From assembly GCA_022820485.1 (NCBI GenBank), contig JAJEFJ010000068.1, positions 57,291-121,290 on the forward strand: 64,000 nucleotides of DNA. Direction: 5' to 3'. The notes under the pieces were generated by a model. The model did no database searches. It worked only from the letters and a program-made list of their open reading frames with translations, and had not been told where the DNA came from. Numbering within the stretch: position 1 is the stretch's first letter; every line of letters starts with the position of its first letter. The translations under genes were made by a program, and so were the position numbers. Source of the stretch: Candidatus Latescibacterota bacterium (GTDB taxonomy: Bacteria; Latescibacterota; UBA2968; UBA8231). Positions 1-64,000 of this stretch are shown here, one piece after another.

Positions 1-266
1 TGGCCGCGCAGGGGATCGGGTGCCGCAGGTGTGGGTTGGTAGTAATCCATGCCTAGGCAGATGGCGGTCTGGGCACCGGGGACCATCTGGCGCGGATCCT
101 CGCGCTTGTCGAGGTGGCGTTTGAGGTAGTCCATCTGGCCGGCGTAGCCCAAGGCCACCCAGCGGGCGTAAAACTCGGCCCCTTTTAGCGGGTCAGCCGG
201 GGCAAAACCAACCGAGGTAAAACCCAAGGCGCGGGCCTTGTGGCGAATTTGTTCGGTCAGCGACAT
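1..266 (-). CDS. queG: Epoxyqueuosine reductase QueG, N-terminal part (truncated by window edge)
   Basis: Not in ORF track; minus-strand translation from ATG at 266: MSLTEQIRHKARALGFTSVGFAPADPLKGAEFYARWVALGYAGQMDYLKRHLDKREDPRQMVPGAQTAICLGMDYYQP..., typical QueG N-terminus (GY.G.MDY...R.DP....PGA). Confidence 0.85.
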   Translation of the reverse strand, partial: MSLTEQIRHKARALGFTSVGFAPADPLKGAEFYARWVALGYAGQMDYLKRHLDKREDPRQMVPGAQTAICLGMDYYQPTPAAPDPLRG

Positions 267-275
267 GCCGGGCCA

Positions 276-1586
276 CTAGAACATCTCCGCGATGCGGCGG
301 AAGACCATCTGATTGAGGTCGTTGAATGTGACAAACACCATGATGAACAGCATGATGGCCAAGCCGATCTGCTGAAAGACCTCGCGCTGGCGCAGCGAGA
401 GCGGTCGGCGCATGATGGCCTCTAGCGTGAGAAAGGTCAGGTGGCCGCCGTCGAGCACGGGGATGGGCAGGAGGTTGATAATCGCCAAGTTGACGCTGAG
501 TATGGCGAGAAAACGGACGAAGGAGTCCAAGCCCTGCTCGGCGGTCTGTCCGGCTAGCTGGGCAATGCGCAACGGGCCGCCCAATTCATCGGTCGAGCGG
601 TCGCCTTGGAAAAGCTCGCCCAAAAAGTCGAGGATCAGCCAAGAGGAGTTGTACACGCCCAGCCCCCCCAACACCACCGCTTGACCCAACCCAACCGTGT
701 GGCGCGTCTCTTGCGGACCGATGCCAATGCGACCCACGAACGCGTCGCCCTCGGAGTGGGCCGCCGGGGTAATGAGCTGCTCCATGCGCTGGTCGTCGCG
801 TTCCCAAACCAACGGAATCGTCTCGCCCGGATAGCGGCGGATTTCCTCGCTCATCTCGGCCCAGCTCACAACCGGAGCTTGGCCGACGGCGCGGATGATG
901 TCGCCCGCTTGCAGGCCGAGGCTGTCGGCTGGCATCCCAGGCTCAACGTACCCCACCGTGGTGGGGCGCATGAGCTGCACGCCGTAGCCCTCGTCGCCTG
1001 CCGGCGGCAGGCTGAAGTCCATGAGGATGCCGTCGCGTTCAACTTCGAGCCTAGCACCGCTGCTTGCGATCTCGTCCAAAGCGCTGGCTAGCTCATAGGC
1101 ATTGCCGACGGGCGTGCCTCCGACGGTGCGCACGCGATCGCCGCGCACCAGACCAACCTCGGCGGCGAGGGAATTCTCTTGGGGGTTGACGTGCGTGCTA
1201 TCGAAGGAATCGATTCCATAAACGCTGAAGAGGAAAATCAGAGCCACGAACGCGAAGAGGAAGTTCATCGCTGGGCCAGCGGCGATGACCGCCATGCGGA
1301 TTCCCACCGACCTAGAGGGGAATTCCCAGTGCGCGCCGGTGGTTTCCTCGGTGCCCACGTCGGCCATGCCAGCTACCTTGACGTAACCACCAAAGGGGAT
1401 CCAAGAGATGCAGTACTCGGTTTCGCCGTGGGTAAAGCCGATCATTTTGGGCGGGTAGCCCAAGGAGAAGCGCTCGACGCGGATGCCCGCCCATTTGGCG
1501 ACCAGAAAGTGGCCCAACTCGTGGACAAAGACCAAGACGCCTAAGGCGATGAGAAACGAGGCAATCGTAGTGAGGGTATCGAGCAT
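276..1586 (-). CDS. rseP: RIP metalloprotease RseP (site-2 protease) with PDZ domains
   Basis: HELGHF zinc motif near N-terminus, PDZ-like segments, C-terminal NLLPIPVLDGGHL motif. Confidence 0.95.
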   Translation of the reverse strand: MLDTLTTIASFLIALGVLVFVHELGHFLVAKWAGIRVERFSLGYPPKMIGFTHGETEYCISWIPFGGYVKVAGMADVGTEETTGAHWEFPSRSVGIRMAVIAAGPAMNFLFAFVALIFLFSVYGIDSFDSTHVNPQENSLAAEVGLVRGDRVRTVGGTPVGNAYELASALDEIASSGARLEVERDGILMDFSLPPAGDEGYGVQLMRPTTVGYVEPGMPADSLGLQAGDIIRAVGQAPVVSWAEMSEEIRRYPGETIPLVWERDDQRMEQLITPAAHSEGDAFVGRIGIGPQETRHTVGLGQAVVLGGLGVYNSSWLILDFLGELFQGDRSTDELGGPLRIAQLAGQTAEQGLDSFVRFLAILSVNLAIINLLPIPVLDGGHLTFLTLEAIMRRPLSLRQREVFQQIGLAIMLFIMVFVTFNDLNQMVFRRIAEMF

Positions 1587-1599
1587 ATTTTAATCCGTC

Positions 1600-2520
1600 T
1601 CAGGAAAAAACGGCCAGCACATCCACGTAGAGATACGCCAGCGGGAAGGCCAAAAAGTAGGAGTCAAAGCGGTCGAGCAGGCCGCCGTGGCCCGGAATTA
1701 GCATCGGCGCGTCCTTGATGCCCATGTCGCGCTTAAAGGCCGATTCCACCAGGTCGCCCATCTGCGCACCAATGCCCGCGACGAGTAAAAGCCCCAGCAG
1801 CGACGCAGGGGAAAAGGAGGGCAGCAAAAAGCCCAAGGGCAGGGGCAAGGCACTGCCAACTATGCCGCCGATGCACCCGACCCGCGTCTTATTAGGGCTG
1901 ATCGCCGGTGCCAGCTTGGCCCGGCCCCAAAACCGACCGCTGAAGTACGCCCCGGAATCCGTGAGCCAGATGCAGAGAAAGAGCACGGCCACCAAGTGGT
2001 GGGCCTCCTCGCCCCTACCAGCCGCCTGAAAAAGCAAAAGCGGCGCGCTACCCAAGACGCCGAAGAAGAACACGCCGCCCAATGTTAGAAAGGCGTTGGC
2101 CGCATAGCGCTCTGTGCCCTCGAACAAGGCCCACACCACGACCAGCGAGATGGCCGCCATCAGCAACGCAACGAGGTCGTCGTCTATGCCCTGGCGCCAG
2201 AAGTAGGTACACAGCCCCAAGACCAACAAGCTGCCCGGCAGGCGAATGGGTCGGTAGCCAGCTTCCGCTAGGATATGGTGATATTCCCACGAGCAGCGCA
2301 CGGCCACCGCCAACACCAATAAGAAGATCCCCAAGCTAGCCCCTTCGACCAGCAGGAGGATCACCGGTACGAATACGACAGCCGCAAGGACGCGCTGGCG
2401 CAGGCCGGAGGATTCTGCCGTGGTGTCAGCCGCCAAAGCGCCTCTGTCGCTGTTGATAGGCGGCAATGGCTTCGTACAGATGCTGGCGGCGAAAATCCGG
2501 CCAATGCACATCGCCGACAA
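1600..2520 (-). CDS. cdsA: Phosphatidate cytidylyltransferase (start uncertain; probably downstream of 2520)
   Basis: Multi-TM protein with C-terminal GDLVESAFKRDMGIKDAPMLIPGHGGLLDRFDS signature; adjacent to uppS. Confidence 0.9.
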   Translation of the reverse strand: MSAMCIGRIFAASICTKPLPPINSDRGALAADTTAESSGLRQRVLAAVVFVPVILLLVEGASLGIFLLVLAVAVRCSWEYHHILAEAGYRPIRLPGSLLVLGLCTYFWRQGIDDDLVALLMAAISLVVVWALFEGTERYAANAFLTLGGVFFFGVLGSAPLLLFQAAGRGEEAHHLVAVLFLCIWLTDSGAYFSGRFWGRAKLAPAISPNKTRVGCIGGIVGSALPLPLGFLLPSFSPASLLGLLLVAGIGAQMGDLVESAFKRDMGIKDAPMLIPGHGGLLDRFDSYFLAFPLAYLYVDVLAVFS

Positions 2521-3232
2521 AGCAAATCTCCGTATAGACCATTTGCCAAGGCAGGAAGTTGCTCAACCGCATTTCGCCGCTGGTGCGGATTAACAAATCC
2601 GGGTCGGGCAAGTCGGCTGTATAGAGGGCGCTGCTGATTTGTTCCTCGTCGATGTCTGCTGGGTCCAGCCGGCCCGCCGCCACTTCGGTGGCCAGCTTGC
2701 GGAAGGCATCGACCAGTTCGCTACGGCCTCCGTAGTTGAGCGCCAAGTTGAGCTTGAGGCCGGTGTTGTCTTTGGTTTGCGCGAGGGCGTGCTCTAAGGC
2801 CAATTGAATGGTCGGAGACAACGCGTCGGTGCGGCCGATGGCGTTGAGCGATACGTTGTTTTCGTGCAGTTCCGACACTTCGTCGCGCAGCGACTCGTGC
2901 AGCCACTGCATGAGTTCTGCTACTTCTGCTTCGGGCCGAGACCAGTTCTCGGTCGAGAAGGTGTACAGGGTCAGCGCCTCGATTTGCAGTTGACCGCAGG
3001 CGCGGACAATGTCGCGCACCGACTCGCGGCCAAAGCGATGTCCCTCGGTCTTGGGTAGATTGCGCTCGACGGCCCAGCGCCTATCGCCGTCCATGATAAT
3101 GGCGATGTGTTGCGGCAGGTCCCCCTCGTCCTTGAGGCGCTGCTGGATGCGGAAGTCCTCTTCGGGATTGAGGGGTTCTACTGGGTGGTATTCGCGTGGA
3201 GAAATTTCCAGCGGCAGCGCCTGAACACTCAT
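2426..3232 (-). CDS. uppS: Isoprenyl transferase (undecaprenyl diphosphate synthase family)
   Basis: HIAIIMDGDRRWA, LTLYTFSTENWSRP, DPDLLIRTSGEMRLSNFLPWQ motifs. Confidence 0.95.
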   Translation of the reverse strand: MSVQALPLEISPREYHPVEPLNPEEDFRIQQRLKDEGDLPQHIAIIMDGDRRWAVERNLPKTEGHRFGRESVRDIVRACGQLQIEALTLYTFSTENWSRPEAEVAELMQWLHESLRDEVSELHENNVSLNAIGRTDALSPTIQLALEHALAQTKDNTGLKLNLALNYGGRSELVDAFRKLATEVAAGRLDPADIDEEQISSALYTADLPDPDLLIRTSGEMRLSNFLPWQMVYTEICFVGDVHWPDFRRQHLYEAIAAYQQRQRRFGG

Positions 3233-3428
3233 AGCGTAAAAGAATGATTAGGTGGGTTTATGTGGTGGCCATTCACGGCCACTGGCGATAGATTTGGGCG
3301 CGTTCCGCCTTGAAAAAACAAGGCCGCGCGTATCTTGGTCAATCTAGGGGAAAGGCTCATATTCGTCAAGCAATCCTAGGTGCCACACGCGCTTGACGCT
3401 CTTTCTAGATGCCAGTATTATGTAATGT

Positions 3429-4025
3429 ATGAAGAAGGAGGCGACGCGCGCCCGCAAGGAACGGCTCAGAAAGCGCGTCCTAGCTGTGCGCATGGGTTTG
3501 GACCGCGGTCAAGTGGAGGCCAGCGGGCAGGCCATACTAGAGAGGGTCTTGAGCTTGGAGGAGTACCGCCGGGCCAAGCTCGTCCACACCTATGTCTCCA
3601 GCAAAGAAAACGAGGTCGATACCCGCGCGTTGATCGGCGCTTGCTTTGCGCACGGCAAGCGCGTAGCCGTGCCGGTGGTAATGCCGGGCACCAAGACGCT
3701 GGCCCACGCGCTGATCGACGGCCTAGACCAGCTCGTCGTCGGCCCTTGGGGGCTGGCGCAACCCGATCCGGCCGCGGCCACTTGGTTGCCCGCAGCAGCG
3801 CGGATCGACTTGGTCGTGGTGCCGGGTCTCGCCTTTGACCGACGCGGACATCGCATCGGCTGGGGCGGCGGCTACTACGACCGCTTTCTCGCGCAGGTAC
3901 AAGCCGTCAAAATAGGGCTGTGCTACGACGCGCTAGTCCTAGACTGCATTCCCGGCGAGCCGCACGATGTGCCCGTGGACCTGGTCGTCGCCGAAACCAC
4001 CATTTATCAAGGAGAATTTGCATGA
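3429..4025 (+). CDS. 5-formyltetrahydrofolate cyclo-ligase
   Basis: C-terminal VVVPGLAFDRRGHRIGWGGGYYDRFL signature. Confidence 0.93.
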   Translation: MKKEATRARKERLRKRVLAVRMGLDRGQVEASGQAILERVLSLEEYRRAKLVHTYVSSKENEVDTRALIGACFAHGKRVAVPVVMPGTKTLAHALIDGLDQLVVGPWGLAQPDPAAATWLPAAARIDLVVVPGLAFDRRGHRIGWGGGYYDRFLAQVQAVKIGLCYDALVLDCIPGEPHDVPVDLVVAETTIYQGEFA

Positions 4026-4336
4026 TCTACGAATTGCGCATCTACCGCTTCCACAAGGGAGCCGACAACAAAAAGAAATTCCGCGCCGGCTTTGCCAAAG
4101 CGCACCGCTTTATGTCCAAGTACGGCGTGACGTTTGTCGCCGCGTGGGAAAATCCCGACCGCGACGACGAGTTCATCTGGATTCGCGCCTTCCCCAACGC
4201 CAAGGCCCGCGACAAGGCGATTGACGCGTATTACGGCAGCCCGGAATGGGCCAAGATCGTCGATCAGATCCGGCCGCTGATCCGCCGACGGGAAGTGCGG
4301 GTAATGAAGGCATTGCCTTATTCGACGCTGAAATAG
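4022..4336 (+). CDS. NIPSNAP family protein
   Basis: MIYELRIYRFHKGADNKK...; ATGA overlap with upstream stop; ~104 aa ferredoxin-like domain protein. Confidence 0.8.
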   Translation: MIYELRIYRFHKGADNKKKFRAGFAKAHRFMSKYGVTFVAAWENPDRDDEFIWIRAFPNAKARDKAIDAYYGSPEWAKIVDQIRPLIRRREVRVMKALPYSTLK

Positions 4337-4437
4337 CAATCCTGAATGGCTTGATTCGGATCGTCTTGTGATACTATTCTGCGTCCGTCTGCGTCCATCT
4401 GCGGATCACTTCACCAATAATTTAGGATCGCTAAACA

Positions 4438-5433
4438 ATGTTCCGCATCGGCCCTATAACCGCTGATCCCGGCATCCTGCTCGCGCCTATGGAGGATGTC
4501 TCCGAGCTGCCGTTCCGCCTGATTTGCCGGGAACTGGGAGCCGACATCGTCTATACCGAATTCGTCAATGCCGAGGGGCTGCTGCGCGAGGATCCCAACG
4601 GGCCGCGCCGCGCTTTTCGCAAGCTGCGCTTTGCAGCAGCCGAGCGGCCCTTGGCGATCCAGCTTTACGGCGCGGCCTCGCTGTCTATGGAGAAAGCCGC
4701 GGAGATCGCCAGTGCGCAGCATCCAGACTTCATCGACATCAACTGCGGCTGCTGGGTGAGCAATGTGGCGCTGCGCGGAGCCGGGGCCGGGCTGCTGCGC
4801 GACTTGCCGCAGATGAAGGAGGTCGTCTCGCGCGTCATCGGCGCAACGCACCTGCCGGTGACCGTGAAGACGCGCCTCGGCTGGGACCAGCAGAGCATCC
4901 GCATCGTCGAAGTAGCTCAGATGCTCGAAGATCTGGGCGTGCAGGCGCTGGCCATTCACTGCCGCACCCGCGCGCAAGGCCACAAGGGCGCGGTGGACTA
5001 CGAGTGGATACCCAAGGTCAAGGCCGCGGTCTCGATACCGATCATTCTCAACGGCGACGTGACCTCGCCGCAGATGGTCAAACACGCCTTTGACAGCACG
5101 GGGTGCGACGGGGTAATGATCGGTCGCGGTGCCATCCGCCACCCGTGGATTTTCCGCGAGTCCCAGCACTACCTACAGACGGGTGCGCTCTTGCCCGAAC
5201 CAAGCTGTCAGGAGCGCATCGAACTGTGCCTCAAACACCTGCGACTAGCCGTTGAACACGACGGCCCGCGAGGGGCACTGGTCGGCGTGCGTCGTCACTA
5301 CGCCGGGTATTTTCGCGGTCTGCGCGGCGCAGCGCAGCTCAGAGCCGAGCTGGCTAGCTACAAGGAGCTAGACCCCTTGTTGGATCGCCTCGCCGAGCTG
5401 CGCGACACCGATCCAGAACGCCTCGCCGCCTGA
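4438..5433 (+). CDS. dus: tRNA-dihydrouridine synthase
   Basis: LAPMEDVSELPFR, DINCGCWVSNVALRGAGAGLL, VTVKTRLGWD, CDGVMIGRGAIRHPWIF. Confidence 0.92.
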   Translation: MFRIGPITADPGILLAPMEDVSELPFRLICRELGADIVYTEFVNAEGLLREDPNGPRRAFRKLRFAAAERPLAIQLYGAASLSMEKAAEIASAQHPDFIDINCGCWVSNVALRGAGAGLLRDLPQMKEVVSRVIGATHLPVTVKTRLGWDQQSIRIVEVAQMLEDLGVQALAIHCRTRAQGHKGAVDYEWIPKVKAAVSIPIILNGDVTSPQMVKHAFDSTGCDGVMIGRGAIRHPWIFRESQHYLQTGALLPEPSCQERIELCLKHLRLAVEHDGPRGALVGVRRHYAGYFRGLRGAAQLRAELASYKELDPLLDRLAELRDTDPERLAA

Positions 5434-5595
5434 TTCCCATCCCGCTGTAATTTCCGCTCCCGTCCCGTTTAACTGTGTACGATTTATAAATTTTTTCTAT
5501 TAATTACATAGTAATAATTAATTTGTCCAATAAATAGAACCCTCTATTTTATGCTGCGGCGAATGACATAACTCTTCCATACAAAGGAGACTCCT

Positions 5596-6909
5596 GTGAA
5601 CCAACCCAAATCTATCGCCCCGGCCACGGGCAAACTCGGCGTCCTAATTCCCGGCATGGGCGCTGTGGCCACCACAGTTATCGCCGGCGTCGAAGCCATC
5701 AAAGCCGGCATCGGCCAGCCCATCGGCTCGCTGACCCAGATGAGTACCATCCGCTTGGGCAAGCGCACCGAGGGACGCTCGCCGCTCATCAAGGACTTCG
5801 TGCCTTTGGCCGACATCGACAGCCTCGTCTTCGGCGGCTGGGACGTCTTTCCAGAGGACGCCTATGACTCGGCCATCCACGCCGGCGTCTTGGACCAAAG
5901 GCTGCTCGACCAGATCGCGGACCCGCTCAAGACCGTCAAGCCGATGCCCGCGGTTTTCGACCGCAACTACGTGCGCCGCCTCGAAGGCTCCAACGTCAAA
6001 AGTGCCAAGAGCAAGTGGGATGCCGTACTGGAAGTGCGCGAAGACATCCAGCGCTTCAAGGCCGACAACGGCGTCGAGCGGCTAGTGATGATTTGGTGCG
6101 GCAGCACGGAAATTTTCATGGAACACCACGAAGTACACGACGAGATCGAGAGCCTCGAAAAAGCCATCCAAGAAAACCACCCGGCCATTCCTCCAAGCAT
6201 GATCTACGCGTACGCCGCGCTGCAGGAAGGCGTACCTTTCCTAAACGGCGCGCCGAACTTGACTGTAGATGTCCCGGCTATGGTCGAATTGGCGCGGCAA
6301 AAGGGCGTGCCCATCGGCGGCAAGGACTTCAAGACCGGTCAGACCCTGATGAAGACCCTGCTAGCCCCGGGTCTCAAGGCGCGGATGCTCGGCGTGCAAG
6401 GCTGGTTTTCGACCAACATCTTGGGCAATCGCGACGGCGAGGTGCTCGACGACCCCGATTCGTTCAAGACCAAGGAAGTCAGCAAGCTCGACGTGCTGGA
6501 GTTCATCTTGCAGCCCAACCTCTATCCCGAACTCTACGGCGATATTTACCACAAGGTGCGGATCAACTACTATCCGCCGCGCGGCGACGAGAAAGAGGGT
6601 TGGGACAACATCGACATCTTCGGCTGGATGGGCATGCCCATGCAGATCAAGGTCGATTTCCTCTGCCGCGATTCGATTCTCGCCGCGCCGCTGGTCTTGG
6701 ACTTGGTGCTGTTTGCCGACTTGGCGCAGCGGGCGCAGATGGGGGGGATTCAAGAGTGGCTGTCGTTTTACTTCAAAAGCCCGATGACCGCGCCCGACCT
6801 CTATCCCGAGCACGACCTCTTCATCCAGCTAATGAAGCTCAAGAACACGCTGCGCTTCTTGCAGGGCGAGGATCTAATTACCCACTTGGGTCACGAGTAC
6901 TACGACTAG
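5596..6909 (+). CDS. ino1: Inositol-3-phosphate synthase (GTG start)
   Basis: LGVLIPGMGAVATTVIAGV nucleotide-binding, VPIGGKDFKTGQTLMKTLLAP, GWFSTNILGNRDG motifs; AAAGGAG-type RBS. Confidence 0.92.
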   Translation: MNQPKSIAPATGKLGVLIPGMGAVATTVIAGVEAIKAGIGQPIGSLTQMSTIRLGKRTEGRSPLIKDFVPLADIDSLVFGGWDVFPEDAYDSAIHAGVLDQRLLDQIADPLKTVKPMPAVFDRNYVRRLEGSNVKSAKSKWDAVLEVREDIQRFKADNGVERLVMIWCGSTEIFMEHHEVHDEIESLEKAIQENHPAIPPSMIYAYAALQEGVPFLNGAPNLTVDVPAMVELARQKGVPIGGKDFKTGQTLMKTLLAPGLKARMLGVQGWFSTNILGNRDGEVLDDPDSFKTKEVSKLDVLEFILQPNLYPELYGDIYHKVRINYYPPRGDEKEGWDNIDIFGWMGMPMQIKVDFLCRDSILAAPLVLDLVLFADLAQRAQMGGIQEWLSFYFKSPMTAPDLYPEHDLFIQLMKLKNTLRFLQGEDLITHLGHEYYD

Positions 6910-6938
6910 GTGCTTGGGCTACAATCAGTGGGTTGACT

Positions 6939-7937
6939 ATGGATGCACTCGTATTTGAGGAAATGCTATCAGAGCTATGTCAGCGCCTAACATCCGAGGC
7001 GCAACAAGGTGCGACTTATGAGGGAGCCAGCGACTTCGAGGATAGGGTTAGGCTTGAACTTGCATCGATGCCCCAACTAGAGGCCGTGTCAGTAGATTTC
7101 TCTCCCCATCCTCACCAATTCCCGGATATCATACTCGGTACGTACGGCATAGAAGTGAAGTTTACGAAAGGCGATAGCTGGCGAAGCGTCGCCAATAGCG
7201 TCTTTGAAAGCACTCGTAATCCTTCGGTGACGAGCATCTATGTGGTGTTCGGGAAACTTGGCGGCCAACCAGAGGTGAAGTGGGAAAAGTACGATGAGTG
7301 CGTCATCCATGTCCGCACATCTCACGTACCGCGTTTCGAGATCGAAATAGGTAGTGACCGATCTCTGTTCGCTACAATGGGGATCTCGTATGCCGAGTTC
7401 CGTGCGCTTTCGACCGAAGATCGGATGATTCAAATTCGCAAGTATGCGCGAAGTCGGCTGCGTCTTGGCGAGCGACTATGGTGGCTAGAAGATCGACCTG
7501 ATTCAGCACACTCCTTGCCCATCCAAGTCCGTCTATACATGGATCTGACTCAAGACGAGAAGAGACAGCTAAGGGCTGAGGCAGCGCTGCTGTGTCCACA
7601 GATCGTTAAACCGGCACGTTCCAAGAAAAAGTATAATGATGCAGCACTCTATTTGCTGACCTACCACGGTGTGCTGTGCTCACAGGCAAGAGACCTGTTC
7701 TCGGCAGGTAGCGTCGCTCTTAAGAGTGACTCCAAGCGAGGCGGCAATTACTTGCTGCGTGCCCTAAAAGACATCGAAGGCGAGATGCGGGTTGCGGCCG
7801 CCCGTATCGAACCGGCTTTGTTCAAAGAATACTGGGGATTTGTCGTTGCGCCTGAGCAGAGAATTTGCAAATGGCTAGAGCTAGCCGATGGCTATGCTCA
7901 GGATTGGATTCCATCGAAAGAATTATTCAGGGCCTGA
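6939..7937 (+). CDS. Type II restriction endonuclease, PD-(D/E)XK fold
   Basis: True ORF start at ATG 6939 inside the 6015..7937 frame; FPDIILGTYGIEVKFTKGDSWRSVANSVFE contains PD-x(n)-EVK; convergent with and overlapping a C5 MTase gene. Confidence 0.82.
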   Translation: MDALVFEEMLSELCQRLTSEAQQGATYEGASDFEDRVRLELASMPQLEAVSVDFSPHPHQFPDIILGTYGIEVKFTKGDSWRSVANSVFESTRNPSVTSIYVVFGKLGGQPEVKWEKYDECVIHVRTSHVPRFEIEIGSDRSLFATMGISYAEFRALSTEDRMIQIRKYARSRLRLGERLWWLEDRPDSAHSLPIQVRLYMDLTQDEKRQLRAEAALLCPQIVKPARSKKKYNDAALYLLTYHGVLCSQARDLFSAGSVALKSDSKRGGNYLLRALKDIEGEMRVAAARIEPALFKEYWGFVVAPEQRICKWLELADGYAQDWIPSKELFRA

Positions 7938-9160
7938 TCTGTTTGGGCGACATGCTTGCTAGGGCTTCGTTGGAAGCACCTGAGCACACTACATGCGACG
8001 TGCCACGCGAATACAGGGGGCACCGCATTGCCCACCTGTCGCTCGGTTTCCCTGAGACCTGACTGGAAGACAAAACTATCGGGGAACGATTGTATCCGCG
8101 CAGCCTCCCTCATGGAAATACGTCTCGGCAGCGAATAATGGAACTGAATATTCCCGTGACACTCAGCGCGAATCGTGTGGCCCGGTCTGTCGGCAGTAAG
8201 CCTACGATTTCCCTGCTCTGGGCTAGGATTCGCCCGACTCCATATGTGGTTCAAGTCGCGATTCTCTTGGACGGTTTCCAGATCACCAATTGCTTCCTCG
8301 GCGGTTATCCACTCGGAGGAATTCCGTTCGGGTTCTGGCGGCGTGAAAGGGTTCACCTCGCTAGAGGTACCGACGATGATGACTCTTTCGCGCATCTGAG
8401 GTACGCCATAGTCAGCCACCCGGTACAATTTGTAACCGACTGCGTAGCCCAGACTGCCGAAGTCAGAGAGTACTTGGGCTAGCGCTTCTCGATTGTCCCC
8501 TATGAGGAGGCCCTTGACGTTCTCCGCGACGAAAACCTTTGGCCTAGTTCGCTTTACTCCCTCCACCATTGCCCGATAAAGACCTGTCCGGGGGCCATTA
8601 ATGCCAGCCCTTTTGCCGTTAATGGAAATATCTTGGCAGGGAAATCCACCAATCAGCACATCTGCTTCATCCGGCAGTTCATCAATAAAATCCCATACAT
8701 CGCCACACGCGATGTCGTGACCCAAGTTGTGTGTGTAGGTCTTGCAGGCGGCTCTGTTGTTGTCGTTGGACCAGATTATCGAAAATGGAAGCTGTGGGTA
8801 GCTCCGGCCCATGAACTCAAAGCCACCAGTGAAACCAAGATCCATCCCTCCACAACCTGAGAACATAGATACTACAGTGAGAGATTTCTTCAGACTAAGC
8901 TGAGGCACTCGGTCAAGAAGATGAGAGCCACGTCTAGGAATTTGCTCTAGATCAGGTGCGGTTTTGTACTGTGCACCTGCATCACGACTGTTGTAATTGA
9001 AGAGAGAAAGTTGGCGTCTTTCTGCACAATATTCCGCTGCTGACCTGATGAACCAATCCTTGAGAGTACTACCAGATAGTGCGAGAGCCGAATATAGCTC
9101 TCGCTTCTGTTCTGGATCGATCTCGATCACTATTCTTCCAGAGGATGTTGGATTTGCCAT
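7898..9160 (-). CDS. DNA (cytosine-5-)-methyltransferase with N-terminal RHH-like extension
   Basis: VVSMFSGCGGMDLGF, GGFPCQDIS, AENVKGLL, RVADYGVPQMRERVIIVG, EAARIQSFPD, QVGNAVPP motifs; residues ~8-50 (GRIVIEIDPEQKRELYSALALSGSTLKDWFIRSAAEYC) resemble ribbon-helix-helix DNA-binding segments. Confidence 0.96.
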   Translation of the reverse strand: MANPTSSGRIVIEIDPEQKRELYSALALSGSTLKDWFIRSAAEYCAERRQLSLFNYNSRDAGAQYKTAPDLEQIPRRGSHLLDRVPQLSLKKSLTVVSMFSGCGGMDLGFTGGFEFMGRSYPQLPFSIIWSNDNNRAACKTYTHNLGHDIACGDVWDFIDELPDEADVLIGGFPCQDISINGKRAGINGPRTGLYRAMVEGVKRTRPKVFVAENVKGLLIGDNREALAQVLSDFGSLGYAVGYKLYRVADYGVPQMRERVIIVGTSSEVNPFTPPEPERNSSEWITAEEAIGDLETVQENRDLNHIWSRANPSPEQGNRRLTADRPGHTIRAECHGNIQFHYSLPRRISMREAARIQSFPDSFVFQSGLRETERQVGNAVPPVFAWHVACSVLRCFQRSPSKHVAQTDQALNNSFDGIQS

Positions 9161-9195
9161 AGGTCCATATTAGTAAGGTAACATTACCTGCGCAA
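9158..9195 (-). promoter_or_regulatory. Predicted MTase promoter with embedded palindromic operator
   Basis: Minus strand: TTGCGC (9195-9190) - 17 nt - TAATAT (9172-9167); spacer contains AGGTAA-TG-TTACCT (9189-9176); ATG 6 nt after -10. Confidence 0.6.
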
Positions 9196-9258
9196 GTTAA
9201 ATTTACGCCTATGTCGTGGTTTCTCAAATTAGGGATGCGAGAAAGGCTAGGACTAGCC

Positions 9259-10026
9259 TTACCAGAGCGTGTACCCGCCATCGACGACCAAGTCGTGGCC
9301 AGTCGCGTAAGCAGAGGCGTCCGAAGCGAGGAAGACCACGGCACCCTGATAGTCGGCTGGGACGCCTAGACGGCCCATCGGCGTGTTGGCGAGCCAAGCG
9401 TTTTTCATGTCGTCTTCGGCGTGGGCGGTCATGGGGGTGAGCGTGTGGCCGGGGCTGATGGAATTGACGCGGACGCCGCGCGCGGCCCACTCTGCGGCGC
9501 ACACTCTGGTTAGCTGGTAGGCACCCGCCTTGGCGGCGTTGTAGTGGCCGTGCAGTTGCGGGCGGTTGACGGTATGGGACGAGATCGAGACGACGTTGAT
9601 GATCGAGCCGGAGCCTTGCTCTAGCATGGCGCGGCCCTCGGCCTGACAGCAGAGAAAAACGGCCTTGAGGTCGAGGTCGAGCACCCGGTCCCAGTCGGCC
9701 TCGCTGATGTCCTCGATGGGACCGCGCAAGGCAATGCCAGCGCTATTGACGCCGATGTCTAGCTGACCCCAAGCGGCGAGGACGGTATCGACCATATTTT
9801 CGACTTGGTCCTTGGCAGTGACATCTGTAGCGATAGCTAGCGTCCGGCGACCAAGGTTTTCAATCCGCGCACAGGTATCAGCAGCGCCAGCGGCGTCGAT
9901 ATCGGCAATGGCCACATCCGCACCGGCCTCGGCGAGGGCGACGGCGAGGGCCTGCCCAATGCCAGAGCCGCCGCCGGTGACCAATGCCTTGCGGTCGAGG
10001 AGGGAGAAGCGGTCGAGGATGCCCAT
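9259..10026 (-). CDS. SDR family oxidoreductase
   Basis: ALVTGGGSGIGQALA, NSAGIA, YNAAKAGAYQLTR, SISPGHTLTPM motifs. Confidence 0.93.
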   Translation of the reverse strand: MGILDRFSLLDRKALVTGGGSGIGQALAVALAEAGADVAIADIDAAGAADTCARIENLGRRTLAIATDVTAKDQVENMVDTVLAAWGQLDIGVNSAGIALRGPIEDISEADWDRVLDLDLKAVFLCCQAEGRAMLEQGSGSIINVVSISSHTVNRPQLHGHYNAAKAGAYQLTRVCAAEWAARGVRVNSISPGHTLTPMTAHAEDDMKNAWLANTPMGRLGVPADYQGAVVFLASDASAYATGHDLVVDGGYTLW

Positions 10027-10052
10027 TTGTTTTTAGCGATCCGTGCGCGCTG

Positions 10053-11189
10053 CTACAGAGCTGACGGCGTGAGCCGCATCCCCGAGTGCTTTTCAATCCC
10101 CTCGTCATTCCAAACAACACCCAATCCAGGCTGGTCGGAGATGGTCAGGAAGCCCTCCTCGTCGAGGGAAAAGGGCGCGCTGACGAGATCCTCAATGTAG
10201 GGGGACGGGGTGATGTATTCTACCCAACGGGCGGTCGGCACAGCCGCCACTAGTTGCAAGTCAGCCGCTAGTCCGACGGCGGTGTTCCAGCCGTGGGGGA
10301 CGAAGAGAATCGAGTGGTCGTAGGCGTACATCGCAATGCGGAACTCCTCGGTGAGACCGCCGACCTTGGTGACATCGGGTTGGATGTAGTCAACCGCGCG
10401 GCGCTCGATCCACGGCAGGAAGGACTGCCGACGCGTCAGCACCTCACAGCCCGTAATCGGCAGGGGCGCGTGCTCGGTGAGTTTGATGTATCCTTCGATG
10501 TCGTCGGGGCGCAGGGCTTCCTCGAACCAAGCGATATCGTAGTTGGCGAGCATGCGGGCGGTTTCGAGCGCCCATTTGTAGCCGTGCGGCCAGTACCGGT
10601 CGGAGCCGCCTGCATCGACCATCAGTTCGATATCTGGGCCGAGGGTCTCGCGGGCAGTGCTGACGATGGTTTCGTCGAGCGGTTTCGACACGCGACCGAA
10701 AGGTCCCCAGCCCATTTTGATCGCGCGAAATCCTCGTTCCATTGCGGCCTGAAGCCTTGGCTTCAATTCGTCTGGCTCGGCCATGATGAGCGATCCATAC
10801 GGCTTGATGCGATCTCGGTAGCGCCCGCCCAACAGGCGCGAAATGGGCTGGGACGTGATCTTGCCAAAGAGGTCCCACAAGGCAATGTCGATGCCGGAAA
10901 TGGCGTGAGTGACGGCACCGCCCCGGCCCTGCCAGAAGGTGGCCTGATGCAGTTTCTCGGCGACCCGCGCCGGCTCTATAGACTCTCCAATTAGCATGGG
11001 GCGCAGCAGTGCGAGCGACCCCGACACTAGGCGGGTGGAGGTAAAGACGGAGCCCAGACCAGTAACCCCTTCGTCGGTGATGATCTCCACGAGGGTGTGC
11101 AGGTTGTCGCCGGGATCGTACCCCTGCTCCCATCCACCGTCGGGCGTGGCTCCTACCAGGGGTATTGTGCGAATGTCTGCTATCTTCAT
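10053..11189 (-). CDS. Enolase superfamily (mandelate racemase/muconate lactonizing) dehydratase-like enzyme
   Basis: MKIADIRTIPLVG...; VDAGG, WFEEAL, QPDVTKVGGLTE, FVPHGW. ORF extends to 11309 but ATG at 11189 overlaps upstream stop as ATGA. Confidence 0.88.
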   Translation of the reverse strand: MKIADIRTIPLVGATPDGGWEQGYDPGDNLHTLVEIITDEGVTGLGSVFTSTRLVSGSLALLRPMLIGESIEPARVAEKLHQATFWQGRGGAVTHAISGIDIALWDLFGKITSQPISRLLGGRYRDRIKPYGSLIMAEPDELKPRLQAAMERGFRAIKMGWGPFGRVSKPLDETIVSTARETLGPDIELMVDAGGSDRYWPHGYKWALETARMLANYDIAWFEEALRPDDIEGYIKLTEHAPLPITGCEVLTRRQSFLPWIERRAVDYIQPDVTKVGGLTEEFRIAMYAYDHSILFVPHGWNTAVGLAADLQLVAAVPTARWVEYITPSPYIEDLVSAPFSLDEEGFLTISDQPGLGVVWNDEGIEKHSGMRLTPSAL

Positions 11190-11602
11190 CGCTGGACGAG
11201 TTCGATAAGGATCCCATCGGGGTCCAGGGTACAGACGACGCCCGGCGTATCCGGGGCAGCCATAGGCTCGGACAGGAATTCCACGCCTTTGGCCTGCAAT
11301 GCGGCGCACTCGGCCTGCACGTCGGGGACGAAGAAGGTGAGCCAGCGCACCCCAGCGGCAAATTGAGAGGTTCGCGGCGGCGGTGGCGCGGCGATATCCA
11401 TCAGCTTGATCAGCGTTTCTCCCGCCTGCAGGCGCACCTGTCTAAAGCCTTGCGGCGCCAGCCCAATCCCTGTCGCTAGCTCTTCGGGGATGTCGATGTC
11501 GAGCACCACCTCGAATCCCAGTTTGTCTCGGTAAAACGTCAGCGATTCTTCAAAGTTGCTGCACACTATGCACAGGTCAACGACCGGATGTGAGAGATTC
11601 AT
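11186..11602 (-). CDS. VOC/glyoxalase family protein
   Basis: DLCIVCSNFEESLTFYRDKLGFEVV...VCTLDPDGILIELVQR. Confidence 0.87.
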   Translation of the reverse strand: MNLSHPVVDLCIVCSNFEESLTFYRDKLGFEVVLDIDIPEELATGIGLAPQGFRQVRLQAGETLIKLMDIAAPPPPRTSQFAAGVRWLTFFVPDVQAECAALQAKGVEFLSEPMAAPDTPGVVCTLDPDGILIELVQR

Positions 11603-11651
11603 TCACCTCCTCCTCGGGTTTAGTCGAACGATTTAGGCAGGTCGCCGGACA

Positions 11652-12416
11652 CTACTCTACATCCACATCGAGGATGTAGCGCGCTGCTGGCGAGATGCGC
11701 TTCCAAGTCTCGTAGCGCAGATATTCGCGCTGATTGAGTTGCTGGCCGTGCTCGCGGGCGGTGAAGTAGCAGTGCATGGCGCGGCGCGGCAGGTCCCTGC
11801 TCTGGTTGAGGGTGCCGCCGTGCCACGTGTGGCTGTTGAAGACGGCGACCGTGCCGGCCGGGGCGATGAGCAACTCTTCGTCGGGGTGGGGTGCTTGCGC
11901 ATCTGTTAGGACTTTGCTCGGGTGCTGGCCTTTATGCGAGCCGGGCACCAGCCGAGTGCAGCCATTTTCCTCACTAAAGTCGTCCAGCAGCCAGATCGAA
12001 TTGCAGACGTGAAACTGGCCGTCGTAGTCTGCGCCCCAATCGGCGTGCAGCCCCTGTAATCCCTCGCCGGGCAGGGCGTCGCGGGCGTTGAGCGAGGAGA
12101 GCTTGAAAGAGCGGCCGATGACGTGGTGGATAGCGGCCAGCACCTTGGGATGGGTATAAACGAGGTCGAACATTGGCCCTTTGTTGCAGAGGTCGGCGAG
12201 GCGGCGAGTACCCTGCTCCTGATGGACTTCAATACCGGCGTGGACCCCTTCTTTTTCGCACAGTTCCTCAAAGCGGGTGCGCAGTTCTGCGAGCCATTCA
12301 GCGTCGATGATGTCCGGGAGTACCGCGTAGCCTTTCTCGTCGAGGTCGTTTCTGTTCTGCTCGGTCAGCAGGTCGCCGCGGGCACCCAAGGCGTCCAATG
12401 CGCTTGTAATATCCAT
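11652..12416 (-). CDS. Phytanoyl-CoA dioxygenase (PhyH) family protein
   Basis: GLHADWGADYDG, WLLDDFSEENGCTRLVPGSHKGQHP, NSHTWHGGTLNQS: Fe(II)/2OG motif arrangement. Confidence 0.88.
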   Translation of the reverse strand: MDITSALDALGARGDLLTEQNRNDLDEKGYAVLPDIIDAEWLAELRTRFEELCEKEGVHAGIEVHQEQGTRRLADLCNKGPMFDLVYTHPKVLAAIHHVIGRSFKLSSLNARDALPGEGLQGLHADWGADYDGQFHVCNSIWLLDDFSEENGCTRLVPGSHKGQHPSKVLTDAQAPHPDEELLIAPAGTVAVFNSHTWHGGTLNQSRDLPRRAMHCYFTAREHGQQLNQREYLRYETWKRISPAARYILDVDVE

Positions 12417-13267
12417 TATTGGCTCGCTTCCGTTTCGACGAGCGCTTTGAGCGGCACGTCTTCGTCTTGGGGCAAGTAGTAGCTCAGGGGATCTCCGACG
12501 ACGCCAATGAGCTGTTTTTGGATCGGATTGCAGCGGGCGACGAGTTCGTCGGGCATGGCGATGTAGTCCATGGGTTTGACCCAGCGATAACCATAGCCAA
12601 AGAACACGGTCTTGCGCGGAAAGCCCGCCCAGTTTCGGCCAATGGAGTGATAGGTGCGCTGCTCAAATAGGAAGGCCGAGCCAGCGCGGATATTCATCGC
12701 CTGTGCGCCGTATGGCAGCCCGGTCTTCGGGTCCGTGGCCGGGCGTCCGAGCAGACGGTTGGACCCGGGCACGATCCAAGTGGCCCCCGAGGCTGGGTCG
12801 GTTTGGTCGCTGAGGGCGTAGGCTATTTTGAGCAGAATCCTCGGGTGTGGCTCGCTCATATCTCGGGGCGAGGTGCCGCCATCGCGGTGCCAGCCAAGCT
12901 TGTTTTTCTGTTCTTCAGCCGGCTCGTCGCCCGAAGGCAGGACGATCAAGTGCGAGGTTAGCATCTGGATATTCCAGCCGAGGAGCTGCCACGCCAGCGG
13001 GACCGTGGCGGGCCAGTCGAGGAGTTGGAGAAAGGCAGGGTGCTCGACGATGCAGTTGCGCATGTTGAGCTTGCCGCCCTTTTCTAGCCGGCCGGTGTCG
13101 GCGTCGCGTGCATAGAGCGCGTCGGTGGCCGCGTTGAGCTCGGCGAGCGCGTCGGCGGGTAGGGCATCTTCGACGAGGAGATAGCCCTGCTGTTCAAAAA
13201 ATGCTTGATTTTCGGGAGTAAGGACGGCTTGGGCGAGGGGCTGGGTCATGGCGTGCATGTATTTCAA
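12416..13267 (-). CDS. Phytanoyl-CoA dioxygenase (PhyH) family protein
   Basis: GWHRDGGTSP, SGATWIVPGSNRLLG, RTYHSIGRNW; TAATG overlap with next gene. Confidence 0.87.
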   Translation of the reverse strand: MKYMHAMTQPLAQAVLTPENQAFFEQQGYLLVEDALPADALAELNAATDALYARDADTGRLEKGGKLNMRNCIVEHPAFLQLLDWPATVPLAWQLLGWNIQMLTSHLIVLPSGDEPAEEQKNKLGWHRDGGTSPRDMSEPHPRILLKIAYALSDQTDPASGATWIVPGSNRLLGRPATDPKTGLPYGAQAMNIRAGSAFLFEQRTYHSIGRNWAGFPRKTVFFGYGYRWVKPMDYIAMPDELVARCNPIQKQLIGVVGDPLSYYLPQDEDVPLKALVETEASQ

Positions 13268-13324
13268 TGTAGATACTAGTTACTATAGACGGCAAGCTTT
13301 CGATATAGTCGTGTTCTCTCATTG

Positions 13325-13360
13325 AGCAGACTTGAGATTGTCTGCTTGGACGGATATAAT
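13325..13360 (+). promoter_or_regulatory. Sigma70-type promoter with overlapping operator-like inverted repeat
   Basis: TTGAGA (13332-13337) - 17 nt - TATAAT (13355-13360); AGCAGAC (13325-13331) N8 GTCTGCT (13340-13346); located between divergent operons. Confidence 0.65.
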
Positions 13361-13415
13361 ATCCAATGCGCTTTGAGGCGATAACCTAAGTCTAAAAACC
13401 GAATTCAGCACTCCC

Positions 13416-14630
13416 ATGCCCGCACTCGACGGCATCCGCGTCCTCGACTTTACCCAAGTAATTTTCGGCCCAGCCGCCACCCAAGTTCTGGCCGATCACG
13501 GTGCCGAAGTCATCAAGATAGAGCGCCCCGGCGGCGACCTAGCCCGCGCCTTTGGGCCGTGGGTAAAGGAGCAAAGCTTGCCCTTTGCCAGCTTTAACCG
13601 CTCCAAGAAAAGCCTAATCGTCGATCTCAAGAAGTCCGCTGGGCTTCAGATCGTCCACCGCCTGCTAGCAAACACAGACGTGCTAGTGCACAACTTCCGC
13701 TCCGGCTCCGTCATGGCCAAGCTGGAGCTAGATTACGCTGCGCTGCGGGAGCCATACCCACGGCTCATCTACGCCGTTGGTTCGGGCTATGGCTCGCAAG
13801 GCCCGTACAGCGAGCGCAACAAGGGCGGCCACGAGTCCATGGCCCAAGCGCTGAGCGGCGTGGCGGCGCGCTTCGTCGGCCCCCACGGCACGCCTCAGCG
13901 CCTGCCCTATACGGTCGCCGACTTCAACGGCGGCATGTTGCTGGCGCAGGGCATTCTCCTTGCGCTCTTAGCCCGCGAGCGCACCGGCACCGGGCAATAC
14001 GTGGAAACCTCGCTCCTCGACGGCATGATGAGTATGCAGGCTTGGGCGACGACCAAAATCCTCAACTTAGGCGACGACGGGGAAGACGATGGCTCGGGAG
14101 GTGCGACGCACCCGCGCGGCAATCCGCTCGACGGCGCGGTGTTCGAGACGGCCGATGGATTCTTGATGGTCACCGCGCTTTTCCGTCCCTTTGACCAACT
14201 ATTGCGCGATTTGCAGGAGGCCCTAGCCATTGAAGGGCTTGTCGGGGATCCGCGCTTTGCCACGCTCGCCGCGGCCGTAGATAACCGCGACGCCCTGCGG
14301 GAGCGGCTAGCGCCGATCTTCGCAGAAAAGACGAACGCCGAGTGGATTCCGCTGCTAGAGGCCAAGGACATCCTCGTCGCACCGGTGCGCTCGACCGCCG
14401 AGGCCCTAGCAGATCCGCAGCTTGAGGTCAACGAGATGCTCGTCGAAGTCCAACATCCGCAGGTGGGTGCCATGCGCCACGTCGGCACGCCCCTGCGGCT
14501 AGCCGGGACGCCAGCCTCAGCCCCGGCACCCGCCCCCCTAGCCGGGGAACACACCGAAGCTGTGCTGCGCGAGGCTGGGTACGCGGACGACGAGATTGCC
14601 GCGTTGCGCGCACAGGACGTCATTCTCTGA
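13416..14630 (+). CDS. CaiB/BaiF family (class III) CoA-transferase
   Basis: MPALDGIRVLDFTQVIFGPAATQVLADHGAEVIKIERPGGDLAR...; NFRSGSV; NKGGHESMAQALSG. Confidence 0.93.
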   Translation: MPALDGIRVLDFTQVIFGPAATQVLADHGAEVIKIERPGGDLARAFGPWVKEQSLPFASFNRSKKSLIVDLKKSAGLQIVHRLLANTDVLVHNFRSGSVMAKLELDYAALREPYPRLIYAVGSGYGSQGPYSERNKGGHESMAQALSGVAARFVGPHGTPQRLPYTVADFNGGMLLAQGILLALLARERTGTGQYVETSLLDGMMSMQAWATTKILNLGDDGEDDGSGGATHPRGNPLDGAVFETADGFLMVTALFRPFDQLLRDLQEALAIEGLVGDPRFATLAAAVDNRDALRERLAPIFAEKTNAEWIPLLEAKDILVAPVRSTAEALADPQLEVNEMLVEVQHPQVGAMRHVGTPLRLAGTPASAPAPAPLAGEHTEAVLREAGYADDEIAALRAQDVIL

Positions 14631-14646
14631 GTGTATAGGAGACCTC

Positions 14647-15630
<984 letters not shown>

Positions 15631-15738
15631 GCAATAGCCCGCTATGAGTTCATCCGCTGCGAGCGCCAAGATCACCCTCAACAGCCCCGAACAGTTTCGG
15701 AATAGGCCACTAAACTTCAACGACGAGAAAGCACTGCT

Positions 15739-16620
15739 ATGGAAAAATTTGCTCCCTTGAACATGTCCCCAGAAGAGCTAATCGAGTACACCCCAGAATG
15801 GGAGGGCGAGCGCTTTGACGACGGCCGTCCCAAGGTGCCCGACGACATCCTCGAGCGCATGCGCAACGTCAGCATCACCCAAGCTTGGGGCGTCATACGC
15901 GGCCCCGGCTACAACTGGCAGTACGAAGACGGCTGGATTTGCACGCATCCCGGCCAAGTGCTGGTAGGTCGCGCCCTGACGGCTATGTACATGCCACGGC
16001 GACCCGTCATGCGTCAGGTCATGGAAGAAAAAGGGGAGCGAGCCGGCTGCATCGGCGACCAGATTTCGTGGCCCATTGATATGCTAGTGCCTGGAGACGT
16101 GTACGTGGCCGACGTATTCGGCAAAATCGATCAAGGCGCGGTCATTGGCGACAACCTCGCTACCGCTATCTACGCCAATTCGGGCAACGGCGTGGTCCAC
16201 GACGCGTCGGTCCGCGATATCGACGGCATCCAAGAACTGCCCAATTTTACCAGTTTCGTGCGCGGCTTTCACCCGACCTTTGCCTCGCCCACCATCATGC
16301 TGACTGGCGTCAACTGTCCGGTGCGCATCGGCGGTGCCACAGTCATGCCCGGCGACGTAGTCCTCGGCCGCGACGATGGCGTCGTCTTCATACCGCCGCA
16401 TCTAGCCGAACAGGTGGTCAAAACCTCCGAGTTGATCTCGCTCCGCGACCGCTTTGGCAAGCAGCGCCTAGCCGAGGGCAAGTACACGCCCGGCCAGATC
16501 GACACCCGCTGGTCCGACCCCATTGAAGAGGACTTCTCGCGCTGGCTAGAGAGCCATATCGACGAGCTGCCCGTGCCGCGCGCCGCCATCCAAGAGCTGC
16601 TCAAGGAGCGGACTTGGTAA
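15739..16620 (+). CDS. RraA / HMG-aldolase-like family protein
   Basis: GVVHDASVRDIDGIQELPNFTSFVRGFHPT, GGATVMPGDVVLGRDDGVVFIPPHLAEQVV. Confidence 0.8.
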   Translation: MEKFAPLNMSPEELIEYTPEWEGERFDDGRPKVPDDILERMRNVSITQAWGVIRGPGYNWQYEDGWICTHPGQVLVGRALTAMYMPRRPVMRQVMEEKGERAGCIGDQISWPIDMLVPGDVYVADVFGKIDQGAVIGDNLATAIYANSGNGVVHDASVRDIDGIQELPNFTSFVRGFHPTFASPTIMLTGVNCPVRIGGATVMPGDVVLGRDDGVVFIPPHLAEQVVKTSELISLRDRFGKQRLAEGKYTPGQIDTRWSDPIEEDFSRWLESHIDELPVPRAAIQELLKERTW

Positions 16621-17383
16621 GCTCGGGCGGCGGCTCGCCAACGACCAATTTACCCGCTTTGAGAAAAGGCTCGGCATTCCCCCAGAGTTTGCTGCCATCG
16701 GCCGAGGTTAGCGGCTCGCAGGAGTACTGGGCTAAGTACACGCGGCGCATCTGGTCGGTGGTGTTGGTGCCGCTGGAGTGGAAGTTGTAACTAGTGAAGA
16801 CGGCAATGCTGCCGGCCGGGGCGACGACCGAGACGCCGGGGTCGCGGCCGAAATAGCCGATCAAATCGTTGCTCCCCTCCTCGCGGACGTGCTTGACCCA
16901 CGTGCGAATACCCGAGCGCGAAAACGGCAGCAAGTGGACGGTGCCATTGGCTTCGGACATGTCGTCGAGGGCGCACCAACAGGTTAGATACGGCTTGTGA
17001 TCCGGGTAGCCGACGTAGCCCGAGTCTTGGTGCCAAGAGAACTTCATGCCAGCCTCGGCACCTTTGACCACGTATTGCTCCCAGAACAAGTAGGCGTCGT
17101 CGCCCAAAGTGGCTTGGCAGATAGCGGCCATTAGGGGGCTAAAGAGAAACTCGCGCAAGCGCGGCTGATCGCGGAAGCAATTGGAGACAAAGTAGCGGCT
17201 GTTGCGGTGATTGAGGCCCAAGGAATCCGTGCCCTCGGCGTCCATCCGGGCGTTGGCTTTGTCGATGAAGGCTTGGCACTCGCCGCGCAGGAGATCGAGG
17301 TGGTGGGCGGGAATGGCGTTTTCGAGGATGAAATAGCCCTCTTCTTTGAATTGCTGCTTTTGGGCGTCGGTGATGTGGTACAT
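16601..17383 (-). CDS. Phytanoyl-CoA dioxygenase (PhyH) family protein
   Basis: FSWHQDSGYVGYPDHKPYLTCWCALDDMSEANGTVHLLPFSRSG, YNFHSSGTN. Confidence 0.87.
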   Translation of the reverse strand: MYHITDAQKQQFKEEGYFILENAIPAHHLDLLRGECQAFIDKANARMDAEGTDSLGLNHRNSRYFVSNCFRDQPRLREFLFSPLMAAICQATLGDDAYLFWEQYVVKGAEAGMKFSWHQDSGYVGYPDHKPYLTCWCALDDMSEANGTVHLLPFSRSGIRTWVKHVREEGSNDLIGYFGRDPGVSVVAPAGSIAVFTSYNFHSSGTNTTDQMRRVYLAQYSCEPLTSADGSKLWGNAEPFLKAGKLVVGEPPPELTKSAP

Positions 17384-17409
17384 GAATCGCTCCCGTCGAT
17401 TGCAATTGG

Positions 17410-17438
17410 GTAGGGGGCGGGTTGCAAACCGCCCCTAC
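17410..17438. repeat. GTAGGGG-family palindromic repeat copy
   Basis: GTAGGGGGCGGGTTGCAAACCGCCCCTAC. Confidence 0.7.
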
Positions 17439-17548
17439 GGAGACGATATACTGATAGGCAGAATCCACTATACGCGCAACTGTGCAACAAGGAAACAACA
17501 TGCTCGCAGCACAGCACAACGGCCCAAGCGAACGCGGGTGCATCTGAA

Positions 17549-18163
17549 ATGGAAACCCCGGCAATACTCCAAACGCTGGAACTAACCTCTTGGTGGGAAG
17601 TGCCGGCTGTCGTCTTGGCCATTCTCTACTTGGTCTTGGCGGCGCGGGAAAACATCTGGTGTTGGGGAGCGGCTTTTGTCAGTACCGCGATTTACATTTA
17701 CGTCTTCTTCGACGTCAACCTGTTCCTAGAGTCGGCCCTACAAATTTACTACTTGGGCATGGCGGTCTATGGCTGGTACCAATGGCGGCAGCCCACCGAT
17801 CAATCCGCAACGCTGCCCATTTCTACTTGGTCGCTCAAAAAGCACGTTGTGGTCATTGCTGCGACGGGGGTCGTTGTGGTGACGTCTGGGTATCTTTTGA
17901 GCGAAAACACCGAGGCGGCATTGCCCTATGTCGATGCCTTCACCACTTGGTATGCAGTGGTGACGACCTATATGGTGACAAGGAAAATTTTGGAGAATTG
18001 GGGGTACTGGTTTGTCATCGACAGCGTCTCAGTTTATCTGTACTACAGCCGAGGGCTCTACCTGACCGCTTTGTTGTTTATCGCGTATCTGGTTATCATC
18101 GTCTTTGGCTATTTGAAATGGAAAAAGGAGTACGACCAAGCAAATGTCCAAACTAGCCCGTGA
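17549..18163 (+). CDS. pnuC: PnuC-type nicotinamide riboside/mononucleotide transporter
   Basis: WWEVPAVVLAILYLVLAARENIWCWGAAFVSTAIYIYVFF...YLGMAVYGWYQW. Confidence 0.87.
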   Translation: METPAILQTLELTSWWEVPAVVLAILYLVLAARENIWCWGAAFVSTAIYIYVFFDVNLFLESALQIYYLGMAVYGWYQWRQPTDQSATLPISTWSLKKHVVVIAATGVVVVTSGYLLSENTEAALPYVDAFTTWYAVVTTYMVTRKILENWGYWFVIDSVSVYLYYSRGLYLTALLFIAYLVIIVFGYLKWKKEYDQANVQTSP

Positions 18164-18178
18164 AGAAGAATTGAGTAT

Positions 18179-19033
18179 ATGAAACGAGCAGAGACGTGCG
18201 GCCCCGTGGCCATCCAAGGGCACGCCGGGTCGTTCAGCGAGGCGGCGGCGCGGGCCTATTTTTTTCCAGCGATACAACTGGCACCACAGCCCAATTTCAA
18301 GGCACTTTTCGCCTCGGTGGAAGATGGGTCTTGTGCTTGCGGAGTCGTGCCCATCGAAAACTCGCTAATGGGCAGCATTCACGAGAACTACGACCTGCTG
18401 CTGCAGAGCGACGTCCACATCGTCGGCGAAATCAAGCTGCGCATCGTCCACAACCTCATCGTCAACCGAGGTGTGCAGTTAGCAGACATCCGCTACATTG
18501 CGTCGCAGCCGCCCGCCTTGGCTCAATGCACCCGCTTCATTCACTCGTTGGCCGATGCGCAGACGATAGCGACGGATGATACGGCTGGAGCGGTCAAAGA
18601 GCTGGCCGCTAGCGGCGCACGCGATCGCGGGGCCATCGCCGGAGCGCAGGCGGCCGAGGCGTACGGGATGGAGATCCTCGTCCCCGGCATTGAGGATGCC
18701 GCGCACAATTTTACCCGCTTCTTGGTGGTAAACCGGTGCGCCGCGTCAGCGCCAGCCGAGCCTGCCAAGACCACACTCGTCTTTGCGCTAAAGCACGTGC
18801 CGGGCGCGTTGTGCCAGAGCCTCGCGGCCTTTGCCGAGCGCGGCATCAACCTGCTCAAAATTGAGTCGCGGCCCATGCCCGAACGGCCCTGGGAATACGT
18901 CTTCTATCTTGATTTAGAGGGCCACTTGGAGCAGGCGGCTTGTGCCGAAGCCGTGGGGCAACTTCAGGACACTGCCGAATTCGTCCGCATCTTGGGCTCG
19001 TACCAGCAGGGCGATACGGTCGGGGACTTATAG
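18179..19033 (+). CDS. pheA: Prephenate dehydratase with ACT domain
   Basis: IQGHAGSFSEAAA, CGVVPIENSLMGSIHENYDLL, NFTRFLVV, ACT region LLKIESRPMPERPWEYVFYLDLEG. Confidence 0.92.
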   Translation: MKRAETCGPVAIQGHAGSFSEAAARAYFFPAIQLAPQPNFKALFASVEDGSCACGVVPIENSLMGSIHENYDLLLQSDVHIVGEIKLRIVHNLIVNRGVQLADIRYIASQPPALAQCTRFIHSLADAQTIATDDTAGAVKELAASGARDRGAIAGAQAAEAYGMEILVPGIEDAAHNFTRFLVVNRCAASAPAEPAKTTLVFALKHVPGALCQSLAAFAERGINLLKIESRPMPERPWEYVFYLDLEGHLEQAACAEAVGQLQDTAEFVRILGSYQQGDTVGDL

Positions 19034-19078
19034 AGTGGCGTCCCCAATGCTGGGACGGACTGCTCCCCTCCTCAAAAA

Positions 19079-19144
19079 AGAAGCCGTCTGAAAACCCCGG
19101 ACGCCTCGTGCTCAAGGCGTATCAGGAATCTTCAGACGACTTCT
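19079..19144. terminator. Bidirectional terminator-like nested inverted repeat between convergent genes
   Basis: AGAAGCCGTCTGAA (19079-19092) / TTCAGACGACTTCT (19131-19144), one mismatch in 14; inner ACGCCT/AGGCGT stem (19101-19120). Confidence 0.5.
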
Positions 19145-19165
19145 TAGACTACGAACCGTTCGGCG

Positions 19166-20941
19166 CTACTTGAGGTAGAGCAGCCGCTGCGTCTGCTCTC
19201 CGCCGGGATAGCTCAGACGGGTGATATAGACCCCCGACGACAGCGAGGTGCCTCGCTGGTCGCGGGCATCCCACTGGATTTGGTAGGAACCCGCGGCTTG
19301 GAACTGATCCACCAGCGTGCGCACCGGCTGGCCTAGCACATTGTAGATCACCAACTGCACCGGGCCGGGGCTAGACAAGTGGTAGGCAATCTGCGTGGCG
19401 CTGTTGAAGGGGTTGGGCACATTAGGGGCCAGACCGCTGGTCGCGGCCGCGGCCTTGGCGGCGGCCAGTTGTTCGACGCGCACGAGCCTCATATCGCCGT
19501 CCAGCGGCAATTCTAACACTTGGCGTCGGTTATGATTGAGTGGAATGCTGTGCCATTGGCCGACGACCTCGCCGTCGGCATTGCGAGCTTGGGCGCGATA
19601 GTAACCATTCACCCGGCGTGCGGCGCTGGAGATGGTCAGAGACACGTGGCCGTTGGCGTCGGTGACCGCGCTCCAGACGTAATTGGGCGGGTGGCCGGCG
19701 ATGGAGCGAGAAAACTCGACGGTCAGCCCTTCGACGGCGTCGCCGAGGACCGTTGCCTCCACTTCCGTACTAACGGTGGAGACAACCTCAGACTCACGCC
19801 CATAAAAACCAGACCCTACAATGAAATTTACAGGGAGTGTAGTACCGTCTGCTCTCGTGCGTTCACTGATAAACTGACGGGCATAACCCACCTTGGGAAT
19901 ATCGGCGCTGTCGGTGTCGTCGGTGGGATCGTCGTAGAAATACTCCAAGAAACCGCCTTCCGGGTTGCTCTTCGCCGCTTCGAGGACCTGCGGAAGAATG
20001 AGCTCTCCGGTAACGCCGTCCCGGGCAATCCCTACCAGAGGCCGTAGCTCGAATCTGTCCGGAAAGGCCCCGTGGAGCAGGACGATGTCGCTTGTAAGAT
20101 CGAGGATATAAAGATATACGGAACCGTGTCTATAGGGCCCGTTCGGGTCCCTCAAGGCCACCCTCGCTTTCGAGATCCCGGCCGGGTCGCCGCCCTTCTG
20201 CTGTGTTGCGAGAAAAAGCTCTCCTACGTTCGTAACAAAGGCTTTTAGAGTTTCCCGATCCACCACGGCACGTGCAGTAACAGCGGGAACACGAAAGTCG
20301 AATTCTTCTTCGGCCAAGTGAGATTCATTGAGGTCGAATCCGGCAAGCAACACCATAGGGAAGTTGAAATTTTGCGAAAAATAAACAACAGCATAACCTG
20401 AAGCCCCTGGGATATTAGGTATGTTGAAGTCGCCACCATCCCTGCCCGCAGCCTCCATGAAGGCAGCAGTTATCGCAGCAGGATCATTCTGCAAATCAGC
20501 CAAACTGATGCCCAATGCTTGAAGAATTGCTCCATAAATCAAACGGTTGAGCAGCCTACCCGACAGCGCCATGTTTTTTGAGTGAACAAACACCCTGCCG
20601 TCAGGCGTCAATTGCACAAGATAGGTAGAACCGGAGTGCAAATCGTTCCCATCCTCCCTCATGGTACAACCGATGTATAACTGCATTGCACGAGAACCTG
20701 TCCCTCGACTAAAAAGGTTTCTCGTTTCCAACCCGAATTCTCTCAAGGTAGCGCTGCCGTCTTCCACCTGTTGTGCTGTCACAGCTAGGGCCGGCGGAGG
20801 AGCCACATCGTCAGGGAGTGAACAGGCTTCCTGCGGCTGCGCCAAGGCGGGGTGCGCCACAAAAAAGGCACCAGCCAGCACGAGCAGGCCGACGACGAGA
20901 ATCATCGATGTCGAGATGGGCAATGTTTGGGTTTTCATCAT
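19166..20941 (-). CDS. Exported protein with FlgD/T9SS-type C-terminal domain
   Basis: Signal peptide MMKTQTLPISTSMILVVGLLVLAGAFFVAHPALAQ; C-term NVPNPFNSATQIAYHLSSPGPVQLVIYNVLGQPVRTLVD...GVYITRL. Confidence 0.75.
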   Translation of the reverse strand: MMKTQTLPISTSMILVVGLLVLAGAFFVAHPALAQPQEACSLPDDVAPPPALAVTAQQVEDGSATLREFGLETRNLFSRGTGSRAMQLYIGCTMREDGNDLHSGSTYLVQLTPDGRVFVHSKNMALSGRLLNRLIYGAILQALGISLADLQNDPAAITAAFMEAAGRDGGDFNIPNIPGASGYAVVYFSQNFNFPMVLLAGFDLNESHLAEEEFDFRVPAVTARAVVDRETLKAFVTNVGELFLATQQKGGDPAGISKARVALRDPNGPYRHGSVYLYILDLTSDIVLLHGAFPDRFELRPLVGIARDGVTGELILPQVLEAAKSNPEGGFLEYFYDDPTDDTDSADIPKVGYARQFISERTRADGTTLPVNFIVGSGFYGRESEVVSTVSTEVEATVLGDAVEGLTVEFSRSIAGHPPNYVWSAVTDANGHVSLTISSAARRVNGYYRAQARNADGEVVGQWHSIPLNHNRRQVLELPLDGDMRLVRVEQLAAAKAAAATSGLAPNVPNPFNSATQIAYHLSSPGPVQLVIYNVLGQPVRTLVDQFQAAGSYQIQWDARDQRGTSLSSGVYITRLSYPGGEQTQRLLYLK

Positions 20942-21098
20942 GAGGGTTCTCCTTCTCGGAAAGGCAAGCTCAATAGAGCTTCTTGTGTTCAATGATATCC
21001 GATATCCCGACGGGGCGGGTGCTTGCTTAGTAGCACAGGTTGCAAAGGTAATACGGTCATTCCTTCCGTCAACCAACGAAATTATAGAGTAAGCCTGT

Positions 21099-22052
21099 TC
21101 AAGCGCCCGCAGCGCGAGTGCGAACTTGGTCGAGGCCGACGGCCAATAGGAGCACGGCACCGCGCGTTACATCCTGCCAGAAGCTCGACACATCCATCAG
21201 CGTCAGCCCGTTGTTGAGGGTGCCGAGCAGCAGCACCGCCAACAAGGTGCCCCACACCGTGCCGCGCCCCCCGAAGAGACTCGTGCCGCCCAAGATCACC
21301 GCGGCGATCACCGTCAACAAATGCTGCCCCGCTGCGTCGGGTGCGGCCGCGTAGAGCATGGCCGCGAGGATGAGGCCGCTGACCGCGCCGCTGAGGCCGG
21401 AGAGGACGTAGAGAATCATCAGGGTGCGGGCAACCGGGACGCCGACCAGTCGGCTGGCTTCGGCGTTGCTGCCAGCGGCATAGACGAAGCGGCCGAAGCG
21501 GGTCCGTGCGAGCACCCAGCCGAGCGCGATATAAACCAACAGCATCAGCACCAGCGGCACGGGTAGCCGCAAAAGCTGGCCGCTGCCGATCCAGTTAAAA
21601 CCGGGTTCCATCAGCGGTTTGGTCAACCCACCGGTCAGGACTAGGGCCAGCCCGCCGATGACGCTCATCGTGCCCAGAGTGGCGATCAGCGAGTTGAGCC
21701 CGAGGCGTACGACTAACAGGCCGTTGAGCAGCCCGATGCCTCCGCCCAGTGCTAGCGCGATGAGACAGGCCGCGACAATGCCGACGCCCGCAGCGTGGAG
21801 CAGCGCGACGACGACCCCGGCCAGCCCAGCAACCGCGGCCACCGACAGATCGAGGCCCCCGGCGATGATTAGCGGCGTTTGCAACGCGCACATCAAGCCG
21901 ATAAAGGCCATATTGGCCCCGATACTCACCATATTGTCAAAGGACAAAAACCAAGGTGAGAGTACGCTGAAGAGCACGGCGACCAAGAGGTAGAACATCA
22001 ATAACAGGGCGACACCAGCGCCGGGGCGATTCAATAAGGTGGCAATGCTCAT
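21099..22052 (-). CDS. Sugar ABC transporter permease (RbsC-like)
   Basis: Multi-TM; GLDLSVAAVAGLAGVV, SAVSGLILAAM, VILGGTSLFGGRGTVWGTLLAVLLLGTLNNGL; ATGA overlap with ATPase stop. Confidence 0.9.
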   Translation of the reverse strand: MSIATLLNRPGAGVALLLMFYLLVAVLFSVLSPWFLSFDNMVSIGANMAFIGLMCALQTPLIIAGGLDLSVAAVAGLAGVVVALLHAAGVGIVAACLIALALGGGIGLLNGLLVVRLGLNSLIATLGTMSVIGGLALVLTGGLTKPLMEPGFNWIGSGQLLRLPVPLVLMLLVYIALGWVLARTRFGRFVYAAGSNAEASRLVGVPVARTLMILYVLSGLSGAVSGLILAAMLYAAAPDAAGQHLLTVIAAVILGGTSLFGGRGTVWGTLLAVLLLGTLNNGLTLMDVSSFWQDVTRGAVLLLAVGLDQVRTRAAGA

Positions 22053-23584
22053 GGAAGGTCTTTCGCAGTCGGAGTATGGAGCAGGTCGGCCGGGGCCGCG
22101 CCGCCAGAAAAGTGGCTGGAGATCCGACCGCGGTCGAGCACGATGGAACGGTCGCAGACGCCAGCTACTTCTTCGGCGTCGGAGGAAATCAAGAGTACGG
22201 CGAGGCCCTGTTGAGTCCACTGCCGCAGCGCCAAGTAGAGCTCGTGGCGAGCACCCACGTCCACGCCTCGGGTCGGTTCTTCGAGGATGAGCACCTTGAG
22301 GCCATCAACCAGCCAGCGGGCCAAGCAGGCCTTTTGCTGGTTGCCGCCCGAGAGCAAGCGCAGCGGCTGGTCGAGGTGAGCGGCGCGAATCCCTAGGCGG
22401 TCGATCCAGCTTTGCGCGTGGCTTACTTCGCGGGGCTTGGACACGGAGAACAAGCGCACGAAGCGGTCGATAAAGGGCAAGGTGATATTGGCACGGACGC
22501 CGAGGTCGGGGACAACGCCCTCGCGCTGGCGTTCGGCAGCGACGAACCCGATGCCCGCGTCGCGGCCCCGGCGCGGATCCGTGGGGATATAGGGCGCACC
22601 CCCGAGCGCAATGCGTGCGCCGGGCAGCGGCCCCAGCGCGCCGTAGATGGCCCGGCCAAGTTGGTCGATCCCCGAGCCGAGTAGGCCGAAGACGCCGAGA
22701 ATCTCGCCTTGGTGGAGCGCAAAGGACACGCTGTCAAGCGCGCCGGGTGCCTCGACTGAGCTTGCCGAAGTCAGACTCAGGTTTTCTACCTCCAATACGA
22801 CCTCGCCGATGCTTGTGCCTCGCGGCGGGTAGAGTTCATCAACAGTAGTGCCGAGCATGGCGTCGAGGACGTCGCGCCGCGAAGCCGTGGCCGTGGCGAA
22901 GTCGCCGGCGTTTAGTCCGTCGCGCAGCACGGTGATGCGGTCGGCGATCTCGAAGACCTCGTCGAGGTAGTGGGAGATGTAGATGATGCCGATCTGCTGC
23001 GCCTTGAGCCGCTCGACGACGGTGAAGAGCGCTTGGACTTCGCGGTCGGCGAGGGAGGCGGTTGGTTCGTCCATGACGATGACCCGCGCTTGGCCAGCGA
23101 GGGCGCGGGCGATCTCAACTAGGCGCTTGTGTGGCGCGGAGAGTTGGTGTACCGGCGCGTCGGGATCGAGGTCGCAGCCGAGCCGATCGAGCAGTGCCCG
23201 CGCTCTTGCGCGCAGTTCCGGGCGATCTACCTGCTTGCCAAGCCACGAGCGTTTGAGCGGCAGGTCGGCGATGAGAATGTTTTCGGCGACTGTGAGGTCG
23301 GGCAGGATCGATACCTCCTGCGGCAAAAAGCGGACGCCGTGGGCGATGGCCTCTTCGGGCCGGTCGTAGCGCACCGCTTGGTCGTCGAGGCGGACGATTC
23401 CAGCGTCGCGACTGTACACGCCGCAGAGGATTTTCACTAGCGTGGATTTACCCGCCCCATTGGCACCCAGCAGCGCTAAGACCTCCCCGGCGTCTAAGCG
23501 GAGATCGACCTCGCGCAAGACTTGGGCGCTGCCGAAGGATTTGCAAATGCCCTCCAAGTGCAGGAAGGGTGCGGTATGGCTCAT
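22049..23584 (-). CDS. Sugar ABC transporter ATP-binding protein, two NBDs (RbsA-like)
   Basis: LLGANGAGKSTLVKIL, ADREVQALF, second half LSGGNQQKACLARWL, ILEEPTRGVDVGAR. Confidence 0.95.
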   Translation of the reverse strand: MSHTAPFLHLEGICKSFGSAQVLREVDLRLDAGEVLALLGANGAGKSTLVKILCGVYSRDAGIVRLDDQAVRYDRPEEAIAHGVRFLPQEVSILPDLTVAENILIADLPLKRSWLGKQVDRPELRARARALLDRLGCDLDPDAPVHQLSAPHKRLVEIARALAGQARVIVMDEPTASLADREVQALFTVVERLKAQQIGIIYISHYLDEVFEIADRITVLRDGLNAGDFATATASRRDVLDAMLGTTVDELYPPRGTSIGEVVLEVENLSLTSASSVEAPGALDSVSFALHQGEILGVFGLLGSGIDQLGRAIYGALGPLPGARIALGGAPYIPTDPRRGRDAGIGFVAAERQREGVVPDLGVRANITLPFIDRFVRLFSVSKPREVSHAQSWIDRLGIRAAHLDQPLRLLSGGNQQKACLARWLVDGLKVLILEEPTRGVDVGARHELYLALRQWTQQGLAVLLISSDAEEVAGVCDRSIVLDRGRISSHFSGGAAPADLLHTPTAKDLP

Positions 23585-23585
23585 G

Positions 23586-24758
23586 CTAGTGGTCTGGGAT
23601 CAACTGCTCGTAGCCGGCGAGTTCGGGCTTGTCCTTCAGGGCGGCCAAGTGTGCGACAAAGGCTTCCTGTGGGAAGACGAAGTCGAAGCCCGGCTCGCCT
23701 TGACATTCGTACTCAGGGTAGAATTGACAGATGTTGGCCGGGCTGATCATCACGTGGTTGACGGTGACAGCCGGCGGCACGTCGTGGCCCGCTAAGCGCA
23801 TCAGGCTCAGCGGGATGAGATAGTTGCCGTAGCGCTCGGGGAAATAGGCAACTGAGGCGATGAAGTGCTCCTCGGCGACCATCGTCTCCAACTCGTCGGC
23901 CCCCTTGCCGACGACCAGCGCGTCTGCGCCGCGCCCCTGCTGCTGCACGGCGCGCAACATGCCGGAGACCGATTGGTCGTTGATCGCGGTAATCAGGATC
24001 GGCGCACCTTGGGGGATGCGGCCGAGCGCGTTGCTCATCTGCTGGAAGGAGTACTGCAGCGTGTTCTTGGTGTCGATGCGGATGATGCGCTCGGGTGGGA
24101 AGCCGGGCAGTGAGGCGAGGAAACCGGCGATCTGGCCCTCCGTGCGCATGGCCGGGATCGCACCCGACTGCGGTAGTTCGCCAACGACGAAGTATCCCTC
24201 CGTGAGCGCTCGGTCGCCGAAGCGCACTTTGGCCGCTTGTGCCAGATAGGAGCCGCCCATAAAGCCCGAGCGGGGGTTGTTGGCGCCGAAGTAAGTGGCA
24301 CCCGGCATGGGAATGTCGATGGCGACCACGCCGATCTGCTTGCGGTTGAAGTGCTGCATGATCGCTGGACCGAAGTTGACGTCGGTTTGGAACTCGATAC
24401 AGAAGTCAACTTGGCGGCGGGCAAAGCTCTCGGCGTTGGCTAGGGCGGTCGGCCCGTCGAGCCGGTTGTCAGCGATCAGCAGTTCGATGCCGGCGGCTTC
24501 GGCGTTGCGCTCGATGCTCTTTTCGACCTTGATGCCGAAGCTGATGTCGCGCTGTAGGTTGGCGAAGCCAAAGACTAGGTTTTTGCCATTTTTAGGGGGC
24601 GAGTTTTGCGCGGCTTCGGCGGCCATTGCCTGTAGCGTTGCTGGGGGGAGCATCAACCCGTCGTAGGTCGCCGGGTCGAAGCCGTGGAAACCTTCGCTCA
24701 ATGCTGGAATCGGGGCGAGGAACAGACAGGCGGCGAGAAGGAGTCGGATCGAAATCAT
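23586..24758 (-). CDS. Sugar ABC transporter periplasmic substrate-binding protein
   Basis: Signal peptide MISIRLLLAACLFLAPIPALS; periplasmic-binding fold (VEKSIERNAEAAGIELLIADNRLD; DALVVGKGADELE...VAYFPERYG); operon with permease/ATPase. Confidence 0.85.
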   Translation of the reverse strand: MISIRLLLAACLFLAPIPALSEGFHGFDPATYDGLMLPPATLQAMAAEAAQNSPPKNGKNLVFGFANLQRDISFGIKVEKSIERNAEAAGIELLIADNRLDGPTALANAESFARRQVDFCIEFQTDVNFGPAIMQHFNRKQIGVVAIDIPMPGATYFGANNPRSGFMGGSYLAQAAKVRFGDRALTEGYFVVGELPQSGAIPAMRTEGQIAGFLASLPGFPPERIIRIDTKNTLQYSFQQMSNALGRIPQGAPILITAINDQSVSGMLRAVQQQGRGADALVVGKGADELETMVAEEHFIASVAYFPERYGNYLIPLSLMRLAGHDVPPAVTVNHVMISPANICQFYPEYECQGEPGFDFVFPQEAFVAHLAALKDKPELAGYEQLIPDH

Positions 24759-24779
24759 GGATGCACTTTCGTTGGAAGT

Positions 24780-24990
24780 AAGCCACTGACAGCTAAAGCA
24801 GTCAGCTTTCACGGTCAACGTTTGCCCTAACTTCAGGCTGCGTTAGCGACCGTAGGCCCGCATCGGGCCCTTTTGAGCACGTTCACGGCGGCATTTACAT
24901 CGCGGTCTAATTGGCAACCACACGTGCAGGAATGCCAACGTTGAGACAACCGCTTTTTTTTGATTCGCCCACATCCCGAGCAGGCTTGCG
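24780..24990 (-). ncRNA. Candidate omega-RNA (tnpB 3' end plus RE)
   Basis: Position by analogy to known TnpB omegaRNAs; contains a GC hairpin 24854-24871 (AGGCCCG-CAT-CGGGCCCT with one bulge) and RE hairpin 24786-24805; extent not determined. Confidence 0.4.
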
Positions 24991-25948
24991 ACGTGTGCTG
25001 AGCGTCCACCTCGATGACGATACAACCGGCCCTTTCAGCCTTGTAGTCCAACATCGAGCGGAACATTGCCCAGCTTGCGTCGGAAGCCGACAGCGAGAGG
25101 TGTTTGTTTGCGAGCATAAATTTCGGGGAAATGTTTTCCACCGCGATCAAGGCAAACTCATTGGTCATGCGGTGCGTAATCCGGTGAAAGAAATCCCGGC
25201 GTTGGTTGGCGATCTTCCAGTACAGCGCCTCAACGCGCCGTTTGCATTGCCACCAGCGCGAGGAGAATCGCGTCTTACGCGCCAATGTCCGTTGTGCGTG
25301 TCGCAAGCGGCGCAACGCTCGACGCAACCAGCGAGGGTTGTCGATGAGCGTGCCATCAGAGAAGGCCAACAGCGACATCAGGCCCATATCCACGCCAATC
25401 GCTATACCGGATTTGGGTTCCGGCGTAACCTCTCCGTCGTCGCCTTGAAAGGATACGAACCAACGATTGCCAGCCTTCCGCGACAAGACGACGTGCTTGA
25501 GACACCCTCCGGGGACACTGCGATGCAACCTTATACCGATGTCGCCGACGTGCTGGAGATAGAGCTTGTCCCCCTTGAAGCGCACGCCATCGCCGTAGCG
25601 GTATTCGACAGAGCGGAACCGTTGCGCTGGCTTGAAGCGAGGGAAACCGGGCTTGTCGCCTTGCTTGAGCCGACGGAAGAACGCGGCGAAGGTCTTGTCC
25701 AAGCGGCGAAGAAGCTGTTGCACGGATGTGGCATTGAGCAAACCGAAGTCTTCTCCTCGCGCCTTGCGGTCTTCTCTAAAGCGTTCCCATTGCGCCGGAA
25801 AGCTGACGGATTGGCCGGTGTGCTTATACACATGCTGACGGTGTTCAAGTGCCTCGTTATAGAGCAGGCAGGATTGGCGCATAATCACGTCAAGCGCGTC
25901 TTGCTGCTCTTGGTTGGGATACAGGCGGTATTGGTAGGTTCGCTGCAT
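24833..25948 (-). CDS. tnpB: TnpB RNA-guided nuclease (IS200/IS605 family)
   Basis: HTH N-terminus RTYQYRLYPNQEQ; RuvC motifs IGVDMGLMSLLAFSDG, IAVENI, DRDVNAAVNVL; zinc ribbon CSGCG...CTCG. Confidence 0.95.
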   Translation of the reverse strand: MQRTYQYRLYPNQEQQDALDVIMRQSCLLYNEALEHRQHVYKHTGQSVSFPAQWERFREDRKARGEDFGLLNATSVQQLLRRLDKTFAAFFRRLKQGDKPGFPRFKPAQRFRSVEYRYGDGVRFKGDKLYLQHVGDIGIRLHRSVPGGCLKHVVLSRKAGNRWFVSFQGDDGEVTPEPKSGIAIGVDMGLMSLLAFSDGTLIDNPRWLRRALRRLRHAQRTLARKTRFSSRWWQCKRRVEALYWKIANQRRDFFHRITHRMTNEFALIAVENISPKFMLANKHLSLSASDASWAMFRSMLDYKAERAGCIVIEVDAQHTSQACSGCGRIKKKRLSQRWHSCTCGCQLDRDVNAAVNVLKRARCGPTVANAA

Positions 25949-26347
25949 TCAGACGCCTTTCTGCGCTTCTATGTAGCGGCGAACCGTTTCGTCGCTGACG
26001 TGTCCGACGCTACCAGCGTAGTAACTGCGCGACCACAGCGACGGCAATCGAGACTTGAGCGCGGGGAAGCGCTCGCGCAGTTGGTGTGCTGTGAACCCCT
26101 TGAAATGTCTTACGATCTGATTGATCGCTAACGTCGGCGTTCCCGTGCAAAACAGGTGAACGTGGTCGGCGCGAATCGCAATCGACAGTATTTCGAGGTT
26201 CAACTCAGCCGCTTTGGTATAGAGCAAGTTTTCAAGCTCTTTGGCAATCTCGCCGGTAAGAACGGGACGCCGGAACTTGGGACACCACACTAAATGATAT
26301 TGAAGCGAGTGTGTGCAACTCGCCGACTTGCGCTTTGTTTCTTCCAT
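25949..26347 (-). CDS. tnpA: IS200/IS605 family Y1 (HUH) transposase TnpA
   Basis: LQYHLVWCPKFRRPVL, RADHVHLF (HUH), YYAGSVGHVSDETVRRYIEAQ (Y1). Confidence 0.95.
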   Translation of the reverse strand: MEETKRKSASCTHSLQYHLVWCPKFRRPVLTGEIAKELENLLYTKAAELNLEILSIAIRADHVHLFCTGTPTLAINQIVRHFKGFTAHQLRERFPALKSRLPSLWSRSYYAGSVGHVSDETVRRYIEAQKGV

Positions 26348-26709
26348 ACAAATAAGCTAAATAGTAAGTTACGCTTTATCAACGAATCTGTTAGCTTGTA
26401 TCGAGTTTCTCTCAGGGACGGACAAAACGCCTTGTGCGTTGCCTGCCCGTCAAGAAACGCGCACCTATCCCCCTGAATGGCTAAAGCCATCAGTCCTACG
26501 GTAATCTTTATGGGCTGAGAATATACGGAGTGGCTAGCGGGTGGCTCAAGGCGGCGACTGCTTTTCAGGGACGATGCGGTTGGCTATTATTGAGCACTGA
26601 ATAGTAGAGAAAATGCCAATGGGGCTAATCCGTCTGGCTTTTGACGATCCCCGGATGGATCGGATGAGCTGGGCTACTAGGCCGCCCCACAACTCCAAGG
26701 AAAACGCAC

Positions 26710-27165
26710 ATGAAAAAAAAGGGAGGAATCGTCGCTCTCATCGCAGGTCTTATCTCTTTATTCATAGAAATGTCTAGTCTTGTCTTCTTGGACGTATCGA
26801 CAAGGACTGGCTTTTCAGACAGAGTCGAGTTTCTGTCCGGTACTGAGGTTGAGGAAGCAATGTTTTTTCGCTTCGTATCCATGTCGTTTTCATTTATTGT
26901 CATCATCTTAGCTACTATCGCTGTAGGCAGGCGGGAAGGCTCGCGATTGGTGGGATTCCTGTTAATCGGGGTTTCTTGTTTAGCAGCCTTTTGCGGAACT
27001 TTTCTTTCTGCCTTCTTCATGGCAATCGCGACAGTCGGAGGTGTACTGATCGTCCTAAACCCCCGAACAGTTATTCAAAGTGGTGACATGAAAAAGTGTC
27101 CATATTGTACTGAACTGATAAAAGCAGAAGCAGTCAAGTGCCGTTACTGTAGGGAAGAGATTTAA
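26710..27165 (+). CDS. Small membrane protein with C-terminal zinc ribbon
   Basis: Three hydrophobic segments, then MKKCPYCTELIKAEAVKCRYCREEI (CxxC...CxxC). Confidence 0.65.
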   Translation: MKKKGGIVALIAGLISLFIEMSSLVFLDVSTRTGFSDRVEFLSGTEVEEAMFFRFVSMSFSFIVIILATIAVGRREGSRLVGFLLIGVSCLAAFCGTFLSAFFMAIATVGGVLIVLNPRTVIQSGDMKKCPYCTELIKAEAVKCRYCREEI

Positions 27166-27217
27166 CAGGAAAGAGTCCCTTGCTAAGATAGCGACCAATA
27201 GCTAACAGGAGAAAATT

Positions 27218-28354
27218 ATGCTGACCAAAGAAGGATGCCGCACGCGGCAGCAGCGCCTGTGTACGCGGCTGGCCGAACTCGACATCGACGCGGCCGTGAT
27301 CAATCACCCGAAGGAAATCTACTACTTTACCGGGATCATCGTCCCCGAGGAATTTCCCGGCCCGCCGGCGATTTTTTGGCTGGGGGCCGATGGGCGGTCC
27401 TTGCTGATCGCGCATACCGACGAAGGCGAGCCGTGCGCCGATGAGTGTTTCACCTTTTCCCTCAGCGTCGGCGGCACGGTCACGCCCGACCTGCGCGAGG
27501 TAATAAGCGGGCTAATCGTCGATACACTGCGCGCCAAAAAACCGGCGGCTGGCCGCTTGGGTTGGCAGAGCGAATCTCTACCACGTCGCTTGGGACAGGC
27601 GATTGAGGAAGGACTGGGCAAAACGCCTGCATGGATCGCAGTTGATGATCTGCTCGCCGACATGCAGGAGGTCAAGGACCCCGACGAAATCGAACTGCTG
27701 CGCAAGGTAGTGCAGGTCGATCTAGCCGCATACGCCGCGGCGGAAGCGGCGATGGCTCCGGGCGTCAACGAGCTGGAGGTGCTAGCGGCAGCGCAACGAG
27801 CAGCGCATCTTGCGGCCGGTGAGAAGGTTTTTCACGACGGCGACTACCAGTGCGGCGAATTGGGCGGTTTTGCGCGCAATCGCCCAATTGAGGCTGGGGA
27901 AATCTACGTCATCGACGCTTGGTCGGTGTACCGCGGCTACTGGGCCGATTTGTGCCGCAGCTTTGCCGTGGGCGAGCCGACTGAGGTGCAGCACTCCGTG
28001 TTTGAGCACGTCAAGGGCTTTCACGACCGCGTCGGCGAGTACTTGCGGCCGGGCAAGGACGGCAGCGAGTGCGCAGTGGCCATGGACGCCTATATCCGCG
28101 AGCATCCCAAGCTGGCCGATGTCGGCTTGATCCACCACGCCGGGCACAACATCGGTTTGCGGGCGCACGAGATGCCCGATCTCAACAAGGAGCGCGGCGG
28201 CACCTTGCGCGTGGGCAATGTGGTTTCGGTCGAGCCGGGGGCCTATATCCCGGAGGCGCGGGCGGGGGTGCGGCTGGAAAACATGTACCTGATTACTGAG
28301 GACGGCTTGGAGAACTTATCGCCGTATCCAATGGAGTTGGGGGCGCACTGTTGA
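27218..28354 (+). CDS. M24 family metallopeptidase (Xaa-Pro aminopeptidase-like)
   Basis: Creatinase N-term domain (DIDAAVINHPKEIYYFTGI) and catalytic domain (VIDAWSVYRGYWADLCRSF, HHAGHNIGLRAHEMPDL, VVSVEPGAY). Confidence 0.9.
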   Translation: MLTKEGCRTRQQRLCTRLAELDIDAAVINHPKEIYYFTGIIVPEEFPGPPAIFWLGADGRSLLIAHTDEGEPCADECFTFSLSVGGTVTPDLREVISGLIVDTLRAKKPAAGRLGWQSESLPRRLGQAIEEGLGKTPAWIAVDDLLADMQEVKDPDEIELLRKVVQVDLAAYAAAEAAMAPGVNELEVLAAAQRAAHLAAGEKVFHDGDYQCGELGGFARNRPIEAGEIYVIDAWSVYRGYWADLCRSFAVGEPTEVQHSVFEHVKGFHDRVGEYLRPGKDGSECAVAMDAYIREHPKLADVGLIHHAGHNIGLRAHEMPDLNKERGGTLRVGNVVSVEPGAYIPEARAGVRLENMYLITEDGLENLSPYPMELGAHC

Positions 28355-29148
28355 GCGAGGTACTCGAATTTGCCGAAGACCTCGCCCGGCGCGCTGGTGT
28401 GCTAATCGCCCAAGCGCGGGCGGACCGGGCATTGGATCTGAGTTACAAGGAAGGGATTGAGCTGCTGACGTCGGCCGATCTTCAGGCCGACCAGCTCATC
28501 CGCGGCGAGATCGAACAGACCTTCCCCGACCACTACATCCTCTCCGAAGAATCTTCGCCCCACCTTACAGACCCGGCGCAACTGCGCGGCCCCTTGTGGG
28601 TCGTTGACCCGATTGACGGCACCGTCAACTACGCCTATAACCAGCAGCAAGTAGCCGTGTCCATTGCCTTTGCCGAAGGCGGCCAAGTGCAGGTCGGGGT
28701 GGTGCGCTGCCCGTTTTTAGAAGAGACCTTTACCGCCCGGCGCGGAGCAGGTGCCTATCTCAACGGCCGCGCCATCCGAACCAGCGAGTGCAGCGAGCTA
28801 TCCCGCGCCCTGATCGGCACGGGCTTTCCCTACGCCGCCGAGGGCAGAGTGGCGCTGGTGGATCGCTTGCGCCGCGTGCTCGGCCAGTGCGACATCCGCC
28901 GCGTTGGCTCGGCAGCAATCGATCTATGCTGGGTGGCGATGGGGCGACTCGACGGCTTTTACGAGTCGCTCAAGCCTTGGGACTTGGCGGCCGCGGCCCT
29001 GATTGCGCGGGAAGCGGGCGCTCGCGTCGGGCACTTACAGCCCGTAGAGGGCGAATTGCCAGAAGAATTGGACGGCCGCGACTTGGTCGCCGCCGCACCG
29101 GGAATCTACGAACAATTGGTCGCGCTGCTACGTGGAACCCCATCGTAG
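28351..29148 (+). CDS. Inositol monophosphatase family protein (TTG start)
   Basis: ILSEESSP, LWVVDPIDGTVNYAY, KPWDLAAAALIAREAGARVG; TTGA overlap with upstream stop. Confidence 0.9.
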   Translation: MSEVLEFAEDLARRAGVLIAQARADRALDLSYKEGIELLTSADLQADQLIRGEIEQTFPDHYILSEESSPHLTDPAQLRGPLWVVDPIDGTVNYAYNQQQVAVSIAFAEGGQVQVGVVRCPFLEETFTARRGAGAYLNGRAIRTSECSELSRALIGTGFPYAAEGRVALVDRLRRVLGQCDIRRVGSAAIDLCWVAMGRLDGFYESLKPWDLAAAALIAREAGARVGHLQPVEGELPEELDGRDLVAAAPGIYEQLVALLRGTPS

Positions 29149-29169
29149 GGGCGTCCCTTGTGGGCGCCC
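29145..29169 (+). repeat. GTAGGGGC-family repeat copy
   Basis: GTAGGGGCGTCCCTTGTGGGCGCCC. Confidence 0.75.
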
Positions 29170-29194
29170 AAGCGTAGCCAGCGGAATCCTAAAA

Positions 29195-29219
29195 GGGCAA
29201 CCACGAGGGTTGCCCCTAC
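29195..29219 (-). repeat. GTAGGGGC-family repeat copy, inverted
   Basis: GGGCAACCACGAGGGTTGCCCCTAC = reverse complement of GTAGGGGCAACCCTCGTGGTTGCCC. Confidence 0.75.
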
Positions 29220-29254
29220 AAGGCGTAACGGCAGTAAAATAACAAGGAGATCCC

Positions 29255-30415
29255 ATGAAAATCAGCGACATCAAAGCCTATCCAACTTGGGTCGGCCACC
29301 GCAACCAGCTCATCGTCAAGGTCGAGACCGACGAAGGCATCCACGGCTGGGGAGAGTCGGGGCTATCGGGGCGCGAGCTCGCCGTCGTGGGCGCGGTGCG
29401 GCACTACCGGGAGTTTTTGCTCGGCCGCGACCCGCGCGAAATCGGGCGGCTCTGGCAGGAGATGTACCGCGGCCAGTACTTTGAAGGCGGGCGGGTGTTG
29501 ACCGCGGCGATTTCGGCCATCGACATCGCTTTACACGACGTGGTAGGCAAGGCCCTCGGCGTGCCGGTCTATCAGCTTTTGGGCGGCAAGCAGCGCGAGT
29601 GGGTGCCCTGCTTTGCGACGACCGGGGCACCGGACCTAGAGACCTTGGTCAACAACTGCAAACTACTGTTGGACAAGGGGTGGGACGTGATCCGCACGGG
29701 CATGGCCCAGCGCAAACAGTACGACGACGAGCTGCTATTCGAGCCGCGCGAGTCCATCGGCATCACCGCGGCTTGGCTGACTGAGGTGCGCCGTGAAATT
29801 GGTCCCGACCCGATCTTGGGCATTGACTATCACCATCGGCTGACGGTCGCCGAGAGCGCGTCGTTCTGCCAGAAGATGCCGCCGGGAACGCTCGACTTTC
29901 TCGAAGAACCCATCCGCGACGAGTGCCCCGAAGCCTATGAATCGCTCCGCACCATGACCGACGTGCCCTTTGCCATCGGCGAGGAATTTGCCAGCAAGTG
30001 GCAGTTTTTGCCCTATCTCGAACGGGGCATCACGCAGTTTGCGCGGATCGACGTGTGCAATGTCGGCGGGCTGACCGAGTCGATGAAGGTCGCGAGCTTG
30101 GCCGAATCTCACTACATCGACCTGATGCCACACAACCCACTGGGGCCGATCTGCACCGCCGCGACCGTGCATCTGGCGGCGGCCGTGCCCAACTTCGCGT
30201 GGCTTGAACACAGGGTTACGCCGACAGAAGCGGGGAAATTCATGGACGAGGATTTGTTTCCGGTGCAGTGCGAATTGGTAGGATCGATGTTGAAGGTGCC
30301 CGAGGGGCCGGGGCTGGGCGTGGAGTTCAACGAAGAACTGGCCGAGGAACAGGAATTCAAGTTTTGGGAAGCGCCGCATTTGCGCCGGCGGGATGGGTCG
30401 CATACGAACTGGTAG
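29255..30415 (+). CDS. Enolase superfamily dehydratase (galactonate dehydratase-like)
   Basis: MKISDIKAYPTWVGHRNQLIVKVETDEGIHGWGE; GIDYHHRLTV; FLEEPI; IGEEFASKWQF; MPHNPLGP. Confidence 0.9.
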   Translation: MKISDIKAYPTWVGHRNQLIVKVETDEGIHGWGESGLSGRELAVVGAVRHYREFLLGRDPREIGRLWQEMYRGQYFEGGRVLTAAISAIDIALHDVVGKALGVPVYQLLGGKQREWVPCFATTGAPDLETLVNNCKLLLDKGWDVIRTGMAQRKQYDDELLFEPRESIGITAAWLTEVRREIGPDPILGIDYHHRLTVAESASFCQKMPPGTLDFLEEPIRDECPEAYESLRTMTDVPFAIGEEFASKWQFLPYLERGITQFARIDVCNVGGLTESMKVASLAESHYIDLMPHNPLGPICTAATVHLAAAVPNFAWLEHRVTPTEAGKFMDEDLFPVQCELVGSMLKVPEGPGLGVEFNEELAEEQEFKFWEAPHLRRRDGSHTNW

Positions 30416-30492
30416 TGGCTATTTTGAACCTTCCTCCAAATTAGTCGAACTTTTTCAGAGTTTACTCCAAAATGGTTCAGTGGATTTTACAT

Positions 30493-30512
30493 AGCAACTA
30501 AATATAGTTGCT
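30493..30512. promoter_or_regulatory. Operator-like inverted repeat upstream of HicB/PIN module
   Basis: AGCAACTA-AATA-TAGTTGCT perfect 8-bp arms. Confidence 0.5.
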
Positions 30513-30586
30513 GCCTTATGAAGAGTCGCATCCATTCTTTTGGGAACGCGCTTAGATTCCTAAAGCCCTTGAACAGGGGGACTGAT

Positions 30587-31069
30587 ATGAAAGACATGAT
30601 GACTTATAAGGATTACACAGGCTCGGCACACTACGACGACGACGACCGAATATTCTACGGCAAGATTGAGTTTATCCGCGATCTCGTCCGTTACGAGGGT
30701 ACGGATGTGGACTCACTGCGCTCCGCTTTTGAAGAAGCAGTGGACGACTATCTCGACCTATGCCAACAGGAAGGACGACAACCCGAACAGCCGTTCAAAG
30801 GCAGTTTCAACGTGCGGATGGGCAGCGAACTACATCGGCGGGCAGCCCTATGTGCCAAGGAGAAGGGCGCAAACCTCAACCAAGTGGTCAAAGAGGCGTT
30901 GGAGCGGTATTTAGCTGGTGTAGCCTCCCCTTCGCTAGGTGCTTCACGTTCCTATCGGGAGCTAATGGCAGATATACGCGCTCGACAGCAGGTGCGTGGC
31001 CATAAACCCCCAACTCGGGAAGAGGTTGATGCTGCCCTACACAGTGAGCGGGAAAGCTGGGAACAGTAA
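30587..31069 (+). CDS. HicB-family antitoxin
   Basis: YKDYTGSAHYDDDDRIFYGKIEFIRDLVRYEGTDVDSLRSAFEEAVDDYLDLC then RHH (KGSFNVRMGSELHRRAALCAKEKGANLNQVVKEALERYL); AGGGGG RBS before ATG 30587. Confidence 0.82.
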   Translation: MKDMMTYKDYTGSAHYDDDDRIFYGKIEFIRDLVRYEGTDVDSLRSAFEEAVDDYLDLCQQEGRQPEQPFKGSFNVRMGSELHRRAALCAKEKGANLNQVVKEALERYLAGVASPSLGASRSYRELMADIRARQQVRGHKPPTREEVDAALHSERESWEQ

Positions 31070-31072
31070 CCT

Positions 31073-31495
31073 ATGCGGCTTTACCTAGACGCAGCACCTG
31101 TTATCTATACCGTTGAACAAGTCGAGGGCTTTGCTACAGCCGTTGACGAGCGGATTGGATCGTCAGAAGTGACTCTGGTCGCTAGCGACCTGACGAGAAT
31201 GGAATGTCGCGTCAAACCTCTGAGAGAAGGTAACACCGAACTGCTCAAAGACTTCGATGAGTTTTTTAATGGGGCGATATCAGAAGTGGTCGTTCTATCG
31301 CAGCCAATTATGGATCGGGCGACCGAGATTCGAGCGCAGCATGGCTTTAGAACACCTGATGCAATTCATCTTGCTGCTGCTGTGGAGTCGAGTTGCGATG
31401 TATTTATAACCAACGATCATCGTCTGGACCGTTTTAGCGACATTAGATATGAATTGGTAACAGATGGGCCAAGGACAACTCCCAAGCCTGAATGA
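31073..31495 (+). CDS. PIN-domain (VapC-like) toxin
   Basis: MRLYLDAAPVIYTVEQ...ASDLTRMECRVKPL...TPDAIHLAAAVESSCDVFITNDHRLDRF. Confidence 0.88.
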   Translation: MRLYLDAAPVIYTVEQVEGFATAVDERIGSSEVTLVASDLTRMECRVKPLREGNTELLKDFDEFFNGAISEVVVLSQPIMDRATEIRAQHGFRTPDAIHLAAAVESSCDVFITNDHRLDRFSDIRYELVTDGPRTTPKPE

Positions 31496-31515
31496 CTTGG
31501 GTATGGAGAAGACTC

Positions 31516-31752
31516 ATGCAAACCAAGCTCACGCTACGCCTAGAGGAGCAATTGATCGAACGAGCCAAGGCTCATGCCAAAAAGCGGGGCAAGTCCGTAT
31601 CGCAGATGGTGGCCGACTATTTCACGCTACTGGACCGGGAAGATCGACCTGAGACACTGGCACCGCTCACCCGTTCTTTACACGGTGCCTTGAGGGGCAC
31701 TGCCGTCGATGAGGATACATACCGCGAGCATTTCGAGGAAAAACACCTGTGA
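31516..31752 (+). CDS. RHH-type antitoxin (DUF6364-like)
   Basis: MQTKLTLRLEEQLIERAKAHAKKRGKSVSQMVADYFTLLDRE. Confidence 0.75.
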   Translation: MQTKLTLRLEEQLIERAKAHAKKRGKSVSQMVADYFTLLDREDRPETLAPLTRSLHGALRGTAVDEDTYREHFEEKHL

Positions 31753-31862
31753 AAGTGATGGCCAATACCAATGTCGTACTCGATCTGCTACTTCGGGCAA
31801 AGTACCTTCCTATTAGACGTAGGCTCCAAGCAGTCGAGGCAACGCTGAAATGTTATCGATAA
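31749..31862 (+). pseudogene. Truncated PIN-domain toxin remnant
   Basis: GTG start overlapping antitoxin stop (GTGA): VKVMANTNVVLDLLLRAKYLPIRRRLQAVEATLKCYR*; only the PIN N-terminal strand (DTNVVLDLLL-like) remains. Confidence 0.6.
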
Positions 31863-32466
31863 CCGCAACTTTGGGTACTTCGTCAAATTCACTTTTGCTT
31901 GTCGCGCCTGATAGTACCGCAATAAAGGGCACCCTAGCCCGTTTGGCCGTTAGTGCATCGATCGTACTGTCGCCAACGTAAAGCACGTCATTGGCATCCA
32001 TTTGCATTCTAGCGATAGCAGTTGTTAAACCACGGGGATGTGGTTTTTGGTCTGCAACGTCTTCTCCGCCGATGATGATGCCAAAGCGATCAGATAGCCC
32101 TTCCCTTGCTAGAATCTCCTCGATTCTATAGCGAAACTTCGTTGACACGATCCCCAATGCAAAACCCATTTCAATCAACCGCTCCGTTGTCGCGGGAACG
32201 CTAGCAAACATGGACGTTAAATCTACCATAACCTGATCGGCTCGTTTGACAAAGTTGCTTATAAACAAACTGACGTTCTGATTGTCGGTTTGCCCAGTCA
32301 AACGTATAAATGTGTTCTCTAAAGACATACCGATAGTTCGCTTGATTCGCTCGTCATCGGCTCGAGGCAAATTCAACCTTTCCAGCGCAAAATTAACACA
32401 CTCAATGATGCCTTTTGTTGAGTCTGCTAGTGTAAGGTCGAAGTCAAAAATGATCGCCCGAGCCAT
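31813..32466 (-). CDS. HAD family hydrolase (phosphoglycolate phosphatase-like)
   Basis: IIFDFDLTLADSTKGI, GIVSTKFRYRIEEILA, YVGDSTIDALTAKRA. Confidence 0.88.
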   Translation of the reverse strand: MARAIIFDFDLTLADSTKGIIECVNFALERLNLPRADDERIKRTIGMSLENTFIRLTGQTDNQNVSLFISNFVKRADQVMVDLTSMFASVPATTERLIEMGFALGIVSTKFRYRIEEILAREGLSDRFGIIIGGEDVADQKPHPRGLTTAIARMQMDANDVLYVGDSTIDALTAKRARVPFIAVLSGATSKSEFDEVPKVAVIDNISALPRLLGAYV

Positions 32467-32573
32467 AGCTTGTCCGTGCGAATCCCTTTCTCAATACGGT
32501 GCGATGCGCCTGTTACCAACGATAGGGCGTACAACGCGGGCCAATGTAGCGTCGCACGCCCTACCTTCTATCC

Positions 32574-33647
32574 CTAAAAAACCGGAATGAACTTGTGGCA
32601 CACGGGCGAGACGACTTCGGCTTTGTGGCCGGTGGGCGTGAGCTGGCCGGTGTCTGAATCGACGCGGAAGGTGAAGATGTCGTCGGTGCTGTGGTTGCCG
32701 GCGATTAGGTAGGTGCCCGTGGGGTCGAGGCCGAAGTTGCGCGGGTTGGCACCGCCGGTCGGCACGATCTCGACGAGTGCGAGCTGGCCGGTGTCTTGGT
32801 CGATGGCATAGACGGCAATGGAGTCGTGGCCGCGATTGGACCCGTAGAGGAAGCGGCCATTGGGGTGGACGTGGATGTCGGCGGTGTGGCTGACTTCTGT
32901 ATAGCCGTCGGGTAGCGTCGAGATGGTCTGGATGGTGGCGAGCGTGCCGGCGTTGGCGTCGTAGTCAAAAGCCGTGATGGTGTTGCTCAACTCGTTGATG
33001 ACGTAAGCCCGTTGGCTGTCGGGGTGGAAGGCGAGGTGGCGCGGGCCGCTGCCGGGGGCGATTTCCGCGGGCGTCTGCGCGACCAGCTTGCCATTCGCAT
33101 GGTCAATCGCATAGATGAGCACCTTGTCGATGCCCAAGTCGGGGGCAAAGGCGTGTTTGTTGTTGGGGGCGACCATAATCGAGTGGGCGTGTGGCCCCTC
33201 TTGGCGGCCTGGGTTGACCGAAGACCCCTCGTGTTGGACGAAATCCGTAGCCGGGCCGAGCGAGCCATCTTCGCGGATTGGCAGGATGGCAACGCTGCCG
33301 CCGCCGTAGTTGGCAGCTAGCGCGTACTGGCCAGCGCGGTCGATGCTGATGTGGCAGGGGCCGGGGCCAACGGTTGATTCGGTGTTGATGTGGGTGAGGG
33401 CTCCGCTCTGTTGGTCAATGGCAAAGGCCGCAATCGCGCCGCCGGGCCGGTCGTCGACCGCGCTGGTCTCGCCGATGGCGTAGAGGAAGCGTCGGTTGGG
33501 CGCGATGTCGAGGAAGGAAGGGTTGTCAATGCCGCCAATGCTGCTTTGATGCGCGAGCGCACCGGTGGCCATGTCGAGGCGATAGACGTGGATGCCGTCC
33601 TCGTCGCCGCTGGAATAGGTGCCGATATAGACGAGATAGTCGCTCAT
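32574..33647 (-). CDS. Lactonase (6-phosphogluconolactonase-like beta-propeller)
   Basis: MSDYLVYIGTYSSGDEDGIHVYRLDMATGAL...; GPRHLAFHPD; NPRNFGLDPTGTYLIAGN; start with AAAGGAG RBS. Confidence 0.85.
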   Translation of the reverse strand: MSDYLVYIGTYSSGDEDGIHVYRLDMATGALAHQSSIGGIDNPSFLDIAPNRRFLYAIGETSAVDDRPGGAIAAFAIDQQSGALTHINTESTVGPGPCHISIDRAGQYALAANYGGGSVAILPIREDGSLGPATDFVQHEGSSVNPGRQEGPHAHSIMVAPNNKHAFAPDLGIDKVLIYAIDHANGKLVAQTPAEIAPGSGPRHLAFHPDSQRAYVINELSNTITAFDYDANAGTLATIQTISTLPDGYTEVSHTADIHVHPNGRFLYGSNRGHDSIAVYAIDQDTGQLALVEIVPTGGANPRNFGLDPTGTYLIAGNHSTDDIFTFRVDSDTGQLTPTGHKAEVVSPVCHKFIPVF

Positions 33648-33809
33648 AGTGGTACTCCTTTGGGTTGTGAAGGCAATGGAAGGGAGAAAGAGAAGCATAG
33701 ATAACAAGGCATTCGTTACAAACCGCATCGTTTCACCAAAACAGTGTTGAAATTTCGCAAGCGACAGACCTAATCTCATAAATCTTGTTAGTCTCCTTAA
33801 TTTTAGTCC

Positions 33810-36155
33810 CTAATAGACAACCGAGATCAAACCCGCGTGCGTCCCCGGCCCCGACTCGGCCCCCAAATCAAGGCGGTAGAGATAAATGCCCGGCGCAACT
33901 AAGGCTCCCGCCTCGTCGCGGCCCGTCCAAGTGAAGCGATGGCCCACTGCGGTCGGCGTGGATTCAACCGCAGCGATTTGGCGGCCCGCTAGATCGTAGA
34001 GCGCGAGCGTGGGGGTCGCCGCGTCTAGCTTGAAGACTACAAAGCGCATGTCGAGCGCGTCGTTGACCCCGTCGCCGTTGGGCGTGATCACGGGCGAGGC
34101 CAGTTCCAGTGCGTCGATGAGTTGGCCGTGCTCGGCTAGCTCGGGGAGCATTACTACCTGAGAGCGGCGCTCGGCTGGCTCGACCGACTGCCAGAGGCCG
34201 GGCCGCTCGCTCAGCCCGAGATCGAGGGGAAAAACCGTGGCGTTGTGCAAAACCCGCGTCGTGAAACCCACCCGAATCGAGTCCTCGGTCACGATGCGCG
34301 GCAGGGCAACTAATAGCGAGTCGCCCTGCTGCTCGACGCGGGCAGGTTCGACCGGCGCGGAGCCGATGTGTAGCTCGAGGTCCTCGGCGTCAATCCGGCC
34401 CGGCACGGTAAAGCGCAATAGGTCGAAACCCGAGTCCTCAGCCTCCATCTGCGGCCACAGCGTATAGGTGAAACGGGTGTCCTCGTTGGGGATGGCTTGG
34501 CGCGGCTCAATGCGGCCCACCGCACCCTGCAACAGCGCGTCCTCAAACTCGACCGAGAGCGAATGGACCACCGGCGCTACGCTGGGGTCGTCGGTGGAGA
34601 GGATCATCTCCAGCAGGATAAAGCGGCGCGGGCTTTCCGACTGAAATGCCTCGCCCGAGAACTGATAGACGTTGCTCCATTCGCCCCAATCCTCGCCCAC
34701 CACGAGCGTCGTATCGACCGGACCGCGCAGCACCTTGGGCGAACTATTCCACTTATCCTCGGTGACCTGTTCGCCGATCTTGTTGTAAAACGTAAAGACC
34801 GGCTCTAGCGAGTTGCCCGAGCGCGAGCGCAGTTGCAGGCGGGTGCCCGCGGCCAGTTCGGTATCCCAAGAGAGGTTTTTGATGACTTTTGGACGCCCGT
34901 CGCCCGAGGTTTGTCCTAAGTCGATGAAGTCCGAGTGCAATACTACTTCGGCGGGATAACCCGGGGAGAACAACATGAACTCGGCCCATTTGACGATGCC
35001 CCAGCCAGTGTCCTTGATGCCGTGCCAGAAGAAGTAGCGCATCTTGCGCGGCTTGAACATATAGCGAATGTAGAGCAGGCGATCGGCATTGGGATTGATG
35101 TGGGTCAGGAGCTCTGTGTAGTCAAATGCATCGGGCACGGGCAGATTGGAACTGAGGCTGCGGGTGCCGTCTGAGTAGAGCACCGTATGGCCCGGGCCGG
35201 TGCCATTGATCGAGAAGCCCACCAAGCCTTCGTCGGGCCGAAAGGAATAGAGAAAGAATTCATCGACGAAGAACACCGCCCCCAAATCCACCCCGAACCA
35301 CACCCCACCCTCCTTCCAGCCGAGGCTGCCATACGAAGAGCCGATGAGGTTGTTGGTGTTCATGTCGGCGTCGAAGAGGTTTTGCGGATCGACTGAGTTG
35401 ACTCCGTTGACAAAGCGACCCCGCTGCATGGTGCCAATGCTGATGTTGTCGCCAATGCCGCGAACCTCGATCTCGGCCAATGCCGCGCCCGGCGTCTTCT
35501 CTTCGGCCTCAATGCGAATGCGCTGGATCACCCGATAGTTGTTTTTGGCCATCGGGTCGATACCCAAGCCCTCGTCGAGCTGAAATACGCTATCGCGGGC
35601 GGTGAACCCGAGGGGGATGACGAGTTCGCTGGCCGCGTTGGGCCGGGTCGTGCGGAAGAGCGGCTCCAGCAGCACCAAGTCGTCTTGGACCGATATGCGG
35701 GTCCCCGGGCTACCGTACACGGTAAACTGGCGGAAGGGACGCGCGTCCTCTTCGTCGGGAAAGACGAGGCGTATCTCTCGGGCCAACACGGCGCGACCCA
35801 AGTCTATTTCAATGGCCCAGTCCTCGACGGCATCCGCTGGGTCTGGACGCCAAAAGGTCTGGAGATCCCCGTCGATGATAAGGTCTGCATCGGCTGGATT
35901 GGAGGTCGCCTCCCAGATGCCGCCTGTAGTTCGCCCGCGGCTTTTGCTCTCGTAGGAGAAGCGATGGGCATCAGCGACCGCGTTGATGCCCTTGCGGAAC
36001 TTGACGAGCTGTAGCTGGCCGTTCTCGCCCACTTCAGTTAGGCCGAGAGGCACCTGCCAAGTCGCCCAAGCATCTTGCCCTTGGAAGGTCAGGGTTTCAC
36101 TGCTGGCGGCCATGGCGGTAAAAGCGACGCAGACGAGCGGCAAGAGAAATCGCAT
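33810..36155 (-). CDS. Large exported protein with discoidin-like region and FlgD-like C-terminus
   Basis: Signal peptide MRFLLPLVCVAFTAMAASS; C-term VITPNGDGVNDALDMRF...LALYDLAGRQIA...APGIYLYRLDL. Confidence 0.75.
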   Translation of the reverse strand: MRFLLPLVCVAFTAMAASSETLTFQGQDAWATWQVPLGLTEVGENGQLQLVKFRKGINAVADAHRFSYESKSRGRTTGGIWEATSNPADADLIIDGDLQTFWRPDPADAVEDWAIEIDLGRAVLAREIRLVFPDEEDARPFRQFTVYGSPGTRISVQDDLVLLEPLFRTTRPNAASELVIPLGFTARDSVFQLDEGLGIDPMAKNNYRVIQRIRIEAEEKTPGAALAEIEVRGIGDNISIGTMQRGRFVNGVNSVDPQNLFDADMNTNNLIGSSYGSLGWKEGGVWFGVDLGAVFFVDEFFLYSFRPDEGLVGFSINGTGPGHTVLYSDGTRSLSSNLPVPDAFDYTELLTHINPNADRLLYIRYMFKPRKMRYFFWHGIKDTGWGIVKWAEFMLFSPGYPAEVVLHSDFIDLGQTSGDGRPKVIKNLSWDTELAAGTRLQLRSRSGNSLEPVFTFYNKIGEQVTEDKWNSSPKVLRGPVDTTLVVGEDWGEWSNVYQFSGEAFQSESPRRFILLEMILSTDDPSVAPVVHSLSVEFEDALLQGAVGRIEPRQAIPNEDTRFTYTLWPQMEAEDSGFDLLRFTVPGRIDAEDLELHIGSAPVEPARVEQQGDSLLVALPRIVTEDSIRVGFTTRVLHNATVFPLDLGLSERPGLWQSVEPAERRSQVVMLPELAEHGQLIDALELASPVITPNGDGVNDALDMRFVVFKLDAATPTLALYDLAGRQIAAVESTPTAVGHRFTWTGRDEAGALVAPGIYLYRLDLGAESGPGTHAGLISVVY

Positions 36156-36165
36156 CGTGCCCCCT

Positions 36166-38217
36166 TCAGTAGGCTATGCCCACGGGGCGGAGCACGGCGG
36201 CAGCGCGGCGCTCGGATTGCAGGGTTACGGAGATTAGGTACACGCCCGGAGGCAGGGCAGCGCCCTGTGCGTCGCGTCCATCCCAGCGAGCCATTTGCGG
36301 GCCGGCTGTTTGCAGGCCTTGGGACACGGACGCCACGTGGCGTCCGTCGAGTGTATAGATCACCAGTTCGACGGGTACTTGTTCTGGCAGACCATAGAGG
36401 GCATAGGCCACGCGGAGTTCGTCGTGAACGCCATCGCCATTGGGCGTCAACACGGGCGTTGAAAAGCGCAAGTTTTGCACTAGGGCAGGTTGTTGATCCG
36501 AAACGCTAAGGACGCGCAGACTGTTAGTGGAGAGCAGTTCGCTGGCGTCGCCAGAGACGATAGGTTGGGGCAAGGTCTCGACCTCTGAGTCGGTGACGGT
36601 GCCCAAGAACGTAGTGGCCAGTTCAAACACTTCCGCGGCAAAGACGATGCGCAACGGCGCGTTGTTGGCGCGGGTAACGCGCTCGGGCAGGAGTACTGTC
36701 AGCCCATCGTCCTCTTCGCGGACGGCGGTTGGGTCGGTCGCTTGACCGCCGACGAGCAACTCTTTGAACGCAGGCCGGGCACCCGTTTGGATGCGCACTT
36801 GGTCGAAGCCGCGCTGATCCCCGCCTGAGAAGGAGGCCGACAGGTCGTACGCAAACTCGACCATTTCGCCCAAGGCCACCTCGCCGAACCCATGCGCGGG
36901 CCGTGGGTCGGCGAGCGGAGCCACTTCCCCGAGGACGCGCGCCGCTAACAGCGGTGCCCGCTCGACCCACAGCGAATCCAAGCGCACAAAATCCGCAAAG
37001 CGGGTGCTGTGCAAGGTAATGAGCACCTGTATGAAGGAGCCGCTGTCGAGATTGAGCGGCAGGCCCGACTGAGTAGTGGGCGTTGACCAGAAGGTCCAGT
37101 TATCGCGGTCGTAGGTAATTGCGGCTCGCATTCCAGGACGGGGGCTGCGCTGGACAAAGTCACAGGAGGCGCACGTGCGGGCAAACCCAGTGCGGAGATC
37201 GTTCTCGTAGCGGGCGCGCGAGACGACCTTTTCCTTGCCGGTGACCGTGTACTCGTGATAGATGTTTGGGTCGTCGTCGCGGCCCGTGCGAACCTCGATC
37301 TCGGCGAAGGCCCGTGCATCGGGGGCCTCAACGGCCTCGCCATTGACAAAGCGCATCGGCGTGGCAGTAAAGAACAGCCGGCCAAAGTTTTGCTCGGCCC
37401 CGAGGTTGATGATTTTGGAGCGGTACGTGGCCCGCTTGGGAAAGCCCTCGCCATAAATCTCAAACTCGCTGATGGTGCCCAAGAGCGAGCGAGCTTGATT
37501 GCCTTGGCCGCCGGACGTACCGCTAACGCGGCTCAAGGCCGTCTCGTCGATGATGGAGAACTTGCGGGCCCAGCGGAAGAAGCGCACGTATTGCTGGTCG
37601 AAACCAATGCGCACGTCAGGCGCAAAATTTTGCGTCGGCTCGGCCACGATCCTCGCGAGGGGTAGCGGCCCTTTGATGGCGAAAATCTCGCTGTTTTCCT
37701 CTTGGATCGAGACTTGGAAGGCCGGCGTCGAATCCGTGCGCAGCGGCGTGCCGTCGGAGCGGAAACCGCCCGAAGGGGTGTGGAAGCCAAAGGTGTGCGC
37801 CGGCATAGGCACGGCCAAGTCGATGGTAAAAAACTGCTTGCCAATGCCCTCGGCCTTGGAGGAATTGTACGTGGTGCTGTCGGCATCGATGAGTGCAACG
37901 CCGTTTTCGGTTGGGTCGCCGTTGCCTTCGTTCCACTTCCAGATGCGGGGGCGCTCGCCGTCGATATAGCCTAATTCTTTGGGCTGGCGAAAGGTTGTCC
38001 AGTTGCTGAGCAGGGAAATGATGTTGACGCCCGGCTCGACGCGCACCGGCTGGATGGCATTAGGGACGCGCTCAAAGTCAATCATAATGCTGACCGTATC
38101 TTGGCCGGCCCAGGGCTGGCTGCCGCCGAGTTGCCAAGTCGTCACTTCAGCCTTTAGGACGGTCGGAGCCAGAAATCCAATACCAAGGATGAGCGCGAAG
38201 CTGCGGGTGCTCAGCAT
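36166..38217 (-). CDS. Large exported protein, paralogue-like neighbour, FlgD-like C-terminus
   Basis: Signal peptide MLSTRSFALILGIGFLAPTVLKAE; C-term VLTPNGDGVHDELRVAY...LVIYTLDGRHVASV...PPGVYLISVTL. Confidence 0.75.
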   Translation of the reverse strand: MLSTRSFALILGIGFLAPTVLKAEVTTWQLGGSQPWAGQDTVSIMIDFERVPNAIQPVRVEPGVNIISLLSNWTTFRQPKELGYIDGERPRIWKWNEGNGDPTENGVALIDADSTTYNSSKAEGIGKQFFTIDLAVPMPAHTFGFHTPSGGFRSDGTPLRTDSTPAFQVSIQEENSEIFAIKGPLPLARIVAEPTQNFAPDVRIGFDQQYVRFFRWARKFSIIDETALSRVSGTSGGQGNQARSLLGTISEFEIYGEGFPKRATYRSKIINLGAEQNFGRLFFTATPMRFVNGEAVEAPDARAFAEIEVRTGRDDDPNIYHEYTVTGKEKVVSRARYENDLRTGFARTCASCDFVQRSPRPGMRAAITYDRDNWTFWSTPTTQSGLPLNLDSGSFIQVLITLHSTRFADFVRLDSLWVERAPLLAARVLGEVAPLADPRPAHGFGEVALGEMVEFAYDLSASFSGGDQRGFDQVRIQTGARPAFKELLVGGQATDPTAVREEDDGLTVLLPERVTRANNAPLRIVFAAEVFELATTFLGTVTDSEVETLPQPIVSGDASELLSTNSLRVLSVSDQQPALVQNLRFSTPVLTPNGDGVHDELRVAYALYGLPEQVPVELVIYTLDGRHVASVSQGLQTAGPQMARWDGRDAQGAALPPGVYLISVTLQSERRAAAVLRPVGIAY

Positions 38218-38227
38218 GTCCTGCCTC

Positions 38228-38968
38228 CTAGCGAAAATGCACATCGGCGGCATGCAGGGCACCCGGGCCGTTTTGCATCCTCATCAGTTGGCGCTGACGC
38301 GGGCTCAAGCTGTCCCACCACTCGGGCGGGAAGCCGTCGTGCGGGTCGAGTTGGAAGACCAGCATGTGCTTTCTATAGTGGCCGAAGAGGGCGTGGCGGT
38401 TGCGGTCGCCGGTGTTGGCACCGCCGCCGTGCCAGCACTGGCCGTTGAAGACGATCACCGAGCCGGCCGCGGCGGTGGGCTGTACTTCGTGCTGGACCAC
38501 AAATCCCTCCGGGGGCGCGGCGCGGCGACTCTTGTGCGAGCCGGGCACTACGCGAGTGCCGCCGATCTCAGGGGTAAAGTCGTCGAGCATCCACACCGTA
38601 TTCATCATCACCGGCGTGTCCATGTTGAGCATATAGGCGGGGATGTCGCTGTGCAGGTCTTGGAAGCCGTCGCCGGGGCGGACGATACGCGAGTTGAGGC
38701 TGCCCAAAATCAGCGAGGGCTCGAGAAAGTGTTCGAGGATGGGCAAGACGCGGGGGTGGTCGATGCACTGGTGGAAGATGCGATCCATGACCGGGAGGTT
38801 GGCCACGTGGCGGGCCGCGCCGCGGTTGGTGTGTTCGGTGCCGTGCTCTTGTTCGCAGCGGATCAGGGCTTGGCGCATCGCTGCGGCCGTGTCGGAATCG
38901 AGGACGCTTTCGAGCAGGGTGAAGCCGTAGATTTCGATTTCTTGGATGGCTTGTTCGATTTCGTTCAT
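38228..38968 (-). CDS. Phytanoyl-CoA dioxygenase (PhyH) family protein
   Basis: DLHSDIPAYM, WMLDDFTPEIGGTRVVPGSHKSRR, FNGQCWHGGGAN; RBS upstream of ATG 38968. Confidence 0.88.
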   Translation of the reverse strand: MNEIEQAIQEIEIYGFTLLESVLDSDTAAAMRQALIRCEQEHGTEHTNRGAARHVANLPVMDRIFHQCIDHPRVLPILEHFLEPSLILGSLNSRIVRPGDGFQDLHSDIPAYMLNMDTPVMMNTVWMLDDFTPEIGGTRVVPGSHKSRRAAPPEGFVVQHEVQPTAAAGSVIVFNGQCWHGGGANTGDRNRHALFGHYRKHMLVFQLDPHDGFPPEWWDSLSPRQRQLMRMQNGPGALHAADVHFR

Positions 38969-39033
38969 AAAGATTTCCTTTACAAGAGCTACTAAAATAA
39001 GCCCGCAAAGTTCGCTTCTGCAACCGACTGACT

Positions 39034-39753
39034 CTAAGCCGCGTAGAGCGCATCTACGATCATGCGCAAACAGAGGAGCGTGATCGCGATTCTGAAGACC
39101 TTGCGGAAGAGGTTTTCGGAAACCCGGTCGCGCAAGCGCGTCCCGCACCACGAGCCAAGCGCCGCCGCGCCAATCATCCCGGCGATGAGCGGCAGATAAG
39201 GAGCGAAGGCGAAGCCGACAAAACCAAAGACCAAAATTTTGCACAGGTGGGTGACGGTCATGACCGTGCCGTGGGTAATGACCAAGCGGTCCTTGGGCAA
39301 ACCCGCGTTGGCCAAGAAGGCACCGCTCAGGGGCCCGGCGACGCCGACGAAGAGGGCGAGGAAGGTCTGAAAGGCACCGAAAATGGCGAAGTGGCCGGGG
39401 AGGCGAAAAGCGCGGCTGGGCACGGGAACCCAGATGACGAGGAGGATGAAGACGCCTAGGTAAAGGGGCAGATCGTCGAAGCTAAAGTCGCCGACTACCT
39501 GCGCCCCCACGATAGCGCCGAGGAGTGAGCCGCCCGCGAAGGGCCAGAAGATGCGCCATTCGATGTGGCGTAGGCCAAAGAATACGCGGCTGGCGTTGGA
39601 GGCTAGCTGCACGGCACCGTGGACGGGGATGATGGCCGCGGCGGGCAGCAAGCCCGGCATGACCGAGATCAGCGCGATACCGCCGCCTACGCCGATGATG
39701 GCGGTAAAGGTCGAGGTCAGGAAGGAGACGCCGATCAGGAAAAAGGGATCCAT
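39034..39753 (-). CDS. TauE/SafE family sulfite exporter-like membrane protein
   Basis: Multi-TM; GVGGGIALISVMPGLLP..., GSLLGAIVGAQV, GMIGAAALGSWCGTRL. Confidence 0.85.
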   Translation of the reverse strand: MDPFFLIGVSFLTSTFTAIIGVGGGIALISVMPGLLPAAAIIPVHGAVQLASNASRVFFGLRHIEWRIFWPFAGGSLLGAIVGAQVVGDFSFDDLPLYLGVFILLVIWVPVPSRAFRLPGHFAIFGAFQTFLALFVGVAGPLSGAFLANAGLPKDRLVITHGTVMTVTHLCKILVFGFVGFAFAPYLPLIAGMIGAAALGSWCGTRLRDRVSENLFRKVFRIAITLLCLRMIVDALYAA

Positions 39754-40779
39754 TTAGTCGGCGAGAACCTCTTGGGCATAGGCAAACAGGGCGGGGTTGC
39801 CGCCGGTGTGTAGGAAGATCGCCTCGCCGTCGAGCCGGCCGTCGCGCACGTGGGCAACAAGGCCGGCGAGGGCCTTGCTAGTGTACACGGGATCGAGGAG
39901 AATGCCCTCTTTGCGCGCCAAAGTGCGCAAGGCATCCAAGCCGGCGGGAGTGGGGATACCGTACCCCTCGCCGGCGAAGGAACTGTCGTTGTCAAAGTCG
40001 GCGGCGCTCATGGCAATGTCGAGGCCGAGGCGGCGGGCGGCTTGGTTGGCAATGGTGGCCATGGCCTCGTGGTGGCCGTCGGGACCGGGGAAAGGGCTGA
40101 AGCCGCGGACTTGGACCGGCGACTCGATATAGGCTAGGCCTAGCGCCAAGCCAGCCTGAGTAGTGTCGAGGGCGCAGAGGTAGAGATAGGACGGGTTGAT
40201 GCCCTGCTCTTGGCATTGGTGGGCAATCTCCACGCCCGCTTCGGCATAGGCGATGGCGTCGAGATCGATCGCGTCTTCGCGGCGCGGCCAGTACGCGTTT
40301 TTTCCCTGTGCGGAAAGCTCCTCGACCTTAGCTCGGATGGCGTCTTGTTGGGCGTGCCAATCGCCTTCCGCTAGGACGGTGATCTGTGCGCCGAGCAGGT
40401 GCTGTAGCAGGTTGTTACCTTGCGATTCAGTGTGGTCGATTGCGCGCACCGGCCGGAGGAGCAGGTGCAGTTCCAAGTCTAGCTTGGCGCAGGCCGCGGC
40501 GAGTTGACGGCAGTAGTTGGACTGCACCGCCGCGCCCGAGACGATGGTGTCGGCCCCTTTGGCCAAAGCGTCGGCCAAGGCAAACTCGAACATCCGCGTC
40601 TTATTGCCGCCAAAGGCCAAACCGGTCAGGTCGTCGCGCTTGATGTAGAGCGCCGGGCTGTCGAGGTGAGCGGTTAGGCGCGGCAGCGGCTCCAGCGGGG
40701 TGGGGCGGATTGAGGCTAGCTGGACACGGGGTAGCTCGGCGATAGCTGCGGTGAGGGCGTTCGCTTTGGCGGAGTTCAT
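39754..40779 (-). CDS. PLP-dependent D-cysteine desulfhydrase / ACC deaminase family
   Basis: YIKRDDLTGLAFGGNKTRMFEFALADAL, SGAAVQSNYCRQLAAAC, DPVYTSKALAGLV, FLHTGGNPALFAY; ATGA overlap at 40776-40779. Confidence 0.88.
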   Translation of the reverse strand: MNSAKANALTAAIAELPRVQLASIRPTPLEPLPRLTAHLDSPALYIKRDDLTGLAFGGNKTRMFEFALADALAKGADTIVSGAAVQSNYCRQLAAACAKLDLELHLLLRPVRAIDHTESQGNNLLQHLLGAQITVLAEGDWHAQQDAIRAKVEELSAQGKNAYWPRREDAIDLDAIAYAEAGVEIAHQCQEQGINPSYLYLCALDTTQAGLALGLAYIESPVQVRGFSPFPGPDGHHEAMATIANQAARRLGLDIAMSAADFDNDSSFAGEGYGIPTPAGLDALRTLARKEGILLDPVYTSKALAGLVAHVRDGRLDGEAIFLHTGGNPALFAYAQEVLAD

Positions 40780-42035
40780 GTGGTGCATTCCTTTGGCCAA
40801 CCTTGGGGCGGCAGTTGGGAGAGGTGGTTTTGGCGGTGGCATTCTTCGATGACGGCGATCTGCACGCGCACCTGTTGCGGCGTGATCTCGGGTTGGGCTG
40901 CTTCCCGCAACGCGGCGAATACGCCGTCGTAATAGGCGTTGGACATATAGGCAAATGCGTTTTGCTCGTCCTCGTTGGGAGCCCAAGACCGCTCAATCAT
41001 TTTTATCTCTTCGCGGCAATAGCTCGGGCCGGGCAGTGGGTTGCGGATGAGCGATTGCTCGGGTGCCTTTTGCGGATCGTAGTAGCGCCAAGTTAGTCCC
41101 GCAGGGCCGCCGGAGAGGCCGCCGCGCTCGCCGTGGACGGTGTACATGGGCTGCGGGAAGGCGGTGCAGGAGGAGATTTCCACGTCGATGACGGGTTTGT
41201 CTTTGGTGCGCAGCAGAATTTTGACGTAGTCCTCGGCGTCGCCGAAGGTGTTGGCGCGATCCATGGCGCAGAGGATTTGCTCCGGCTCTTTGAAGTCGAG
41301 CAGACGCATGGCTTGGTCCATGGGGTGCGGGCCGGTGTTGAGCAGATTGCCGCCTCGGTATTCCTGCACGGTCTGCCAGTCCCAGCGGCGGGCGAAACCG
41401 CTGAAGGAGATCGAGACTTGGACGATGCGGCCGAGGACGCCCGAGTCAATGACTTGGAGCAGCTTTTGAAATTGGGGCGCATTGCGCGACTGCTGGAAGG
41501 GCAGGAGTAGGCGATCGGCCTTGTGGGCGGCGGCGATCATGGTGTCGAGTTCGGCCACGCTCCAGGCGAGGGGTTTTTCGCAGATGGTGTGGTGGCCGGT
41601 GTTGAGAGAATCAATAGTGGCTTGAGGATGGAGGTGGCTGGGTAGGGCGTTGACGACTAGGTTGATGTCGCCGCGCGCGAGAAGGTCGCGGTAGTCGGCG
41701 TACGCGTCGCAGCCCATTTCGCTTTGGGCGCGCTGGCGGCGGTCGTCAAGGAGGTCGGCGATAGCGACTATTTGGTATTTGTGCGGGGCGGTTTTGAAGT
41801 AGCGGCAGTGGATGTCGAGGCCGGAGCGGCCTTGGCCGAGCACGGCGACGCGGAGGGGTTCTTTTTTTATAGGCAATTTGGGTAGCTCCGAGTAGAGGTG
41901 GGCGTTTATGTTGGGGGTTGAGAGGAAGGGTGTCAAGGGTTTGTTAAGGAGAGTTGGGATGCGTAGTTTACGTGGCGACAGCGGAGGATAGCAAAAGAAA
42001 ACATGAAGCACGTCCGTCTCAATGAATTGGATCAA
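40776..42035 (-). CDS. Gfo/Idh/MocA family oxidoreductase (start uncertain)
   Basis: LRVAVLGQGRSGLDIHCRYF, NLVVNALPSHLHPQATIDSLNTGHHTICEKPLAW. Confidence 0.88.
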   Translation of the reverse strand: MIQFIETDVLHVFFCYPPLSPRKLRIPTLLNKPLTPFLSTPNINAHLYSELPKLPIKKEPLRVAVLGQGRSGLDIHCRYFKTAPHKYQIVAIADLLDDRRQRAQSEMGCDAYADYRDLLARGDINLVVNALPSHLHPQATIDSLNTGHHTICEKPLAWSVAELDTMIAAAHKADRLLLPFQQSRNAPQFQKLLQVIDSGVLGRIVQVSISFSGFARRWDWQTVQEYRGGNLLNTGPHPMDQAMRLLDFKEPEQILCAMDRANTFGDAEDYVKILLRTKDKPVIDVEISSCTAFPQPMYTVHGERGGLSGGPAGLTWRYYDPQKAPEQSLIRNPLPGPSYCREEIKMIERSWAPNEDEQNAFAYMSNAYYDGVFAALREAAQPEITPQQVRVQIAVIEECHRQNHLSQLPPQGWPKECTT

Positions 42036-42761
42036 GAGGGAGGGCCGGTCTTTTCGAGGTTGCAGCGACAGACGCCGTGGTCGGCATTCGACTATTGGGT
42101 ATTGTCACCGGAGGAACCGTTCCCGGTGGAAGGTACAGGAAAAGCTTGTGAACAGGGCTATGTATTTACGGGTGGGCCGGTGGAATTGACCGTAGGACAG
42201 CAACAAATAGCAAGCGGAGCAGAACCCGGGTTTATCGTAGAACCTACTGGATGCGCTCACAAGTTGAAAAACTTGACCGATACATCTGTGAAAGTACTGA
42301 GCGTGCGCGTCGCAATGGACGTGGATTCAGAGACGCAGCAAGGGCTGCAACCCAAGACCGGCACCTTTGACGAGCAAGCGCTAAAGTGGCGCGACGCAAT
42401 CCACGGCGGCTGCGGGCAGATCGCCACCCGGCACGTGCTCTCGCCCGATGACTTCCGCAGTGATTGGACTTTTCTCGATCATGCAATCCTCAGCGCGGGC
42501 GGCTCGGTGGGGTATCACTATCACGACTTTCTCGAAGAAAGCTTTGTGGTGCTGAGAGGACAGGGGCTGATGACGATTGACGACGAGACCTTTGCGGTGG
42601 GGCCGGGATCGGTTACTTGGCAGGGCATTGGGCAGGGGCACGGCATCTACAATCCCGGACCGGAAAAGCTGGAGTTCGTCCGCATTGCCGTGAAGCAGGC
42701 AGACGAAGAGTACACGACCATCGACTTGCACGACGACTTGTCGGCGCGGCGACCGAAGTAA
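42003..42761 (+). CDS. Double cupin domain protein
   Basis: GGSVGYHYHDFLEESFVVLRGQGLMTIDDETFAVGPGSVTWQGIGQGHGIYNPGPEKLEFVRI plus an N-terminal cupin-like half. Confidence 0.8.
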   Translation: MKHVRLNELDQEGGPVFSRLQRQTPWSAFDYWVLSPEEPFPVEGTGKACEQGYVFTGGPVELTVGQQQIASGAEPGFIVEPTGCAHKLKNLTDTSVKVLSVRVAMDVDSETQQGLQPKTGTFDEQALKWRDAIHGGCGQIATRHVLSPDDFRSDWTFLDHAILSAGGSVGYHYHDFLEESFVVLRGQGLMTIDDETFAVGPGSVTWQGIGQGHGIYNPGPEKLEFVRIAVKQADEEYTTIDLHDDLSARRPK

Positions 42762-42796
42762 TCGATACTTCAAGCGCACTTGCAACGGATGGGAGA

Positions 42797-43885
42797 ATGA
42801 CCATGGTCGTCACACTCAAAGAAGTTCTCGACTCTCTACCGCCCGAGCGGCGTGCGGAGATTGACCGTCGATACGAGGAGCCAGAGGAGGCATATGCAAT
42901 GGCAGCAAAAAGCATGGACCAAACCAATACAGCACAGCGCATGGCCGAGGCCGCCGACAATTTCCTCGCGTCCTTAGATGCGGCCGAGCGACAGAAAGCG
43001 GTGATCGACTTTGACGACAGCACGGAGCGCGAAAACTGGCACTACATTCCGAGGGAGCGCGCTGGATTGCCGCTAAAAGAAATGGACGAGCGGCAGCGGG
43101 AGCTAGCGCACGCGCTGATAGCGACCGGAGTCAGCGCGTCGGGGTACGAAAAAGTCTCGACGATCATTTCGCTGGAGCCGATACTGGCCGAGTTAGAGGG
43201 AGCCGGGCGGCGCTTCCAGCGCGATCCTGACCTATATCACGTGAGCATTTTCGGCGATCCGGGTGGAGATGCGCCCTGGGGCTGGCGCTTTGAGGGCCAT
43301 CACGTCTCGCTCAACCACACGGTAGTACAAGGTCGGATGCTGGGATCGACGCCGTTGTTTTTTGGCTCAAACCCCGCCGAAGTGCGCCACGGCGAGCAAA
43401 CTGGACTGCGGGCTTTGCGGGAGGAGGAAGATCTGGGACGTCAGCTTTTACACGAATTGGACGGCGAGCAAAAAGCAGTGGCCATCGTCAGTGCCGAAGC
43501 CCCAAGGGACATTCTCACGACCAATGTGCCCCACGTGCGCGGCGAAGTCGAGCCAGAGGGGTTGGGCAGTGCGGACATGAGCGCAACACAGCGTCAGATC
43601 TTGGACGCCTTGATCGAAGTGTACGTCCGACGCCTGCCCGAAGCAGTGGCCGAAGCCGAATGGGCGCGACTCGGAGCAGCATATTTCCGAGCGGCGCACT
43701 TTGCTTGGGCCGGCGCGAAGGAACGCGGGGGACCGCACTACTACCGGGTGCAGGGACCGAGTTTCCTCGCCGAGTACGACAACACCCAAAACGACGCCAA
43801 TCACATCCACGCAGTCTGGCGCGACCTGCACAACGATTTCGGCGAGGATCTGCTCAGGCGACACTATCGGCAGAACCATACCTAG
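42797..43885 (+). CDS. DUF3500-like protein
   Basis: NWHYIPRERAGLPLKEMDERQRELAHALIATGVSASGYEK...GWRFEGHHVSLNHTVVQGRMLGSTPLFFGSNPAEVRHG; start ATG 42797. Confidence 0.7.
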   Translation: MTMVVTLKEVLDSLPPERRAEIDRRYEEPEEAYAMAAKSMDQTNTAQRMAEAADNFLASLDAAERQKAVIDFDDSTERENWHYIPRERAGLPLKEMDERQRELAHALIATGVSASGYEKVSTIISLEPILAELEGAGRRFQRDPDLYHVSIFGDPGGDAPWGWRFEGHHVSLNHTVVQGRMLGSTPLFFGSNPAEVRHGEQTGLRALREEEDLGRQLLHELDGEQKAVAIVSAEAPRDILTTNVPHVRGEVEPEGLGSADMSATQRQILDALIEVYVRRLPEAVAEAEWARLGAAYFRAAHFAWAGAKERGGPHYYRVQGPSFLAEYDNTQNDANHIHAVWRDLHNDFGEDLLRRHYRQNHT

Positions 43886-43920
43886 ATCCGCATCCCTGCC
43901 CTCATTTTGGAGAGAATCCT

Positions 43921-46044
43921 TTGACCGTTACGGCCGTCTTCAGTTCACGCGCCGCGTTCTACGAACAATTGCACTGTCGCTACCAGCGCCACCAGTTCGA
44001 CAACTGGCAGGTCTGGGGCGGCAACGTGACCATTGCAATCGACGGTCGAGTTTGCGAGCCACCCCTCGCTAGGGCCTATATCGAACCTGGCAAGACGGCT
44101 GCCATTGCCCAGGTGCGCTGCGAGCTTTTCGTCGCCGCCGTTGACCCGCGCGAAGTTCAGCCGGGGGATGTGGATGCGCGGCTGTGGACCGATGCTAGCG
44201 GGACCAATGATTACGTGGAGATGCGGCTGCTTGTCGATGAAGAAGGCGCTCCCGTCCTCGCCGGCAACAACCTCGTCTTTGAGTCGGCGGCTTTCACACT
44301 TGGGCGTACCGGCATCTTCAACTACGCGGTGGAGTTTTCCGCCGATAGCTACGCCGAGGCCGGGCGCAAGGAGTGGATCAGCCTCAACGATTTGGCCGAA
44401 AACCGCGACGGGGTCGTCGTCGTCAGCCCGGAGTGGGTGCACAAGGGACCGACGGTCGCCGAGGTGTGCGTGCGCAAGGTCGGTGCTGTGGTCAAGGGGG
44501 ATCGCTTCTGCTCCGGCCGGCTCGCCGAACTGACGCGGCGCTTAGAAGACATACCTGCCGACGTGATCTATCTGCTGCCCTTTTTTCGTCCGGGTTTTGC
44601 GGATCTGCACACCGGCGCGGATGTGCGCAAGGGTGCCCTCGGCAGCGTCTATGCGGTACGGGATTTTTTCCAGGTTGACCCCGAGCTAGTTTCACTGGCC
44701 GAGGAAGTGGACTGGGGGTCGCTGGTGGCGGAAGGTTTCGTGCTCCCAGACGAGATGGAAGGTCTCGCCGGGCTGTCAGCGGCCCAAGTGGAAAAGGCAC
44801 TCGGCCGCGAAGCCTTCGTCCAGCTCGTCGGTCGCGCCGAGTTGCGGGCACTAACCAAGCGAGCGCACGCCCTCGGCAAGAAGGTCATCTTCGACTTGGT
44901 CCTGATGCAGAGCAGCCGCGACTGTCCGCTGATCGCCGAGCATCCCGAGTGGTATCTGCGCGACGAGCGCGGGGTGCCGCAAATCCACCAGATCGCTTGG
45001 CTGGTCTATTCGGACGTGGCGCTCTTCGACTTGGTTTACAATCAGCCGTTGCAAGAGTACCTGTTGGAGATCGCCCCGTATTGGATTGAGCAATGCGGAT
45101 TCGACGGGGTGCGGATTGACGCTAGCCAGACCATCGACCGGCCCTTCCTCAAAAAGCTCAAGAACCGCATTCAAGCTGCCGCGCCCGAGGCGTTGGTGTT
45201 GGGCGAGACGCTGTGCCCGCTGACCGAAGCAGTGAACGTCCCGGCAGATATGATCTACGCGCTCTTAGTTGACTATCATCGCGACGTCGAGCACGCCCAG
45301 CCCCTCATCGATTTCCTAGAGGAGATGCATCGCACCTTCGCGCCCGGCACCGTAGCTATGGCCTACTTTGAAAACCACGACAGCCCGCGCGCCACCCAAG
45401 TGTGGCACGAGCGATTCCGGGAACTTTTGCGCTGCGACGAGCAGGCGCGGGACTACTGGCAGAGCCTTACCTGTCCCATCCAGCCGGATGCGGAAAATCG
45501 GGCGTTGCTGATGGCCCTGCTCAAGAATTTGCAGGCCGCCCTGATAGACTGCTCGGCCGGCTCGTCCTCTAAGTGCAATCTGACGCGGGGCTTGGAACTG
45601 GGTAGCGAGTGGGGCGAGGAAACGCGCACCGACTTTGAAAACGAAACCCTCCTGCACTTCGACTGGGCCGAGCGCGAGCCGCACGCCAGCCTAGCGAGGG
45701 CCTACGAGCGCCTCTTTGCGCTGCAAAAGGAATGGCCGGAATTCTGCGACGGAGAGGTGTACTTCCACCGCAATGAATTTGCGGGCGGCGACCCGGACGA
45801 CCGCATTCTGGCGTATGTGCGCTATACTGAGCGGAGCGCGCTTTTAGTAGCGCACAACTTCGATCCGCGCACCGTGCGGCGGGCCTCCTACCGATTCGAT
45901 TATCTGCCGCAGCCGCCCACATCGCGCCAAAAGTGCTTCGACACGTACGAGGCCCTTGCGATCGAGGCCATACCCGCCAGTGACGAAATCTCGGAAGTCA
46001 GCCTCATGCCGCTACAGACGCAGGTGTGGCGGCTTTACCGTTAA
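43921..46044 (+). CDS. GH13 (alpha-amylase) family protein, TTG start
   Basis: GSVYAVRDFFQVDPE, CGFDGVRIDASQTID, ALVLGETL, YFENHDSPR: GH13 regions; GGAGAG RBS before TTG 43921. Confidence 0.75.
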   Translation: MTVTAVFSSRAAFYEQLHCRYQRHQFDNWQVWGGNVTIAIDGRVCEPPLARAYIEPGKTAAIAQVRCELFVAAVDPREVQPGDVDARLWTDASGTNDYVEMRLLVDEEGAPVLAGNNLVFESAAFTLGRTGIFNYAVEFSADSYAEAGRKEWISLNDLAENRDGVVVVSPEWVHKGPTVAEVCVRKVGAVVKGDRFCSGRLAELTRRLEDIPADVIYLLPFFRPGFADLHTGADVRKGALGSVYAVRDFFQVDPELVSLAEEVDWGSLVAEGFVLPDEMEGLAGLSAAQVEKALGREAFVQLVGRAELRALTKRAHALGKKVIFDLVLMQSSRDCPLIAEHPEWYLRDERGVPQIHQIAWLVYSDVALFDLVYNQPLQEYLLEIAPYWIEQCGFDGVRIDASQTIDRPFLKKLKNRIQAAAPEALVLGETLCPLTEAVNVPADMIYALLVDYHRDVEHAQPLIDFLEEMHRTFAPGTVAMAYFENHDSPRATQVWHERFRELLRCDEQARDYWQSLTCPIQPDAENRALLMALLKNLQAALIDCSAGSSSKCNLTRGLELGSEWGEETRTDFENETLLHFDWAEREPHASLARAYERLFALQKEWPEFCDGEVYFHRNEFAGGDPDDRILAYVRYTERSALLVAHNFDPRTVRRASYRFDYLPQPPTSRQKCFDTYEALAIEAIPASDEISEVSLMPLQTQVWRLYR

Positions 46045-46081
46045 TTTTTACAGCTTTTAACCTCAACTAGGAGACCCCATC

Positions 46082-46888
46082 ATGGCAAAAATCGGCGCAA
46101 TTCACTACAACTGGCCCGGCCTCGACCTCGAAGGCTTCGCCCGGCGGGCCAGCGAAATCGGCTATCGCCACTGCGAGTTGCAGATCGGCGATATCTGGGA
46201 TGGCGAATCCAACAACGGCGAGCAGACGGCCGAAGCCACGCGCGAGTTGTTGGCTAAATACGGGATGCAAGCCTCGGCGGTAGCGGCTGGCAACGACTTC
46301 CTGCAAGCTGACAGCCGCGACTTAGACGCGCAAATCGAGCGCTACCGCTACGTCTGCCAGATCATCCCCATAACCGGCACGGACATCGTGCGCTCGGACG
46401 GCGGTTGGAACCGCGACGGCGACGTCCCAGAGGACCAGTGGGACGCCATGCTACTCGAAGCCTTCAAGCGCTGCGCCGATTTTCTCGAAGAGTACGATGT
46501 GCGGATCGCCCTCGACAATCACGGGACTTCCACTAACGACGGCGACTGGCAACTAAGCCTGATCGAGCGCGTTGGCTCGGCTCGGCTCGGCGTCAATTTG
46601 GACACCATGAACTACCGCTGGTTCGGCCATGAGTTGGACCGGATTGACCATTTCTATGAAATACTGGCTCCGCATGTCTTTCACACCCACATAAAGGACG
46701 GAACTGGCTCGCGGCAAAATTACAAAGGGGCGGCATTGGGCGAGGGAGAAATCCATCTCGACCACGCGGTTCAGTGCCTCAAGTCGGCTGGCTACGATGG
46801 AGCTTGGACGGCTGAATACGAGGGGCCGGAGACCGAGGGACAGGTGGGATACGAAAAGTGCTACCAGTGGCTGGTGGCGAACGTCTGA
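46082..46888 (+). CDS. Sugar phosphate isomerase/epimerase (xylose isomerase-like TIM barrel)
   Basis: IALDNHGTSTNDGDWQLSLIERVGSARLGVNLDTMNY...HVFHTHIKD...WTAEYEGPE. Confidence 0.87.
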   Translation: MAKIGAIHYNWPGLDLEGFARRASEIGYRHCELQIGDIWDGESNNGEQTAEATRELLAKYGMQASAVAAGNDFLQADSRDLDAQIERYRYVCQIIPITGTDIVRSDGGWNRDGDVPEDQWDAMLLEAFKRCADFLEEYDVRIALDNHGTSTNDGDWQLSLIERVGSARLGVNLDTMNYRWFGHELDRIDHFYEILAPHVFHTHIKDGTGSRQNYKGAALGEGEIHLDHAVQCLKSAGYDGAWTAEYEGPETEGQVGYEKCYQWLVANV

Positions 46889-46980
46889 TCCTCGTTCTAC
46901 GTGCGATTTTTACTGTCCAAAATTTCGGCTAACTCGCGCGGTCTGGCAAAGATCGAAGATCAGGGCGCGGATCACCGGAT

Positions 46981-49900
46981 TTAACGAATCTGCTCGATTT
47001 TCTTGTCGAGCCGCTTGGGGGAAATCGGGTGGGCGGTGCCCAGCTCTTGGGCGAAGACCGAGACGCGATATTCCTCCAGCATCCAGCGCAATTCCTCGAT
47101 TTGGGCCGCTCGCTCGGGCGAATCGGTCTCCCCGGCGAGCTTTTCCAACTGGTTCTGGTACACCTCGATCAACTCGGCCTTCTGAGCGTCCTTGCGCGGG
47201 TCGGTCGCGGCGCGTTCGGCGCGCACCTCGATGGCTTTTAGATAGCGGAGCAGGTGGCTGAGACGGTGGAAGGGGACGCGGGCGAGGAAGTCGTCGGGCA
47301 GTAGCCGCTCCATGTCCGCGTCCAGCCCGCGATAGGACCGGCCTGAGAGGAGAATTTCGCGGCGGGCTTCGAGCAAGCTATCGACCAAGGAGATGAAGCG
47401 CGGGGCCAAGCCGCGCAGCCGTTGCTTGGCTTGCTCCAACACGGCGTCGAAATCCTCCTGGCGCAAGGGTAGGATTTGCTCGCGGTGGAAAAGATAGCGC
47501 TCGAGATGTTCAAATGCTTGGGTGCGCAGTTCTAGGGAACTGCCTTGGTAGCGCGCCTTGAACTGCGCCAACTCTTGGAGCTCGCGCTGGAGCCACGCCA
47601 ACTCGTCGCGCAACGCCAAGGCGCAGAGGCCCAAGAAACCCTCCCGCGAGCGGGCTTCGGCTTCGGCGCGGTTTTTGTAGAGCCGCAGCGACACGCCGCC
47701 TTCATCCCGGCGGAGGCCGGGCCAGCCATAGAGCGGCACCCCGCCCGCTTGGGTCACCTCTATTCGTTCGGGCGGGTCGCCGAAATCCCACGTAGTTATC
47801 CCTTCCCGTTCCCACTGTTGGGCCGCCTTTTTCCAAGCGTCGAGTTCGACGGGGGTATCGTGCTGTTCGAGGCGTTGAGCCAGTTGCTGCAAATCGCGGC
47901 CGGCCGCGACGGATTGCTCGTTGGTGCCTTGGATATCGACGCGCATCTTGAGGTGGTCGGGCAGGTCGTCGGCGTTCCAGTCCGACGCTTGGATTTGGAT
48001 ATGGTAGTGCTGGCGAATGTGATCTTGTAGGGACTCCAAAAAGGTGGGGTGCGTCGGCTTGAGCGCGGCCGCAATGCCCTTGGCCTTTGCCGGAATCGGC
48101 ACCAGTTGCTTGCGGATGGATTTGGGCAATGAGCGTAGCAGAGTGGTGATTTTCTCTTCGAGCAGGCCAGGTACTAACCATTCAAGTATTTCTGGATCGA
48201 CGGCGTGGGCTAGCTTGTAGGGCAATTTGACGGTGATGCCGTCCTCGTCTTGCCCCGGGCGATAGGCGTAGCTGAGGGCTAGTTTATTGCCGTCGAGGTC
48301 AAGTGCGTCTGGAAAGGCCTGCTGCTCGAAGTCGGTGCGAGTGGTGCCGAGCAAGTCTTCCTCCTGCATCATCAGGAAATCGTCGGCCTTGTCTTTGAGG
48401 AAGCGGTTGAGGTCGGGTAGCGAGGAAACATCGTCGAGGTACTGGGAGTAAAAGCGGGCGGCGGCCTCTTCGACGTGGACATCGGCCAAGCCGCGGGCGC
48501 GGGTCTGCCAAGTTTCGATCTTCTGACACAGGCGAATGTTGTGCGCGAGAAATTTGTGCCGAGTATGCACCGTTCCGGGCACCAATGCCTCGCGGATGAA
48601 TATCTCGGTGGCCTCGCGGGCGTTGATGCGGCTGTACGGGATGCGGCGGCTGAGCACTTCGAGGCCGTAGAGGGTCTGTTTTTCTCGCACTAGCACCCGC
48701 CCCGAGCGCGCATTGAAATAGGGTTGGTCGTACGAAGCGCGGCACAGGTGGCTGCCTAGCTCAGCGAGCCATTCGGGCTGGATGCGGGCGACAGTGCGGG
48801 CGAACAGGCGCGAGGTCTCGACGATCTCGGCCGCGACCAGCCAGCCGGGGGGGCCGCCGTTCTCGACTGGCTTCTTGCCCTTGTTGGAGCGGAAGAGTCC
48901 TGAGCCGGGGAAAATCATCACCTCGCGGCTGCGCGCTGCCTGATAGATATTGCCCTCCTCTTGACGCGCCACACTCGAAAGCAGGCCGGTGAGTACCGCG
49001 CGGTGAATCGCGTCGTACCCGGCGGGTTCGCGGTTGAAGCGGAAGCCTTTTATCTCGTTCAGCGTCTCGCGGATCTGCGCGTGGATGTCGCGCCACTCGC
49101 GCATCCGCATGTAGGAGAGGTAGTGCGCCTTGCAGAATTTGCGCAGTTGGTTCTGCGAGGCAGTTTCCACTTTGTCGTGATATGCGTTCCAGATGTTGAG
49201 ATAGGCGAGAAAATCGGAATTTTTGTCGTGGAACTGGCGGTGCATTTGGTCGGCCGCATCCTGCTCTTCGAGAGGCCGCTCGCGCGGATCTTGGATACTG
49301 ATGGCCGCAGCAATGACGAGCACTTCGGACAGGGCTTGCTCCTCGCGGGCTTGGAGTAGCATCCGCGAGACCGTGGGGTCGATGGGCAGGCGCGCCATGG
49401 CGCGGCCAATGGGAGTGAGTGCGCGGTTTTCGTCGAGGGCGTTGAGCTGGCTCAGGAGTTGGAACCCGCCGGCGATAGCGGCTTTTGCCGGGGGGTCGAT
49501 AAAGGGGAACGCCTCAATGTCCCCTAGCTTGAGGTTGATCATCCGCAGGATGACCTCGGCGAGATTGGCGCGCTGGATTTCGGGCTGGGTGTATTCGGGC
49601 CGCGAGAGAAAGTCCTGCTCCGAGTAGAGGCGAATGCACACCCCGTCCGCGACCCGCCCACAGCGGCCCTCCCGCTGGCGGGCGCTGCTCTGCGAAATGG
49701 GTTCAATGGGCAGGCGCTGGGTGTGCGTGCGGGGGTTGTAACGCGACAGGCGCGCCAAGCCCGTATCTACGACGTAGCGGATGCGGGGGATGGTCAGCGA
49801 AGTCTCGGCGATATTGGTGGCCAACACCACCCGGCGGTGGTCTCCCGGGGCGAATACGCGCTGCTGCTCCCCAGCGGTTAGGCGACCAAACAGCGGCAAG

Positions 49901-50853
49901 ATTTCAACGCCGCGCAACTTGCGCCCTTCGAGCCGCTCGCGGGTCTCGCGGATATCGCGCTCGGACGGCAGAAAGACCAACAGGTCGCCCTCCCGCGATG
50001 TGTGCAAAACTTCGTCCACCGCGCTGGCGGCCGCATCCAAATACGTGTAGTCGCCGCGGTCCTGCAGGATCTCGTCGAGCGGCCAATAGCGGACCTCGAC
50101 CGGGAACATCCGGCCCGAAACCTCGATGACCGGAGCATCGTCAAAAGCCTTAGAGAAGGTTTCGGTGTCAATGGTAGCCGAGGTGATGACGATCTTGAGA
50201 TCGGGCCGCTTGCGGCGCAGAAGCCGTAGATAGCCGAGCAGGAAGTCGATGTTGAGACTGCGCTCGTGGGCCTCATCGACGATAATGGTGTCGTATTCGA
50301 GCAGGTCGGGGTCGGTTTGGGTCTCGGCCAGCAGGATGCCGTCGGTCATTACCTTGATGCAGGTCTCGGGTGCGGTCTGATTGCGGAAGCGGATTTTGCA
50401 GCCGATATCGCGGCCGTAGGTCACCTTGAGTTCATCGGCCACGCGCTGAGCGATGGAGAGCGCGGCGACGCGGCGCGGCTGCGTGACGGCAATGCGAGCG
50501 GCCTCACCTCGGCCAGCCTCCAAGCAGATTTTGGGCAATTGCGTACTCTTGCCCGAGCCGGTCTCGCCGGCGACGACGACGACGGGATGTGCCTTGATCG
50601 CCGCGAGGATTTCGTCCCGGCGATCGCTGATGGGTAGGGCGGCTGGGTAAGTGGGGATTGGGCGGTTTTTGCGCCGCCGTTGGCGCAGACGAGCAGAGTT
50701 GCGAGCTTGATCTAAGAGGCGTTCGACCTCTTCGGGCTTGAGGCGGCGACGATTCAGACGGCGTTCGATGCGCACTCGATCCTGGAGCATACACTGAGGC
50801 AGGAGGGTTTTAAGCGCAGTGATCGGGTGGGGTTTGGTAGGCGATTGATTCAA
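46981..50853 (-). CDS. hrpA: ATP-dependent RNA helicase HrpA (DEAH box)
   Basis: VVAGETGSGKSTQLPKICLE, VDEAHERSLNIDFLLGYL, TSATIDTETFSKAF, ATNIAETSLTIPRIRYVVDTGL, QREGRCGRVADGVCIRLY; 1290 aa. Confidence 0.96.
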   Translation of the reverse strand: MNQSPTKPHPITALKTLLPQCMLQDRVRIERRLNRRRLKPEEVERLLDQARNSARLRQRRRKNRPIPTYPAALPISDRRDEILAAIKAHPVVVVAGETGSGKSTQLPKICLEAGRGEAARIAVTQPRRVAALSIAQRVADELKVTYGRDIGCKIRFRNQTAPETCIKVMTDGILLAETQTDPDLLEYDTIIVDEAHERSLNIDFLLGYLRLLRRKRPDLKIVITSATIDTETFSKAFDDAPVIEVSGRMFPVEVRYWPLDEILQDRGDYTYLDAAASAVDEVLHTSREGDLLVFLPSERDIRETRERLEGRKLRGVEILPLFGRLTAGEQQRVFAPGDHRRVVLATNIAETSLTIPRIRYVVDTGLARLSRYNPRTHTQRLPIEPISQSSARQREGRCGRVADGVCIRLYSEQDFLSRPEYTQPEIQRANLAEVILRMINLKLGDIEAFPFIDPPAKAAIAGGFQLLSQLNALDENRALTPIGRAMARLPIDPTVSRMLLQAREEQALSEVLVIAAAISIQDPRERPLEEQDAADQMHRQFHDKNSDFLAYLNIWNAYHDKVETASQNQLRKFCKAHYLSYMRMREWRDIHAQIRETLNEIKGFRFNREPAGYDAIHRAVLTGLLSSVARQEEGNIYQAARSREVMIFPGSGLFRSNKGKKPVENGGPPGWLVAAEIVETSRLFARTVARIQPEWLAELGSHLCRASYDQPYFNARSGRVLVREKQTLYGLEVLSRRIPYSRINAREATEIFIREALVPGTVHTRHKFLAHNIRLCQKIETWQTRARGLADVHVEEAAARFYSQYLDDVSSLPDLNRFLKDKADDFLMMQEEDLLGTTRTDFEQQAFPDALDLDGNKLALSYAYRPGQDEDGITVKLPYKLAHAVDPEILEWLVPGLLEEKITTLLRSLPKSIRKQLVPIPAKAKGIAAALKPTHPTFLESLQDHIRQHYHIQIQASDWNADDLPDHLKMRVDIQGTNEQSVAAGRDLQQLAQRLEQHDTPVELDAWKKAAQQWEREGITTWDFGDPPERIEVTQAGGVPLYGWPGLRRDEGGVSLRLYKNRAEAEARSREGFLGLCALALRDELAWLQRELQELAQFKARYQGSSLELRTQAFEHLERYLFHREQILPLRQEDFDAVLEQAKQRLRGLAPRFISLVDSLLEARREILLSGRSYRGLDADMERLLPDDFLARVPFHRLSHLLRYLKAIEVRAERAATDPRKDAQKAELIEVYQNQLEKLAGETDSPERAAQIEELRWMLEEYRVSVFAQELGTAHPISPKRLDKKIEQIR

Positions 50854-50929
50854 AATTTACAAGAGGTTACGGCATTTGTATCGGCGTACAAAATGTACGG
50901 TAGGGGCCGTATGGTGGCAAATGCGAGGG

Positions 50930-50963
50930 CAAAGTATTACTTTCTTGAAAAAGTAATACTTTG
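50930..50963. promoter_or_regulatory. Perfect 14-bp inverted repeat upstream of AbrB/PIN module (candidate operator)
   Basis: CAAAGTATTACTTT (50930-50943) CTTGAA AAAGTAATACTTTG (50950-50963). Confidence 0.6.
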
Positions 50964-50990
50964 ATCGTGTTTCGCAAAAGGAGTGCAAGG

Positions 50991-51218
50991 ATGTCCCGAA
51001 TGACGAGCAAAGGACAGGTGACCATTCCCAAAAATATCCGCCAAGTATTGGGAGTCAAACCGGGCGACCAAGTAGAATTTGAACTGCTGCCTGATCGGCG
51101 AGTGATGGTCAAGCCGGTGTTGGCTACCGCTGTGTTTGAACGCTACGTCGGCTACTTGGCGACCAAAGACGGTGCAGACCCGGATCGCATCGTCGCTCAG
51201 CTCAGGGACGACGAATGA
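50991..51218 (+). CDS. AbrB/SpoVT (MazE-like) antitoxin
   Basis: MSRMTSKGQVTIPKNIRQVLGVKPGDQVEFELLPDRRVMVKPV. Confidence 0.92.
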   Translation: MSRMTSKGQVTIPKNIRQVLGVKPGDQVEFELLPDRRVMVKPVLATAVFERYVGYLATKDGADPDRIVAQLRDDE

Positions 51219-51688
51219 TCACCGCCGTTGATACCAACGTCTTTTTGGATTTGTTGATTCCCAATGCGCGTTTTGTGGATGCGTCTAAGGTCAAACTGGA
51301 AAAGGCCCACGACGAGGGGGGGTTGATTATATGCGAGATCGTCTGGGCAGAGTTGGCCTCGCAGTTTGCGGAACAGACCGCAATAGAGGCTTTTTTGCGC
51401 GATACCGGGATTCGGCGAGTGCCAGCGACCGAGGACGCCTTATTTACCGCCGGGCTAGCTTGGAAAACTTATCGCAAGCGGAGAGAAGACGGATGGCGCT
51501 GTGCAGCGTGTAGCCGCGTACAGCGCGAAGTGCAATGCGACCAGTGCGGTGCGCGATTGCGCGGTCGGCAGCACATCGTTAGCGACTTTCTCATCGGTGC
51601 CCACGCCCTGCACCAAGCCGACCGGCTGTTGAGCCGGGATCGCGGATTTTACGCGACCTACTTTGGGGAACTGACGCTGATGGTCTAA
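51215..51688 (+). CDS. PIN-domain (VapC-like) toxin with internal zinc ribbon
   Basis: MITAVDTNVFLDLLIP...IICEIVWAELASQF...GWRCAACSRVQREVQCDQCGARLRGRQHIVSDFLIGAHAL...LLSRDRGFY. Confidence 0.88.
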   Translation: MITAVDTNVFLDLLIPNARFVDASKVKLEKAHDEGGLIICEIVWAELASQFAEQTAIEAFLRDTGIRRVPATEDALFTAGLAWKTYRKRREDGWRCAACSRVQREVQCDQCGARLRGRQHIVSDFLIGAHALHQADRLLSRDRGFYATYFGELTLMV

Positions 51689-51693
51689 GAAGC

Positions 51694-52962
51694 TCATGCC
51701 TCGGTACGCCACAGGCGCGGTATCGGGCTGGTGGCTTGCTGCTCGGGCAGGTGCCAGTATTCGGCTTCTGGCGGGACCTCTTGTAGATGCGGGCAGGTCA
51801 TACCGTGGCGATCCCACACCACCTCGCCGGCGCACAAGGTCAGCGCGCATTCGAGGCGGTGCCGGGCTTCGATGCAGGCCCAGCCGCAGTCGCGAAAGTA
51901 GAAGTTGCCCTCGAGGACGCCCAGCACGGCGATGTCGGCTTCAGAGCCGGGCGTCAAAGTTCCTAACTCGGGTCGGCGAATGGCGCTGGCGGGCGTGACG
52001 GTAGAGCGGTAGATCACTTCCTGTAAGGACATGTTCATAGCCAAGCACTTGGACATGGTGTCGAGCATGGAGTGAACGTGGCCGTTGATATTACCCATGT
52101 GCAGGTCGGTGCTAATGGAATCGGGCGGGAAGCCGTCGGCAATGGCCGGCATGGCAGCGCGGTACCAGAAGCTGGCCGCCCCGTGGCCGAGGTCGAAGTG
52201 AATGCCCCTGTCGCGCGCCTCGTGCATGTAGTCGTACACCTCGCCGTCTTCATCGACGACGGGGAACTGGCGGGCAAAGACGTGCGTGTGAATATCGCCG
52301 GGGCGCAGGTGCTTGAGGATGAGATCGGGATAGGAGCGCTCGGGCGGGCGCGGCCAAAAGTCAACCATCACCGGCATTTTACAGCGCTCGCCGGCCTCGA
52401 CGGCCGCATCAACTGAGGCCCAAGGCGGATGTTCGTCGTCAAAGGGCTTGGTGGTCCAATAGTGGGCGGTCTTGATGCCGACGCACACCTCGTCGTGGGC
52501 CGCAGCCATCTCGGCCGCCCGTTGGGGATCGAGGTTGGCGACGACTTGTTCGGGAGGGCCCATGCCTGGGGCGGCAATGTTGACATAGGCAAACATGCGG
52601 GTCTTGGAGTGGTCGATCACGGTCTCGCGGAAGTGCTCAAACTCCTCGGCCCCGGCCGTGCCCGTATCGACGCAGGTGGTTACACCCTCCTTGAGGAAGT
52701 GGGCGTCGGCGTTGAGGCTACCCACCATCCCGCCGGATTGGCGGCCGCGGGTATGGTACGTATGGACGTGGATGTCGAGCAGGCCCGGCACGACGACGAG
52801 ATTGCCCACGTCGATAACGCGGTGGGCGTCCGCCGGGGAAATGTCCGCTTCAACGCGAGCGATGCGGCCGTCGAGTACGCCGACGTCGACAACGCCGTCA
52901 ATACCGTTGGCAGGGTCGATTACGTGGCCACCTTTGAGCAGCATTTCGAGCTTGCGAGGCAT
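51694..52962 (-). CDS. Amidohydrolase family protein (dihydroorotase-like)
   Basis: MLLKGGHVIDPANGIDGVVDVGVLDGRIARVE, VVPGLLDIHVHTYH, GVTTCVDTGTAG, ISTDLHMGNING, ELGTLTPGSEADIAVL. Confidence 0.87.
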   Translation of the reverse strand: MPRKLEMLLKGGHVIDPANGIDGVVDVGVLDGRIARVEADISPADAHRVIDVGNLVVVPGLLDIHVHTYHTRGRQSGGMVGSLNADAHFLKEGVTTCVDTGTAGAEEFEHFRETVIDHSKTRMFAYVNIAAPGMGPPEQVVANLDPQRAAEMAAAHDEVCVGIKTAHYWTTKPFDDEHPPWASVDAAVEAGERCKMPVMVDFWPRPPERSYPDLILKHLRPGDIHTHVFARQFPVVDEDGEVYDYMHEARDRGIHFDLGHGAASFWYRAAMPAIADGFPPDSISTDLHMGNINGHVHSMLDTMSKCLAMNMSLQEVIYRSTVTPASAIRRPELGTLTPGSEADIAVLGVLEGNFYFRDCGWACIEARHRLECALTLCAGEVVWDRHGMTCPHLQEVPPEAEYWHLPEQQATSPIPRLWRTEA

Positions 52963-53095
52963 GGTTTTTTCGTTTCGGATGTTGTAGTGAGAATCAAAAA
53001 GTAGGCTGGGGCAAAAGGAGGGGCAAATGAGGTTGTTGACAATGGTCAGATACTTAGAGTACAATTATCGAATTATAGCGTATATTCAATAGCAA

Positions 53096-54415
53096 ATGCG
53101 ACACCTTATCTACACACTCCTAATTTTGTCGGCCAGCAGCGCCCACGCTCAGACCGTCTATCGCGTCCACCTCAAGCTAGAGGGTATGATCGACCCGGGC
53201 GTGGCGGCCTTTGTCGAGCGCGTGATCGCCGACGCCGACGAAACCGAGGCCGACGCCATCGTCTTTGAGATCGACACCTTTGGCGGGCGCGTCGATGCGG
53301 CCACTGTGATCCGCGACGCCATCCTCGACGCCGAAACCCTGACCATCGCCTTTATCAATAAGCGGGCGATTTCGGCCGGGGCACTCATCTCGCTGGCTTG
53401 CGACAAGATCGTCATGACGCAAGCATCGACCATGGGCGCGACCACCCCGGTCGATGCCACGGGCGACAAAGCTAGCGACAAAATAACCTCTTATATGCGC
53501 GCCGAGATGCGCGCCACGGCCGAGCGCACCGGCCGCAACGTCAAGATCGCCGAGGCCATGGTCGATGAGCGCGTCGAGGTGCCGGGCCTGAGCGCCGAAG
53601 CGGGCCGGCCAGCGACTCTGACCACTGAGCAGGCGCTCAACTACCAGATGGCCGACGAGACGGCCGAGACGCTAATCGAACTGTTGCGCATCTACGATCT
53701 AGGCGAGGCCGAAATCGTCGAAGTCGAACTCAATTGGACCGAGCACGTCTTGCGTATGTTGACCCACCCGGTCGTCACTTCGATCTTGCTGGCCGTGGCC
53801 ATGTTCGGCTTAATCGCCGAGGTGCGCACCCCCGGTTGGGGCTTGGGCGGCACGCTGGCGCTAGTGGCGCTGGGCCTTTTCTTTGGCAGCCACTTGATCG
53901 TCCACTTGGCCGAGTGGCAGGAATTGGCGCTCTTTGCCGTCGGCGCGACGCTTTTGGTCGTCGAATTGGTGGCCATTCCGGGCTTTGGCATTGTGGGTGC
54001 GTTGGGTATCGGCGCGATGATTGCGAGCGTGGTGATTACCCAATTGGGCGATTTTCAATTGTGGAGTTTCGAGGAAATCGTCTCGGTGATCGGGCGTCTC
54101 GCTGGCTCGATGATCGGCGCGTTTGTACTCTCGCTCATCGTTTTGCGCTCCCTGCCCAAGTTCGCCGCCTTCAACCGCCTCGTACTCCACAACGAAATCA
54201 AAGCCGCCGACGGGTACACGTCCTCCTCGCGCAAGACCGACGACGAGCTGTTGGGCAAGGAGGGGGTTACAGTCAGCTACCTGCGGCCCTCGGGTATCGC
54301 CCTGTTGGGGGGCAAGCGGCTCACCGTGATCGCCGAGGGCGAATTCATCGAGGCGCAACGGCCCATTAAAGTAGTAGAAGCGCGCGGCAGTCGCGTGGTG
54401 GTGAAGGCGCTATGA
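53096..54415 (+). CDS. NfeD family membrane serine protease (ClpP-like)
   Basis: FEIDTFGGRVDAATVIRDAI, INKRAISAGALISLACDKIVMTQASTMGATTPV, TM region and NfeD C-terminal domain. Confidence 0.9.
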   Translation: MRHLIYTLLILSASSAHAQTVYRVHLKLEGMIDPGVAAFVERVIADADETEADAIVFEIDTFGGRVDAATVIRDAILDAETLTIAFINKRAISAGALISLACDKIVMTQASTMGATTPVDATGDKASDKITSYMRAEMRATAERTGRNVKIAEAMVDERVEVPGLSAEAGRPATLTTEQALNYQMADETAETLIELLRIYDLGEAEIVEVELNWTEHVLRMLTHPVVTSILLAVAMFGLIAEVRTPGWGLGGTLALVALGLFFGSHLIVHLAEWQELALFAVGATLLVVELVAIPGFGIVGALGIGAMIASVVITQLGDFQLWSFEEIVSVIGRLAGSMIGAFVLSLIVLRSLPKFAAFNRLVLHNEIKAADGYTSSSRKTDDELLGKEGVTVSYLRPSGIALLGGKRLTVIAEGEFIEAQRPIKVVEARGSRVVVKAL

Positions 54416-54921
54416 GCTTTCTGGGAGGGGAGATGTTGGAATGGGTTTATTCGCTGGCCTTGCTAGTGCTCGGCTTTGTGCTGGTGCTCTTGGAAATTTT
54501 CGTTATCCCAGGGCTCAACATCTTCGGCATCGTTGGTTTGCTGACCGCGGTCGCCGGCATTGCCTATGCCTATATAAACATGGGTGGCTTGGCGGCTGGC
54601 GTCGTGGCGGGGGTGGGGCTTGTGGGCACCGCCATCTTGGTGCGGCTGATGCTCAAGGTCCGCGCTTGGAACCGCTTGGTACTCAACGATGGCATGACGC
54701 GCAAGGCCGGCTACGATTCGGTCAAGCCGGGCCGCGAGTCATTGCTCGGGCAGACGGGCGAGGCGATTACGACGCTGCGGCCAGCGGGGCGGGCGCAATT
54801 TGGCGAACGGGTAGTCGACGTAGTCAGCGAAGGTGCCTATATTGAACGCGGTGAGCAGGTCGAGGTATTAAAAGTAGCTGGCAACAGAGTAGTAGTTCAG
54901 TCAGTCCAGTCCGAATCTTAG
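54412..54921 (+). CDS. NfeD-like protein, short form
   Basis: LVLLEIFVIPGLNIFGIVGLLTAVAGIAYAY..., LLGQTGEAITTLRPAGRAQFGERVVDVVSEGAYIERGEQVEVLKVAGNRVVV. Confidence 0.87.
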   Translation: MSFLGGEMLEWVYSLALLVLGFVLVLLEIFVIPGLNIFGIVGLLTAVAGIAYAYINMGGLAAGVVAGVGLVGTAILVRLMLKVRAWNRLVLNDGMTRKAGYDSVKPGRESLLGQTGEAITTLRPAGRAQFGERVVDVVSEGAYIERGEQVEVLKVAGNRVVVQSVQSES

Positions 54922-54945
54922 TTCACTCCTTTCAAGGAGCTAATA

Positions 54946-55926
54946 ATGGAAGTCCTGTTTTTGGTCTTGGTGCTTTTCGGCATCATCATCTTTTTGTCGC
55001 TCTTCACCTATTTCATTCCGGTGGGGCTGTGGATTTCGGCCTATTTCGCCGGAGTCAGGGTGGCGATTTTCAAGGACTTGGTGGGTATGCGCCTGCGCAA
55101 GGTGCCACCGCGCCAGATCGTCGGCCCCAAAATCAGCGCCGCTAAGGCGGGGCTGGATGTCGGCTTGGAGAGCATGGAAGCCCACTACTTGGCCGGCGGC
55201 AACGTCAACGCGGTGATTTTAGCGCTGATTTCGGCCGACAAGGCCAACATCGATCTGAGCTTCGAGCGGGCCGCGAGCATCGACTTGGCTGGCCGCGACG
55301 TGCTCGACGCGGTCAAAGTCAGCGTCAATCCCAAGGTGATCAACACGCCCCTGATTGCGGCGATTGCCAAGGACGGCATTCAGGTCAAGGCCACCTGCCG
55401 GGTGACCGTGCGCGCCAATATCGACCGCTTGGTCGGCGGCGCCGGCGAGGAGACGATCATCGCCCGCGTCGGCGAAGGGATCGTCACCACCATCGGCTCG
55501 GCTTCGACGCACAAAGAGGTGCTCGAAAATCCCGATCTGATCTCCCGACGCGTGCTGGAAAAGGGCCTCGACTCGGAGACCGCCTTTGAGATCCTCTCGA
55601 TTGATATCGCCGATGTCGATGTGGGCGAGAATATCGGCGCTAAGTTGCAGACCGATCAGGCGGATGCCGATCTCAAAATCGCCCAAGCCAAGGCCGAGGA
55701 ACGCCGGGCCATGGCCCAGGCGCGCGAGCAGGAGATGACCGCCCAAGTCGTGGAAATGGAATCGCGAGTCAAGGAAGCCGAAGCCGAGGTGCCGCGCGCG
55801 ATGGCCGAGGCCTTCCGCGAGGGCAACCTGGGTATCATGGACTACTACCGCATGCGCAATATCCAAGCCGACACGGACATGCGCGACTCGATTTCCGAAA
55901 GCGGCGAGGAACGCGATAATAACTAG
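54946..55926 (+). CDS. floA: Flotillin-like protein FloA (UPF0365 family)
   Basis: [87 protein letters not shown]. Confidence 0.94.
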
Positions 55927-55929
55927 TCC

Positions 55930-56424
55930 ATGGAACTCCTACTCTTTACCCTCGCCATACTGTTCAGCATATTTTCGGCGCTGATGGAGCGTCGCAGACG
56001 CCGCAAACAAGTTGAAGAGGCACAACGGCAGCACGCCGAGGTCGACCAGCAGCACGCCGAGGTCAATCCGGCTGCGCCCGTTGTCGCCGAGGAGGCGAAG
56101 GCGAAGGAAGAAGAGCCGACCTTTGGCTGGCCGTTTGACGGCGATCCTTTTGAGGAGCCGGTTCTCGCCGAGGCCGATCCGGCCGAGGCTGAGAGGGAGG
56201 CGCTAGAAGCCGAGCGGCAAGCTCTAGAGGCTGAGCGGCGTACTGTGGCGGCCGAAAAGCTGGCCATGGAGCGGCTAAAGGAGACCAAGCCCCAAGAGTC
56301 AGGCGAGAGGCGGCGACCTCGGCGCACCCGGAGTCGCTGGTTCCTCACCCCTCAGACGGCGCGCGATGCGATCGTCTATATGGAAATTCTCGGCAAGCCG
56401 AAGAGCGAACGAGAGGAGTGGTAA
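55930..56424 (+). CDS. Hypothetical membrane-anchored coiled-coil protein
   Basis: Short hydrophobic N-terminus then charged Glu/Ala-rich coiled coil; last gene of the NfeD/FloA run. Confidence 0.6.
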   Translation: MELLLFTLAILFSIFSALMERRRRRKQVEEAQRQHAEVDQQHAEVNPAAPVVAEEAKAKEEEPTFGWPFDGDPFEEPVLAEADPAEAEREALEAERQALEAERRTVAAEKLAMERLKETKPQESGERRRPRRTRSRWFLTPQTARDAIVYMEILGKPKSEREEW

Positions 56425-56433
56425 ATGGTATAA

Positions 56434-56520
56434 GCCGGAGTGGCGGAACTGGTAGACGCGCTGGATTCAAAATCCTGTATCCGCAAGGGTGTGTGGGTTC
56501 GAGTCCCACCTCCGGCACCA
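56434..56520 (+). tRNA. tRNA-Leu (anticodon CAA), CCA encoded
   Basis: GCCGGAG...CTCCGGC-ACCA acceptor; GGTTCGAGTCC T-arm; long variable arm; loop TTCAAAA with CAA at 56468-56470. Confidence 0.97.
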
Positions 56521-56537
56521 TTTTTACTAGCCGTTGT

Positions 56538-56581
56538 ACGCTAGCGATGCGGAGCCATTCGCATCGCTAGCGTTCCCTTTG
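56538..56581 (+). terminator. Rho-independent terminator after tRNA-Leu
   Basis: ACGCTAGCGATGCG (56538-56551) gagccatt CGCATCGCTAGCGT (56560-56573), perfect 14-bp stem followed by TCCCTTT. Confidence 0.75.
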
Positions 56582-56699
56582 CATCTCCTAATGGGCTGCG
56601 CAATTTTGCCTTCCTTTTCTTCTCCCCCATCTGTCGCAAGCTCAATTAATTTTCTCCCCATCTGTCGCACTCCCCAAGTTCCGAAAGGAGATAACCGCC

Positions 56700-56858
56700 G
56701 TGACATCTCCGGAAATAAGACGCCTTTTCGACATCGTCTCGGTACTCGTGCTGCTGATTGTAGTTCCGGCTTACATCTTCTGTCGCTTGGGACTCATTCT
56801 GCTGATTGCAGTTCCGACAGCTTACATCTTCTGCCGTCTGAGGTCGCCCGCTGACTAA
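56700..56858 (+). CDS. Small hydrophobic protein with internal duplication (GTG start, 52 aa)
   Basis: Not in ORF track: VTSPEIRRLFDIVSVLVLLIVVPAYIFCRLGLILLIAVPTAYIFCRLRSPAD*; AAAGGAG upstream. Confidence 0.45.
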   Translation: MTSPEIRRLFDIVSVLVLLIVVPAYIFCRLGLILLIAVPTAYIFCRLRSPAD

Positions 56859-56870
56859 CGGGACGAGACT

Positions 56871-58661
56871 GTGCAAACGCTAAAAGGCCAAGCGCGCACT
56901 GCGCCGCCGCTATGGGCAGTCTTGGAGCGGCGACTGATCGACGCGATCGACGAGGCGGCACCGATTTTTCTCGAGAAGTACACCCGCCCCGGCGGCAGCC
57001 TGATATGGATGGAAGAATATCCTGGAGACGGGGTCTGGGCCGACGACCTGTACGAGGCATTTTTCAACTGGCCTCACTACTATGCTCTAGGCGGTAGCGA
57101 GTACACGGGCGTCAAGGCCCTAGAGGAGTGGAATGCCATTACCCGGCAGCTAGAGCACGACTACGGCCGCGTCACCCGTGAGTTTATCAACGACGACGAC
57201 TGGTTCCACAACGCGGAAAACTACATCTACTTCTATCACTTGGGGATGGCCGACCCGACCAACGCCGAAACGCGCCGCCGGGCGCAGCGCTTCGCCGGAT
57301 TGTACTTGAACGACGACCCGGCCGTGCCCAACTACGATCCCGAACACCGCATCGTGCGCTCGCCCTGTAGCGGCAGCAAAGGGCCACTCTTGCAAATGCG
57401 GCGCGGCGAAATCCACTACGACCTCACCCACGATCACGCCACGCTGGGGCCGGACTTTGATTTGCCCGCCAACTGGTGGGAGGATCCCGAGACCAAACGC
57501 CGCGTTGAGGAGCAATTCGACCAAGTGGTCATGCAGGGCGACGTGACCGTCAACTTAGGCGTAGTGGCGCTGGTGGCGACAGCCTTTCTCCACACTGGCG
57601 AGGCGCGATACCGGGAGTGGATCGAGGAATACGTAGGAGCTTGGATAGAGCGCACCGAGGCCAACGGCGGTATCGTCCCGGACAACATCGGCCCCAATGG
57701 CATCGTCGGCGAGATGCGCCGAGGGCAGTGGTGGGGTGGACTGTATGGCTGGACCGGGCGCTATGGACACAACATGATGGCCCACTCAATCACCTCGGCG
57801 GTGGAAGCCGCGCTGTTGATCACGGGCGAGACCCGCTACTTGGACCTGCTCCGCATGCACATGGATGCGCTAGTCGCACACGGTCGCGAGGAAGGGGGGC
57901 GGCTGCTCGTGCCCTACAAGCACACGGACGAAGGTTGGACCGACTTCAACCCCATCAATTCCAATGCGCCGATCCACTTGTGGGCCGCGTCCATGGAGGA
58001 ACGCGACTGGCAGCGGCTGGAGACCTTGCGCCGGGGAGCCGAAGACGAGTGGAGGCAGGTGGGGCAGCGCGGACCGCGCTCGCTCGACGACCGCGCCTGG
58101 ACCCGCTTTCTCGCTGGCGAGTCCCCGGATTATCCCGAGCGCATCCTGCAGGCCAACTACCGCGAGGTCGGCGACCGCATTGCCAAGGTCATAGACGACG
58201 AACAGGACCTGACCCGACTCGACGTACACTGGTGGCAGCAAGTCAACCCAGTGGTCACCGAAGCCTTAGTGCAGCTAACGACCGGTGCGCCGCAAACCAT
58301 CTACTGGGGCGGGTTGGCGCAAGGGCGGGTGCGCTATTTCGACGGCGAGCAGCAGCGGCCGGGTTTGCCCCCGGACGTTGCAGCTCTGGTGACCGGCCTC
58401 AGTGATGACTGTGCGGAGCTGACGTTGGTCAACTTGAGCACGAGCCGCACCCGGCAGGTGATCGTCGGCGCTGGCAGCTTTGGCGAGCACTGCTTTGGCC
58501 GGGTGCGAGCTGGCGATGAGGCACTCGACGTGGATAGCACTTATTTCCAAGTTGAATTGGCACCGGCCAGCCAAATCGAATTGTCGCTCGCCATGCGGCG
58601 TTACAGCCAGCAGCCTAGCTTTCGCCTGCCTTGGCACGGCGACGGGATTCCCTACCGATAG
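56871..58661 (+). CDS. Uncharacterised protein, likely (alpha/alpha)-barrel carbohydrate-active enzyme
   Basis: 596 aa intact ORF, GTG start; WADDLYEAFFNWPHYYALGGSE, GGIVPDNIGPNGIVGEMRRGQWWGGLYGWTGRYGHNMM, repeated helical pattern. Confidence 0.6.
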   Translation: MQTLKGQARTAPPLWAVLERRLIDAIDEAAPIFLEKYTRPGGSLIWMEEYPGDGVWADDLYEAFFNWPHYYALGGSEYTGVKALEEWNAITRQLEHDYGRVTREFINDDDWFHNAENYIYFYHLGMADPTNAETRRRAQRFAGLYLNDDPAVPNYDPEHRIVRSPCSGSKGPLLQMRRGEIHYDLTHDHATLGPDFDLPANWWEDPETKRRVEEQFDQVVMQGDVTVNLGVVALVATAFLHTGEARYREWIEEYVGAWIERTEANGGIVPDNIGPNGIVGEMRRGQWWGGLYGWTGRYGHNMMAHSITSAVEAALLITGETRYLDLLRMHMDALVAHGREEGGRLLVPYKHTDEGWTDFNPINSNAPIHLWAASMEERDWQRLETLRRGAEDEWRQVGQRGPRSLDDRAWTRFLAGESPDYPERILQANYREVGDRIAKVIDDEQDLTRLDVHWWQQVNPVVTEALVQLTTGAPQTIYWGGLAQGRVRYFDGEQQRPGLPPDVAALVTGLSDDCAELTLVNLSTSRTRQVIVGAGSFGEHCFGRVRAGDEALDVDSTYFQVELAPASQIELSLAMRRYSQQPSFRLPWHGDGIPYR

Positions 58662-58700
58662 GATTGACCGACGTCTCTGGCGTCGGCCATTTTTCCGATT

Positions 58701-58725
58701 GTAGGGGCAATCCTTGTGGTTGCCC
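58701..58725 (+). repeat. GTAGGGGC-family repeat copy
   Basis: GTAGGGGCAATCCTTGTGGTTGCCC. Confidence 0.75.
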
Positions 58726-58749
58726 TCCTTCCAATCAGGAGATAAAGCG

Positions 58750-59496
58750 ATGGACCAAGCCGACCGCGATTTCTTTGCTGCAAATGGCTATCTCAACCTA
58801 GGGCAAGTGCTCGACAATGACGACGTGCAATACTTCCGCGCCATGTTTGATGGGGATATGGAGAAGTATCCCTATTTCTGGCACCGCTACGGCTACCACC
58901 AGCACGCCAACTACGAGGCGTTGATCACCTCCCCGCAGTTCGACGAGTTGATTCGCCACCCAAAAATATACCCGACGATCGAGGAACTGATGGGCGGGCC
59001 GCTCTGCTTTGGCGAGATCGGGCTGCGGATGATGCGGGCGTACGACGGCCCATTGCACCAAGGTTGGCACCGCGACAGGCCGCATTGGGACGAACATCCA
59101 TTCCGCATGGACTACATCCAACTCATGGTCTATCTGTCCGATGTGGACGAGGGGACGCATTGCTTTTCGCTGTCCCCAGAAGCAGTAAGCCAGCCGGTGC
59201 TCGAAGATAAGGAAGAGCAACTCAAGCGGGGCGGTGAGTACCACTTGCACGGTCCCGCTGGGACCTGCGCGCTATTTAACGTGGCCGTCCTGCACACGGC
59301 GACGACGCGCCCCACGCAAGCAGAGCGGCGCACCGTGCAGATTTACTACGGGCATCGCAACCGGGCACCGCTGGCGAACGATTCGAGTATTCCGGCGGCG
59401 TTTTGGCGGGATAGTGAAGATGCAGAAACGCGGGCTTTTTACGGAGTTTTGAACGAGCGCACTAAGGTGTATTTGGCGGCGTTCCCCGGAGCTTGA
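58750..59496 (+). CDS. Phytanoyl-CoA dioxygenase (PhyH) family protein
   Basis: GWHRDRPHWDEHPFRMDYIQLMVYLSDVDEGTHCFSLSPEA, FNVAVLHTATTRPTQAERRTVQIYYGH. Confidence 0.87.
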   Translation: MDQADRDFFAANGYLNLGQVLDNDDVQYFRAMFDGDMEKYPYFWHRYGYHQHANYEALITSPQFDELIRHPKIYPTIEELMGGPLCFGEIGLRMMRAYDGPLHQGWHRDRPHWDEHPFRMDYIQLMVYLSDVDEGTHCFSLSPEAVSQPVLEDKEEQLKRGGEYHLHGPAGTCALFNVAVLHTATTRPTQAERRTVQIYYGHRNRAPLANDSSIPAAFWRDSEDAETRAFYGVLNERTKVYLAAFPGA

Positions 59497-59530
59497 CCCA
59501 TTTCCCTCCGTTGGGGCGGAGAAGGTTATT

Positions 59531-60697
59531 TTGCACACACCCCTATTGGACATCGCACCCACTGATCTGGTGGACATTGCAGTCGTCGCGTTGCTGCTTT
59601 GGGGTCTAGTGGTTTGGACCCGCCGAGCGCGAATGGCCCTGCTCGGTTTGGCTTTTTTGGGCGTCTTCTACCACCTGATAGCGCAGCAATTCAAGTTGCA
59701 GCTAACGACTTGGATCTTCCAAGGTTTTTTTGTGTGGTTAGTGCTGGTGCTGGTGGTGGTTTTCCAAGATGATTTGCGCCGGCTTTTTGAGCAGATCGCC
59801 ACGCTCGGTCTGCGCCGCAAGGCTCCACGGCCGGACTCCTCCAGCTTGGGAACGCTGACCAGGGGGTTGTGCCAGTTGGCCGTGAAAAGACGCGGGGCCT
59901 TGGTGGTCCTGCCGGGGCGCGGGCCGATAGAGCGGCATTTTTTGCAGCATGGGGTCCCTTTGGATGCGGAGATCAGCGAAGAACTCCTCGACAGCCTTTT
60001 CGATCCTGGTTCGGCTGGGCACGACGGCGCACTGGTGATGCAGAATAACAGGATCCAAGAGTTTGGCGTACATTTGCCGCTTTCCGAGAATAGGGACGAA
60101 CTGAAGGGAGGTGGTACGCGGCACGCGGCCGCGCTGGGCTTAGCCGAACGCAGCGACGCCCTGTGTCTGGTAGTCTCAGAGGAGCGCGGCACCATCGGGA
60201 TTGCCGTGCGGGGACAACTCGAGATTCTGGGCGATCCTACCGCACCTGTCAAACCGGGCGATTTGCGGGACAAGATCCAAGACCACTTAGAGCATACGGG
60301 TACCGAGGTCAAGGAGCGCCGGATCGAGTGGCGTTGGTTGGGGCGGCGCTTGGCGGAAGGTCTTTTGTCCTTTGCCTTTGCCTTGGGTGCGTGGCTGGTC
60401 TTCGTGCCGGTTGAGGAGGCGGTCCTCCAAGTGCGCGTAGACGTGGAGAACGTGCCCGCAGGATATGCGCTAACGGACGTCAGCCCCCAAGAGGTGGAGG
60501 TCGAGGTGGCCGGTCCGCGGTGGGCCATGTTGTTGGCGAGCAATGCGGGTCTCCAGGTTGTCATTGATGCCGATCTCGTCCGGTTGCAGCGGAGGACCTT
60601 TGAGGTGTCCGCCCAGTCCGTGCGCCATGCAACCGGGTTGAAGATTAAAAGCATCAAGCCAGAGAAGGTGAAACTAACCGTACAGAAAACGCGATGA
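59531..60697 (+). CDS. cdaA: Diadenylate cyclase (CdaA-like DAC domain) fused to YbbR-like domain; TTG start
   Basis: N-terminal TMs, VVFQDDLRRLFEQIA, GHDGALVMQNNRIQEFGVHLPLS, GTRHAAALGLAERSDALCLVVSEERGTIGIAVRG; then TM and YbbR-like LQVRVDVENVPAGYALTDVSPQEVEVEVAGPRW. Confidence 0.9.
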   Translation: MHTPLLDIAPTDLVDIAVVALLLWGLVVWTRRARMALLGLAFLGVFYHLIAQQFKLQLTTWIFQGFFVWLVLVLVVVFQDDLRRLFEQIATLGLRRKAPRPDSSSLGTLTRGLCQLAVKRRGALVVLPGRGPIERHFLQHGVPLDAEISEELLDSLFDPGSAGHDGALVMQNNRIQEFGVHLPLSENRDELKGGGTRHAAALGLAERSDALCLVVSEERGTIGIAVRGQLEILGDPTAPVKPGDLRDKIQDHLEHTGTEVKERRIEWRWLGRRLAEGLLSFAFALGAWLVFVPVEEAVLQVRVDVENVPAGYALTDVSPQEVEVEVAGPRWAMLLASNAGLQVVIDADLVRLQRRTFEVSAQSVRHATGLKIKSIKPEKVKLTVQKTR

Positions 60698-60731
60698 GGA
60701 GCGCGATGAAAATCACTGTGAAAGGCACGGC

Positions 60732-61466
60732 ATGGCACTGAGTGAGCAACAGATTGCGTTTTTTAAGCAGCAGGGCTATTTGATTCTGGAAAACTTCATC
60801 GCGCCGGAGCAGGTGGCCGCTTGGCGCGGGCAGTTCTGGAATCACGTAGGTGCCGATCCAACCGACCCGGCTAGTTGGCCCGATAGCTATGTGATCGACG
60901 GATTTGCAGTCGAACCGACCTTTGCGCAGTTGCCACAGATGCAGGAAGTAGTCGAGGCGATGGGCGGTGGGCAGTTTAGCGGCGGCGGCGGGTCCATGCT
61001 GGTGAAGTGGCCGGGCCCGGGGGAGGCGTGGGATTGGCCGGACCAAGGGCATATCGACGGCTATGGGCCGGGGGGCTGGAGCGGCGGTTTTATGCTGGGG
61101 GCGACGGCCTATCTCGACGATGTGGAAGCAAACGGCGGGCCCTTTATTTTTTGGCCGCAGAGCCATCTGCCGACCCACGCGTACTTCCGCGCGCATCCCG
61201 CCCACATCGACGGCAGTTTCCGCGACCGCGACGATTGGGAGCCGCGCCAATGGGGGTTGTTTTCAGACCGCTCGCCCCAAGGGCCGGAGCAATTTGTGGC
61301 GCGGGCCGGGGACGTAATTTTCTGGCACTGCTTTCTGTGTCACACCGGCTCGGTCAACATCCGCTCTAAGCCGCGGCTGGGGCTTTTCGCCCGCTGGCAC
61401 TACGCCGCGCGCGAGACGATGCGCTACGAGGTGCCGGAAGACCTGTGGAAGTATTGGGCGATCTAA
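60732..61466 (+). CDS. Phytanoyl-CoA dioxygenase (PhyH) family protein
   Basis: LSEQQIAFFKQQGYLILENFIAPEQVAAW; DQGHIDGYGPGGWSGGFMLGATAYLDDVEANGGPFIFWPQSHLPTH; FWHCFLCHTGSVNIRSKPRLGLFARW. Confidence 0.85.
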   Translation: MALSEQQIAFFKQQGYLILENFIAPEQVAAWRGQFWNHVGADPTDPASWPDSYVIDGFAVEPTFAQLPQMQEVVEAMGGGQFSGGGGSMLVKWPGPGEAWDWPDQGHIDGYGPGGWSGGFMLGATAYLDDVEANGGPFIFWPQSHLPTHAYFRAHPAHIDGSFRDRDDWEPRQWGLFSDRSPQGPEQFVARAGDVIFWHCFLCHTGSVNIRSKPRLGLFARWHYAARETMRYEVPEDLWKYWAI

Positions 61467-61590
61467 AACGCCCTGCTGTCGAGCCGCTCGGCCACCCGTG
61501 CGAGTTGCCCGTTTCGGAAAAATCGCATAAATTTTATGGTTTTGTAACAATCTGTCCGCCCTCATTCACCTTTTATCCTCGGGAGCTACA

Positions 61591-61836
61591 ATGGCCAAGT
61601 CGATGTTTTCTCGGGAAGTCGCCCTCAAGCTCGAAGGCGAAATCAACGCCTTTCAAGCCTGTCGCAGCCTGTCGCAGCGTGCGCGAGACATTAACACAGA
61701 GCGCAAACTGAGAGAAGCCGAAAGCGCAACTTCCGAGGAAGAGTTGCCCAATTCGTCGGCCAGTGCCATGCTGGACTTTGCCGAGGGTCGCATTACCCTC
61801 GCGCCGGAAGAGGATGCGGACTCAGACGAGCTCTGA
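61591..61836 (+). CDS. Small protein, possible divergent RNA polymerase omega subunit
   Basis: NAFQACRSLSQRARDINTERKLREAE resembles the omega helix (..AKRARQIN..) and MLDFAEGRIT resembles its C-terminus; weak similarity by eye. Confidence 0.4.
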   Translation: MAKSMFSREVALKLEGEINAFQACRSLSQRARDINTERKLREAESATSEEELPNSSASAMLDFAEGRITLAPEEDADSDEL

Positions 61837-62053
61837 ATCGCCCGCCGCTAGCGACAGCCCATCTACGCTCTTTGTGGGCCTGCCCTTCACTTCCGTTTCC
61901 AACGAAAAAACATATAACCGTCGCGCTGGCGGTCGCGTACCTTGCTGACTAGGAGGCAGGGAACGGGGCCGTCGGCTTAGCGGAATGCGGCGCGGCACAT
62001 AGTACTTTCTCCCTCTTTCGTAGAGCGGATAAACGCCCGGTAAAGGAGGCGTC

Positions 62054-62992
62054 ATGGGCCTACAAAAAAACTGCTGTCCCCGCCGCCGCTGGGGCAAGAC
62101 CGAGCTTTCCATACCAGTAATTCCATTCGGGACACAAGGTTTTGGTGGCCACTTCGGGCCGGTTGACGACGAAGAGGCCATGGCCCTGATGCGCCGAGCC
62201 GTCGATTTGGGCGTCAATCACTTCGACTGCGCCCGCTGCTACGGCGACTCGCTGCGCAAGCTGGGCCGCGCAATCAAGGAAGGCGTCATCGCCCGCAGCG
62301 AGATCATCATCAGCGGGCGCGTCTGCTACCACAGCGCGGCTGAATGGGGGGGCTACGGCGAGGGGCGGCCCGACTATTCGGCGGCGCGGGTTTTGGCCGA
62401 TGCCGAAGATCAGCTAGAAATTTTGGGGATCGAGAAATTCGACGTGCTCTTCCTCCACGATCCGCCCGAGATCGAACTGACCCTTGAGGCCGGCGGCGCG
62501 CTCGAAGGGCTGGAACGGGTGCGTCAGCAGGGTGCCGTGGACTTCATCGGCTACGGCATGGGACCCCACGACTTTCACCTCGCGCACATTGCTTCGGGCC
62601 GCACCGACGCGATGCTGTGCTTCAGCGACTACAACTTGCTCCGGCAGAGCGCTGCCGACGCCATCCTGCCAGCGGCCGCAGCCGCGGACCTCGGAGTTCT
62701 CAACGGCTGGTCAATCATGCGCGGCTGGCTGACGGGCGTGCCCGTGGAGCGCTTTATACCGCGCGACAAGTGGGGTGAAGACCAGCACCGGGCTGCGGCC
62801 ATGCGCTTGTGGTGCAACGAGCAGGGCATCGACATGCTGGAGCTGACGTTGCAATTTTGCCTGCGCGAGGAACGGATTCACGGCAACCCCATCGGCTCGC
62901 TGAACATCGAGCAGCTAGAGCGGAACGTCGCGGCTGCCATGGCGGTCGTCTCCGACGAAACAATCGCCGCTTTTGTCGCAGCGGGACTCTAA
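62054..62992 (+). CDS. Aldo/keto reductase family protein
   Basis: RRRWGKTELSIPVIPFGTQGFGG, RAVDLGVNHFDCARCYGDSLRKLGRAI, FDVLFLHDPPE, NPIGSLNIEQLERNVAA. Confidence 0.87.
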   Translation: MGLQKNCCPRRRWGKTELSIPVIPFGTQGFGGHFGPVDDEEAMALMRRAVDLGVNHFDCARCYGDSLRKLGRAIKEGVIARSEIIISGRVCYHSAAEWGGYGEGRPDYSAARVLADAEDQLEILGIEKFDVLFLHDPPEIELTLEAGGALEGLERVRQQGAVDFIGYGMGPHDFHLAHIASGRTDAMLCFSDYNLLRQSAADAILPAAAAADLGVLNGWSIMRGWLTGVPVERFIPRDKWGEDQHRAAAMRLWCNEQGIDMLELTLQFCLREERIHGNPIGSLNIEQLERNVAAAMAVVSDETIAAFVAAGL

Positions 62993-63068
62993 GTTTGACG
63001 CCCCTTGGGGGTGTTCCGTACTTTCCGCCCGCCGGATCCTATAACTCGATTCCCATCAAAGGAGGGGC

Positions 63069-63839
63069 ATGGGAGCTGCAGAAGATTATTACGCGCAGAC
63101 GATGGAGCTATTGCAACGTCTGCGCGATACGCAAATGGACGCTATCGATCGGGCCGCGGCAATCTGCACCGAGAGCATTGCCAACGGCGGGTTGGTCTTT
63201 CTCTTTGGTGCTGGGCACTCGCGGATGATGTGCGAGGAAATGACGCCGCGCCAGGGATGTTTCGTGGGCTTTTTTGCGTTGGTCGAGCTAGCGGTATCGA
63301 ACCACGCGTCAATCGTCGGCACCAACGGATTGCGCGGGCCGCTCTTTTTGGAGAAGTACGAAGGCTACGCCGAGGAGATTCTCCAGGGGTTCAAGTTCGG
63401 GCCGCACGATGCCTTTATCTTGATTTCGACCAGCGGCATTCGGCCCCTGATCGTCGAGATGGCCATGGGCGCTAAGGCGCGGGGCTTGCCCGTGATCGCC
63501 ATGCTGTCGAAACCGCACGGCGACCAGTCGCCACCAGCGCACTCGTCGGGCCAGAAGCTGATGGATGTGGCCGACGTCGTCCTCGACAACCAGTGTCCAC
63601 CGGGGGACTGCGTGCTCGAGCTAGAGGGGTTGGAGTGGCGGACTGGGCCGGTATCGACGGTGACTGGCGCGATGATGATGAATATGCTGCGCTGCGAGGT
63701 GGCCGAGCGGTTGTTGGCGCGGGGGATCAAGCCAGAGCTATTGCCGAGCCATCAGTTTGTCGGCAATGTAAGCGCGGAGGAGCAGCTAGAGCGGTTTTAC
63801 GAGGGCTACCGCAAGAGCCTCAAACATTTGTACGAGTAG
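63069..63839 (+). CDS. SIS-domain phosphosugar-binding protein (UPF0309-like)
   Basis: GGLVFLFGAGHSRMMCEEMTPRQGC, ILISTSGIRPLIVEMAMGAKARGLPVIAML, VLDNQCPPGDCVLEL, TGPVSTVTGAMMMNML. Confidence 0.88.
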   Translation: MGAAEDYYAQTMELLQRLRDTQMDAIDRAAAICTESIANGGLVFLFGAGHSRMMCEEMTPRQGCFVGFFALVELAVSNHASIVGTNGLRGPLFLEKYEGYAEEILQGFKFGPHDAFILISTSGIRPLIVEMAMGAKARGLPVIAMLSKPHGDQSPPAHSSGQKLMDVADVVLDNQCPPGDCVLELEGLEWRTGPVSTVTGAMMMNMLRCEVAERLLARGIKPELLPSHQFVGNVSAEEQLERFYEGYRKSLKHLYE

Positions 63840-63860
63840 GGGCGACCCTTGTGGTCGCCC
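63836..63860 (+). repeat. GTAGGGGC-family repeat copy that overlaps the SIS gene stop codon
   Basis: GTAGGGGCGACCCTTGTGGTCGCCC; TAG at 63837-63839 is the stop. Confidence 0.75.
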
Positions 63861-63968
63861 GCCTTGTGGTCGCCCGCCTTGTGGTCGCCCGCCTTGTGGT
63901 CGCCCGCCTTGTGGTCGCCCGCCTTGTGGTCGCCCGCCTTGTGGTCGCCCGCCTTGTGGTCGCCCGCA
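63849..63968 (+). repeat. 15-bp tandem repeat, 8 copies
   Basis: (TTGTGGTCGCCCGCC)x8 counted from 63849 in 15-nt steps; last copy ends GCA. Confidence 0.95.
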
Positions 63969-64000
63969 CCCATCCCTATCGACCCAACTCCAAAACCACA

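Follow-up and report, generated by a model that had tools for sequence, protein, structure and literature searches.

The 64,000-nucleotide stretch of Candidatus Latescibacterota DNA analysed here (the window) contains a gene for a C5 DNA methyltransferase (MTase) which, judged by comparison with its homologues, is most likely a fusion of methyltransferase and repressor of the M.SsoII/M.EcoRII kind, with a ribbon-helix-helix (RHH) domain replacing the helix-turn-helix (HTH) domain and controlling only its own gene. Repression of the MTase gene by this RHH domain, acting at an operator in the promoter spacer, is considered quite probable. The comparison on which this reading is based covers the type of the N-terminal domain, the conservation of the predicted operator, the convergent gene arrangement and the lack of the motif at the start of the restriction endonuclease (REase) gene, apart from a GTCAC in the window.

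The MTase gene (positions 7898–9160, minus strand, 420 amino acids) was assigned by PF00145 (E 1.4e-65), TIGR00675 and the PADLOC model MTase_II. The catalytic domain defined by PF00145 begins at residue 95 and is preceded by about 90 residues. Convergent with the MTase gene lies the gene of a type II REase (6939–7937, plus strand, 332 amino acids; PADLOC REase_II, E 3e-123), and the two genes share 40 bp at their 3' ends (7898–7937). The REase carries the motif PD(62–63)..EVK(72–74), of which PD and E-K are invariant across nine homologues, and it is assigned to the PD-(D/E)XK enzymes; its AlphaFold2 model, although of low confidence, displays an EcoRV/Hjc-like fold and matches EcoRV and Hjc. 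By gene content the pair is a predicted type II restriction-modification (R-M) cassette, and a C5 MTase and a PADLOC REase_II co-occur in most of the homologous loci. An open reading frame for a small HTH controller (C protein) was found neither at 6909–6939 nor beside the MTase gene in the window. The nearest gene upstream of the MTase (9259–10026) is 98 nt away and runs in the same direction.

The cassette also occurs in another genome of this genus (G042, locus L094), where its chromosomal position and the adjacent gene are the same as in the window. Here the front three quarters of the REase gene are gone, whereas the C-terminal part of the MTase, which extends as far as the end of the contig, shows 96% identity; restriction seems to be the first function of the cassette to decay. 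In the other genomes of the genus that were examined, no trace of the cassette was detected at that chromosomal place. At two loci with an RHH domain (L004, G067:C172, and L040, G068:C26) the REase genes look damaged (an in-frame TAG; a truncated open frame of 280 codons) and the MTases are intact. Relatives of the REase were absent from the viral contigs of IMG/VR, with only distant ones in phage records, and a profile search of IMG/VR with the MTase returned one close relative on a viral contig (L103).

The RHH domain spans residues 7–45 of the MTase (SGRIVIEIDPEQKRELYSALALSGSTLKDWFIRSAAEYC; 9026–9142, minus strand). Across seven loci these residues are conserved, whereas the linker behind them (residues 46–92) varies and can not be aligned; because of this contrast they are regarded as a domain. 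Its layout, an extended strand (residues 9–15), a helix (16–29) and a further helix from residue 33 onward, presents the pattern of the RHH superfamily, which is a strand-helix-helix unit of about 45 residues with alternating hydrophobic residues in the strand and a glycine-containing turn. Pfam searches with the RHH domains of the window type yielded ParD and TacA1 (E 0.004–0.013, below the curated cut-offs), and RelB and ParD ranked first in a profile search of the PDB (E about 0.3). An AlphaFold model of the single chain shows the extended segment and helices 16–29 and 33–55 with a mean pLDDT of 74. The top Foldseek matches of this model are nearly all RHH proteins (TacA1, AtaR, TacA3-DNA, MazE6, Arc, AmrZ and ParD), with E-values that, for so short a model, never fall below 0.7. 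The alignment pattern, Pfam, the PDB profile search and AlphaFold/Foldseek thus all bear out the ribbon-helix-helix that had been proposed in an earlier note on this DNA, and at the level of the fold class the predicted N-terminal RHH is established, the Pfam and Foldseek scores being individually weak. Proteins of the RHH superfamily are obligate dimers and bind DNA through a two-stranded sheet. The N-terminus of the MTase would accordingly be expected to dimerise and to contact DNA; however, the acidic residue E13 occupies a position expected to face the DNA.

Re-reading of the sequence upstream of the MTase confirmed the layout described in that note. On the minus strand, a -35-like TTGCGC (9195–9190), the 14-nt sequence AGGTAATGTTACCT (9189–9176), TAC, a -10-like TAATAT (9172–9167), GGACCT and the ATG at 9160 follow each other. 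The TTGCGC is invariant in all loci with the window type of RHH, and the TAATAT, 6 nt in front of the start codon, is conserved in position and weakly in sequence. The palindrome AGGTAA-TG-TTACCT (9176–9189) lies in the spacer, but instead of filling it completely, as had been claimed, it occupies 14 of the 17 bases. The sequence AGGTAANNTTACCT occurs a single time in the 6.26-Mb genome and, with up to two mismatches, once in the window against 0.53 expected. Perfect inverted repeats with arms of at least 6 nt and a loop of up to 10 nt appear in 5.8% of shuffles of the 36 nt; since about 6% of shuffles contain one as good, the palindrome alone is not beyond chance and was rejected as evidence of an operator by itself. 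A single-strand hairpin gave no signal at this site (z -0.07).

Comparison of the upstream regions points to a different conserved unit. The window type of RHH is found in eight loci from Latescibacterota, Sumerlaeota and Verrucomicrobiota (the window, L002, L003, L004, L096, L184, L020 and L052), of which only about five to six are independent; L020 and L052 are a near-identical pair. In all eight, TTGCGC-N7-GTNAC precedes the start codon, compared to none of 70 homologues without that RHH; GTNAC anywhere within 100 nt is found in 15 of these 70. At the same offset, GTNAC is present in six non-redundant loci and in 0 of 200,000 shuffles. The element reads AGGTAATGTTACCTTAC in the window, AGTTTACGTGACTTACG in L003, GTTTTACGTCACTTGGG in L004, GTATCGTGTGACATGGG in L096, AAGTTACGTCACCTAGA in L184 and TTGCTATGTAACATGGA in L020, and TTGCGC stands 35–36 nt before the start codon in six loci and 39 nt before it in L020/L052. 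Each promoter of this type holds one to three copies of GTNAC; L003, L004 and L096 have a second GTTAC covering the -10 region. Within the 35-nt block, identity is 46–71% among the divergent loci and 80% to the closest one, whereas the DNA farther upstream does not exceed 40% under the most favourable shift, except in the near-identical pair. The window and L002 have 27 identical nt in the block, more than the 82% identity of their genes leads one to expect (P about 0.005).

The exact palindrome, whose conservation upstream of orthologues the note had proposed to check, recurs only in L002, an 84%-identical relative. Since the combination with GTNAC is found in eight of eight loci and the exact palindrome in the window and L002 only, the GTNAC core, which in the window is the GTTAC at 9178–9182 (minus strand, 7 bases after TTGCGC), is the candidate operator, and the palindrome is, by this comparison, one local form of the conserved element. 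The idea of an operator-like element in the promoter spacer therefore holds with respect to conservation, but the conserved unit is TTGCGC-N7-GTNAC and not the exact palindrome. The predicted operator overlaps the MTase promoter, as indicated by conservation only. A wider regulon was also considered; the motif occurs nine times in the own genome against eleven times for a reversed control pattern, and because of this count no regulon is indicated.

A leaderless or nearly leaderless MTase transcript, starting at or next to the ATG, is plausible. The distance between the -10-like hexamer and the start codon is fixed at 6–7 nt in six of the eight loci, and a Shine-Dalgarno sequence is absent in all eight, both of which are consistent with such a start. 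However, the promoter hexamers are weak (TTGCGC matches the -35 consensus at three of six positions, and several of the -10-like hexamers are poor across loci), and an automatic promoter scan detected another weak match just upstream, at 9227–9200. Read-through into the MTase gene from the gene 98 nt upstream on the same strand is possible.

Convergent gene order is shared by all 16 RHH loci, in 15 of which the domain is fused and in one separate. Among the 58 other loci with a located REase gene, 56 are co-directional and two, one of them L103, are convergent. On the MTase tree only three to four changes are needed for either trait, RHH or gene order. Because it rests on so few changes, the association remains a pattern; as an independent statistical result it was rejected, the pair test being without power. 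With regard to the control of the R-M system as a whole, the MTase gene is apparently targeted directly, as had been assumed, but the start region of the REase gene, at the far end of the cassette, is without the motif. A common operator at the REase promoter was dismissed for the window type of RHH, where it is absent save for one GTCAC at -49 in the window. Since the REase gene has its own start region lacking the motif, only the MTase gene appears to be directly controlled. In four enterobacterial loci (L026, L072, L038 and L040) a conserved AACTTGTSAC, resembling half of the MTase operator, is located about 65 nt upstream of the REase gene, and the enterobacterial RHH possibly acts there as well.

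The same MTase family carries other N-terminal domains. A second type of RHH, with different strand residues, was found in Enterobacterales (Photorhabdus, Limnobaculum, Intestinirhabdus, E. coli and a K. pneumoniae plasmid), including 14 of 5,426 complete E. coli genomes, and matches the Pfam family HicB with E-values of 5.7e-5 to 1.1e-4, above the cut-off. It is accompanied by a conserved palindrome of its own, TTGTGCRCACA-like and reading CTGTACACACA in E. coli. This palindrome overlaps a -35 hexamer resembling TTGTGC, 17 nt ahead of TATCAT or TATTAT. The E. coli copies (L082, L083, L086 and L087) and the copy on K. pneumoniae plasmid pINF177.2 (L084) neighbour vsr, a MobQ/MobA-type relaxase and Kiwa-type genes. 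In the E. coli copies the REase gene is annotated as hypothetical, and strain SCU-387 of E. coli encodes the RHH part in a short open reading frame of its own, annotated as a HicB antitoxin. At L024 (335–586) the RHH is encoded by a stand-alone frame, out of frame with the MTase and ending just before its ATG. This frame is preceded by TTGCGC-N17-TACAAT, and the locus would represent an unfused version of the same control.

A large co-directional clade possesses an N-terminal HTH_17 domain instead (E 0.0034, below the cut-off), and here the palindrome CACGN4CGTG directly adjoins a good -10 hexamer (TATAAT). Of 18 loci typed as HTH, 14 have this palindrome, and so do two more HTH loci (altogether L019, L022, L029, L031, L043, L045, L048, L055, L059, L060, L061, L063, L064, L066, L068 and L095, with L029 and L043 assigned to HTH by reading their N-termini); it is absent from every locus without HTH. 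The most compelling reason to think that the N-terminal domain recognises the promoter element is that the element varies together with the domain, whereas the catalytic part remains the same. The chances are about even that a single R-M family has exchanged its autorepressor repeatedly (the modules being two RHH types, the HTH_17 type and the stand-alone RHH), each module having its own class of operator, with RHH tied to convergent and HTH to co-directional genes, and that at least one of the RHH types is leaderless with the spacer as operator.

The GTNAC core could also have a reader other than the RHH domain. GTNAC, or the GCGC within TTGCGC, might be the recognition site of the MTase itself, so that methylation of the promoter sets expression as in CfrBI/AhdI-type control. 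Every promoter of the window RHH type offers one to three such GTNAC sites, GTSAC is also found upstream of the REase gene in the enterobacterial relatives, and EcoRII combines a fused repressor with the methylation state (PMC12707154). However, the motif is missing from homologues that share these catalytic and target-recognition regions but have other N-termini (0 of 70, GTNAC as such in 15 of 70), and the promoter motif tracks the N-terminal and not the catalytic domain; control by methylation is considered improbable.

Conservation limited to the GTNAC-bearing block, and only in loci with the window type of RHH, likewise bears on the proposal that the RHH is a mere dimerisation or general DNA-anchoring module and that the block is conserved as the cassette promoter. 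RHH domains do serve in non-regulatory roles (DndE, TraY and NikA), and the mobile cassette has this promoter at its outer edge. Yet the convergent locus L103, which has no RHH, keeps TTGCGC and a -10-like hexamer 17 nt on, with GTNAC missing at that place, and at L024 the RHH is a protein by itself; a purely anchoring role is thus unlikely. That an ordinary MTase with an unremarkable N-terminal extension stands beside a fortuitous palindrome would agree with the frequency of such repeats in shuffles (about 6%) and with the exact form recurring in one relative only, but conservation in several phyla together with the evidence for an RHH fold renders pure chance extremely improbable.

In the preferred reading, repression of the MTase by its own N-terminus, residues from about 7 to 45 would form the RHH, dimerise and read the GTNAC-containing operator in the -35/-10 spacer, joined in several relatives by the second GTTAC over the -10 region. 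Accumulated MTase would then block RNA polymerase at its own promoter, which would set a ceiling on modification and might prevent incoming DNA from becoming over-protected. On entry into a new cell, the promoter of the MTase would be unoccupied and methylation would come first, while the convergent REase gene, with its own promoter, would stay outside the loop. Within this scheme we infer dimerisation, binding, repression by exclusion of the polymerase, and a transcription start at or next to the ATG.

Fused MTase-repressors with an HTH domain are established for M.SsoII, Ecl18kI and EcoRII (PMC3978073, PMC12707154, PMC3874152). Like M.SsoII, M.Ecl18kI and M.EcoRII, the window MTase is a C5 enzyme with a predicted N-terminal DNA-binding region of 50–70 residues and a variable or flexible linker, and its regulatory site, predicted by conservation, overlaps its own promoter. 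In contrast to these HTH enzymes, its extension is an RHH and its start is possibly leaderless. In SsoII and Ecl18kI, moreover, the M and R genes are divergent with overlapping promoters that compete, whereas the RHH loci are convergent (16 of 16), and because of this orientation neither overlapping M and R promoters nor promoter competition would occur in the window cassette. With the antitoxins ParD, TacA, AtaR and RelB and with Arc/CopG the window RHH shares the fold class, the predicted logic of self-regulation and short half-sites inside the promoter; unlike these antitoxins, it is fused to an enzyme that neutralises its partner indirectly, by DNA modification and not by toxin binding. 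RptR, a small dedicated repressor at type I R-M islands that uses short direct repeats overlapping the promoter, is comparable, but is a separate protein of a type I system and is not described there as an RHH (PMC12255303). Feedback by a self-encoded DNA-binding protein is also a feature of C-protein-controlled type II systems, from which the window cassette differs by lacking a separate controller gene and by predicted control of M and not of a C-R operon. In the open-access literature covered, no description of an RHH-fused methyltransferase was found.

The principle of the MTase-repressor would hereby be extended from HTH to an antitoxin-type RHH fold. The family furthermore forms a natural set of variants that combine one enzyme pair with different DNA-binding heads and matching predicted operators. 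Owing to this set, the balance between modification and restriction, the exchange of regulatory modules and a possible constraint of gene order on the regulator become directly testable, and the copies in E. coli and Klebsiella make the RHH-MTase family workable in strains used in the laboratory.
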